Source: Haloquadratum walsbyi J07HQW2 | Lineage (GTDB): Archaea > Halobacteriota > Halobacteria > Halobacteriales > Haloferacaceae | Length of the DNA: 41,750 nt | Assembly: GCF_000415985.1 (NCBI RefSeq) | Contig: NZ_KE356561.1 | Coordinates: 2,181,179-2,222,928, forward strand | Reading direction: 5' to 3' | Shown: one piece after another, positions 1 through 41,750 of the stretch | Layout of the letters: the number at the start of each line of letters is the position of its first letter | Numbering within the stretch: the first letter of the stretch is position 1 | The notes under the pieces: generated by a model | Seen by the model: only the letters and a program-made list of their open reading frames with translations | Database searches by the model: none | Told to the model about the DNA's origin: nothing | Position numbers and translations under genes: made by a program

Positions 1-577
1 GAAAAAACCGTGGGCTTGTCAAACACCCTGCTCCATGCCCTGGGTCTATAGCAACGGTGAGATCAGCATCTACAATCATCTCACGGGACCCATCTTGTTC
101 AACAGCAGTAAGCAACTTATCAACATATTTATGATTAACTGTTTCAACCCGCGCTATCGACCCGACATCATCCCACGACGCTGTTGCAAAGTCTTCATTG
201 AGAATGCATGACTCAATCATTTCAATCCCCTCAGTTCCGATTTCGACTCCAGTTTCGCTGATGAGTTTTACTCCATTATACTCTGGCGGATTGTGCGATG
301 CGGTAATTATTATTCCAGGGCGACCACTCTCGACCGCATAATGAACCGCACTAGGCGTTGGAGTTATGCCAAGCCGTGTTACATCAATCCCAACGCTCGT
401 GAGTCCACTCACAGCCGCATTTAGGAACGACCTACTGCTTGTTCGAGTATCTCGTGCGACGATAGCCTGATCAGCTTCCCATACCGTCCCAGCCCCCTTC
501 GCGACTTGAAGCACAACTTCAGGTGTCAACTCTTCGCCGACAACCCCTCGAGTGCCACTTGAACCGAATAGTTTCAT
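1..577 (-). CDS. Phosphohexomutase (phosphoglucosamine mutase / phosphomannomutase family), 5' part only
   Basis: The 192 residues present are the N-terminal part of an alpha-D-phosphohexomutase; the C-terminal part lies beyond the left window edge. These enzymes move a phosphate between C1 and C6 of hexose or hexosamine phosphates in the cytoplasm, feeding sugar nucleotides for glycans. The protein opens with KLFGSSGTRG, the usual substrate-loop start, and carries the active-site serine motif ITASHNPP at residues 91-98 (phosphoserine S94). A second motif, AIDPGHGAG, lies near residues 176-184. The start is the ATG at 575-577, directly before the conserved KLFG. The gene is divergent from hisA with about 230 bases between. 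GlmM and ManB/PgmA subtypes cannot be separated without the C-terminal half. Confidence 0.9.
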   Translation of the reverse strand, partial: MKLFGSSGTRGVVGEELTPEVVLQVAKGAGTVWEADQAIVARDTRTSSRSFLNAAVSGLTSVGIDVTRLGITPTPSAVHYAVESGRPGIIITASHNPPEYNGVKLISETGVEIGTEGIEMIESCILNEDFATASWDDVGSIARVETVNHKYVDKLLTAVEQDGSREMIVDADLTVAIDPGHGAGCLTSPRFF

Positions 578-811
578 ATCTCAGTGCTCATGAGCCGAAT
601 TAAAAGCGATTGCGGACTGTGACGTAAATCAAACTTCATGTTAGTTTATTTGTGTTTTTATTTTGGAAATAATCTTATGGGCAGCTACCGAGTACCGCTG
701 TCCTCATCAGCAGCATAGATCGAAAGTCGAGTAACATGAGCTATTTTAATAACTCACATATTTTTTCATCGATATATTTAGGTTTCGGTCAAATAAAATT
801 TTGATTAGAGT
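578..811. promoter_or_regulatory. Divergent promoter region between the mutase gene and hisA
   Basis: This AT-rich spacer separates two divergent genes. An AT-rich run at about 772-780 (atatattta) lies some 35 bases before the hisA ATG and is a plausible TATA box giving a very short leader. For the mutase, AT-rich sequence at 640-675 could serve on the minus strand. No strong Shine-Dalgarno is seen before either start. Only sequence resemblance supports these sites. Confidence 0.4.
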
Positions 812-1549
812 ATGTCCGCGCTGTTCGAGCCATTTGAGGTTATTCCAGCAATCGATATGCAAGATGGTGATGTTGTTCAACTCGTACAAGGTGAGCGCGG
901 AACCGGGACACAGTATGGCGACCCTGTTGTCGCAGCAAACCAGTGGGTTGAAGCTGGTGCTGAGACACTTCATCTCGTCGACTTGGATGGTGCATTTGAG
1001 GGTGAGCGAATGAATGCAACTGCTGTCGATGCGATTCTTGAGTCCGTTGACATCCCGGTGCAACTCGGCGGAGGGATCCGAACGATTGACGATGCCACTT
1101 CATTGCTTGACCGCGGTGTTGACCGAATTATCCTTGGCACTGCAGCTGTCGAAAATCCTACTCTCGTTGCTGAACTTGCCGATTCATATCCAAACCGAGT
1201 CGTTGTTAGTCTTGATGCGGCAGATGGTGAGGTTGTCGTCTCGGGATGGACAGAATCGACTGGAGTCGACCCTGCAGTCGCTGCAGCTCGATTTGCTGAT
1301 TATGGCGCCTGCGGCATCCTGTTTACCGACATTGATGTTGAAGGGACGCTTGAGGGGATTCAATCAAGCGTCACCGCTCGTGTCGTTGATGCCGTCGATA
1401 TCCCTGTTATTGCTTCTGGTGGCGTTGCATCAATTGATGATGTTCAAAGCTTATATACAACTGGTGCAGCGGCAGTCGTAGTCGGGACCGCCCTGTATGA
1501 GAATAAATTCACGCTCACGGATGCGATGGGTGCAGTTGAAAATAATTGA
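812..1549 (+). CDS. hisA: ProFAR isomerase HisA
   Basis: This 245-residue protein is the TIM-barrel isomerase that converts ProFAR to PRFAR, the fourth step of histidine biosynthesis, in the cytoplasm. The first catalytic aspartate is in IPAID (D15) and the second in VSLDA (D135). Phosphate-binding loops GGGIR (86-90) and ASGGV (201-205) are intact. The length is normal for the family. HisF shares the fold, but the spacing of the motifs and the VSGW segment after the second aspartate suit HisA better. hisB lies on the same strand about 2 kb downstream, beyond transposon relics. Confidence 0.95.
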   Translation: MSALFEPFEVIPAIDMQDGDVVQLVQGERGTGTQYGDPVVAANQWVEAGAETLHLVDLDGAFEGERMNATAVDAILESVDIPVQLGGGIRTIDDATSLLDRGVDRIILGTAAVENPTLVAELADSYPNRVVVSLDAADGEVVVSGWTESTGVDPAVAAARFADYGACGILFTDIDVEGTLEGIQSSVTARVVDAVDIPVIASGGVASIDDVQSLYTTGAAAVVVGTALYENKFTLTDAMGAVENN

Positions 1550-1585
1550 CTCAATACCGTATGAGACGTCCCTAACCGTGATGTG

Positions 1586-1600
1586 AACTACCCTACCCTA
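1586..1600 (-). repeat. Right-end motif of a TnpB-type element
   Basis: On the minus strand this reads TAGGGTAGGGTAGTT, and its first three bases are the stop codon of the minus-strand tnpB relic. The same motif, with one base different, follows the two plus-strand tnpB relics at 3229-3243 and 15144-15158. Repetition directly 3' of three separate tnpB relics identifies it as a conserved transposon-end sequence. In IS200/IS605-type elements this 3' region also encodes the end of the guide-like RNA. Confidence 0.65.
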
Positions 1601-2430
1601 GTCGCTCATTGAAACAGCCGTCTCGATTCCTGACTTAATCATGGGGCTTCCCTCCCCCTCGGTTGTGCTTCCTGTTTCAACGACGGTCTTTGCAGGTCCT
1701 GATTCACTGCGAACCTTCCCCGTATCCGTAGGGAGACCAGTTTCCTTCAGGCGTTCTACCTCGAGCTGTCCCAGCCCCAGCCCTAACTGCTCTTCAAGCC
1801 GCTCTGCTAACAATACCAAACCACGCTCTAACATATTAATTGAAGCGTTCCAGTCTCTATCCAATTCAAACCCACAACTCGGGCAGGAATGCTCCCGAAT
1901 CTATACAGCCTTATACGACTTCACACCACACTGCGAACACTCTTTACTCGTATTCTCTGGGTTGATCTTCTCAACATAACACAACACCCATTCAAATCAG
2001 CCTTGTATTCGAGTAGTCGGAGAAACTGACTCCAAGCCAAGCTGAATCCCTTATTCCGAGCATTCTGAGACTGTTCCAGGATATGTGTTACGTCTAAATC
2101 CTCGACAAACACAGCCTCATACTCTGTGGGTAGCCAAGAGGTGAGTTTGTGCTGACAATCTCGTGCTTTCCGTCGTATATGACGCTTAATCTTAGCGACT
2201 CGTTTTCGCTGTTCTCTCTCCAGCCGTTCGTACTGGTCTTCCAGATTGAGCCCATCCACGGAAACTCCATCACTCGTGTGGATGTAATTGAGAACCCCAG
2301 GGTCCATCCCGACACAACCATGCGATCCGAGTTCTTCGACAGGCTTCTTATCTGGAATCTGTCTTTCCTCCACTTCAACGGAAAGCGAGACGTGCCATTC
2401 ACTTGTCGTCTCTTTTTTCACGGCTGCACT
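1598..2430 (-). pseudogene. tnpB: TnpB (IS200/IS605-type OrfB) relic, 5'-truncated with frameshift and stop
   Basis: Reading leftwards, the fragment covers the C-terminal two thirds of a TnpB RNA-guided nuclease. RuvC motif I is VGMDPGV, motif II is VFVEDLDV, then the zinc ribbon CSQCG ... CPSCG, and motif III is DRDWNASIN, so all three catalytic acids (D, E, D) survive. It is dead all the same. The N-terminal half is missing, the frame shifts near 1990 within the segment VMLVEKINP, and an in-frame TAG replaces the Trp codon in KAVxIREHSCP, near 1900. The 5' break abuts another tnpB relic pointing the opposite way. The terminal TAG is part of the right-end repeat. Confidence 0.85.
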
Positions 2431-3150
2431 ACCGAGGTGGCGAGTGGTACCTGCACCTTGGGTATCGCACAGAGAAACCTGAACAAGAGGCAAAGACGCA
2501 GAACGGAACGGTTCTGGGTGTTGACCTCGGTGTTAACCAGATTACCGTCACCAGCACGGCCCGCTCGTTCAGTGCAGGCAGACTTAATCACGCTCGCAGA
2601 GAGTTCGAGAAAACGCGTGGTGACCTCCAAGAGTGTGGCACGCAATCAGCCCACCGCACGATACAACAAGTGAGTGGTCAAGAGGATGAGTACGTGAAGC
2701 ACGTACTGCACTCGGTGGCGAGCGGGATTGTCGAAGAGGCACTCGAATACGGTTGTGATGGATATCATCTTCGAGAAACTTGACGGGATTCGAGAGCGAC
2801 TTCCATATGCCGATTGGCACGCGATGTGGCATTCCGCACGCTCATGCAGTGTGTCGAATACAAGGCCGAAGAGAGAGGCGTGTTCGTGGATAAGGTGAAT
2901 CCACAGAACACTTCCAAACGGTGCAACGAGTGTGGCAGTGTTCGAGATAACAACCGTCATAGAGATAAGTTTGAGTGCCAGAGGTGTAGCAAGCAGAATC
3001 ACGCGGACTACAATGCAGCGAAGAACATCGCTGAATTGTATCTTCTACGGGGACCATCAGCCGTCTCGTGGGAGCATCAGTCAATATGCTGAGGTCAGGG
3101 TCGAGGACACCGAGCTGAGAGAAACACTCTCACATCAAAAACAGCTGTGA
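2418..3150 (+). pseudogene. tnpB: Second TnpB relic, 5'-truncated, at least three frameshifts
   Basis: The relic starts inside the gene at the segment GEWYLHL and runs through RuvC motif I (LGVDLGVNQ), motif II (IIFEKLDG), the zinc ribbon CNECG ... CQRC and motif III (HADYNAAKN). Frames change near 2760 (in the DGIIFEKLDG segment), near 2830 (before FRTLMQC) and near 3050 (after LYLLRG). It belongs to a different TnpB subgroup from the minus-strand relic beside it, judged by motif I. The N-terminal region is absent, so the element cannot be functional. The right-end motif follows at 3229. Confidence 0.85.
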
Positions 3151-3228
3151 GGTCGATTTGGGTAGAGAAAGAGATCACTGACAAGCCCCACTCTCTATCG
3201 AGCGAATTGGTTTACCCGATGAGCGAAG

Positions 3229-3243
3229 TAGGGTGGGGTAGTT
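3229..3243 (+). repeat. Right-end motif of a TnpB-type element
   Basis: The sequence TAGGGTGGGGTAGTT is identical to 15144-15158 and one base different from the inverted copy at 1586-1600. It lies 79 bases after the last recognisable codon of the plus-strand tnpB relic. It is followed by gactcataatgagt, a short palindromic stretch that could be original flanking target DNA. Confidence 0.65.
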
Positions 3244-3346
3244 GACTCATAATGAGTGGTCTCGATCCTGAAGCTGATAACGGAGCTCGAAATTAACTAT
3301 TGTATTCGACAGGACAGAGTGCTTATGAATAATCAAGGAGAAACCC

Positions 3347-3386
3347 GTGGGAATCCTCGCCCTTCAGAGCGGGGAGAATGTCAAAC
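3347..3386 (+). repeat. Orphan hairpin-type transposon right end (copy 1)
   Basis: The segment opens with gtgggaatcctcgccc and closes with gagcggggagaatgtcaa. It can form a stem CCTCGC / GCGGGG around a short loop. A decayed copy lies at 13134-13172. From family knowledge, haloarchaeal TnpB-type elements commonly end in this kind of hairpin, and the 3' end of their sense-overlapping RNA maps there. No tnpB of its own is attached: the nearest relic ends about 200 bases upstream and already has a different right-end motif. Confidence 0.55.
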
Positions 3387-3504
3387 TGAGTGAATGTAGT
3401 ATCCATATCTATTTTTTACATATGATACAGACCACTTAGTCCAGATTTTAGATAGCATAGATAAAAGACGGAACGATGATACAGACGGACCACAAAATCG
3501 GATT

Positions 3505-4131
3505 ATGACTGAGGGCACAGAAGCATCAGCGAGCGAGGCAAGCACGGATGATCGAACAGCCGCGATCTCTCGTGAAACTGCCGAAACAACAATCGATGTG
3601 ACACTCGCAATCGATGGCGATGGTGATGCAACAGTCGACACAGGGATTGGGTTTTTTGATCATATGCTTGAAACTTTCGCGAAACACGGGCTTTTTAATG
3701 TGACTGTTCACTGCGATGGCGACCTCAGCATTGATGATCACCATACTGTCGAAGACATTGGGATCGTTCTTGGCGAATCATTTAACAAGGCACTTGGTGA
3801 GAAACGAGGGATTGTCCGCTATGCAGATCGTTCAATCCCACTTGATGAATCGGTCGCAACAGTAATCGCTGATATCAGCGGTCGTCCGCACTTCGAGTTT
3901 TCAGGCTCGTTCTCGCAACCGCAGGTTGGTGAGTTTACCAGCGATATGGCACGACACTTTGCATACTCATTAACCATGCATTCAGAAATAACACTCCACG
4001 CGTCTGTTAAGGGAGTAAACGCACATCACGAAATTGAAGCGTTGTTTAAATCGCTCGCACGGACGCTCGATGAAGCGACACAGATTGACCCGCGACGAAG
4101 TGATACCCCGAGCACCAAAGGGAAATTATAA
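3505..4131 (+). CDS. hisB: Imidazoleglycerol-phosphate dehydratase HisB
   Basis: This 208-residue protein dehydrates imidazole-glycerol phosphate in histidine biosynthesis; it is the stand-alone archaeal form without a phosphatase domain. The manganese-binding histidine clusters of the family are visible: FFDHML at 50-55, DDHHTVED at 77-84 and NAHHEIEA at 172-179. The first 22 or so residues are a Ser/Thr/Glu-rich extension before the family core begins around [10 protein letters not shown]. The start at 3505 is the first ATG of the frame. hisA, two steps earlier in the pathway, is on the same strand upstream with transposon debris between. Confidence 0.95.
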
Positions 4132-4307
4132 GACAGTAGAGTCGACCAGATTGGATTCAGGTATCAATCTTTTCCTCTTACTGAAACGCTCTCCAATCAT
4201 ATTCATAATATTCTCTTCTTACTGTGTTTCAGACCATTATTGACTACAGAGGATAGACACCGGCTTCGACCATCGCGTACATTGGTTCTTTTGCGGATCC
4301 CCACAGA

Positions 4308-4820
4308 GTGAATAATATGTTTGATGAGATTATGCAGAAATTTGACGAAAGTCCAAGTCAGCAAGCAGTGATCCGATTACTTCTTGAACGCGGATTCTCC
4401 GTCAATGATGATGGCCGGGTTGTTTCTGGTGGAATCGAAATCCCAAATACGGGGATAGCCCGTGAGATTAACGTTGATCGCCGAGTTGTTGATTCAACCA
4501 CAACAGCAATTCTTGCTGATGATGATCTTAAACGTATTTTCCAAAATATCTCTTCAATTCCAAGTCTAATGGATCTTGCTCCTGTACTTGACCTCTCAGC
4601 GATTATTGTTGAAGTAAATAATGCCGATCAACCTGGGCTTGTTGCTACTATTGCAACTCGTCTTGCTGACCGAAATATTCCCATTCGTCAGACCATTAGC
4701 GAAGATCCTGAATTCACTGACGACCCAAAACTGTATATTGTCACGGATGATCCGATCCCTGGTGAACTAATAAATGAAATTACTGAACTCTCATTTGTTT
4801 ATCGCGTTTCAGTCGCTTGA
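4308..4820 (+). CDS. ACT-domain regulator of amino-acid metabolism (COG2150-like)
   Basis: This protein of about 170 residues has an N-terminal helical, probably helix-turn-helix, part (QQAVIRLLLERGFSV, then IAREINVDRRVVDSTTTAIL). A C-terminal ACT domain follows from about residue 97, beginning SAIIVEVNNADQPGLVATIA. ACT domains bind amino acids and signal their level, so a role as an amino-acid-responsive transcription regulator is likely and suits the neighbouring histidine genes. The ligand is unknown. Two starts are possible, GTG at 4308 or ATG at 4317; both lie before the conserved part. T-rich sequence follows the stop. Confidence 0.8.
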   Translation: MNNMFDEIMQKFDESPSQQAVIRLLLERGFSVNDDGRVVSGGIEIPNTGIAREINVDRRVVDSTTTAILADDDLKRIFQNISSIPSLMDLAPVLDLSAIIVEVNNADQPGLVATIATRLADRNIPIRQTISEDPEFTDDPKLYIVTDDPIPGELINEITELSFVYRVSVA

Positions 4821-4821
4821 A

Positions 4822-4880
4822 CCCTCTATTTTAATTTTAATCAGTAATCTAACACTTATTTTCTAATCTTATTTTTACTA
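4822..4880 (+). terminator. Possible T-tract terminator after the ACT regulator
   Basis: Several T runs follow the stop codon (for example ctctattttaattttaatc and cttattttctaatcttattt). Archaeal transcription often ends at such T tracts without a hairpin. This is composition only, with no transcript data. Confidence 0.35.
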
Positions 4881-5033
4881 TACTTCGAGTAATCACTGAA
4901 TTCCACGAAATTGCAATAAAATCCATTGGTTTCTAGCAGGTATTCATAATATCTATACTCATCTGACGAAAGAAAATCTTATTTGATTGATAGCCTCGAA
5001 TATGTATACATCTCATAGTTTTGTACGCACAAT

Positions 5034-5711
5034 ATGACCGAATCATCATCTTCTCCAACCAATGACGGTACCCAATCATTTCGAACGGTACAAAATCGTG
5101 GAAACACTTCATTCAGTACCCGCGGGTCAGAATTTATCGGAGTGATCGCTCCTGTTAAGACGGTAACTGAAGCCGAGAGATTCATTAACACGGTTCGAGA
5201 GCAATACACTGATGCAACACATGTTGTTCCTGCATACCGCGTTCCTGTTACAACCGATACCACTACAGAAAACGTGAACCCTGAATCTACCACTAATTCA
5301 TTCTTGCGAGAGTATCAATCCGATGATGGGGAGCCGACGGGGTCGGCAGGAAAACCAGCACTCAATGTTCTTGTCCAAGAGGATATCCAGAATGTCGTTG
5401 CGACAGTGATTCGATATTACGGCGATACAAATCTTGGGGTTGGAGGACTAGCGAGAGCATACAGTCGTGCGGTCACTGATGCGATTGGGGAGGCAAGTGT
5501 CATTGAAATGAAGCCACATGAAGATGTCACTGTCACCGTCGAATACGATGACTCAGGGACTGTTCGTGGTATCCTGAGGAGTGCAAATGTCGACTTTGAA
5601 GCGTCATACGAAGCCGCTGTCACGTTCAATATTTATGTTTCAGTCAGCAAAACAGCAGAGCTCTGTGATCAAATCCAGAGTGCAACCAGCGGACGGGCAA
5701 CTATTGACTGA
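5034..5711 (+). CDS. IMPACT / YigZ family protein (UPF0029)
   Basis: This 225-residue protein contains the UPF0029 domain shared by bacterial YigZ and the eukaryotic translation-linked protein IMPACT. The family signature is clear: DDGEPTGSAGKP at 97-108 and RYYGDTNLGVGGLARAY at 127-143, followed by the usual C-terminal half. The exact biochemical role is unsettled in this family; links to translation control have been proposed. The first 30 residues are Ser/Thr-rich and probably flexible. The ATG at 5034 is the first in the frame. Confidence 0.88.
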   Translation: MTESSSSPTNDGTQSFRTVQNRGNTSFSTRGSEFIGVIAPVKTVTEAERFINTVREQYTDATHVVPAYRVPVTTDTTTENVNPESTTNSFLREYQSDDGEPTGSAGKPALNVLVQEDIQNVVATVIRYYGDTNLGVGGLARAYSRAVTDAIGEASVIEMKPHEDVTVTVEYDDSGTVRGILRSANVDFEASYEAAVTFNIYVSVSKTAELCDQIQSATSGRATID

Positions 5712-6135
5712 TAATTGTCTTATTCGGAACCCAGCTCAAAGTTATGTGTTTGCAGGTCATTGGCGGTTCGTCTGTATTTGAGTGGTATTTCAACTTTGTA
5801 CATATCAGTTATCGTTCATTCATCAACTAAATCTGCTTGCTTCGGTGAATTCCATGCGAACGTTTTTCACAATAGTAATTAGTTACCCAATTGAGAGATG
5901 ACTCAGCTACTTCTACTCGACAGCAAATCAACGGACAGATATGGTGTTCTAAGTGAAATGAAGGGGTTGCTATGAGAATCCAGAGGCATCACGGTGACAA
6001 TCATCGGTTATCACCGATTCTATCATCACATTGTTGCAGCTACAGTCACTCAGACGACCAGTATTATTCCGATTAATTTCTATAGTCTATCTATTGCGGA
6101 TAATTCGGGTATTTCAGATTATACTCTCAACTAAG
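5712..6135. other. Gene-free spacer with a weak broken ORF
   Basis: A frame opens with ATG at 5898 (MTQLLLLDSKSTDRYG), meets TGA at 5973-5975, then stays open to TAA at 6132-6134 (GITVTIIGYHRFYHH ...). It could be a decayed short gene, but the composition is not acidic like the neighbours and I recognise no family. Nothing else is evident in this stretch. Confidence 0.25.
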
Positions 6136-6846
6136 TTAGACTGTTCGAAATGCGCGATCTCCTGCATCACCCAATCCAGGGACAATATATCCATCATCAT
6201 CGAGATAATCATCAATTGCAACAGTCAGAAGATCTACATTCGGAAACTCTGATCCGACATGAAGAAGGCCCTCTGGAGCTGATACCGCCGAGAGAACAAA
6301 GAGATCTTTTGGAACATTCTCTGCAGCACTATTGACATGTTCTAATACCGCACACATTGTTGATCCGGTGGCAAGCATTGGGTCTGCAACGACGACAGTG
6401 TCCTCAGCAGTGATTTCTGGCAACTTAACATAGTCAATGGTGATGGGGAACATACCATTTTGATCCATCCCAGCGGCTTCGTCACGTCCTGCGCTGATAA
6501 CACCTTGCTTCGCGCGCGGGAATGCTTTCAATAGTCCTTCAACAAACGGTGTAGCGGCTCTAAGAACATTGACGATAACAATATTATCCAATCCGCTCAC
6601 CCGCTCTCCGGTTGTCTCCGTCAATGGGGTCTCGACATGTGCGTACTCAGTCTCCATGGCGCCGTCAATAATCTCATATCCACAAATCCGTCCAAGTTTG
6701 ACGAGTCCTTTACGAAAAGCGACCTGTGCGGTCTCAGTATCCCGAAGTTGAGAGAGAGTGTCCTTTGCAAGTGCATGCGTGATGAGATACGCGTTGTCTC
6801 GATCTTCAATAGGCATCTTGAACAAACCCGGATTGCCCATCATCAT
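6136..6846 (-). CDS. upp: Uracil phosphoribosyltransferase Upp
   Basis: This protein of about 236 residues makes UMP from uracil and PRPP (pyrimidine salvage). The PRPP-binding loop reads [14 protein letters not shown] (151-164), and the C-terminal uracil-contacting segment [13 protein letters not shown] (219-231) is intact. The N-terminus begins with three Met codons, so the true start may be any of them; all precede the conserved GNPGL. It is the downstream gene of a probable two-gene unit with the small membrane-protein gene at 6916-7098, 69 bases upstream. Confidence 0.95.
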
Positions 6847-6915
6847 AACTCTCGGGGTTATCCCAGCGTATTGTGGTCAGTACAACCATTGTTTATTCAC
6901 AAACTATTCGAATAT

Positions 6916-7098
6916 TTACATGACAATCACATACGTCACAGCCACAATAATGAGCGTTAATGAAGCTATGTTTATGAGCGAGAATGCTGCAATCTTTATG
7001 AAGCTCAGACCCCAAATAATACCGGTTCCAAAGATGGCAGAGAGTACAATGTTCATCGCAAAAAGTACTCGTGGGTCTCCATCTGAACTCGTCTCCAT
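6916..7098 (-). CDS. Small membrane protein upstream of upp
   Basis: The gene encodes 60 residues. A short acidic N-terminus (METSSDGDPR) is followed by two hydrophobic helices, roughly residues 11-34 and 36-59, so a two-pass membrane protein is predicted. It lies just upstream of upp on the same strand, which suggests co-transcription. A link to uracil uptake or to membrane anchoring of salvage is only a guess. I recognise no family. The two-helix pattern and operon position favour a real gene. Confidence 0.65.
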   Translation of the reverse strand: METSSDGDPRVLFAMNIVLSAIFGTGIIWGLSFIKIAAFSLINIASLTLIIVAVTYVIVM

Positions 7099-7353
7099 AA
7101 ATTAATCACAATCGCATGAGTATTTATGCTATTGCGTGAGCTCTCCGAGGTAATCCACACCGATACCTACTGCTCAGTATTTACTCGGCTTGGGTTACTG
7201 TTCAGAAGAGAGAATTAAGCTTACTTACACATCTCCTCAAGATATACACCGATAGAATATGAATAGATATTGAGAGAATAAGACCGATATGCTTGTATTA
7301 GGATATGATTTTCACTACATGAGTTAGAATATGTCTTTATTAATCACAAGTAA

Positions 7354-7701
7354 ATGAAAAAATCGTATTATCGACTCTTAATAACAAACCGTCATGGCGA
7401 GATAGTGGATCCAATTCCGTTTATAGTGGTCGCTGGGTCAACATGGTTATTATGTCTTTCATTCGGACCCCTCTATCTTGATTTATTCGACATACCGTGG
7501 ACTCGAGGTCTCCTTATCTGTGTACTACTCGCAATAATTATATCTACGTTGGCATATCGACGATTTATTTGGACTGTCGACCCAGCAGTGCGCGATAGTC
7601 TTTCTGCTGGTATTCGATTTCATCGCCTCTGTCTTGGTGGAATTATCTTTGGAGCAGTGCTTATTCTACTTGCACTTATTGCCGCTGTAATGATTGCATG
7701 A
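7354..7701 (+). CDS. Hypothetical membrane protein, about three helices
   Basis: This 115-residue protein has a basic N-terminus (MKKSYYRLLITNRHGE). Hydrophobic segments lie around 21-42, 51-66 and 90-114. A charged loop (RRFIWTVDPAVRDS) sits between the second and third. No family is recognised. The gene stands alone, with about 255 and 220 bases of AT-rich sequence on either side. The codon pattern and membrane topology are convincing for a real gene; its function is unknown. Confidence 0.65.
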   Translation: MKKSYYRLLITNRHGEIVDPIPFIVVAGSTWLLCLSFGPLYLDLFDIPWTRGLLICVLLAIIISTLAYRRFIWTVDPAVRDSLSAGIRFHRLCLGGIIFGAVLILLALIAAVMIA

Positions 7702-7884
7702 CGAGAGGACACAGTTGCAATTGAATTATCTTGGGAGCAAAGTCATAACACACATCTTGTTTGTAGAGCATTACTCAGACTCCAATCAGCGATAGTGGCT
7801 ACAAATATGATACTGATGTCCTGACTCTTTGATTTGGTCGCGCACCTCTCAGCGCTTATGCGTCTCAGATGGACAAGCGAACGA

Positions 7885-7900
7885 GGTTTATATCTCCTTC
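7885..7900 (+). promoter_or_regulatory. Probable TATA box for the zinc-ribbon gene
   Basis: The sequence gaggtttatatctcc places a TATA-like core centred about 28 bases before the ATG at 7920. This spacing is expected for a leaderless haloarchaeal transcript. Confidence 0.5.
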
Positions 7901-7919
7901 ATGAATATACCTGGTAATT

Positions 7920-8138
7920 ATGGGATTGCTGGGTACGATAGTTGACACGTTTGAAGCATCGACAGAGTCACCAAATCGAGGAAAAAATAATCAATCGCGA
8001 GGAGCATATTGGTGTCACGACTGTGATGAGCGAATTCCTACAAGCGATACCGATGAGACAACAACGCCGAACTGTCCAGAGTGTGATGCTGAAATGACAC
8101 TTGAACGCTCACCAAGCTCAACCGGCTGCGCCTGTTAG
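7920..8138 (+). CDS. Small zinc-ribbon protein
   Basis: The gene encodes 72 residues. Two CxxC knuckles, WCHDCDE (about 31-37) and CPECDAE (about 52-58), form a predicted zinc ribbon, and the tail ends in CAC. The N-terminal 30 residues begin MGLLGTIVDTFE and become Ser/Asn-rich. Haloarchaea encode many such small zinc proteins of unknown role. A TATA box at the leaderless distance supports expression. The divergent neighbour across the convergent end is a CobW-type metal GTPase; a zinc-related link is possible but unproven. Confidence 0.75.
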   Translation: MGLLGTIVDTFEASTESPNRGKNNQSRGAYWCHDCDERIPTSDTDETTTPNCPECDAEMTLERSPSSTGCAC

Positions 8139-8206
8139 CCAGAATCCAATCTAATCATTCTTTTACGCTGGTCATGATATTAGCGAATAGTTTATTATAG
8201 CCCACA

Positions 8207-9529
8207 CTACACCGTTGGTCCAGCGAGAATCAGTTCGTCATCAGGATCTGTGGGGAATCGTTCGATACCATTCAATGAGCTGTTATCCTCAAATTCGGCA
8301 TCAGTTACAACTGCCTCATCGAGTTTTGTAATTAGTGTCTCCGCGTCAATATTATAGCCAATAAATACGAGTCCTGTCCGTCGATCACCCCACTCATCAT
8401 CCCACTCAAACTCAAGCTCAGAGCGATTATTCCGATACATGTCCTGTTCAAACTCAGGAAGACTTGCTATCCACCGACCAGTCACCGAGATAGTCGCCGA
8501 TGGACCTGCCTGACTGAATGTCAGTTGTGCTGTCTCGCGACCAGCAACCCAGAGATGACCCTTTGACCGGATAACACTTGACGGCAGATTACTCATCACT
8601 GCAGCAACACGCTCGGGATGAAATGGTCTACGACGCTGATAACTGAAGGAACTAATTCCATATTTGTCTGCTGGATGTGTGTGACTGTGATTGTGCGCGT
8701 GCGTGTGCGTATTCGCATTTTCACCTCCATGATTAGAATCATGAGAATTATACACTCTCTCGTCGCTTTCCTCATTATCTGCTGTGTTCAATATCTGCTT
8801 CCATCCCGCTTGCTCTGCGGCTGTTGCCGGATCAAACCGGTTAACTCCAAGTATTGTTGCCGGATCAACCTTGCTGTACGTCGTCGTGAGAATCTTCGCC
8901 TCTGGTTGGAGTGTCTCGACACTCCTTTTAACGTATGCTTGCCGATTTTTATTCACGAGATCGGTTTTATTTATTACTATTACATCCGCGAACTCAACCT
9001 GCTCAACGAGTAATGAGGAAAGCGGCTGTTGATTACTATCGGCGCTTTCACCGCTGTTATTTTTGAGTATTTCATCCGCCGATGTGCTGGCTTCATTGAC
9101 AATATCCGAAAACTGATAGGCGTCAACAACAGCGACTACGGCATCAACCCGATATCGTGCAGCCGCTGGAGAACCTCCAGTGAATAACCGCGAAACAGGT
9201 GCTGGTTCGCTGATCCCCGACGGTTCAACAATCAAATGATCAAAAGAATAATTACTTGCAAGTCGGATAACAGCGCGCTCAAGATCATCACGAAGTTCAC
9301 AGCAAATACAACCATTTGAAAGTTCAGCGACGGCATCATCAGTCTCAGTGAGCGCAGACTGCTCAGCTATGAGATCAACATCTACATTCAATTTACCCAT
9401 ATCATTGACTAATACGGCGATAGAGCGATCATCTGATTCCGCAAGTAATCGATTGAGTAAGGTTGTCTTTCCAGCTCCGAGACTGCCGGTCAGGATCGTC
9501 ACCGGAATTTCCGCTGAGGGATTCGACAT
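8207..9529 (-). CDS. CobW/COG0523-type GTPase, probable metal chaperone
   Basis: This 440-residue G3E-family GTPase carries Walker A GSLGAGKTT (15-23), the metal-binding motif GCICC (73-77), EPSGISEP (102-109) and NKTD (187-190). A His-rich stretch at about 263-285 (with HTHAHNHSHTHP) separates the GTPase domain from a C-terminal CobW_C domain that begins near 297. The GCICC motif and His-rich loop are typical of members that deliver zinc or another divalent metal to client enzymes under GTP hydrolysis. Cobalamin-linked CobW proper is less likely because no cobalamin genes are nearby. The start MSNPSAEIPVTILTG fits the family. Confidence 0.85.
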   Translation of the reverse strand: MSNPSAEIPVTILTGSLGAGKTTLLNRLLAESDDRSIAVLVNDMGKLNVDVDLIAEQSALTETDDAVAELSNGCICCELRDDLERAVIRLASNYSFDHLIVEPSGISEPAPVSRLFTGGSPAAARYRVDAVVAVVDAYQFSDIVNEASTSADEILKNNSGESADSNQQPLSSLLVEQVEFADVIVINKTDLVNKNRQAYVKRSVETLQPEAKILTTTYSKVDPATILGVNRFDPATAAEQAGWKQILNTADNEESDERVYNSHDSNHGGENANTHTHAHNHSHTHPADKYGISSFSYQRRRPFHPERVAAVMSNLPSSVIRSKGHLWVAGRETAQLTFSQAGPSATISVTGRWIASLPEFEQDMYRNNRSELEFEWDDEWGDRRTGLVFIGYNIDAETLITKLDEAVVTDAEFEDNSSLNGIERFPTDPDDELILAGPTV

Positions 9530-9666
9530 AATACATACTTACAGTGTGGTCACTTCAGCGTATGTCTCCATATGTACCACTCACAGGCTATTCATGCATT
9601 TTAGTGGACACTTCCTCAGATATGCTACCCAGAGATTCTTGTCTAGTGAGTATCTACGATAAATAT

Positions 9667-9963
9667 ATGTCACTTTCAACCAGGATCGAACGGTTTCAAG
9701 CAGAGCTACAACGTTGGTTACGTGGTTTATATCATGGACTTATTACACATCCTGCGTATGAAAAAATTGAAAAAGAGGCAGAAGACACTGAGGACACGTT
9801 TATGCTTGCGTGTTTTCCTGAAGCATTCGGCATTCCATCGCCAGTATCATATTACACCGCAGAGCTACTTCCGTATCTTGAAGATGAATTTGATGCATGG
9901 GAAAGACGGATGTGGAACCGGGGGTCGCTGCTTGAACGAAAGGGGCAGCAGTATCACTTCTAA
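9667..9963 (+). CDS. Unknown small protein coupled to the ArsA-type ATPase
   Basis: The frame is open from 9544, but the start is best placed at ATG 9667 (MSLSTRIERF), because the upstream residues look non-coding. The resulting 98-residue protein is acidic and mostly helical, with FPEAFGIPSPVSYYTAELLPYL in its centre. It has no membrane segment. I do not recognise the family. The stop lies 8 bases before the ArsA-type gene, so the two are almost surely one transcript, and a role with that ATPase is a reasonable inference. Confidence 0.7.
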   Translation: MSLSTRIERFQAELQRWLRGLYHGLITHPAYEKIEKEAEDTEDTFMLACFPEAFGIPSPVSYYTAELLPYLEDEFDAWERRMWNRGSLLERKGQQYHF

Positions 9964-9971
9964 AATATCCT

Positions 9972-10955
9972 ATGGATACTCACGTGTTTTTCGGCGGTAA
10001 AGGTGGTGTCGGAAAAACCACCATCTCATCAGCGTATGCACTGAAATGCGCACGCGCTGGAATTGATACACTCATTGTTTCGACGGACCCGGCACATAGC
10101 ACATCGGATGTCTTTGATCAGGATTTCACAGACGAGCCAGCTAGCGTCGAGGAAATCGATAATCTTGATGCGATGGAAATCGACCCTGAGTCTGAAACAG
10201 AGCGGCATCTAATGGAGACAAAAAGAGCATTAAGTGATCAGGTGAGTCCTGCAATGGTCAATGAAGTGGATCGTCAAATTGAGATGGCACACCAGACACC
10301 GGGCGCGTATGAAGCAGCGCTCATGGATCGCTTTATTAATGTGATGCGGAATTCTGACGATTATGATCGTGTTATTTTTGATACATCTCCAACCGGTGGA
10401 ACACTTCGATTGCTCTCACTTCCGGATATGCTTGAGGGGTGGATCGAACGACTCGCATACAAGCGCGAGCAGTCAATTGACCTATATGAGCGTGCTGCAA
10501 TCGGGAATGAGGAGCCACGTCGCGTAATGGACGGTGATCCGATTCTTGATAGACTTACAACACGCAAAGACCGCTTTGAATTCGCTGGTGAGACTCTTCG
10601 TACAGATGCAGCTTTTTTTCTTGTTGCAAATCCCGATGAATTATCTATTCGAGAGACACAGCGTGCCATCTCGGAACTTCAGTCGTATGATCTTACAATC
10701 CGTGGACTTGCAGTGAACCGACTTACTCCTGAACCTGACCCTGATGAGAACGGTCGTGGAGCGCGATTTCTTCGTGATCGAGTTGCGACAGAGCGTGAGC
10801 GCTTAACAGAACTTCATGAAACTCTTGACCCACCGGTTGTTGCCGAAATTGAAACCCGGGTTTCAGAGGTAAAAGGTACAATACTTGACACCGTGGCGGA
10901 GGAGTTGGCGATTGACGTCGATGAAACAGTCTGTGGTGACATTTCATCAAAATGA
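9972..10955 (+). CDS. ArsA/Get3-family ATPase
   Basis: This 327-residue protein is a single-domain deviant-Walker ATPase: P-loop GKGGVGKTT (9-17), switch I region STDPAHS (37-43) and switch II DTSPTGGTLR (137-146). Family members either energise arsenite export (ArsA) or carry tail-anchored membrane proteins (Get3/TRC40). With a single ATPase domain and no ars genes near it, a Get3-like targeting role is more likely; this is inference. Normal length, no breaks. It is preceded by a small unknown gene 8 bases upstream and followed by a CstA-type transporter 86 bases downstream. Confidence 0.87.
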   Translation: MDTHVFFGGKGGVGKTTISSAYALKCARAGIDTLIVSTDPAHSTSDVFDQDFTDEPASVEEIDNLDAMEIDPESETERHLMETKRALSDQVSPAMVNEVDRQIEMAHQTPGAYEAALMDRFINVMRNSDDYDRVIFDTSPTGGTLRLLSLPDMLEGWIERLAYKREQSIDLYERAAIGNEEPRRVMDGDPILDRLTTRKDRFEFAGETLRTDAAFFLVANPDELSIRETQRAISELQSYDLTIRGLAVNRLTPEPDPDENGRGARFLRDRVATERERLTELHETLDPPVVAEIETRVSEVKGTILDTVAEELAIDVDETVCGDISSK

Positions 10956-11041
10956 TATTTTCTGAACTAGCCTAGTACCGAATTATCAATCGTTAGCGTT
11001 ATACCGGAATAATACGACATGATTGTTTACAGGGTTTAGAC

Positions 11042-12847
11042 ATGGTTCAGATTATTTGGCTTGTTGTGGCAGTACTGGCATTGTTTACTGTTGGATATCT
11101 TGGATACTCAAAATATCTTTCACAGTTCGTTGATCTCGATGATAGCCGTGACACACCGGCTCATAAGTATGAAGACGGACAGGAATACGTCCCATCAGCA
11201 AAACCAGTCTTACTTGGACATCATTACTCAAGTATTGCTGGTGGTGCACCGATTGTCGGTCCAATAACTGCTGGGGTTCTTTGGGGATGGGTCCCAGCAC
11301 TTGCATGGATCGCAATCGGTAATCCACTGATGGGGAGTGTTCATGACTTTGTTTCACTATCAGCTAGTCTCCGACATGAAGGAAAGTCAATTGGATATAT
11401 CATTGGCGAGTATGTTGGCGAACGGGGCAAAAACATGCTCCTATGGTTCGCATTCTTGACGATCATCCTTGTCGTCGCCGTTTTCGCTTTGGTTGTTGCA
11501 ATCGTATTTAACGCATACCCACAGGCGGCGACTGCAAGCTTGATTTATATTGGTCTTGCCGTCCTGCTTGGTGCATGGCTGTATCAATTCAATCTTCCAT
11601 TTATTGCTGGAACAGCCATATTCGTCAGTCTGATGTTCGCGGGCGTCTGGGTCGGCATTCAGTACCCACTCGCGCTTGTTCCTGGTGATTATCCTGCACA
11701 GACGATTGTCCTGCTCAGCTCACAGCCATCCTGGCTTCCAGCTGCAGGTGCTTTTGGTGCGAACACTGCGGCGTGGATCCCAATCGTGTTACTTTATGGC
11801 TCCATTGCCAGCGCACTTCCTGTGTGGATTCTCTTGCAACCTCGTGATTATCTTTCATCATTCTTACTCTACACTGGTGTTGGTGGGGCACTTCTTGCTG
11901 TCATTGTTGGCACCGTCTTCGGAACTGCAAGCCAACCACTGACAACGAGTCTGGCTCCTTTCTATGGGTTCGTCGGACAGAACGGTGCACCGTTGTTCCC
12001 GTTGTTGTTCATTACAATCGCTTGTGGAACAATCAGTGGATTTCATTCACTTGTTTCTTCAGGAACAACAGCAAAACAACTTAGCCGTGAGAGTGATGCT
12101 CGGGCTATTGGATACGGTGGTATGCTCGGAGAAGGTCTTCTTGCGACAGTTGCGCTAATCACTGTCGCACTCATCGCACCTGATGTTGGCGGTGGAATTG
12201 GTCTTGCACTTCCTACATTCGCAACTGGTGGGGGCGTCTTACTCACCAGCTTCGGCATTCCGGCAAGTTTCGGTGCTCCATTTATGGCATTAGTGCTTGT
12301 GAGCTTCCTGCTAACATCGACTGATACAGCGGTTCGTCTTGGCCGGTATATGATGGAAGAGATTATCGGAACGCCAGAATCACCTGTCCAATCGTTTGCT
12401 GCTGATCGCTACGGAAATGCTGCAGTCCAAACTATTCCTGCGTATGTTCTCATAGCGAGTGGATCGTGGGCAACGCTGTGGCAGCTCTTTGGCGGTGCAA
12501 ACCAGCTTCTTGCAGCACTTGCACTTCTTACCGCAACTGTTTGGCTTGCTAATTGGGATGAATCAAAACAACTACTCAGTACCGGTGGTCCGATGGTGGT
12601 AATGGTCGGTATTACCATTTCAGGACTTCTTTGGCTTGCTTTCTACAGCAATATTTATACGAAGTTCCTCAATGACGCATGGATGGCTGAGGCGACGGCT
12701 GTCCAAATGCTGTCTGCGGTGACACAGATTGCATTGGCACTCGTTCTCATCTATCTTGGACTCTCGCTCGTGAAGATGGGCTATGATAATGTCCGGAATG
12801 TTCGCGAGAGTGATGAAACCGGTGCGTTCTCGCTCAGCGATGACTGA
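11042..12847 (+). CDS. CstA-family transporter (carbon starvation protein)
   Basis: This 601-residue protein is rich in membrane helices along its whole length. It has the CstA signature PVLLGHHYSSIAGGAPIVGP near residues 56-75 and further conserved segments GNPLMGSVHDF and GFHSLVSSGTTAKQL. CstA proteins import peptides or pyruvate during carbon limitation in bacteria. The substrate in haloarchaea is not settled by sequence. The short charged tail after the last helix ends in SDETGAFSLSDD. It is a stand-alone gene, although the upstream ArsA-type gene is close enough (86 bases) for read-through. Confidence 0.9.
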   Translation: MVQIIWLVVAVLALFTVGYLGYSKYLSQFVDLDDSRDTPAHKYEDGQEYVPSAKPVLLGHHYSSIAGGAPIVGPITAGVLWGWVPALAWIAIGNPLMGSVHDFVSLSASLRHEGKSIGYIIGEYVGERGKNMLLWFAFLTIILVVAVFALVVAIVFNAYPQAATASLIYIGLAVLLGAWLYQFNLPFIAGTAIFVSLMFAGVWVGIQYPLALVPGDYPAQTIVLLSSQPSWLPAAGAFGANTAAWIPIVLLYGSIASALPVWILLQPRDYLSSFLLYTGVGGALLAVIVGTVFGTASQPLTTSLAPFYGFVGQNGAPLFPLLFITIACGTISGFHSLVSSGTTAKQLSRESDARAIGYGGMLGEGLLATVALITVALIAPDVGGGIGLALPTFATGGGVLLTSFGIPASFGAPFMALVLVSFLLTSTDTAVRLGRYMMEEIIGTPESPVQSFAADRYGNAAVQTIPAYVLIASGSWATLWQLFGGANQLLAALALLTATVWLANWDESKQLLSTGGPMVVMVGITISGLLWLAFYSNIYTKFLNDAWMAEATAVQMLSAVTQIALALVLIYLGLSLVKMGYDNVRNVRESDETGAFSLSDD

Positions 12848-13199
12848 TAGGAACTAATCCAGTCATATCTAATTCCATCTCGTTTAATATTCAAAGGTGG
12901 AAACTGTCTGCTCACTGCGCTCGTTATTTGATCACTAGCCAGCTTCAATCGGAATTATATTTATTACCGCTTTGTTATATTCTTAGAGGCAAACCAGACT
13001 GTTAGCGTGAATTGACACGTTTTAGTGATATCCCTCAGTCGAGTTAGTCGATTTATGCAGAATCGATGAAAAACCCCGTCCATGTCGGACGGCAGGAAAC
13101 CACAATATCCCAACTCAGCGCAGCGGCATGGTGTCGTGGGAATCCTCGCCGTTTAGAGCGAAGAGAATATCAAATTTGTGTCAAATCGCCGTCTGATAG
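12848..13199. other. Gene-free spacer with a transposon-end relic
   Basis: After cstA there is about 350 bases without a convincing gene. The second half (about 13068-13172) resembles the tail of a TnpB-type element, ending in the hairpin motif at 13134-13172. The first half is AT-rich and holds nothing I can name. Confidence 0.5.
13134..13172 (+). repeat. Orphan hairpin-type transposon right end (copy 2, decayed)
   Basis: The copy starts gtgggaatcctcgccgtt and ends gagcgaagagaatatcaa, so it aligns over its full length with 3347-3386. Differences weaken the stem of copy 1 (CCTCGC against GCGAAG). No tnpB sequence is recognisable upstream, so this is a solitary end or the last trace of a deleted element. 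Confidence 0.5.
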
Positions 13200-13679
13200 C
13201 TATATTGACTCAATAATACCTGCATCAACGAGATACGTTTGCACGTATGGATGTAGTTCAGCGGCGAATGCATCCTCAATTGGTTGTTTGAAAATCTGGA
13301 ACTCAGTGTGTTGATCGTCCGACTCAAGTTCTGGACGTGGTTCTGCTGCGGCGACACTGAATCCAATTGGGATATAATATTTGCCATCCACTCCATCAAT
13401 GTCAGCAACATCATATTGATGTTCGCATGCACCAAGGCGGTCTTTAATGACGACGTCAATGCTTATTTCTGCGTCGGCAATCCGATGCACTGCGTCGGTA
13501 AATGATTCTCCCTTATGAACTCGACCTCCAGGAACAGACCATCGACCGCGTGCTGGGGCATTATTTCATTTTGCAAGAATAACACCATCCTCATGACGCA
13601 CGACAAGATCGACTGAGACTATTGGAACATGTCTGACGATCGTTTCCCACGTTGTATCCTCGATTGGGCACTCACTCAT
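13200..13679 (-). pseudogene. Nudix hydrolase, GDP-mannose mannosyl hydrolase (Gmm)-like, with an internal TGA
   Basis: The frame runs from ATG 13677-13679 (MSECPIEDTTWETIVRHVP) to the stop at 13200, 159 codons. It is interrupted by TGA at 13566-13568, where relatives typically have a charged residue in the segment VILAKxxNxPA. The Nudix region VPGGRVHKGES...RIADAEISI lacks two of the usual glutamates and the last glycine. The same degeneracy is typical of Gmm-type enzymes, which hydrolyse GDP-mannose to GDP and mannose. One C-to-T change (CGA to TGA) would explain the break. It is either a recent pseudogene or a sequencing error. Confidence 0.75.
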
Positions 13680-13741
13680 GTCTGCATGTCGACCTTTGCG
13701 TTGCCATCATTAATATTCAATAAAATGCGTGTACCACATCG

Positions 13742-13887
13742 ATGGATAGACACGAGATTGAAGATCACGAACTCATCGAAGGTGAGGTGACAGCCACTGG
13801 GAACAGCGCTCACCTTCTCGTTCCCAAACGATGACGTGGTGTAGACGTGAAGTGAAAATCGTCCGTACATCCGACATAAGCGAGTAA
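13742..13887 (+). pseudogene. Relic of the small DUF2080-like transposon protein preceding tnpB
   Basis: The reading starts MDRHEIEDHELIEGEVTATG and continues NSAHLLVPKR, then hits TGA at 13832-13834 in place of the expected Trp of the VPKRWRG motif. A frame change follows, after which VKIVRTSDISE and TAA (13885-13887) complete the protein. This matches the short archaeal transposon-encoded family (DUF2080) that often precedes tnpB. The stop lies 3 bases before the tnpB relic's ATG, so the two once formed an operon. Confidence 0.65.
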
Positions 13888-13890
13888 TCC

Positions 13891-15142
13891 ATGCACTACG
13901 CCTACAGGTATCGACTCCACCCGACCGACAGCCACCGAGAAAAGCTGGATTCTGGCATAAATACCTGTCGACAACTGCACAACCACGCACTCAACGAGCT
14001 CGAACAAATCCCCGACCAACTCCCTGGTCTGAAAGACTGGTATGGCGAGCTGAGCGATCTGTACTCGACGGTCTCACAAGCTGTTGTGATGCACATCGAA
14101 AACATTATTAAAGCCCTGTCCGAGTCAAAAGGAACGGCTACAACGTCGGAAGTCTCAACTGGAAAGCACCCACCGAATTCAGGAGCTTCACGTACGTTCA
14201 GTCTGGCTTCGAGTTCGATAATAAAAACGGTCAGACCGTCCTCTCACTCTCAGTTTCGAAACTCGCAGACAGTCCAGTCACAGTTCACCGCGAAATTCCC
14301 GAAGGTGTCACTGTCAAAGGGTATGTGTCAAGAAAGAGCGGACTGGTGACTGGTATGCCTCGTTCGCTGCCGAAGGCACAGACGAGCCCGAGAAACCGAT
14401 AGTCCTACCCGTTGCGTCGGCATAGACTTGGAGATTCTCAAGTACTCCCACGACACAGATGGTCGTGCTGTCTGCTCCCTTGACCTGCAAGATGAACGGG
14501 GGCGACTCAAAGGCGAGCAGCGGTCGCTGTTTCTCTCGCGGAAACAACAAGGGTCGAACAACTGGCAGAAATAACGGTTGAAACTAGCTGAATGCCACCA
14601 GCAACTTAGACGAAAGCGCCACTGCCAGGACTTCTTGCACAAGCTCTCGAACTACTATGCCACCGAGTATGAGTTGGTGGTTGTCGAGGAATAAGACTTG
14701 GAGGTGAAGCCGATGCTGGAGTTAGCTGGAAACAGCCAGAACACGGCTTCTGCGGCACGGGATACGTTCACCACACTGATTAACTACAAATACAGGTGCG
14801 AGCGTGACGGGACGCACTTTGCCGAAGTCGAACCCGCTGGCACGACCAAGGAGTGCTTTTCGTGTGGTATTGTGTCTGATAAGCCGTTGTGAGTACGAGA
14901 GCACTCATCCCCCGCATGCGGGTTTGAATTGGAGATTGATAGAGACGCGAATGCTGCGCTCAACGTACTTTCCCATATCGCTAGGACTGGGGCAGTCCAA
15001 AGGTGTAACGCCCATCGAGACTGCGCTCGCTGTGTTCACGTCGTCAGGAAGTTGTGGCGTCGTGGATGGAAAGCGTGTCGTCGAAACAGAACAGGACAGC
15101 AAGCCCCAACCCCACCCTCACCGGAGCCGCGCCAGCGGCTGA
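13891..15142 (+). pseudogene. tnpB: TnpB relic with intact ends and many frameshifts and stops
   Basis: The N-terminus is preserved (MHYAYRYRLHPTDSHREKL, then INTCRQLHNHALNEL), unlike the two relics at 1598-3150. Frames shift first near 14120. Stop codons interrupt the middle, for example TAA in the motif II region VVVEE (near 14695) and TGA at 14890-14892 between the zinc knuckles CFSCG and PACGFE. RuvC motif I reads GIDLEILKY, with Glu where Gly is usual, and motif III is DRDANAALN. The C-terminal frame ends at TGA 15140-15142, immediately followed by the right-end motif. Confidence 0.85.
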
Positions 15143-15143
15143 G

Positions 15144-15158
15144 TAGGGTGGGGTAGTT
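15144..15158 (+). repeat. Right-end motif of a TnpB-type element
   Basis: TAGGGTGGGGTAGTT starts two bases after the tnpB stop codon and is identical to 3229-3243. See the other two copies. Confidence 0.65.
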
Positions 15159-15258
15159 TACTGGTGACAAATCTGGGACTTAGCTTCGAATAAAACGTGC
15201 GAAACCACGATTGGGTATATTCGGACTCGCAGCTTCTCCATGGCATAGTTAGGCACTT

Positions 15259-15930
15259 TCAGAAACTGAGTGCATCTCGAATCCGAGTGAGAAATCCGGA
15301 CTGCTCATCGGCGGTGACATCCTTCCACAAGGTAAATGCTTGAATAGTATCGGCTTGCTCACTTGCAGCAGCTTCTTCACGATTTGGGGCAACGACAACA
15401 AGATGGATTTCGTAATGACCATAATATCCGAATTTCAATAAGTTTCGATCATGGAATGATGATACAAATGACTCGACACTTTCTGGCACTGCATCAGCGA
15501 CTACAACAAATGTGAACTCAGTCCCGAAATGTTCTTCATCGGGATCGAGCCACGCAGAATCGTCCGCAAGGTCATGTCCAAGCGTAACAAATCGCTCAAA
15601 ACTCTCAACACGTGGTCGCTCAACTTGAGTGACGAATACATGTTCATGCGTTTCATGATTCGCATAATCCAATGCTGGATGGAAAAAGTGCTTATGACTC
15701 TCAAGTCGCATTTCAGCGTACATACTGAATGTTTCTCCGTGGACCTGCTCATCCTGCGTGAGGTCATAATTGAACAATAGTCGATCAGAGACACGATCCA
15801 GATACTCATCATCCCATTCAGGTACTCCTGGAAGGTCGATATTAGCTTCCTCAGCTGCTTCAACTGGATCAAATGTATCTGAATCTGAATCCGAATTCGC
15901 ATCCGTTGTCTCATCTGTTCCGGTGGTCAT
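15259..15930 (-). CDS. Conserved-type haloarchaeal protein of unknown function
   Basis: This acidic protein has 223 residues and no membrane segments. The first 30 residues are Asp/Ser/Thr-rich. The core has a cluster of histidines and aromatics (SHKHFFHPALDYANHETHEHVFV, about 77-99) and a beta-rich part (EFTFVVVADAVPESVESF, then YYGHYEIHLVVVAP). The histidine cluster could bind metal, but I recognise no family and assign no function. The frame is long, unbroken and has typical haloarchaeal codon and residue use, so the gene is real. It sits between transposon debris and a dead cupin gene. Confidence 0.75.
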   Translation of the reverse strand: MTTGTDETTDANSDSDSDTFDPVEAAEEANIDLPGVPEWDDEYLDRVSDRLLFNYDLTQDEQVHGETFSMYAEMRLESHKHFFHPALDYANHETHEHVFVTQVERPRVESFERFVTLGHDLADDSAWLDPDEEHFGTEFTFVVVADAVPESVESFVSSFHDRNLLKFGYYGHYEIHLVVVAPNREEAAASEQADTIQAFTLWKDVTADEQSGFLTRIRDALSF

Positions 15931-16117
15931 CTAATTATATCCCTAACAGAATGCGTGTGCGTATACATGATATTACACCGTTGACTCAGTCCCACTCTCA
16001 GTAAGTGGTATCCATTCATTTTGATCTTATCTCTCTAGTTAAAAAGAGAATCGGATGCGCAACTCGAATTGAATCCAGAGGGATTGCCTGTGTCGCTGTC
16101 TTGGTTATTTGCATCAC

Positions 16118-16393
16118 TCAGTCCTCAGTGTTTGGATCATATGCAACAATATCGTCATCAATAGCCGGGGCACCGACAGCAAGGGCAATTACATTCTCCT
16201 CGGCATCATGGGAGTTGTATGCCCGCTGTGGACTCTCTGTATCAATTGTGAATAGTTCTCCTGGTCCTGCATGGCATCTGTTTCTGTTAATACCAATATT
16301 TGAGAGATCCGTCGCCGCGCTCAATCGACGGAGTTCACATGGTCGATCATCAACCGGAGTGACAGTCTCGGGGGTGACAACCTGATATCACAT
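16118..16393 (-). pseudogene. Cupin-type protein, inactivated (stop after the start codon, core deleted)
   Basis: On the minus strand ATG (16391-16393) is followed at once by TGA (16388-16390). The same frame then continues YQVVTPETVTPVDDRPCELRRLS to the stop at 16118. The C-terminal part, GPGELFTIDTESPQRAY ... ALAVGAPAIDDD, resembles the end of small haloarchaeal cupins. The expected middle, with the metal-binding histidines and the first beta strands, is missing: INRNR joins directly to the end of the fold. An internal Met or other start could yield only a fragment. The reading as a decayed cupin rests on remembered family pattern. Confidence 0.55.
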
Positions 16394-16467
16394 ATCACTT
16401 ACTCTGCACCAGCGCAAAAAAACCACACGGGCGATAGCACTTTTTATGACTCCCTCACATGGAGACA

Positions 16468-16480
16468 AGTATTTAATAAT
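16468..16480 (+). promoter_or_regulatory. Probable TATA box for the gene at 16502
   Basis: The run agtatttaataat is centred about 28 bases before the ATG, fitting a leaderless transcript. Confidence 0.5.
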
Positions 16481-16501
16481 CATAAACAAAATTTATACTA
16501 T

Positions 16502-16726
16502 ATGAATACGGACAAGAATACCGAATCATGTGGGCGTTGTTCGATGTCAGCAGTTGTTGATGCAAGTATCGATACAACCGACCGCGATGGTCCATTCGAT
16601 GACAACCGAATCGAGATTGATGATGAAACGCTACGAAAAGTATCACCGGCGGCGTGGCTTGGCAATCTCACAACAAAACTTGATTCGCTCGCATGGCGTT
16701 TCTTTGGCAACCGCAATAGAAAATAA
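16502..16726 (+). CDS. Small protein with one CxxC motif
   Basis: The gene encodes 74 residues. It begins MNTDKNTESCGRCSM, giving a single CxxC near residues 10-13. An acidic middle (DRDGPFDDNRIEIDDE) and a basic, aromatic tail (WLGNLTTKLDSLAWRFFGNRNRK) follow. The tail could be an amphipathic helix. A well-placed TATA box supports expression. No family is recognised; two such chains might share a zinc ion, which is only a guess. Confidence 0.6.
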   Translation: MNTDKNTESCGRCSMSAVVDASIDTTDRDGPFDDNRIEIDDETLRKVSPAAWLGNLTTKLDSLAWRFFGNRNRK

Positions 16727-16819
16727 GATATCGACTATCGTTTTGTGAGGCTTTCTGTCGCATATCTGGACATACTAGCGTAGTACTTTATATGCTCACA
16801 CACATAGCTTACAATAGCG

Positions 16820-17509
16820 ATGCAAGAAAGCGTCTCCGGATTCGAAGTTCGGGGAACATGGGGTGATGTTGTTGAACACGGTGAGCGAATAACCCGTGCA
16901 CTCCGCGATGCAGATGTCGATGGTGAAGCATTTGACGAGTGGAATGAGTGGAGACCAAAATCTCATGAACGCCTCGGCGAGGATGTGAGTGAAAAAACGG
17001 CTGCACAAGCAAGCGTTAGTGAGGGGAAAGGTGAGCGTGCTGGAAAAGCCCCAGATGAGGACCTCCAAACAGCTGGGGAGATGCTGTCTGACTCCTATGA
17101 TCATGTTGAGGCAGGCGAAAGTGACTCTGCAGTTGAACGGTGGTCCGATTCGCTTGAATACGTTGCACGAGCAGCTGACTCCGCAGGACGCCGGGCGTTA
17201 CGTCGAGTTGAAGATACGGTTTATCAACGCGTGATGACTCAAATTGCACCATATTATTTTGATAATACACTCATTAGCGCCAATATTCAGAAAACAACCC
17301 GTGAAGAGGCTGATGTAGCGTTCATATTTGAGGTGAACATTAACGATGATGAACTCAAAACAGCTGTTAGTGATCGTCTCAGTGACTTTGATGATGAAGT
17401 CACTCGATGGCATGTCGACACTAAAAAACAAACTGAAACCGCAGAGGCTGCCGAAGGTGTTGAACCGCCGACACCCACTGCAAATCCGCCGAAATCAACC
17501 AATAATTAA
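16820..17509 (+). CDS. Conserved haloarchaeal protein, probably DUF5828 family
   Basis: This 229-residue soluble acidic protein starts with SGFEVRGTWGDVVEHGERIT. It contains the motif HERLGEDVSEKTAAQASVSE (about 49-68), a helical middle (YVARAADSAGRRALRRVEDTVY) and a more beta-like end (VAFIFEVNINDDEL). I recall this pattern as the haloarchaeal DUF5828 family, whose function is not known. The C-terminal 30 residues are Pro/Thr/Asn-rich and probably disordered. The unbroken frame and compositional fit make it a sound gene. Confidence 0.75.
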   Translation: MQESVSGFEVRGTWGDVVEHGERITRALRDADVDGEAFDEWNEWRPKSHERLGEDVSEKTAAQASVSEGKGERAGKAPDEDLQTAGEMLSDSYDHVEAGESDSAVERWSDSLEYVARAADSAGRRALRRVEDTVYQRVMTQIAPYYFDNTLISANIQKTTREEADVAFIFEVNINDDELKTAVSDRLSDFDDEVTRWHVDTKKQTETAEAAEGVEPPTPTANPPKSTNN

Positions 17510-17581
17510 TCATCCATCGAAACCAGCCAATGTGTAGTTCTTTTGCTGATGTGAAGTGATGAATCGCTCAACCGACAATCG

Positions 17582-17590
17582 TTATTTATC
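17582..17590 (+). promoter_or_regulatory. Probable TATA box for the HTH regulator gene
   Basis: The core ttatttatc is centred about 26 bases before ATG 17611, the leaderless spacing also seen at 7920 and 16502. Confidence 0.5.
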
Positions 17591-17610
17591 TGAACCTCTA
17601 ATAATTATCT

Positions 17611-17994
17611 ATGAGCGAGGCGCCAGCGATGAGTGAGTTGTTGGATACTGACGACCCTGGATTTCAGCAGGTGTTGGCATGCGTTTTTGGGATACAACAA
17701 CATGAGAGTCGAACATACCTTGTGTTACTTGAAAATCCAGAAAGTACTGTTGCAGAGCTCTCGGATGTACTTGAACGCGACCGAAGCAATGTCAATCGAT
17801 CATTAACCACGCTGTTGGACAAAGGACTCGTAGAGCGTCAGCGTCGGTTACTTGATCCTGGTGGCTACGTATATCAATATACTGCGACAGAACTTCCAGA
17901 GGCAAAGTCACTACTTCATGATGCGCTTGATCAGTGGGCTGAAATTGTTCATCAAAGCATTGATGATTATGGTAACGACCATCCGCCGTCGTAA
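17611..17994 (+). CDS. Winged-helix transcription regulator (TrmB/MarR-like)
   Basis: The 127 residues consist almost entirely of one winged-helix domain. ESRTYLVLLENPESTVAELSDVLERDRSNVNRSLTTLLDKGLVERQRR contains the recognition helix (RSNVNRSLTTL) and the wing that follows. The C-terminal helix (AKSLLHDALDQWAEIVHQ) could dimerise. The fold resembles the N-terminal domain of TrmB-type archaeal regulators without a sugar-binding domain. Its target is unknown; thrC, 255 bases downstream on the same strand, is one candidate. A second Met (residue 7) is an alternative start. Confidence 0.82.
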   Translation: MSEAPAMSELLDTDDPGFQQVLACVFGIQQHESRTYLVLLENPESTVAELSDVLERDRSNVNRSLTTLLDKGLVERQRRLLDPGGYVYQYTATELPEAKSLLHDALDQWAEIVHQSIDDYGNDHPPS

Positions 17995-18145
17995 TCTCCG
18001 GTGCGCTGCTCTAATCGCACCGAATATGATTGAATTCACACATTCATATAGATGAGTATCCAGAACAGACAGGTGTGATGATTACCCTTCCGTGAGCAAT
18101 TGATGTGAATCAAGGGTCTGTCGAAGTTGTAACATGAAAATAATG

Positions 18146-18200
18146 AATCCGCCCTATCGGATTGAATAACCGGATAAAATTCTTATTTTTCCTTAATTTT
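18146..18200 (+). terminator. Hairpin plus T-rich run before thrC
   Basis: AATCCG (18146-18151) and CGGATT (18158-18163) form a perfect 6-bp stem. A T-rich run (ttcttatttttccttaattt) follows about 16 bases later. It lies 50 bases before thrC, so it may end transcripts from upstream or act in the thrC leader. Evidence is sequence shape only. Confidence 0.3.
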
Positions 18201-18249
18201 GCGCTCTACACCGTCTTCTTTTTCACCACAGGGTTCAGTGAACTTCACA

Positions 18250-19515
18250 ATGAGTCTTGAACTTAGTGCCGCTACCCCGGACATCCCCCCAGAGGCAACC
18301 GATGGTGTTTGGCTCGCGGACATCAAAACAGGAGAAACATACGCCCCATTCGAGGAAATCCGCTATACAAGCGATGAGGATAATTTACTCGAGGTACGTT
18401 ATGCTGATCTCCCAACGTTTGAGGATTTCCAGGGACAGGGTCGTGGCGTCTGGCGGTATCATGCTGCTCTTCCGTTTGAAACCGGGGTCACCCTTCCTGA
18501 GGGCGACACGCCGCTTCATCGAGCACCCAGTATTCGAGATGCTGCTGGCGTTCGCTCATTGCGGATTAAACATGAGGGAATGAATCCGACTGGATCATTC
18601 AAAGACCGCGGTATGACCGTCGGTGTCCGAGTCGCAAAAGAACTCGGAGTCGGACGGCTTGCTTGTGCATCAACAGGGAATACATCTGCTGCACTTGCCG
18701 CATACGGTGCACGCGGGGGAATGCAGACACTCGTGTTGTTACCTGCTGGAAAAGTTGCCGCTGGAAAGATCGCCCAAGCCGCGCTTCATGATGCTCGCAT
18801 CTTAGAGGTCGATGGCAACTTTGATGATTGTCTTGATATCGTTCAGGATCTTGCCCGACGTGGCGAGGTATATCTATTAAATTCACTGAACCCATTCCGA
18901 CTTGAGGGACAGAAGACGATCGGGCTTGAAATTCTTGAACGATTCTATGAAGAGTATGGACGATTCCCCGATCGAATTATTCTTCCTGTCGGTAACGCCG
19001 GCAATACTTCAGCCCTGTATAAGGCATTCCGCGAGCTGGTCCAATCAGGAGCATTGAGACCAGATGAGGTTCCGAAACTGACAGGCGTCCAAGCAGCGGG
19101 GGCAGCACCGATGGTTGAGGCTGTCGAGCATGGGTGGTCAGGTATCGAACGCTGGGATGATGTCGAAACCCGAGCAACGGCGATTCGAATTGGAAATCCA
19201 GTCAACGCTCCGAAAGCACTCCCAGGGATTCGTGAAACCGGTGGTACGGCTATTGCTGTCACCGACGATGAGATAACCGTTGCTCAACGTGATCTTGCAC
19301 GTGAGGGTATTGGCGTCGAGCCAGCATCTGCAGCCTCTGTGGCTGGTCTCAAGAAACTCCGTGGTCGAAGCCGCATCGACAGTGATGAAGATATTGTCTG
19401 TCTCACAACCGGGCATCTTCTGAAGGATCCCGATGAAGCATTCAAAGCCGGAGGTAATCCGGAATCCGTTGGTGGTGACACCGATGCCGTCTTAGAGCAT
19501 ATCGGCGCGAAGTGA
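18250..19515 (+). CDS. thrC: Threonine synthase ThrC
   Basis: This PLP enzyme converts O-phosphohomoserine to threonine. With the start at ATG 18250 (MSLELSAATPD) the protein has 421 residues; the frame is open further upstream but that part (RSTPSSFSPQG) is not protein-like. The PLP lysine lies in NPTGSFKDRGM (K118), and the glycine-rich phosphate loop is LPVGNAGNTSAL. The C-terminal part with GIGVEPASAASVAGLKKL is typical of the fold-type II family. The neighbouring serA is convergent with 126 bases between. Confidence 0.93.
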   Translation: MSLELSAATPDIPPEATDGVWLADIKTGETYAPFEEIRYTSDEDNLLEVRYADLPTFEDFQGQGRGVWRYHAALPFETGVTLPEGDTPLHRAPSIRDAAGVRSLRIKHEGMNPTGSFKDRGMTVGVRVAKELGVGRLACASTGNTSAALAAYGARGGMQTLVLLPAGKVAAGKIAQAALHDARILEVDGNFDDCLDIVQDLARRGEVYLLNSLNPFRLEGQKTIGLEILERFYEEYGRFPDRIILPVGNAGNTSALYKAFRELVQSGALRPDEVPKLTGVQAAGAAPMVEAVEHGWSGIERWDDVETRATAIRIGNPVNAPKALPGIRETGGTAIAVTDDEITVAQRDLAREGIGVEPASAASVAGLKKLRGRSRIDSDEDIVCLTTGHLLKDPDEAFKAGGNPESVGGDTDAVLEHIGAK

Positions 19516-19641
19516 CAGTGCATTAACTGTTATATCGACCGCAATCAAAACGAAAGTGAGTATATATTTAGATATTATTTAGACGGTTGCAGTTATATCA
19601 ACACCGATTGACCTGTACCTATCTGATATCATATTTAGACA

Positions 19642-21249
19642 CTATTCGGATTGTTCAGCGTCTGAGATGCTATTTAGAGTTAAATACTGAATATCTATCA
19701 TCCGTTCATCAGCAAGGATTCGTTCAGCAACATCGGTTGGAACGGGGTCATCAAGATTGTATATGGTGAGTGCCTCACTTCCCTTAACATTGCGTCGTGC
19801 ATTGAACATTCCAGCGATATTGATCTCATGCTCACCGAGCACTGATCCAATAAATCCAATAACACCTGGCTTGTCAGCATTTCGCGCAACAAGCATCTTA
19901 CCGTGTGGGACCGCGTCAACCCGATATCCATCGATTTTCACAATCCGAGGTTCACCCCCGGTAAACTGTGTGCCACTTACTGCGAGTTGATCGTCACCGT
20001 TGGTTACCTCAACAGTAACGAGACTTTGGAAGTCATCTGACTGCATACGCTTTGATTCCGTAACGTCAATCCCTCGTTCCTCAGCAATCCGCGGCGCGTT
20101 GACTGCATTCACCTGCCACTCTAATGGTTTAAATACCCCTTTGAGGGCTGAGGCAGTGACAAGTTCGACATCCTCATCTGCAATATCACCTTCATATGAA
20201 ACTGATACTGATGAGATGCGCCCATCAAGTAATTGTGCAGCAATCTTTCCGGCTGTCTCTGCAAGGTCAATATATGGACGAATTCGTGGGAACACACTCT
20301 CATCGACCGATGGTGCATTAAGCGCGTTCATGACCGGTTCCTCAGCAAATGCAGCATCAACTTGATCCGCAATCGATGTAGCAACATTTTCTTGAGCTGC
20401 TTCGGTTGACGCACCGAGATGTGGTGTGACGACGACCCCATCGACATCGAGCAACGGGTTATCGGGTGCAATTGGTTCATCTGCAAAAACGTCCACAGCC
20501 GCACCATCAAGTATTCCATCGTCGACTGCTGCGGCAAGCGCGGGTTCATCAACGACACCGCCACGGGCACAGTTGATTAGATACCCACCATCCATTAATT
20601 CAAGCTCTGCAGTTGAGATCATCCCGGCCGTTTCAGATGTCAACGGAGTATGGACTGTCAAGAAATCTGCGCGTTCAAGACAGGTCTCAAGCTCGACAAG
20701 TTCAGCACCAAGTCGTGCGGCGCGGTCCTCACTAATATATGGATCATACGCAACAAGATCCATTCCAAGACTCTCAAGTCGCTTCGAAACCTCCTGTCCA
20801 ACTCGACCAAGACCAACGACGCCCAGTGCTTTTCCATTTACCTCAGTACCGAGATATTCACTTTTCGCCCATTCGCCATTTCGCAAGCGAGCGTGTGCCT
20901 GTGGGATTGATCGTGCACCAGCGAAAGTCATGGCCACGGTATGCTCTGCTGCGGCGCGAACATTGCCTTCTGGAGCATTCGCGACAATGACTCCATGTTC
21001 AGTTGCGGCATCAATATCGATATTATCAACCCCAATTCCAGCTCGTCCGACAATAATTAAATCTGAGGCAGCCTCAAAAACAGATTCATCGACGTCAGTT
21101 CCGGATCGAACGATGAGTGCATTAACATCTGTAACCGCGTCTAACAGCGCTTCGCCTTCGACGTCGTAGCCCGTATCGACGCCATGACCAGCGGCTTGAA
21201 GCCGCTCAAGTCCAGCATCATCGATCGGGTCTGTAACAAGTACCTGCAT
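19642..21249 (-). CDS. serA: D-3-phosphoglycerate dehydrogenase SerA
   Basis: This protein of about 535 residues catalyses the first step of serine biosynthesis. Domains in order: a catalytic/NAD-binding core with Rossmann motif GVVGLGRVGQEV, catalytic Arg in NCARGGVVDE and His in TPHLGASTEAA; the intervening domain of long-type enzymes; and a C-terminal ACT domain (MLVARNADKPGVIGFIGSVL) that usually senses serine. I prefer the start MQVLVTDP at 21247-21249; an ATG four codons earlier (21261) is also possible. serB is divergent from it across 225 bases, so two enzymes of one pathway share a promoter region. Confidence 0.94.
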   Translation of the reverse strand: MQVLVTDPIDDAGLERLQAAGHGVDTGYDVEGEALLDAVTDVNALIVRSGTDVDESVFEAASDLIIVGRAGIGVDNIDIDAATEHGVIVANAPEGNVRAAAEHTVAMTFAGARSIPQAHARLRNGEWAKSEYLGTEVNGKALGVVGLGRVGQEVSKRLESLGMDLVAYDPYISEDRAARLGAELVELETCLERADFLTVHTPLTSETAGMISTAELELMDGGYLINCARGGVVDEPALAAAVDDGILDGAAVDVFADEPIAPDNPLLDVDGVVVTPHLGASTEAAQENVATSIADQVDAAFAEEPVMNALNAPSVDESVFPRIRPYIDLAETAGKIAAQLLDGRISSVSVSYEGDIADEDVELVTASALKGVFKPLEWQVNAVNAPRIAEERGIDVTESKRMQSDDFQSLVTVEVTNGDDQLAVSGTQFTGGEPRIVKIDGYRVDAVPHGKMLVARNADKPGVIGFIGSVLGEHEINIAGMFNARRNVKGSEALTIYNLDDPVPTDVAERILADERMIDIQYLTLNSISDAEQSE

Positions 21250-21474
21250 ATGCATAATCACATCCTCGGTCTTGGGTTAAACGTTTCTTCATCGGCGTAT
21301 ACAACTCTCTGTGGATTGTTATGTATACACGTAGTCTGAATTAATACAAAGTCGAAATATCCATGTGATACTGTATATTCTATATTATGTTCTGATCGGT
21401 ATCATAGCTGTCCACACTCTATCAGTGAGCAGGGCGAACGCTAGGCTCAAATCATTGCCTATCAACATTTCAGT
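21250..21474. promoter_or_regulatory. Shared promoter region of serA and serB
   Basis: This divergent spacer contains a repeated hexamer gtatac, which is itself palindromic, at about 21297 and 21321 with an AT-rich interval. Such symmetry could be an operator, but no regulator is identified. AT-rich runs nearer serB (about 21360-21390) could hold its promoter. Confidence 0.3.
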
Positions 21475-22110
21475 ATGCGACTCATCGCTTTCGACTTTGA
21501 TGGGACTCTCTCGGATTCAGAAATGACAGTTCTTCTCGGCGATCGATGTGGTGTTGCTGATGAGATGACATCAATCACAGATCGTGCGATGAATAATAAA
21601 CTCTCATACGCACAGAGCCTCCGAAAGCGCGCCGCACTGTTGGAAGGACTTGATGATAAAGAAGCCGACAGCGCATTTGATGCTGTTCAACTTCGACCAG
21701 GTGCTGGCATCTTGATTGACCGACTTCGCGATGCTGGTCATCACGTTGCCATCTTTACCGGTGGATTCGAACGTGGTGTTGAACGGGCATTGACGAAAGC
21801 AGACACTACTGTTGACACAGTTGTCGCCAACCGGCTTCCAATATCTGATGATCAACTCACCGGGACAGTTGAGGGACCACTCATTGAAGGAACGAAGGAT
21901 GATGCACTTCTATCGCTTGCCACAGACTGTGATATCTCGGCTGATCGAACAATTGCGATTGGTGATGGAGCGAATGACCTCCCGATGCTTGAGGTAGCTA
22001 ATCTTGCTGTTGGATTTGTTCCAAAGAGTGCTGTCCGTCCAACATGCGATGTTGTTGTCGCCTCGATGGACCGACTTGAATATGTTTTTGAGGGCTATAA
22101 TATACTGTAA
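21475..22110 (+). CDS. serB: Phosphoserine phosphatase SerB
   Basis: This 211-residue HAD hydrolase makes serine from phosphoserine. HAD motif I is FDFDGTLSDSE (nucleophile D7, D9), motif II is FTGG (94-97), motif III Lys is K141 and motif IV is GDGANDLPML (163-172). The cap region after motif I (CGVADEMTSITDRAM ... SYAQSLRKRAALL) matches phosphoserine phosphatases. The divergent serA partner strengthens the assignment over other HAD phosphatases. The middle enzyme of the pathway, the aminotransferase, is not in the window. Confidence 0.9.
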   Translation: MRLIAFDFDGTLSDSEMTVLLGDRCGVADEMTSITDRAMNNKLSYAQSLRKRAALLEGLDDKEADSAFDAVQLRPGAGILIDRLRDAGHHVAIFTGGFERGVERALTKADTTVDTVVANRLPISDDQLTGTVEGPLIEGTKDDALLSLATDCDISADRTIAIGDGANDLPMLEVANLAVGFVPKSAVRPTCDVVVASMDRLEYVFEGYNIL

Positions 22111-22195
22111 ATGCCAAATTACGATTACAGATGCACATTCTAGATATATCTATCTCACCCGGCACCATCGACTTGAATACGCCCTGTTAATCGAG

Positions 22196-22993
22196 TTAGT
22201 CATTACCAGTATTGCCATCAGCCGTATCGTCTAGTGTTTTAGAGTCTGCATCAACGTCACCCAGAAGCTCACATGTTCCATCAAGACACCGCTGTCCTTG
22301 TGACGTCTTGAATACCGGTAGCCCACAGGGACACGTATCAACAACGACACCTGTAGGAATTGCAAAAGCACTCTCGCACGTCGGATACCCGCTACACCCT
22401 ACAAGTAGCCGACCTCTACGACGAATAATCTGCATCGGTGATCCGCAGTCTGGGCATGTCCACTCATCCTCAAATCTCTCCCGTACAGCATCGTCAAGCG
22501 ACTCACAGTTACGATCAAGACAAATCCTAAATCGCTCCCCAGCAGTCACTTCAATCATCGGCAATCCACAGGTCTCACAGGATTCATCCTGTACAGTCGC
22601 ACCCGTTGGTAGTGGATATTTAATATCAGAATCGGTCCCAAAGATGATATCGCTAGTCTGTACGAGTGATTCCCCAGTCTTCGGATGTGTCCCGACTGGT
22701 GTGCCTGCCTCAGTCGCCGGATACTCTGCGCGACCAGTGACTTCGTGTCCAATGATACGCAGGACCTGTTCACCTGCTCTTGCGGTGATCCCAAATCCGC
22801 CTGCATCACATTCGACTGTAATTGAGTCGGATCGCGTGAGCCATGCAACGGGTTGATATCCATCAGTATCATGAACAAGAACAGTTCGATCAGGTTTGAT
22901 AATTACTATGACACGTCCACGCTCTGTCTGATCATTTGCTGATTCAAACGTTATTGTGCAATCACCAGCAAAAACCCGAATTGTTTCTGACAT
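22196..22993 (-). CDS. NucS N-terminal-like domain fused to topoisomerase-type zinc ribbons
   Basis: The gene encodes 265 residues. The first 90 or so (IRVFAGDCTITFES, then RVIVIIKPDRTVLVHDTDGYQPVAWL) resemble the N-terminal DNA-binding and dimerisation domain of the mismatch endonuclease NucS/EndoMS. The catalytic RecB-like domain of NucS is absent. Instead the C-terminal half has three Cys4-type ribbons, CETCG ... CLDRNC, CPDCG ... CSGYPTC and CPCG ... CLDGTC, as found at the end of type IA topoisomerases. A DNA-binding accessory protein is likely; no enzymatic residues are seen. It lies 105 bases downstream of the Hel308-like helicase on the same strand. Confidence 0.75.
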   Translation of the reverse strand: MSETIRVFAGDCTITFESANDQTERGRVIVIIKPDRTVLVHDTDGYQPVAWLTRSDSITVECDAGGFGITARAGEQVLRIIGHEVTGRAEYPATEAGTPVGTHPKTGESLVQTSDIIFGTDSDIKYPLPTGATVQDESCETCGLPMIEVTAGERFRICLDRNCESLDDAVRERFEDEWTCPDCGSPMQIIRRRGRLLVGCSGYPTCESAFAIPTGVVVDTCPCGLPVFKTSQGQRCLDGTCELLGDVDADSKTLDDTADGNTGND

Positions 22994-23098
22994 ACCGGTG
23001 TTGGCTGCCAGTTATTACATAAACGTTTGCGCGAATTTATTTGAATCAAAAGGGATGAAATAGTGTTCTAATTTCGTCTGTGAGGATACTCCACGCTA

Positions 23099-25450
23099 TT
23101 AATTGGAGGTTACTGATACTGCTCGTTGTGCACGGACCGGATGTAACGGCTCTGCTGGAAATGTTATTTCGATCATAAATTCTAGTGTCTCGGTATCTGC
23201 ACCGAACACTCCAACCGGAACTGTCGTTGCGTCACCCAGATACGTTTCTGTTGATATCATCTCAATCTCATTGACCGTAATGCGAATGCCGACATACGCA
23301 CCACCGCCAACATTTCTGATTGTGACCTCACAAAGTTCATTTGTGCCACGAACAATCTGATCAGGGAGTGATTCCCATCTCACATCGATGTTCGGAAACT
23401 CCCGTGCATTTATTACAACCTGTTTTGCAACGCCCTCAGTGAGCCCCGCACGTTCAAGCTCTATCACTCCAGCCTCAATGACATCTGATGGGCTGTGCAA
23501 TCCACCAGTTGCAAGTTTGCTGGCTCGTGTTGCCCCAATTCCATCGATAGCAGTGAGTGCAACAGCATCCCGGGAAACCCCATGTTCTACTCGCGCTGCG
23601 ACACGTCGTGCTAGATTCGCCGCTCGTGGTCCTGTGAAAGAATCAAGAAACTCTCGAAGCGCTGAGAGTAGTCGCCGGGCGTTCTGTCGAATAATCCATG
23701 CATCTGAGCGAAGATCTGCAGGTGTTGCTCCATTCATACCAGCATACAGGATTGCAAGCACCTTTCGTGACCCATCCTCAAGCTCGGTTGAAATTGACGC
23801 ATCTGATAGAACCCCGTCGATGGCGTCAGACTCTGATTGTCGAGCTGAGACGGCATGAAACTCACCCGCAGCAGCGACAGTCTCAAGAATCCCAGCTGCG
23901 GTGAGTGTCTCACGGTCACAAAGCGTGCTAAATCGCTCTGCGGTTTGCAATCGTAGATAATACTTCGAAGTAAGCCGTCCTAAAGTCGTTCCACTGACAG
24001 CAAGGTCATCATCCATTTCCACGAATCCTCGGCTGACGAGCGATTCAAGCGTTGATCGCATACGCTCTTTGAGCGTGCTGAAATCATACGCATTAGGGTT
24101 TGATTTAGCCCGGCGATAGTAGAATGTCGTCTCAAGCCATGTGAGGACATCATCAAGATCTTCGATCGTCCCCATTGCAATCTCAGCGTTGAGATGTGAA
24201 TCAAGATCTTCAGCAAGTCGAGATTCGATTTCTTTTCCTTCCTCAAGCAGCCGACGATATTTCTCAGCCTCCGAGCGATCACAGACAACCCACCCGTATC
24301 CGACATCGTCGTAACTGGGTCGGCCTGCTCGTCCAAGCATCTGTAGTACATCAAGTGGCGAGATATCGACTTCTCCCTCAAGTGGATCATGATACTTTGT
24401 ATCCCTGATAACAACACACCGTGCCGGGAGATTCACACCCCATGCCAGCGTTGATGTTGAAAAAAGTAACTGAATTTTTCCAGATTTAAACCATGACTCA
24501 ATACGGTCACGATCATCTTTTGCAAGTCCAGCATGATGGAACCCCACCCCGTCAGGAACTGCTTTACTCAGTGCATCATTCTCTAATTTCTTAGCATTCG
24601 TGTGGAATTCATAATCGCCACGGGCACCCATCGGAATATCTCGCTGTGCAATCTCATCTCGTGCCTTTCCAGCCGCCTGAACTGCATCCTGTCGTGATGA
24701 GACGAACACCAGTGCTTGCCCATCGTCACGAAGGTGTTCTTCGGCACAATCAAGTGCTCGATAGAGTCGTCGATACTTATCTGCAAATGTATTATCACCG
24801 TGTGTATACTGCTGAATTCTGGTATGTAACTTCACCGGGCGATAATCTTCTCCAAATTGAAATGTTGTTGATGATGATGCATCAAGCCATCCAGCAATAT
24901 CCTCAATATTAGACATTGTCGCTGAAAGTGCAACGATTCTGGGATCACAAAGCCGACGTAGCCGCGAAACTGTGACCTCTAATACACCACCCCGCGTATC
25001 AGAGTCAAGTAGATGAACCTCATCGATGACACAACAGTCGATATCAGTAATAAATGAGTAGCGTGCGGAATCGTGTTTTCGTGTCGCTGAATCGGTTTTT
25101 TCGGGGGTCATGACAAGGATATCAGCCCGCTCAGCTCGTCGAGTGTTGAGCTCGCGTTCGCCGGTCACAACATACACTGAATATCCAAGTGACTCAAAGC
25201 GGTCCCACTCCGATTCTTTCTCATTTGTCAGCGCTCGCAACGGAGCAATGAACAATGCTGTGCCGTCACGACGCAAAGCTCGACATATTGCTAGTTCTGC
25301 GAGGGCAGTCTTTCCGCTTGCTGTTGGTGCAGCAACAACGACATTCGAGTCATTCTGAAGAATCTTCGGTGCCGCCTCTTCTTGCATCTGGTTGAATTCA
25401 TCAAAGCTGAATGCATCAGCAAATTCTGGGACAACATCTGCTACTTTCAC
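23099..25450 (-). CDS. Ski2-type superfamily 2 helicase, Hel308-like
   Basis: This 783-residue helicase has Walker A APTASGKTAL (41-50), the DEVH box (143-146), motif III SATMS (176-180), and the second RecA domain with a motif VI stretch QMLGRAGRPSYDD. Winged-helix and ratchet-like helical regions follow, then a helix-hairpin-helix (LTAIDGIGATRASKLATGGL). These are the parts of Hel308, a 3'-5' DNA helicase acting at stalled forks. The last 85 residues are a predicted beta-sandwich (CEVTIRNVGGGAYVGIRITV) not present in classical Hel308. Haloarchaea often have more than one Hel308-like protein, so this may be the divergent paralogue. Confidence 0.85.
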   Translation of the reverse strand: MKVADVVPEFADAFSFDEFNQMQEEAAPKILQNDSNVVVAAPTASGKTALAELAICRALRRDGTALFIAPLRALTNEKESEWDRFESLGYSVYVVTGERELNTRRAERADILVMTPEKTDSATRKHDSARYSFITDIDCCVIDEVHLLDSDTRGGVLEVTVSRLRRLCDPRIVALSATMSNIEDIAGWLDASSSTTFQFGEDYRPVKLHTRIQQYTHGDNTFADKYRRLYRALDCAEEHLRDDGQALVFVSSRQDAVQAAGKARDEIAQRDIPMGARGDYEFHTNAKKLENDALSKAVPDGVGFHHAGLAKDDRDRIESWFKSGKIQLLFSTSTLAWGVNLPARCVVIRDTKYHDPLEGEVDISPLDVLQMLGRAGRPSYDDVGYGWVVCDRSEAEKYRRLLEEGKEIESRLAEDLDSHLNAEIAMGTIEDLDDVLTWLETTFYYRRAKSNPNAYDFSTLKERMRSTLESLVSRGFVEMDDDLAVSGTTLGRLTSKYYLRLQTAERFSTLCDRETLTAAGILETVAAAGEFHAVSARQSESDAIDGVLSDASISTELEDGSRKVLAILYAGMNGATPADLRSDAWIIRQNARRLLSALREFLDSFTGPRAANLARRVAARVEHGVSRDAVALTAIDGIGATRASKLATGGLHSPSDVIEAGVIELERAGLTEGVAKQVVINAREFPNIDVRWESLPDQIVRGTNELCEVTIRNVGGGAYVGIRITVNEIEMISTETYLGDATTVPVGVFGADTETLEFMIEITFPAEPLHPVRAQRAVSVTSN

Positions 25451-25491
25451 ACATTACTCCCCCAATTTGAAATCCATCTCCTATCACGCAT

Positions 25492-25695
25492 GTGTCGGTG
25501 TTTAATACGACAGCGTCGGCATTTGTTTTGATAGCGACGAACACAGTCGTGTGTGGATTTGTACTTATATCTATGCTCTTGATTCTGCGTGCACCACGCT
25601 CGATTGAGCTGACACCGGAACCAATCTGGATGCTGAGATTGGCAGTTGTATCTATCGCCATGTTTGCAGCGTATATCGCAATTACCGCTGATTAG
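25492..25695 (+). CDS. Small two-helix membrane protein
   Basis: The gene encodes 67 residues from a GTG start. Two hydrophobic helices (about 9-33 and 46-65) flank a short polar loop (RAPRSIELTPEP). It is divergent from the helicase gene with 41 bases between starts. No family is recognised. The amphipathic pattern resembles real membrane proteins, but the short length and GTG start keep confidence moderate. Confidence 0.5.
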   Translation: MSVFNTTASAFVLIATNTVVCGFVLISMLLILRAPRSIELTPEPIWMLRLAVVSIAMFAAYIAITAD

Positions 25696-26004
25696 CAGAC
25701 CTGGAACGAATAGACTCACAGCATCTATCGAGTCCCCAAGCGAAAAGACGTTTCTTCTTCACTGTAGTCAAATAGATTATCTGCTGTATCAAAAAATAGT
25801 TTCAACTTTCTGATCTTATACTAATAACTGTATCGTGAGTCCCACACAAGTAAACACAGCCAGTCTTTTGACTCCGTATTAATCATTTTATCTGGCTTTG
25901 TCTGTGTCTGATTTTTGTGTAGATGTGCAATTAATGAGTAACTGGTCACAGGGCGATTGCAACAGAGATAGAAGCCTACTGGAACAACATAGAAATAGAC
26001 ATAA
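25696..26004. other. AT-rich spacer upstream of endA
   Basis: About 310 bases without a credible gene. Direct repeats of short A/T-rich words are present (for example around 25780-25850), and the promoter of the endA-trpS unit must lie here. I cannot name a single convincing TATA box at the leaderless distance. Confidence 0.4.
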
Positions 26005-27225
26005 ATGGAAGGGACATTTATCAATGGAACTGTTCACGTCGGCGCGGACGCTAAACAACGGTTTCATGATGCCCGCGGATACGGGCGTATGCGCGACGGT
26101 AAGGAGGTCGAACTCGCTCCTGTTGAGGCGGCGCACTTGCTTGCCCGTGGCGATCTTGAGGAAATTATCATCGATACATCCTCACATTCGGATGACGCAC
26201 CCTCAACCAGTCAGATACACCCCGGATTAGATACGGTTGACTCTGATACTTCTGAGATTTATTCAACTGATGACTCATCGACATATCACGTTGGATTTCG
26301 AGGATTTCTGATATACACAGGCATGGCTCGCCAGTTTGCTGTGTACAAGGACCTTCGTGACCGCGGATTCTATCTTTCGCCTGCTCGCCCGTCATGGCCC
26401 GGTGTTGACTCAGCGACCGACAATCAGAGTGACTTCATCGTGTATCCACGTGGGATGGGACCGTACGATGGCGAAATCGCTCATCGAATTCGCGTTATTG
26501 GTGAGCGAGAGAAAGTGAAAATCTCGACTCTCGGTAATATTGTTCTCGCAGTCGTTGATGAGGATGGCGAGTTAACATATTTTGAGACTAACTCTGGGTC
26601 GGCATTTCATGATCTTATCTCTCAGGAAGTAAATGAGTCAGATTCCGACGATGGTGGCATAAATAAGATTGCTAATGAACCTACAGCACAGGACCAGTCA
26701 TCACTCCCAACAGATGTCAGCGTTGATGTGGTTAATGACCGTGTTGTGTGCTATGATGCTACGACCTCATTGTATGAGCAAAATTTCTATGGACAGCGAC
26801 TCTTCGGTCGGAATGCGGATACAGGACCGCTCCAATTTTCACTTATTGAAGCCGCATATCTCGCTCAACAAGGTGTGATTGCGGTCGATACAGCCACCCT
26901 CGTTGCTATTGGACGCGATGTCGAAGGCGATCGATTTGACCAGCGTCTTCGCGTGTATGCAGCATTAAGACATCATCATACCGTTCCGAAGAGTGGGTTT
27001 AAATTTGGGGCAGACTTCCGCGTTTATACGACGTTCGAAGAGATTGATTCACTCGACCATTCAACAGACCTTGTCCGCGTCTGTCAAACCAACATGAAAA
27101 TATATCCTCGTGACTTATCACTTGATATCAGATTGGCTGGCGGGGTTCGGAAGCGAATGGTTTTTGCGCTCACCCCAGCCAACGGCGATATACACTGGCT
27201 TTCGGTAGCCCGACTTACTTTATGA
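26005..27225 (+). CDS. endA: tRNA-splicing endonuclease EndA
   Basis: This 406-residue protein carries two tandem endonuclease units, the haloarchaeal homodimeric arrangement in which the first copy is degenerate and the second catalytic. The second copy has the triad Tyr341 (FRVY), His352 (LDHS) and Lys383 (GVRKRMVFA). It cuts bulge-helix-bulge RNA in intron-containing pre-tRNAs and pre-rRNA. Acidic, Ser/Asp-rich linkers (about 57-95 and 205-236) lengthen it. Its stop overlaps the trpS start by 4 bases (ATGA), so the two are translationally coupled. A matching substrate motif is visible in the rRNA operon at 38621-38658 / 40752-40789. Confidence 0.92.
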   Translation: MEGTFINGTVHVGADAKQRFHDARGYGRMRDGKEVELAPVEAAHLLARGDLEEIIIDTSSHSDDAPSTSQIHPGLDTVDSDTSEIYSTDDSSTYHVGFRGFLIYTGMARQFAVYKDLRDRGFYLSPARPSWPGVDSATDNQSDFIVYPRGMGPYDGEIAHRIRVIGEREKVKISTLGNIVLAVVDEDGELTYFETNSGSAFHDLISQEVNESDSDDGGINKIANEPTAQDQSSLPTDVSVDVVNDRVVCYDATTSLYEQNFYGQRLFGRNADTGPLQFSLIEAAYLAQQGVIAVDTATLVAIGRDVEGDRFDQRLRVYAALRHHHTVPKSGFKFGADFRVYTTFEEIDSLDHSTDLVRVCQTNMKIYPRDLSLDIRLAGGVRKRMVFALTPANGDIHWLSVARLTL

Positions 27226-29030
27226 CACGCGATACTGACGATATCACTAACGCTGACGCTGATCCCGAGTCTAATACTGATACTAATATGCACACAGGCT
27301 CCAATGATGAGACTCCTAGTGAAGCGACTTCGTCGACAATTACAGCCACAGTAGTCTCTGATGGCGGCACAGCAGGCGCTGAGGGTGCTGATGACGTTAC
27401 ACTCGATCCATGGGGATCTTCAGCCGTCTCAGATTATGAAAAACTGTTTACAGAGTTCGGTATCGAGACCTTTGATGACGTTCTTCCGTCTGTTCCAAAC
27501 CCACATTATCTCATGCGTCGAGGGGTCGTATTTGGACATCGCGAGTATGGTCCTGTTGCTGAAGCGTTACGGAATAATGACCCTGCTGCTGCCCTTTCAG
27601 GATTCATGCCTACCGGTGATCCCCATATCGGACACAAACTTGTCTTTGATGAAATCATCTGGCATCAACAGCGCGGTGCGGACGCCTATGCGCTTATTGC
27701 AGATCTTGAAGCACATGCCGCCCGTGGACTAACTTGGAGTGAGATCGACGAGCATGCGCGTAATTATCTTTTAAGCCTTCTTGCGCTTGGATTCGATCCT
27801 GAATCAGGTGAAATTTATCGACAGTCTGAGAATCGAAAACTACAGAACTTTGCCTTCGAACTTGGGTCAAAAGCAAATTTCTCCGAATTTGAGGGTATCT
27901 ATGGATTCGATAGTGAAACAAACGTTGCATATATGCAATCAGTCATCACACAGATGGCTGATATTCTGTATCCACAACTTGAAGAACCAAAGCCAACGGT
28001 CATTCCAGTCGGTCCAGATCAGGATCCACATGTCCGGTTTGCTCGCGACCTTGCTGCTCGTATGCGATTTTTCAAAGTTACTGAAGCATATGCAAGCTTT
28101 GAACTCACAGACTCTGAACGAGAACTTGTCACTGCTGTCTATGACGAACGTGAACTGTACGCCGAGGACGCGTCTCGACCGCGGTGTGCAGAGGCAGCCA
28201 CGTGGCTCACCGATCATCTGATGATTTCTACAGGTGAGAGTGGAGAACGTGTCGAAGGCAGTGAGAATACTCAGGACGGTGATACGCATATCTCAATTGA
28301 TACAGTTGGTATAGTAGTCCCCGATACTGTTGTCGAATCAACTATTGAAAAACTTGAAAACGCCGGTATGGAACCACTTCGCCCACGTGTTCGGTTTCTG
28401 GATGCTAATGCAACTGATGAAGCGTTTGATGCTCTCATTACAGCGATCGAGGGTGAGAAACGACGGTATGATGAACATATCGACGCTTTTGAGCTTAGTG
28501 CTGCCGATGCAACTGAGTTAGCTCGTGAGGTTGAGACCAATCACGGTGGCTATGGATTTGTGGCACCGTCATCGACGTATCATCGATTCATGACAGGACT
28601 TACCGGTGGAAAGATGTCCTCGTCTGTGCCGGCATCACACATCTCGCTTCTTGATGACCCTGAGAAAGGATATGAGAAGGTAAAAGCAGCGACGACCGGT
28701 GGTCGGGAGACAGCAGAAAAACAGCGTGAACTTGGTGGTAAGGCTGATGAATGCCCTGTCTATGAATTATTTGCGTATCTACTTGCGAACGATGATGATT
28801 TACTTGTAACAGAGGTGTACGACGAGTGTGTGTCTGGAGACCGCCTTTGTGGTAACTGCAAAGAGCAGGCAGCTGAGTTGATGCAGGCGTTCCTTGAAGA
28901 ACATCAAGAAAAGCGAAAAGAGGTACAGTCATTACTTGACGATCTTGATATCTCACTGACGTCTGATCGACGAAGTATAGCACCGGGTGATACCACCGAC
29001 ACCGACTCGACAGATAACGAAGATAATTAG
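27222..29030 (+). CDS. trpS: Tryptophanyl-tRNA synthetase TrpS
   Basis: This class I synthetase charges tRNA-Trp. The HIGH motif is PHIGH (134-138) and the KMSKS motif is KMSSS (464-468). The segment VIPVGPDQDPHVRFARDLA is the expected tryptophan/ATP pocket region. With the overlapping ATG at 27222 the protein has 602 residues. The first 60 are Thr/Asp/Asn-rich and presumably disordered; an internal Met at residue 23 is an alternative start. A large insert between about 315 and 445 precedes KMSSS. It is coupled to endA upstream; pheS follows after 194 bases. Confidence 0.93.
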   Translation: MTRDTDDITNADADPESNTDTNMHTGSNDETPSEATSSTITATVVSDGGTAGAEGADDVTLDPWGSSAVSDYEKLFTEFGIETFDDVLPSVPNPHYLMRRGVVFGHREYGPVAEALRNNDPAAALSGFMPTGDPHIGHKLVFDEIIWHQQRGADAYALIADLEAHAARGLTWSEIDEHARNYLLSLLALGFDPESGEIYRQSENRKLQNFAFELGSKANFSEFEGIYGFDSETNVAYMQSVITQMADILYPQLEEPKPTVIPVGPDQDPHVRFARDLAARMRFFKVTEAYASFELTDSERELVTAVYDERELYAEDASRPRCAEAATWLTDHLMISTGESGERVEGSENTQDGDTHISIDTVGIVVPDTVVESTIEKLENAGMEPLRPRVRFLDANATDEAFDALITAIEGEKRRYDEHIDAFELSAADATELAREVETNHGGYGFVAPSSTYHRFMTGLTGGKMSSSVPASHISLLDDPEKGYEKVKAATTGGRETAEKQRELGGKADECPVYELFAYLLANDDDLLVTEVYDECVSGDRLCGNCKEQAAELMQAFLEEHQEKRKEVQSLLDDLDISLTSDRRSIAPGDTTDTDSTDNEDN

Positions 29031-29224
29031 ATTATTTGCTATCAGTAATATTATTTATCGATTATGAATACCGATATCATTCAGTAGTGAATATCACTCC
29101 GAATAATATCAACTGAGCAGAGATTGAATTGTTACCCAATCCATATACTGGTCCTGTGCTTCGGAACTGCTAACTAGCGTCCGACCAGTAAACTGGATAA
29201 CAAGCGGACGCGACAGAGACGATT

Positions 29225-30784
29225 ATGAGTATACAACTTCCTGACCCACAGCTTGCAATTCTCACGACTGCAAGTGCGACCACTGAGACTTCAATTGAGC
29301 AGCTCGCGGATGAGACCGACTTAAATCCAACAACAGCAACACAAGCTGCGTTTGAACTTCGCGATGCTGAGTTGCTTACAATCACTGAGACTGAGACAAC
29401 TCTCTATGAGCTGACAAACGAAGGACGAGAGTATCTCGCCGATGGGCTTCCGGAAATTCGGCTTTATCAAGCGGCGACTGAGATTGATGCTGATGATGCT
29501 CCGGTGTCACTTGGATCGGTGATTCAATCAGCAGATCTTGACGATCCTGAGATTGATATTGCGCTGGCGAACTTTGCGCGTAAATCGTATGGATCGATTA
29601 CTGATGGTGAAATCACTGCCGCACAATCAATTGATCCGAACAGTGACTCAGAGGCGACTGCACTAGCTCATATTGACTCCAATACCGATGCCGGCAAATC
29701 TGGGGAGACTGCTCGCGTCGATTCTGATAGCATCGCCGATGTTGATGACTCCGTTGTTGAACAACTCGTTACTCGCAATCTACTCACACGATATACAGAG
29801 ACGACGCGGACAGTCTCACTCACTGACGCGGGTGTCACCGCCCTGATGGAGGGCGTTGAATCAGTCGAAACGGTTGATCGGCTAACACCTGAACTGATTA
29901 TGTCTGGTGAGTGGCGCGATGCTGAATTTGCCGAATATAATGTTGAGGCGGACGCTCCTGATGTCCAGAACGGCAAAATACATATTCTTAGACAGACAGC
30001 AGAACGTGTTCGAGATGTACTTGTTGGAATGGGCTTTGAGGAAATGGATGGACCACACGCGGATGCGGACTTCTGGATTAATGATTGCCTTTTCATGCCT
30101 CAAGATCACCCAGCCCGAACGCACTGGGATCGATTTGCGCTTGATGTCCCACCAATCGATGATCTTCCGACAGATCTTGTTGAAACTGTTGAGTCAGCTC
30201 ACCGTGATGGCGTTGGTTCTGACGGTGATGGATATCACTCACCGTGGGATGAAGACTTTGCACGGGCGATTGCACTCCGTGGACACACCACATCATTATC
30301 AATGCGATATCTCTCCGGTACTGAAATCGGAGAATTTGAACCCCCACAACGGTATTTCTCAGTCGAGAAAGTCTATCGAAATGATACTCTTGACGCAACA
30401 CACCTTCTTGAGTTCTTCCAGATCGAAGGATGGGTTATGGCTGAAGACCTCTCTGTTCGTGATTTAATGGGTACATTTGTTGAATTCTATGAACAGTTTG
30501 GAATCACCGATGTTCAGTTCAAACCACATTATAACCCGTATACGGAACCATCGTTTGAGCTCTTTGGGCAACATCCAAAAACGGGTGAACTGATTGAAAT
30601 TGGCAATTCTGGTATGTTTCGAACGGAAGTCCTCGACCCACTTGGTGTTGAGTGTGATGTAATGGCGTGGGGACTAGCACTTGAACGACTTGCAATGTTG
30701 ACCACTGGTGCTGAGGATATCCGGGATCTTCATGGGACTCTTGCTGATCTTGAATTCCTTCGCAACGCGGAGGTGACGTATTAA
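29225..30784 (+). CDS. pheS: Phenylalanyl-tRNA synthetase alpha subunit PheS
   Basis: This 519-residue class II catalytic subunit has winged-helix-like N-terminal modules (TSIEQLADETDLNPTTATQAAFELRDAELL). The aminoacylation core contains motif 2 (YFSVEKVYRNDTLDATHLLE) and motif 3 (GLALERLAML, 483-492). Residues 136-175 form a Ser/Asp/Ala-rich insert that looks disordered. PheS pairs with PheT as an alpha2-beta2 enzyme. Its TAA overlaps the pheT ATG by one base, so translation is coupled. Confidence 0.94.
   Translation: MSIQLPDPQLAILTTASATTETSIEQLADETDLNPTTATQAAFELRDAELLTITETETTLYELTNEGREYLADGLPEIRLYQAATEIDADDAPVSLGSVIQSADLDDPEIDIALANFARKSYGSITDGEITAAQSIDPNSDSEATALAHIDSNTDAGKSGETARVDSDSIADVDDSVVEQLVTRNLLTRYTETTRTVSLTDAGVTALMEGVESVETVDRLTPELIMSGEWRDAEFAEYNVEADAPDVQNGKIHILRQTAERVRDVLVGMGFEEMDGPHADADFWINDCLFMPQDHPARTHWDRFALDVPPIDDLPTDLVETVESAHRDGVGSDGDGYHSPWDEDFARAIALRGHTTSLSMRYLSGTEIGEFEPPQRYFSVEKVYRNDTLDATHLLEFFQIEGWVMAEDLSVRDLMGTFVEFYEQFGITDVQFKPHYNPYTEPSFELFGQHPKTGELIEIGNSGMFRTEVLDPLGVECDVMAWGLALERLAMLTTGAEDIRDLHGTLADLEFLRNAEVTY
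30769..30776 (+). promoter_or_regulatory. Strong Shine-Dalgarno for pheT inside pheS
   Basis: GGAGGTGA lies 7 bases before the pheT ATG and is an 8-base perfect complement of the 16S 3' end (TCACCTCC at 40408-40415). Most starts in this window lack such a site, so it marks re-initiation at the pheS/pheT junction. Confidence 0.75.
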
Positions 30785-32727
30785 TGCCGGTTGTCGATAT
30801 CGATATGGATGAACTTAGGAGGCTTACCGGTCATGACGAAAAATCAGATTCGGAATTCAAATCTGACCTCTTTGCACTGGGGCTTGAATTCGAAGGTAAA
30901 ACGGAATCAGATCTTCTTCAATTCGAATTTGGTCCCGATCGTCTTGATCGCCTTTCTGTTGAGGGGGTTGCACGATCGCTACGATATCACTATGGTGACG
31001 ATCGTGGTATCGCGGTTCCATCAACAAATAATCCTGAATTCCAATTTATTGTCTCTGATGATGTTCCCGACAGCCGACCCTACGTTACTGGTGCTGTCGC
31101 CCGCGGGATTAATCTCGATCAGCGTGCACTTGATTCATTGATTCAATTACAGGAGAAACTACACGCAACAATAGGACGAAAGCGTACAAAAGGGGCGATT
31201 GGGATCCATGATCTTACCATGCTGAAAGGGCGTACACTTGATGATAGCGGTCTCGATCTTTCCGGGGGAGCCGGAGGCGGGATGATCGATACCGCCACTG
31301 ATTCCAGACCCACTGCTGATCGTGCATCAGAGACTTCTGCCTCTGACTCTCCCACACATTCGATCACCTACACTGGTATCGAACCAACAGGCGATACGTT
31401 CGTGCCGCTCGACTCAAACCGTGAGCTGACGCCAGCTGCGGTGCTTGATGAACATCCAACAGGCGAAACATATGCAGATATTGTCACAGATTATGACCGA
31501 TACCCAGCCATCTATGATGAGCTTGGACTGTTTTCATTCCCGCCGGTCATCAACGGTCGTCGAACAGAAGTCTCAGCTAACTCGCGGGATCTCCTGATTG
31601 AACTAACCGGAACTGATCAGTGGACAATTGACCGGATGTGTACGATCATTTGTTATGCACTCAAAGCACGCGGTGCGACAATCGAGTCTGTCGATGTTGA
31701 ATATCCTGATCGGGCTCTTACTCGACCTGACCTCACCGTTGACACAAAGCACATTTCACATGACCGTATCGAGACAATTCTTGGAGTCTCATTTGACACA
31801 GCCGAAGTTATTGAACTATTCGAACGTGCTGGACTTGCGGCGACGACCACAGATGATACCACTGCCACTGATACCGCTACTCCAGCGGTAACCTCGGACC
31901 GCGACATCGACATTTCTGATGAGTCTCCTGTATACGCTGTTTCAATCCCTCCATACCGCGTTGATGTGCTTCACCCACTCGATTTGGTTGATGATGTTGG
32001 TCGTGCGTATGGCTTCGATAATCTTGAGCCGCGATATCCCGATATCGGGACCGTTGGTGGGAGACATGAACGATCTCGACTAGAAACAGTAACGCGAACA
32101 GCACTAACAGGACTTGGATTTGAGGATCTATTAAATTTCCATCTGACAAATAAGCCTGCAGTATATGACCGCATGCAGATGAGTCCACTTTCAGCTACTA
32201 AATTTGACTCAGCGAATGATGACATAACGCTTGGCTCAGCACCACCTGCTGAGATAACGGATCCATATAGCGGCGATTACACTATTCTTCGACCATGGAT
32301 TCTCCCATCGCTTATTCAGGTTCTTGAGAATAACACACATCGTGCGTACCCACAGGACCTATCGGAGGTTGGGTTCGTTGCCAATCATGATGATAGTGTC
32401 AATACACGTGTTGCCGAACGCCGTCATGTTGCAGGCGCTGTTGCACGTCATGACGCAACCTATGAAGATGCCAAAGCACCGCTTCAAGCATTGTGTCGTG
32501 ATTTTGATGTTGAACTTCAGACACCCCCAACGACACATCCGTCATTTATCGATGGGCGGACAGCAGCCATCATGATTGACGGTAACTCAATAGGCGTCAT
32601 TGGTGAGGTACATCCTGAAGTGCTCGTTGAACATGACCTTGCAGTCCCTGTGGCTGCATTTGAGTTTGAACTCACAGCGCTCGGCGCAAACATGTCGGAG
32701 CTTCCTGACTCAGAACACATCGAATAA
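30784..32727 (+). CDS. pheT: Phenylalanyl-tRNA synthetase beta subunit PheT
   Basis: This 647-residue protein is the archaeal/eukaryotic-type beta subunit. It has an N-terminal part (VDIDMDELRRLTG), a B3/B4-like editing region (PYVTGAVARGINLDQRALDSLI and KGAIGIHDL), a B5 domain and a C-terminal catalytic-like domain (VDDVGRAYGFDNLEPRYP ... TKFDSANDD). Low-complexity inserts lie at about 150-192 (Gly then Ser/Thr-rich) and around 355-375 (Thr/Ala-rich). It overlaps pheS by one base and has a strong Shine-Dalgarno. valS follows after 184 bases. Confidence 0.93.
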   Translation: MPVVDIDMDELRRLTGHDEKSDSEFKSDLFALGLEFEGKTESDLLQFEFGPDRLDRLSVEGVARSLRYHYGDDRGIAVPSTNNPEFQFIVSDDVPDSRPYVTGAVARGINLDQRALDSLIQLQEKLHATIGRKRTKGAIGIHDLTMLKGRTLDDSGLDLSGGAGGGMIDTATDSRPTADRASETSASDSPTHSITYTGIEPTGDTFVPLDSNRELTPAAVLDEHPTGETYADIVTDYDRYPAIYDELGLFSFPPVINGRRTEVSANSRDLLIELTGTDQWTIDRMCTIICYALKARGATIESVDVEYPDRALTRPDLTVDTKHISHDRIETILGVSFDTAEVIELFERAGLAATTTDDTTATDTATPAVTSDRDIDISDESPVYAVSIPPYRVDVLHPLDLVDDVGRAYGFDNLEPRYPDIGTVGGRHERSRLETVTRTALTGLGFEDLLNFHLTNKPAVYDRMQMSPLSATKFDSANDDITLGSAPPAEITDPYSGDYTILRPWILPSLIQVLENNTHRAYPQDLSEVGFVANHDDSVNTRVAERRHVAGAVARHDATYEDAKAPLQALCRDFDVELQTPPTTHPSFIDGRTAAIMIDGNSIGVIGEVHPEVLVEHDLAVPVAAFEFELTALGANMSELPDSEHIE

Positions 32728-32911
32728 CCTACTTACTGCCATCTTGCTCGACTTGGCTGTACTGAATCCCATCTATACGTTACCGATAATATCGTATCAG
32801 TACAGTAGAGACAGTATTGAGTATACATGCTCTTGTCTGTAGACTTTGGTTCTCTTGATTCTGTATAATCGAGTGACTTAACACGCCTCCCGCCGGTATT
32901 ATTGTTTGGTA

Positions 32912-35701
32912 ATGCCGAGCGGAGAATACGACCCCGACGCTGTCGAGACCAAGTGGCAAGATCGCTGGGTCGACGAGGAGACCTATAAATATGCATCTGC
33001 CACCGTCAGTGCCTCTGAATCTGGCTTTGACCCACATCTGGCGTCTGAGTCAAAGCCCGAGTCCGAAGCAGCTAATAACTCAGTTGAGGGACCACATGTA
33101 GCTACTGAAACTGATCCTGACACTGCATTCTCAATTGACTCTCCACCACCAACGGTATCAGGTAGTCTTCACTGGGGACATGTCTATGGGTTTACGCTGC
33201 AGGATTTCGTGGCACGATTTAGACGAATGCGTGATTCAGATGTGTTCTTCCCGTTCGGATATGACGATAACGGGATTGCCTCTGAACGACTTGCTGAGGA
33301 TGAACTTGACGTCCGTCATCAAGAGTATGAACGTCGCGAATTCCAGCAGATGACTCGAGAGGTATGCCAGCAATATGAATCTGAGTTCACTGAAAAGATG
33401 CAACAACTGGGCATCTCTATTGACTGGAATCAGACGTATCAAACAATCTCACCGAATGCAAAACGGACGTCACAACTATCATTTATTGATTTATACGAAC
33501 AGGGTCGTGAATATCGCAAACGCGCTCCGACTATTTGGTGTCCTGAGTGTGAAACAGCGATCTCACAAGTCGAAACGGAAGATGACGAACAACCAAGTCA
33601 TTTCCACGACATTGCATTCGATCTTATCGACGACTCTACAGCCGACTCTGCAGATACTACAGGCACATTTACAATATCAACCACGCGCCCTGAGTTGTTA
33701 CCTGCGTGTGTGGCAATCTTCGTTCATCCTGACGATGATGACAAACAGGATCTCGTCGGTGCTGATGCCCGTGTGCCTCTTTTCGATCAAAGAGTCCCGA
33801 TAATCGCAGATGAACGCGTCGAGATGGAAACTGGGTCAGGAATCGTGATGTGTTGTACCTTTGGTGACCAGACAGATATTGAGTGGTACCAAGCACATGG
33901 TCTTGACCTTCGTATTGCTATTGACGAATCAGGGACAATGACGGATGTTGCGGGCTCATACAGTGGTCTTGACTCAACTGAAGCTCGTGAATCGATCGTC
34001 TCTGACCTTGCAAATACTGATGCACTCTTAGATCGTCGAGAAATTACACATACAGTAAATGTGCATGAACGCTGTGGGACGAATATTGAGTTTCTTGTCA
34101 AAGACCAGTGGTATGTTAAATTACTAGACAAAAGAGATGAATATCTCACCGCTGGTCGGGAGATGGAGTGGTATCCCCAGAAGATGTTCACACGATATAA
34201 AAACTGGATTGAGGGTCTTGAATGGGACTGGGCTATCTCTCGGCAACGCTCTTCAGGCATTCCGTTCCCTGTCTGGTATTGTGATTCATGTGAACATGTT
34301 GTTGTTGCTGAAAAAGAATCATTACCCGTTGATCCGCTCAGTGATGACCCTCCAATAGAATCATGTCCTGAATGTGATCATGACACCTTCGTTCCCGAAA
34401 ATGACGTCTTTGACACGTGGGCAACCTCATCGCTCACACCACTCATCAACGCCGGTTGGGATTGGAATGATGATGTCGAGACTATCGAATTTGACAATCC
34501 GTCATTATACCCATTTAATCTTCGCCCACAGGGACATGACATTATCTCATTTTGGCTCTTCCACACCGTCGTTAAGTGTTATGAACACACCGGACAGGTT
34601 CCTTTCGATAGTGTGATGATCAATGGAATGGTTCTTGATGAAAATCGTGAGAAAATGTCGAAATCAAAAGGAAATGTAATCGCCCCTGATGAGGTTGTTA
34701 CAGAATATCCTGTTGATGCTGCGCGATACTGGACGGCTGGATCCGCGGTAGGTGATGACCTTCCATATTCAGAAAAAGGCATTCGTGCTGGTGAGAAACT
34801 GCTTCGAAAATTATGGAATGCATCAAAACTTGTTGAAAATCTCACCGCCGACGCACCCGACCCTGCAACGATGTCTCACACTGATCTTGAAGCGATTGAT
34901 CGGTGGCTTCTCGCTCGAATCGATACTGAAATCAATCGCCTTACCGAAAAATTCGAATCACGCGAATTCTCAAAAGCTCGAGACGGTCTTCGCAGCGTCT
35001 TCTGGCATACATTTTGTGATGATTACCTTGAAATTGCAAAACAACGAATCCGAGAAGGCAACACTAGCGATGCTGCCGCTGCATATACATTGACAGTCGC
35101 ACATCGTCGGTTTCTCAAACTTTTCGCCCCAATCCTTGCACACGCAAGCGAGGAACTGTGGCACGATATGTATGTCACACAACCCGCTTCCGAAGCAGAC
35201 GAGGCTTCGAGCACAAGTATTCACCGCCAGTCATGGCCGAAACCACTTGGTATTGATGCTGACGTTGATGCCGGTGAAGCAGCGATGTCGGTTGTTGGTG
35301 CGCTTCGAAAATACAAAAGTAACGCACAACTTTCGATGAATTCGGCACTTGATCGAGTTCTTGTATGGGGAAATATCGACGGTTTTGAGTCTGATATTGC
35401 GGATGTCATGCATGTTGAAACAATTGAATCACTCAATGAACGACCATCAATTGAATCCGTTGTTACTGGCGTTGATCTTGAGTACTCGCTTGTTGGTCCT
35501 GCCTTTGGCAATGCCGTTTCGGATATTGAGTCGGCTATTGAATCAGGAGAGTATGAAGTCGTCAATGGTAATCTCCATGCGGGGGATATAACGCTTGATC
35601 CTGAGATGTTCACTATCGAAAAACGTAGACAATATACTGGTAGCGGCGAGATGCTTGATCTTGATAATGATGATGTAACTGTCATCGTTCAGCATGGTTG
35701 A
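32912..35701 (+). CDS. valS: Valyl-tRNA synthetase ValS
   Basis: This 929-residue class I synthetase starts at ATG 32912 (MPSGEYDPDAVETKW). A TTG two codons earlier is open but less likely. The HIGH motif is HWGH (87-90) and KMSKS is exact (581-585). An editing (CP1) domain lies between, with zinc-like knuckles (WCPEC, then WYCDSC and CPEC). The segment GLEWDWAISRQR and the tail VDAARYWTAGSAVGDD identify ValS rather than IleS or LeuS. A Ser/Glu-rich insert at about 28-74 splits the N-terminal strand from the HIGH region. It is the last gene of the translation block. Confidence 0.93.
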   Translation: MPSGEYDPDAVETKWQDRWVDEETYKYASATVSASESGFDPHLASESKPESEAANNSVEGPHVATETDPDTAFSIDSPPPTVSGSLHWGHVYGFTLQDFVARFRRMRDSDVFFPFGYDDNGIASERLAEDELDVRHQEYERREFQQMTREVCQQYESEFTEKMQQLGISIDWNQTYQTISPNAKRTSQLSFIDLYEQGREYRKRAPTIWCPECETAISQVETEDDEQPSHFHDIAFDLIDDSTADSADTTGTFTISTTRPELLPACVAIFVHPDDDDKQDLVGADARVPLFDQRVPIIADERVEMETGSGIVMCCTFGDQTDIEWYQAHGLDLRIAIDESGTMTDVAGSYSGLDSTEARESIVSDLANTDALLDRREITHTVNVHERCGTNIEFLVKDQWYVKLLDKRDEYLTAGREMEWYPQKMFTRYKNWIEGLEWDWAISRQRSSGIPFPVWYCDSCEHVVVAEKESLPVDPLSDDPPIESCPECDHDTFVPENDVFDTWATSSLTPLINAGWDWNDDVETIEFDNPSLYPFNLRPQGHDIISFWLFHTVVKCYEHTGQVPFDSVMINGMVLDENREKMSKSKGNVIAPDEVVTEYPVDAARYWTAGSAVGDDLPYSEKGIRAGEKLLRKLWNASKLVENLTADAPDPATMSHTDLEAIDRWLLARIDTEINRLTEKFESREFSKARDGLRSVFWHTFCDDYLEIAKQRIREGNTSDAAAAYTLTVAHRRFLKLFAPILAHASEELWHDMYVTQPASEADEASSTSIHRQSWPKPLGIDADVDAGEAAMSVVGALRKYKSNAQLSMNSALDRVLVWGNIDGFESDIADVMHVETIESLNERPSIESVVTGVDLEYSLVGPAFGNAVSDIESAIESGEYEVVNGNLHAGDITLDPEMFTIEKRRQYTGSGEMLDLDNDDVTVIVQHG

Positions 35702-35873
35702 ATCAAAATCTAAATCTACTCGCCAAAAATCTTCATCAACCAATCTCTATTATTAGTCCCGTTTGATCCCATGTTACCATTCAAATAAACACTCCACAAA
35801 GACCATACTCTCACTGACAATTTATATAGAATGTAACTGTGTACCTTCGTCCGGCTAAAACTAGTTTCATAAA

Positions 35874-36956
35874 TTATAGATCTGCACCAATGGCTGACTC
35901 GATTGAATCAAATCCATCATCCTTGAGCAATTGGAGCAACCCTGCATTAATATCACGAGCAAGTGTCGGTCCCTGATACACTAACCCAGTATATAACTGC
36001 ACGAGGCTTGCACCCGCTCGAATCTTTGCGTATGCCCCTGCTGCGTCACTTACTCCACCAACACCAATAATAGGAACATCTGTCCGCTCTGCAACGGCTC
36101 GCACTAATCTTGTTGCTTGATCTTCGAGTGGTGCACCTGAAAGTCCTCCACGCTCTCCTTGCTTGACGGATTCAAGACTCTCAGGACGCTCTGTAGTCGT
36201 ATTGGTCGTTATCACCCCATCAAGATTAAATATATCAACAAGATCCATAACATCTTCAACTGCACCGAAAGAGAGTTCTGGTGCAAGCTTCACTAACACC
36301 GTTTCTGCGCCAGCATCGGTGAGTGCATCTATAATCCTGCTGAGCGAATCACGCTGTTGTAGCTCCTGCATTCCCTCACTGTTTGGACATGATACGTTGA
36401 CTGCAACATAATCGGCACCTTCTGCGATCTGTTTATATGTATACTGATAATCTGCTGGCGCCTCGTCAGTTGGTGTTGATTCCGATAGTGCAATATTCAC
36501 ACCAATTGGACCATCGTAATCAATCTCACGCCGATGATTGGACAATCGCTCACCAATCACATCTGCACCGTGATTATTCAACCCCATCCGATTAATCAAT
36601 GCTTCATCCTCTACCAGCCGAAACATCCGAGGACGTCCATTTCCTGACTGTGCTACAGCAGTAACCCCACCCACCTCTACATGTCCGAATCCAAGCGCTC
36701 CAAGAATACTAGGCAACTCAGCGTTTTTATCAAATCCAGCTGCGACACCTACAGGATTATCAAATGACTGCCCAAACGCTTCAACTTGGAGACGATCGTT
36801 ATCAACCCGAAACTGATTGCTAAAACCACGTTCAATTGGTGTCTGCTGGACAGTCTCTAACCCAGTGTGGACAAGCCGATGGGCTGTTTCTGGTGGTAGC
36901 GCAAATAACACTGGTCGAAACGCGCGATAAAGCTGTCTAATTACCACCTCGGACAC
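35874..36956 (-). CDS. pyrD: Dihydroorotate dehydrogenase PyrD, class-2-like
   Basis: This 360-residue FMN enzyme oxidises dihydroorotate to orotate in pyrimidine synthesis. The N-terminal helices (IRQLYRAFRPVLFALPPETAHRLVH) and the motifs GVAAGFDKNAE and RLVEDEALINRMGLNN are those of quinone-linked class 2 enzymes that sit on the membrane. The active-site loop reads VNVSCPNSEG, so the position of the class 2 catalytic serine is Cys190, as in class 1 enzymes. FMN phosphate contacts (GVGGVSDAAGAY) are present. It is a stand-alone gene, convergent with valS. Confidence 0.92.
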   Translation of the reverse strand: MSEVVIRQLYRAFRPVLFALPPETAHRLVHTGLETVQQTPIERGFSNQFRVDNDRLQVEAFGQSFDNPVGVAAGFDKNAELPSILGALGFGHVEVGGVTAVAQSGNGRPRMFRLVEDEALINRMGLNNHGADVIGERLSNHRREIDYDGPIGVNIALSESTPTDEAPADYQYTYKQIAEGADYVAVNVSCPNSEGMQELQQRDSLSRIIDALTDAGAETVLVKLAPELSFGAVEDVMDLVDIFNLDGVITTNTTTERPESLESVKQGERGGLSGAPLEDQATRLVRAVAERTDVPIIGVGGVSDAAGAYAKIRAGASLVQLYTGLVYQGPTLARDINAGLLQLLKDDGFDSIESAIGADL

Positions 36957-37037
36957 CCCAACAGAATATTCGAATGCAGATACGAATCTACGAATACGTG
37001 TAAATACATATGAAACTCTATAGACCTCATTAGTTAT

Positions 37038-37235
37038 TCAAAAATCGTGTTCAACTGATTCTGGGTTGGCCTTTTGAATGATGATCTTCCCATCTCGGAC
37101 CCGCACGAATACCTCATCACCAATCTCCATCCCAGCAACGGTGAGCTCATCCTCATGTAGATTTACATGAACATTATGATACTCGCCATTTTCATCTTTC
37201 GCGCCACTTGGGCTAAGCTTCTTTTTCCGGACCAT
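37038..37235 (-). CDS. Small beta-rich protein, possibly AbrB-like
   Basis: The 65 residues start MVRKKKLSPSGAKDENGEYH, then beta-strand-like segments NVHVNLHEDEL and MEIGDEVFVRVRDGKIIIQKA. The last part (GDEVFVRV ... GKIIIQK) resembles the swapped-hairpin AbrB/SpoVT fold. A DNA-binding role is possible but unproven. It lies 81 bases upstream of pyrD on the same strand and may be co-transcribed with it. Confidence 0.7.
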   Translation of the reverse strand: MVRKKKLSPSGAKDENGEYHNVHVNLHEDELTVAGMEIGDEVFVRVRDGKIIIQKANPESVEHDF

Positions 37236-37599
37236 CGCGGGTATCTACGCTGAGACTCACCGTAGCGCATACATAAGTGTTGTTTATACACGATGAAAAT
37301 ATCTCTACATGCAGGTGACAAATCTGAGCTATCCGAAACCGGATCTATTTTCTGGCTAAACCCTTCTGTGGCTCATCACTTCTTGACCTATATGAGCAAT
37401 CCAGACCCGCTGTCATACTATATTCACATAGCTAAGGCGGAGTAAACGAACCAGCCATGTTCTCACCTATTATTTATCATCGACGAATAAAATCATCAGA
37501 CAAGCAAGACATATACTGATATTATGAGGAGTATCTGTTTTACTAATATCGAAGTACTGTACTGCTGCTTGATATGACTAACAACGATCTATAAACTGT

Positions 37600-37668
37600 T
37601 GCGCGGTCGGAGGCCGACACATCATCCCTCGCATTGGACGGTCGGTCAGATCGGGTAATAACCGCGCA
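37600..37668. ncRNA. Candidate structured RNA element
   Basis: TGCGCGGT (37600-37607) pairs perfectly with ACCGCGCA (37661-37668). Inside it GGCCGAC (37612-37618) pairs with GTCGGTC (37641-37647) with one G-U. The element is GC-rich against an AT-rich background. It matches no RNA family I know and is not a tRNA. It could be a leader structure for the mini-ORF at 37695 or an independent small RNA. Confidence 0.35.
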
Positions 37669-37694
37669 TTATCAACTCATTGGAGGGCACTCAA

Positions 37695-37781
37695 ATGCAT
37701 ATCGACACTCATGCACGCAGAAATACACGAGGTAATCGACTCTATCCTATTATCACCAACATTACCGATCAAATACACTGA
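37695..37781 (+). CDS. Possible 28-codon mini-gene with a Shine-Dalgarno
   Basis: The frame opens MHIDTHARRNTRGNRLYPII and ends at TGA 37779-37781. GGAGG (37682-37686) lies 8 bases upstream, a rare feature among starts here. The basic composition is unlike the acidic neighbours, so chance is quite possible. Confidence 0.2.
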   Translation: MHIDTHARRNTRGNRLYPIITNITDQIH

Positions 37782-37842
37782 TCGTATGATTCATAAAAAA
37801 GCCTACTCACCACAGTTATCACGTGTGTGCGCACCCATTCAC

Positions 37843-38169
37843 TCACTCAAGATGCTCAATCTCTTGCTTTGAAACATTTCCTTTGGTGACTGTTGATATC
37901 TCACCTTCCATCCAATCAGGCTTATCATTGGGTGCATCGTCCATCCATGCCCATGCATGATAGACGTGTATACGATCTGTCCCACGTTCAAGCAATCTGA
38001 TTTTTGTTGGATTACTCTTAGCTGCAGACTCGTTTTCATACTCATCATATCCTTCCAGTCGCCGTGCAGCCTTCAACGCTGCCTGCCTTGGCATTCGTCC
38101 AGTAAACTGTCGGGTCTTTTCACCATCTTCGAGCATCACGAAATTTCTTTTTCCGTCTTCACGTACCAT
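37843..38169 (-). CDS. Non-histone chromosomal protein MC1
   Basis: This 108-residue protein begins MVREDGKRNFVMLEDGEKTR and has the MC1 core TGRMPRQAALKAARR and IRLLERGTDRIHVYHAWAW. MC1 bends DNA sharply and helps organise the chromosome in Methanosarcina and haloarchaea. The frame is open upstream to 38256, but that part crosses the TATA box and is not MC1-like, so the start is ATG 38167-38169. It is the gene nearest the rRNA operon and is transcribed away from it. Confidence 0.92.
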   Translation of the reverse strand: MVREDGKRNFVMLEDGEKTRQFTGRMPRQAALKAARRLEGYDEYENESAAKSNPTKIRLLERGTDRIHVYHAWAWMDDAPNDKPDWMEGEISTVTKGNVSKQEIEHLE

Positions 38170-38202
38170 GGTCACGTACCCTATGTCACGCGAGCACACA
38201 AT

Positions 38203-38220
38203 ATAATATAAATATATCGG
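38203..38220 (-). promoter_or_regulatory. Promoter of the MC1 gene
   Basis: On the minus strand CCGATATATTTATATTAT gives a strong TATA box about 39 bases before the ATG, implying a leader of roughly 10-14 bases. Confidence 0.6.
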
Positions 38221-38274
38221 CGTAAATTCGCTCTGTAACACGGTTTTCACTGTCATACCGTCTAATTATAACAA

Positions 38275-38297
38275 CATTGTATCAAAATTATACAATG
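38275..38297. repeat. Perfect 8-bp inverted repeat between MC1 and the rRNA promoter
   Basis: CATTGTAT and ATACAATG flank a 7-base AT spacer, followed by aaaaaataaaat. It lies about 106 bases before the MC1 start and 90 bases before the rRNA promoter, so it may be an operator for either, or chance in AT-rich DNA. Confidence 0.35.
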
Positions 38298-38386
38298 AAA
38301 AAATAAAATCATACTTGCAGTGAATCTGCAATAGTAATGCGTTATATGGATGCGTGGTGTGAAACCGTATGACGGGACGGTGTTAG

Positions 38387-38404
38387 TTCGACGAGTTTTT
38401 ATGT
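38387..38404 (+). promoter_or_regulatory. rRNA operon promoter
   Basis: TTCGACGAGTTTTTATGT closely matches the halophile rRNA promoter pattern (TTCGACG, then a T-rich box ending ATG). Transcription should start about 25 bases after the T-rich box, near 38425. A second partial ttcgac follows at 38404. It lies about 550 bases before 16S. Confidence 0.75.
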
Positions 38405-38943
38405 TCGACTACCATTGCTTGTAATACGCGGAAACGTACCAGGTCTCCTGGTACTGACCCTGTTGGCAGAGATGGTCTGCTCAACTAGGTTCTCTCCGAC
38501 GACGCTTGGATCTGACAACGCAATGATGTCGATGGACTTATACCATTCTATCCATTACGTTCTGATCCGAAAGAAATGAGGATTCCACCCCTGCGGTCCG
38601 CCGTACAGACGGAATCTGATGTTAGCTTTGGTGGTTCGGTGATACCTGTCTGGTGTCTCCGAACCACTCGGACCATGCAATGGTACTGCTAACTCGTCAG
38701 CTGATACAATACAATCGAATCGAATCGTACCGTATCGAACGAGCTGACACAGTACAGTACAGTACACTCACATAACGTGACGGTTCGTGTGTAACCCGTC
38801 AGTCAAGGTAACTTATCTCGACTGACACACCGTGACACTCCCACATCAGGATATGTGTGACTGTCACATCGGTGATTCGTTACCACGAATCCCGCCACCT
38901 TTCCCTCCTCACAGTCTGTCTTACACACGCTGTGAGGACTCCC
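38405..38943 (+). other. rRNA operon leader (5' external spacer)
   Basis: The leader holds a perfect 8-bp hairpin GTACCAGG/CCTGGTAC with a 3-nt loop at 38436-38454, the 5' arm of the 16S processing stem (38621-38658) and tandem short words (cgaat at about 38713, acagt at about 38748). It also has a hairpin CTCACAG/CTGTGAG just before 16S (about 38919-38937). A segment at 38770-38792 can pair with 40595-40624 as an inner stem. No second clear promoter is seen, although haloarchaeal operons can have several. Confidence 0.6.
38621..38658 (+). other. 5' arm of the 16S bulge-helix-bulge processing stem
   Basis: Bases 38621-38637 pair perfectly with 40773-40789 (17 bp). GGTG 38638-38641 pairs with CACC 40666-excluded, i.e. 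40766-40769 reading 5'-CACC (4 bp). ATA 38642-38644 is a 3-nt bulge, and 38645-38658 pairs with 40752-40765 (14 bp, one G-U). This is the canonical archaeal splicing-endonuclease site. Confidence 0.85.
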
Positions 38944-40416
<1,473 letters not shown>

Positions 40417-40790
40417 ACTGACCGGGACTAGATCGACGTATCTAGCCCACGCACGCAGACGCAGACGCTAGACGTAGACGTAGACGTTTTCCGTGAGACT
40501 CACACTATCATACGATACGATACTACCAGCACCATCGATTATTGGTGCTGACATTGGTATTGGTACTGATACTCTCACACCTACATAACATGAAACACAC
40601 GACATAGACCGTTCACGTTCATGTTCATCACACACTGTATACGATGCGATGTAAGACGACAGTACACAGCATCACAGTGTGCATACAATGCACGGTCCGA
40701 GTGCGAGTGAAAGTGGAGAATGAGAGCGATTATCCACATCTACATCCACACAGACGCCAGACAGGCACCCAAGAACCACCAAAGCTAACC
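40417..40790 (+). other. 16S-tRNA spacer
   Basis: The spacer contains hexamer tandem words (gcagac, then tagacg repeated, near 40455-40488), a 7-bp hairpin AGCACCA/TGGTGCT (about 40529-40550) and an 8-bp inverted repeat CACACTGT/ACAGTGTG (about 40630-40681). The inner-stem arm is at 40595-40624 and the 3' BHB arm at 40752-40789. It has no coding content. Confidence 0.6.
40752..40789 (+). other. 3' arm of the 16S bulge-helix-bulge processing stem
   Basis: Partner of 38621-38658. Its own 3-nt bulge is CAA (40770-40772), on the strand opposite the ATA bulge and 4 bp away. The arm ends one base before tRNA-Ala. Confidence 0.85.
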
Positions 40791-40862
40791 GGGCCCATAG
40801 CTCAGCGGTAGAGTGCCTCCTTTGCAAGGAGGATGCCCTGGGTTCGAATCCCAGTGGGTCCA
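40791..40862 (+). tRNA. tRNA-Ala (anticodon UGC)
   Basis: The gene is 72 bases. The acceptor GGGCCCA pairs with TGGGTCC (one G-U), the anticodon stem is CCTCC/GGAGG with loop TTTGCAA, and the T arm is CTGGG-TTCGAAT-CCCAG. The discriminator is A40862, and CCA is not encoded. Its place between 16S and 23S is standard for haloarchaea. Confidence 0.97.
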
Positions 40863-41517
40863 CTCCGACGATCCGAATCTGAACATCCCATATCTCGCGT
40901 TTCGCGTCTAATCACTCGAGATATCTTGTTCACACTCGAATCGGATCGACAATCCGAACTGATGCACCATTCCGTGAAAGCGTGATTGGGAAGGGTTCGA
41001 TGAACGCGTCAGTCACCACTGACCGTTCCATGACAACCGTATGTACGCGTGTAATCCAGACGCCCACTGAACCCGTTCACACGGGCTCCAACGTGGACGT
41101 CTCTTGACAACACAACACAATGTCACAAACAACGACAACGACAACAATTACAGACACAATTCATCGACTGTCACGATTGATCTGTCCGTGTCCGTGTCCG
41201 CGTCGCGTGCCCGTGATCGTGGCTGTATTGTATTGTATTGTATCCTGTCACCACACTCACCGTGAGTCTGACTGACGATCCGATACAAGCTAAACCACGA
41301 TACGATCGAACGGCGCAACGCGACACGACGCTGACACTGACGATCATAATCACGACTATCATGAATTGACACTGACGCTGATTTGATCTGATCATGATCT
41401 GATATGACACTATGTTATATCAGATCACCTTAGATCATCTTAGATCACATCGTCTGGTCCCGTCTCAACTCTGAGACGACATAAGACGATACTATACTAT
41501 ATTATACTATACTATAC
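40863..41517 (+). other. tRNA-23S spacer with simple repeats and hairpins
   Basis: The stretch is rich in short tandem words: acaacg near 41130, gtccgt near 41187, gtatt near 41225 and actat near 41490. It holds two strong hairpins. TGATCTGATAT (41395-41405) pairs with ATATCAGATCA (41417-41427), 11 bp perfect. CGTCTCA (41461-41467) pairs with TGAGACG (41472-41478), 7 bp around ACTC. The latter may belong to the 23S 5' processing region. No gene is seen. Confidence 0.6.
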
Positions 41518-41750
41518 TGGCTACTGTACTGGCTGGTGAATGGCTCGGCTCGAGAGCCGATGACGGACGTGCCAAGCTGCGATAAGCCTGAGGGAGCCGC
41601 ACGGAGGCCAAGAACTCAGATCTCCGAATGGGAATCCCCACTGCAATTGCATCTCGCAATAGGGACGCCCCGAATTGAAACATCTTAGTAGGGCAGAACA
41701 GAAAGCACCGCGATATCGTTAGTAACCGCGAGTGACACGACCTAGTCCAA
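41518..41750 (+). rRNA. rrl: 23S ribosomal RNA, 5' part
   Basis: From about tggctactgtactggctggt the sequence follows the archaeal 23S 5' end. Conserved stretches include gacgtgccaagctgcgataa, gggagccgcacggaggc and gttagtaaccgcgagtga. The gene runs past the window edge. The exact 5' end is uncertain by a few bases. Confidence 0.93.

Follow-up and report, generated by a model that had tools for sequence, protein, structure and literature searches.

A probable box H/ACA guide RNA, with 23S U2572 as its likely target, beside the ribosomal RNA operons of Haloquadratum walsbyi and other haloarchaea

The window, by which we mean the whole 41,750-nt stretch of Haloquadratum walsbyi J07HQW2 DNA analysed here, is haloarchaeal and ends in an archaeal 16S - tRNA-Ala - 23S operon. 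The 23S gene of this operon ends after 239 bases within the window, at a run of 100 N that follows directly in the assembly (after position 41750; G000:C1 after 2222928). A gap of about 600 bases is flanked by two minus-strand genes, one AbrB-like (37038-37235, with a MazE/AbrB match that falls short of the Pfam cut-off) and the other encoding the chromosomal protein MC1 (Table 1). The first-pass annotation had described a nested GC-rich hairpin in this gap, and all of the items that it described could be located. The outer stem, formed by TGCGCGGT (37600-37607) and ACCGCGCA (37661-37668), is the perfect 8-bp helix claimed. The inner stem, GGCCGAC (37612-37618) with GTCGGTC (37641-37647), is present with its 7 pairs, but one of them is G.U and the helix is not perfect as had been stated. 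Further along are a GGAGG (37682-37686) and an ATG (37695) that opens a frame of 28 codons plus stop, ending at 37781.

These letters are as described, but the mini-ORF is not conserved. Among 15 same-genus sequences, the ATG is in place in three (the window, L009 and L010), followed by frames of 28, 15 and at least 34 codons, respectively, and a GGAGG in the 19 bases preceding the ATG is found in the window only (1/15). In these 15 sequences we could not detect a conserved ORF after a ribosome-binding site, the arrangement of a regulated mRNA leader with a small peptide gene. Searches of the hairpin itself were also negative: no family in Rfam 15 reached the gathering score at the hairpin place in the window or in 15 further loci (L009-L023), and neither the tRNA finder nor the phage records gave a match to the element.

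Folding energy is unremarkable on the plus strand (z -1.21, with 24 of 200 shuffles folding equally well) and gave z -1.53 on the minus strand (14 of 200). The hairpin stands above chance because of its conservation, with copies in 15 other genomes and covariation in 76 sequences, and not because of its folding energy. Conservation of the pairing in relatives had been named beforehand as one half of the test by which the finding could be refuted; the pairing is conserved, and the finding survived this half. The conserved fold consists of the outer stem and a different inner helix, not the 7-bp inner stem described first.

Those 15 genomes came from a DNA search of 60 relatives, in which the matches mostly cover the hairpin alone. 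A covariance model built from 16 sequences (R1) matched 260 of 391 genomes of the class, in 68 of 86 genera, at E <= 0.001, nearly always with one copy per genome; the window's own genome has one copy at E <= 1. R2, a model of the minus strand that had more training sequences than R1, the window's copy among them, matched 287 of the 391 genomes (279 of 377 good ones) in 76 of the 86 genera at E <= 0.01, where E-values close to that limit, as in G020 and G024, are possibly due to chance. The R2 match for the window gene (G000:C1:2218772-2218845, minus strand) has an E-value of 1.9e-15. The 104 genomes without an R2 match include all sampled genomes of genera g13 and g38; none of the 287 matches came from g13, g16, g19, g38 or g66, and g5 contributed a single genome (E 0.0015). 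When genomes of these and similar groups were searched with laxer filters, 13 gave matches with E 0.05 at best and the rest, outgroup aside, gave none at E <= 1. A pattern scan of named genomes returned 43 stretches, in genera that include Halobellus, Halogeometricum, Halococcus, Halomicrobium, Halovivax and Natronococcus, and also in Actinarchaeum halophilum.

For covariation, 76 copies (75 distinct) were aligned, comprising the window's copy and 75 fetched loci. When the alignment was fitted to the R1 structure, 96.1% of the pair cells held and 11 of 16 pairs had changed on both sides. When the minus strands were realigned with MAFFT, with a structure taken from the same family, 94.2% of 1360 cells were paired, 13 of 18 pairs had changed on both sides, and the covariation score was.360, compared with.160 +/-.008 when alignments were shuffled and no more than.094 when partners were slid. 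Outside the hairpin, the flanks of all 76 loci taken together contain no additional consensus structure.

Read on the minus strand, this fold has the layout of an archaeal box H/ACA RNA. The published features of that class, also drawn here from PMC2584109, are a stem, an internal loop and a second stem, the lower stem being 7-9 bp (PMC4652768); an ANA (ACA) box that follows the lower stem on its 3' side, at 14-16 nt from the pair closing the pocket (PMC4652768, PMC7991803); an upper stem with a K-turn or K-loop, which has G.A pairs and a bulge of 3 nt and in Haloferax stands 8-10 layers away from the pocket, 10 layers being taken as the productive length (PMC4652768); and two pocket strands complementary to the target on both sides of U-N, by at least 3 bp each (PMC7991803). 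The element has every sequence feature tested, that is, the hairpin, the ANA box, the K-turn and a target-complementary pocket (Table 1). In the lower stem, 98.5% of the cells are paired and five of the seven pairs changed on both sides within the family; in the upper stem, five of the six pairs form in the window genome, one of them U.G, and five of six changed on both sides. The distance from the pocket-closing pair to the ANA box is 14 nt in all 76 copies. The 3' guide strand reads CCUCC in 72 copies and UCUCC in four. By a hand count on the minus-strand alignment, about 9 layers separate the pocket from the K-turn, one below the productive 10. The window genome also carries a Cbf5 gene. 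That the hairpin RNA belongs to the archaeal box H/ACA guide RNAs is, judged from these features, close to certain, and the earlier remark that no known family fits holds for Rfam but not for this class.

Table 1. Predicted elements of the minus-strand RNA gene, and the adjoining MC1 gene. Coordinates are window positions; n = 76 copies for family counts.
Feature	Position	Strand	Remarks
Box H/ACA-type guide RNA gene, 74-nt model	37594..37667	-	5' end 37667, 3' end ~37594
Lower stem P1, 5' strand	37661..37667	-	pairs with 37601-37607, 7 bp
5' guide strand of pocket (UAUUAC)	37655..37660	-	pairs with GUGA of 23S: C-G, A-U, U.G, U-A
Upper stem P2, 5' strand	37649..37654	-	pairs with 37614-37619
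K-turn, 5' strand GACC	37644..37647	-	GACC in 71/76
K-turn, 3' strand GG-GAU-GA (3-nt bulge, tandem G.A)	37622..37628	-	G.A/A.G 74/76; bulge U 72/76
3' guide strand of pocket (CCUCCG)	37608..37613	-	pairs with GGAGG of 23S
Lower stem P1, 3' strand	37601..37607	-	covariation
ACA box	37597..37599	-	ACA 38, AUA 34, other 4
Promoter -10 position	37677..37677	-	A in 75% of loci
TATA-box core (TTT)	37693..37695	-	-26 to -28; base frequencies.67-.79, 76 loci; consensus scan
BRE (CGATA)	37700..37704	-	-33 to -37; CGAAA + TTWT consensus peak at -37, z 5.7
MC1 chromosomal protein gene	37843..38256	-	Pfam PF05854, 7.4e-40; adjoins the RNA in 58/75 other loci

On the plus strand, the bases that follow the hairpin are also conserved among the 76 loci, with T at +10, AAA at +26 to +28 and T.TCG at +33 to +37. 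Written as the minus strand, the same bases are CGANA at -37 to -33, TTT at -28 to -26 and A at -10, and the haloarchaeal BRE, TATA and -10 elements are CGAAA, TTWT and WW (PMC4983044). A scan of 140 offsets with that consensus, which is independent of the present data, had its minus-strand peak at exactly -37, scoring 6.04 of 9 (mean 2.56, sd 0.61). The promoter elements thus lie at the spacing of a minus-strand gene, and transcription would therefore be expected to begin on that strand with the first G in the lower stem. The ATG described first overlaps the TATA-box core. What had been read as a Shine-Dalgarno sequence and a mini-ORF is, by these sequence signals, the predicted promoter of a minus-strand RNA gene, and the locus illustrates the trap of mistaking one strand's promoter for a ribosome-binding site and ORF of the other.

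The same data bear on a regulatory or ribosome-binding sRNA of the plus strand, whose GGAGG could contact the 16S anti-Shine-Dalgarno. GGAG is invariant on that strand, and the counts of G.U versus A.C alone left the strand unsettled. However, the K-turn, the ANA box, the spacing and the promoter all fall on the minus strand, and none of the 140 offsets gave a plus-strand consensus peak at promoter distance: the best, at +14 (5.70, z 4.7), falls within invariant bases of the hairpin itself and could not serve this RNA from there, and the next is at -12 (4.57, z 3.0). Weak members also score better with R2 than with R1 (for example, G018 at 1.0e-11 versus 1.1e-4), R2 having been trained on more sequences. 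We regard a plus-strand sRNA as scarcely credible. A related reading, in which the invariant GGAG and TCAT serve as a ribosome-binding site or pseudoknot, was dropped; the flanks fit a minus-strand promoter and an ANA box. The proposal of an RNA gene distinct from its AT-rich surroundings appears to be right, then, for the strand other than the one proposed. Its alternatives fared worse: a tiny peptide gene would have its GGAGG and ATG within the RNA gene's promoter, and a regulated leader would have to serve the next minus-strand gene, the AbrB-like one, which begins 359 bases on, whereas the RNA carries a promoter signal of its own and an ANA-box end.

Could the hairpin be part of some other transcript, such as a structure in the MC1 mRNA 3' UTR or in the pre-rRNA leader? 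Among the 75 other loci, the RNA follows MC1 in the same orientation in 58 and precedes 16S, likewise in the same orientation, in 52, and in three genomes outside the class (G423, G414 and G425) the related RNA lies 150-260 nt upstream of 16S, again on the same strand. But MC1 was not found by tblastn beside the RNA in 17 of the 75 loci, and in the window MC1 lies between the RNA and 16S, to which the RNA is on the opposite strand. Together with the promoter signal of its own, this makes membership in another transcript very unlikely.

We propose instead that complement(37594..37667) is a single-hairpin box H/ACA guide RNA that directs the formation of a pseudouridine at 23S U2572, a reading we hold with considerable confidence and in which transcription, RNP assembly and modification are predictions. 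The RNA would start at its own BRE/TATA promoter and end shortly after the ANA box. As in the known class, L7Ae would bind the K-turn, and Cbf5-Nop10-Gar1 would assemble on the lower stem, the ACA box and the upper stem. The pocket would hold the 23S rRNA with GGAGG against the 3' guide CCUCC and GUG(AG) against the 5' guide, and the U between the paired segments (E. coli 2572) would be converted to pseudouridine.

The target was implied by the conserved pocket (CCUCC; CAC/CAU) as GGAGG-UN-GUGRU before any valid 23S scan. Each guide from 15 other carrier genomes was then compared with its own 16S and 23S. The top site, in canonical geometry, was 23S AAAGGAGG-UC-GUGAGC, which fits in 13 of the 15 species at at least 4 + at least 3 bp (.87); the second-best site reached.60 in a shifted geometry. 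Of the 11,739 uridines scanned under a strict rule (5 Watson-Crick pairs plus at least 3), 23S U2572 alone matched, and it did so in 11 of the 15 species. None of 100 column-permuted guides reached.86, the best attaining.60, but 20 of 100 random fixed (invariant) guides scored at least.86 at some site when the lenient rule was applied, and in one species 153 of 2000 random guides rich in pyrimidines matched a site by the strict rule. Guide and target form a short duplex, of 5+3 to 5+5 bp in the species that fit; in the other two (L213 and L214) a single base of the 5' guide pairs. With so short a duplex, and with random guides also finding matches, complementarity alone is therefore suggestive and not proof; on the sequences, U2572 is the likely target. 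The window genome holds the site at G000:C1:2238647. A 23S target pattern that leaves two bases of GGAGG open was found in 306 of the 391 genomes; among the matches listed, all read GGAGGTC and none is from genus g13.

An unlikely alternative is that the RNA is an H/ACA guide with a different real target, in a tRNA, an mRNA or elsewhere in rRNA, or that it has a non-guiding role. The shortness of the U2572 duplex speaks for this, as do the H. volcanii tRNA pseudouridines 22, 28 and 52, which have no known guide (PMC2584109), and a partial match to 16S U993, with a 3-nt spacer, in.38 of the 76 guides when compared with the window's 16S. Against each species' own 16S, however, U993 fits only.13 of the 15 species versus.87 for 23S U2572, and GGRGG-UN-GUG is absent from the 29 distinct tRNAs examined (30 of 45 tRNA matches). 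Three GGRGGT-type matches were found at SRP and RNase P loci, all in the flanks and none in the RNAs. Potential mRNA targets were covered by a genome-wide count of the pattern GGAGGTNGTG, which gave 23 matches versus 29 in a reversed control. The 16S positions U24, U273 and U993 were dropped as targets, as were tRNA, SRP and RNase P.

For the numbering of the target, the third U of GGGUUUA is taken by us to be E. coli 2586. Counting 14 bases back from it, with 2586 equated to H. marismortui 2621 (PMC2584109), places the target U at E. coli 2572, or about 2607 in H. marismortui numbering. This U adjoins the peptidyl transferase centre. U2572 of 'H50S' has been described as a nucleotide of the second shell, where it restrains U2504 and hence antibiotic binding (PMC4652758); we take 'H50S' to be the haloarchaeal large subunit, in agreement with the U2572 numbering. 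The modification state of U2572 would then bear on the reading of haloarchaeal ribosome structures. The 23S pseudouridines tabulated for H. marismortui in PMC2584109 are 1956, 1958 and 2621, and 2607 is absent from that table. The guide, matched in 287 of 391 sampled genomes, predicts a further pseudouridine at one exact place in 23S. In H. volcanii, Cbf5 can be deleted (PMC7991803), so that H/ACA dependence could be tested there if this species carries the RNA. In g13, g38 and other genera, there is no convincing RNA match, yet many genomes match the 23S target pattern. It is possible that guide and modification were lost in lineages such as g13 and g38.

Related RNAs were also found in genomes of the same phylum outside the class: G423 (E 9.0e-8), G414 (4.1e-4), G425 (0.0088) and G416 (0.0092), the last two being identical RNAs and both weak matches. 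All four (L255-L258) lie about 150-260 nt upstream of 16S on its strand, and perhaps this outgroup RNA belongs to the pre-rRNA leader and is cut from the pre-rRNA itself. The 23S of G423, G414 and G425 has GGAGA in place of GGAGG, and in their 3' guides a U replaces the C opposite the changed base. This co-change is one-sided, in that a guide U pairs with A but also wobbles with G; indeed, the four haloarchaeal guides with UCUCC also have U at the facing base, and in the two that were checked the target reads GGAGG. For G423 and G414, pairing involves only 3 bases of the 3' guide and 6 of the 5' guide; the guide strands of the three genomes were delimited by hand, with a one-base skip in G414 and a one-layer shift on both sides in G425. 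We tentatively suggest, at somewhat less than even chances, that an unmapped guided pseudouridine exists at haloarchaeal 23S 2572, whose nucleotide keeps U2504 positioned behind the peptidyl transferase centre, that the outgroup guide resides in the 5' leader of its own target rRNA, and that the haloarchaeal guide has since become a separate gene beside the operon. If this is true, the outgroup rRNA transcript brings its own guide for its modification.

The haloarchaeal hairpins HP1 and HP2 (Hvo1, Hvo2) presumably go by the name sR-h45. Two H/ACA hairpins are described in H. volcanii, one for 2621 and one for 1956/1958 (PMC2584109, PMC4652768). The present RNA resembles them in having a stem, pocket, K-turn and ANA box, in being haloarchaeal and in its likely 23S target, but its pocket pairs at only 0-1 (3' guide) and 0-2 nt (5' guide) with the sites of Psi2621 and Psi1956/1958 in 15 of 15 species. 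It would be a third haloarchaeal H/ACA guide beside two described hairpins with three 23S pseudouridines. It could be among the 106 candidate motifs mentioned for H. volcanii intergenic regions in PMC4652768, where the data are not shown. In the open literature, subscription papers and supplements aside, we found no description of the present gene or of the 2572 site in haloarchaea, and the RNA appears to be a new, widely distributed guide of a known class. P. abyssi Pa35.1 is similarly an H/ACA guide for a 23S site, L2672, 13 nt before L2685 and numerically at or beside the same place, L2672 and E. coli 2572 being likened by numbering alone. Few features shorter than 150 bp could be mapped in the transcriptome of H. 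walsbyi (PMC5496347).

Another conserved predicted small RNA, H. volcanii sRNAH225.2R (HVO_1727s2), lies between HVO_1727 and the 16S gene HVO_1728 (PMC3956466, PMC4983044). The rRNA operon beside it has orc5 and the gene of a TATA-binding protein as neighbours (PMC7824242, PMC2841640), unlike the MC1-pyrD neighbourhood of the present RNA. The sRNA listed in PMC3956466 (Table 1) lies just upstream of a 16S gene and may represent rRNA leader rather than a separate sRNA. Its likeness to the present RNA, as a conserved small RNA beside 16S, is one of location. From the 16S coordinate, we assume that it lies within 200 nt of that gene.

The usual gene order around the element is 16S (divergent from the element's plus strand), element, MC1, AbrB and pyrD. 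Among the 75 loci besides the window, many of which end at a contig end, the neighbours are 16S in 52, MC1 in 58 (by tblastn), AbrB in 58 and pyrD in 45. In the window (at 35874-38256), L009 and L010, AbrB and pyrD lie on the opposite side of the RNA compared with 56 and 43 other loci, respectively; the fetched stretches of L009 and L010 exclude 16S. It seems that in these three a block comprising the H/ACA RNA and MC1 has been inverted between the rRNA operon and AbrB-pyrD. A plus-strand motif from expectation maximization, GTCATGCG.TTTCA (37/76), was set aside as belonging by its appearance to the rRNA promoter side and not to the RNA gene. Many loci carry a conserved GTCATGCGGTTTCATG-like motif upstream of the element on the plus strand, at about -50 to -170, and some also have TACATAAAA..CGTCGAA in the same interval. 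Both resemble what we take to be the distal rRNA promoter and start region on the opposite strand.
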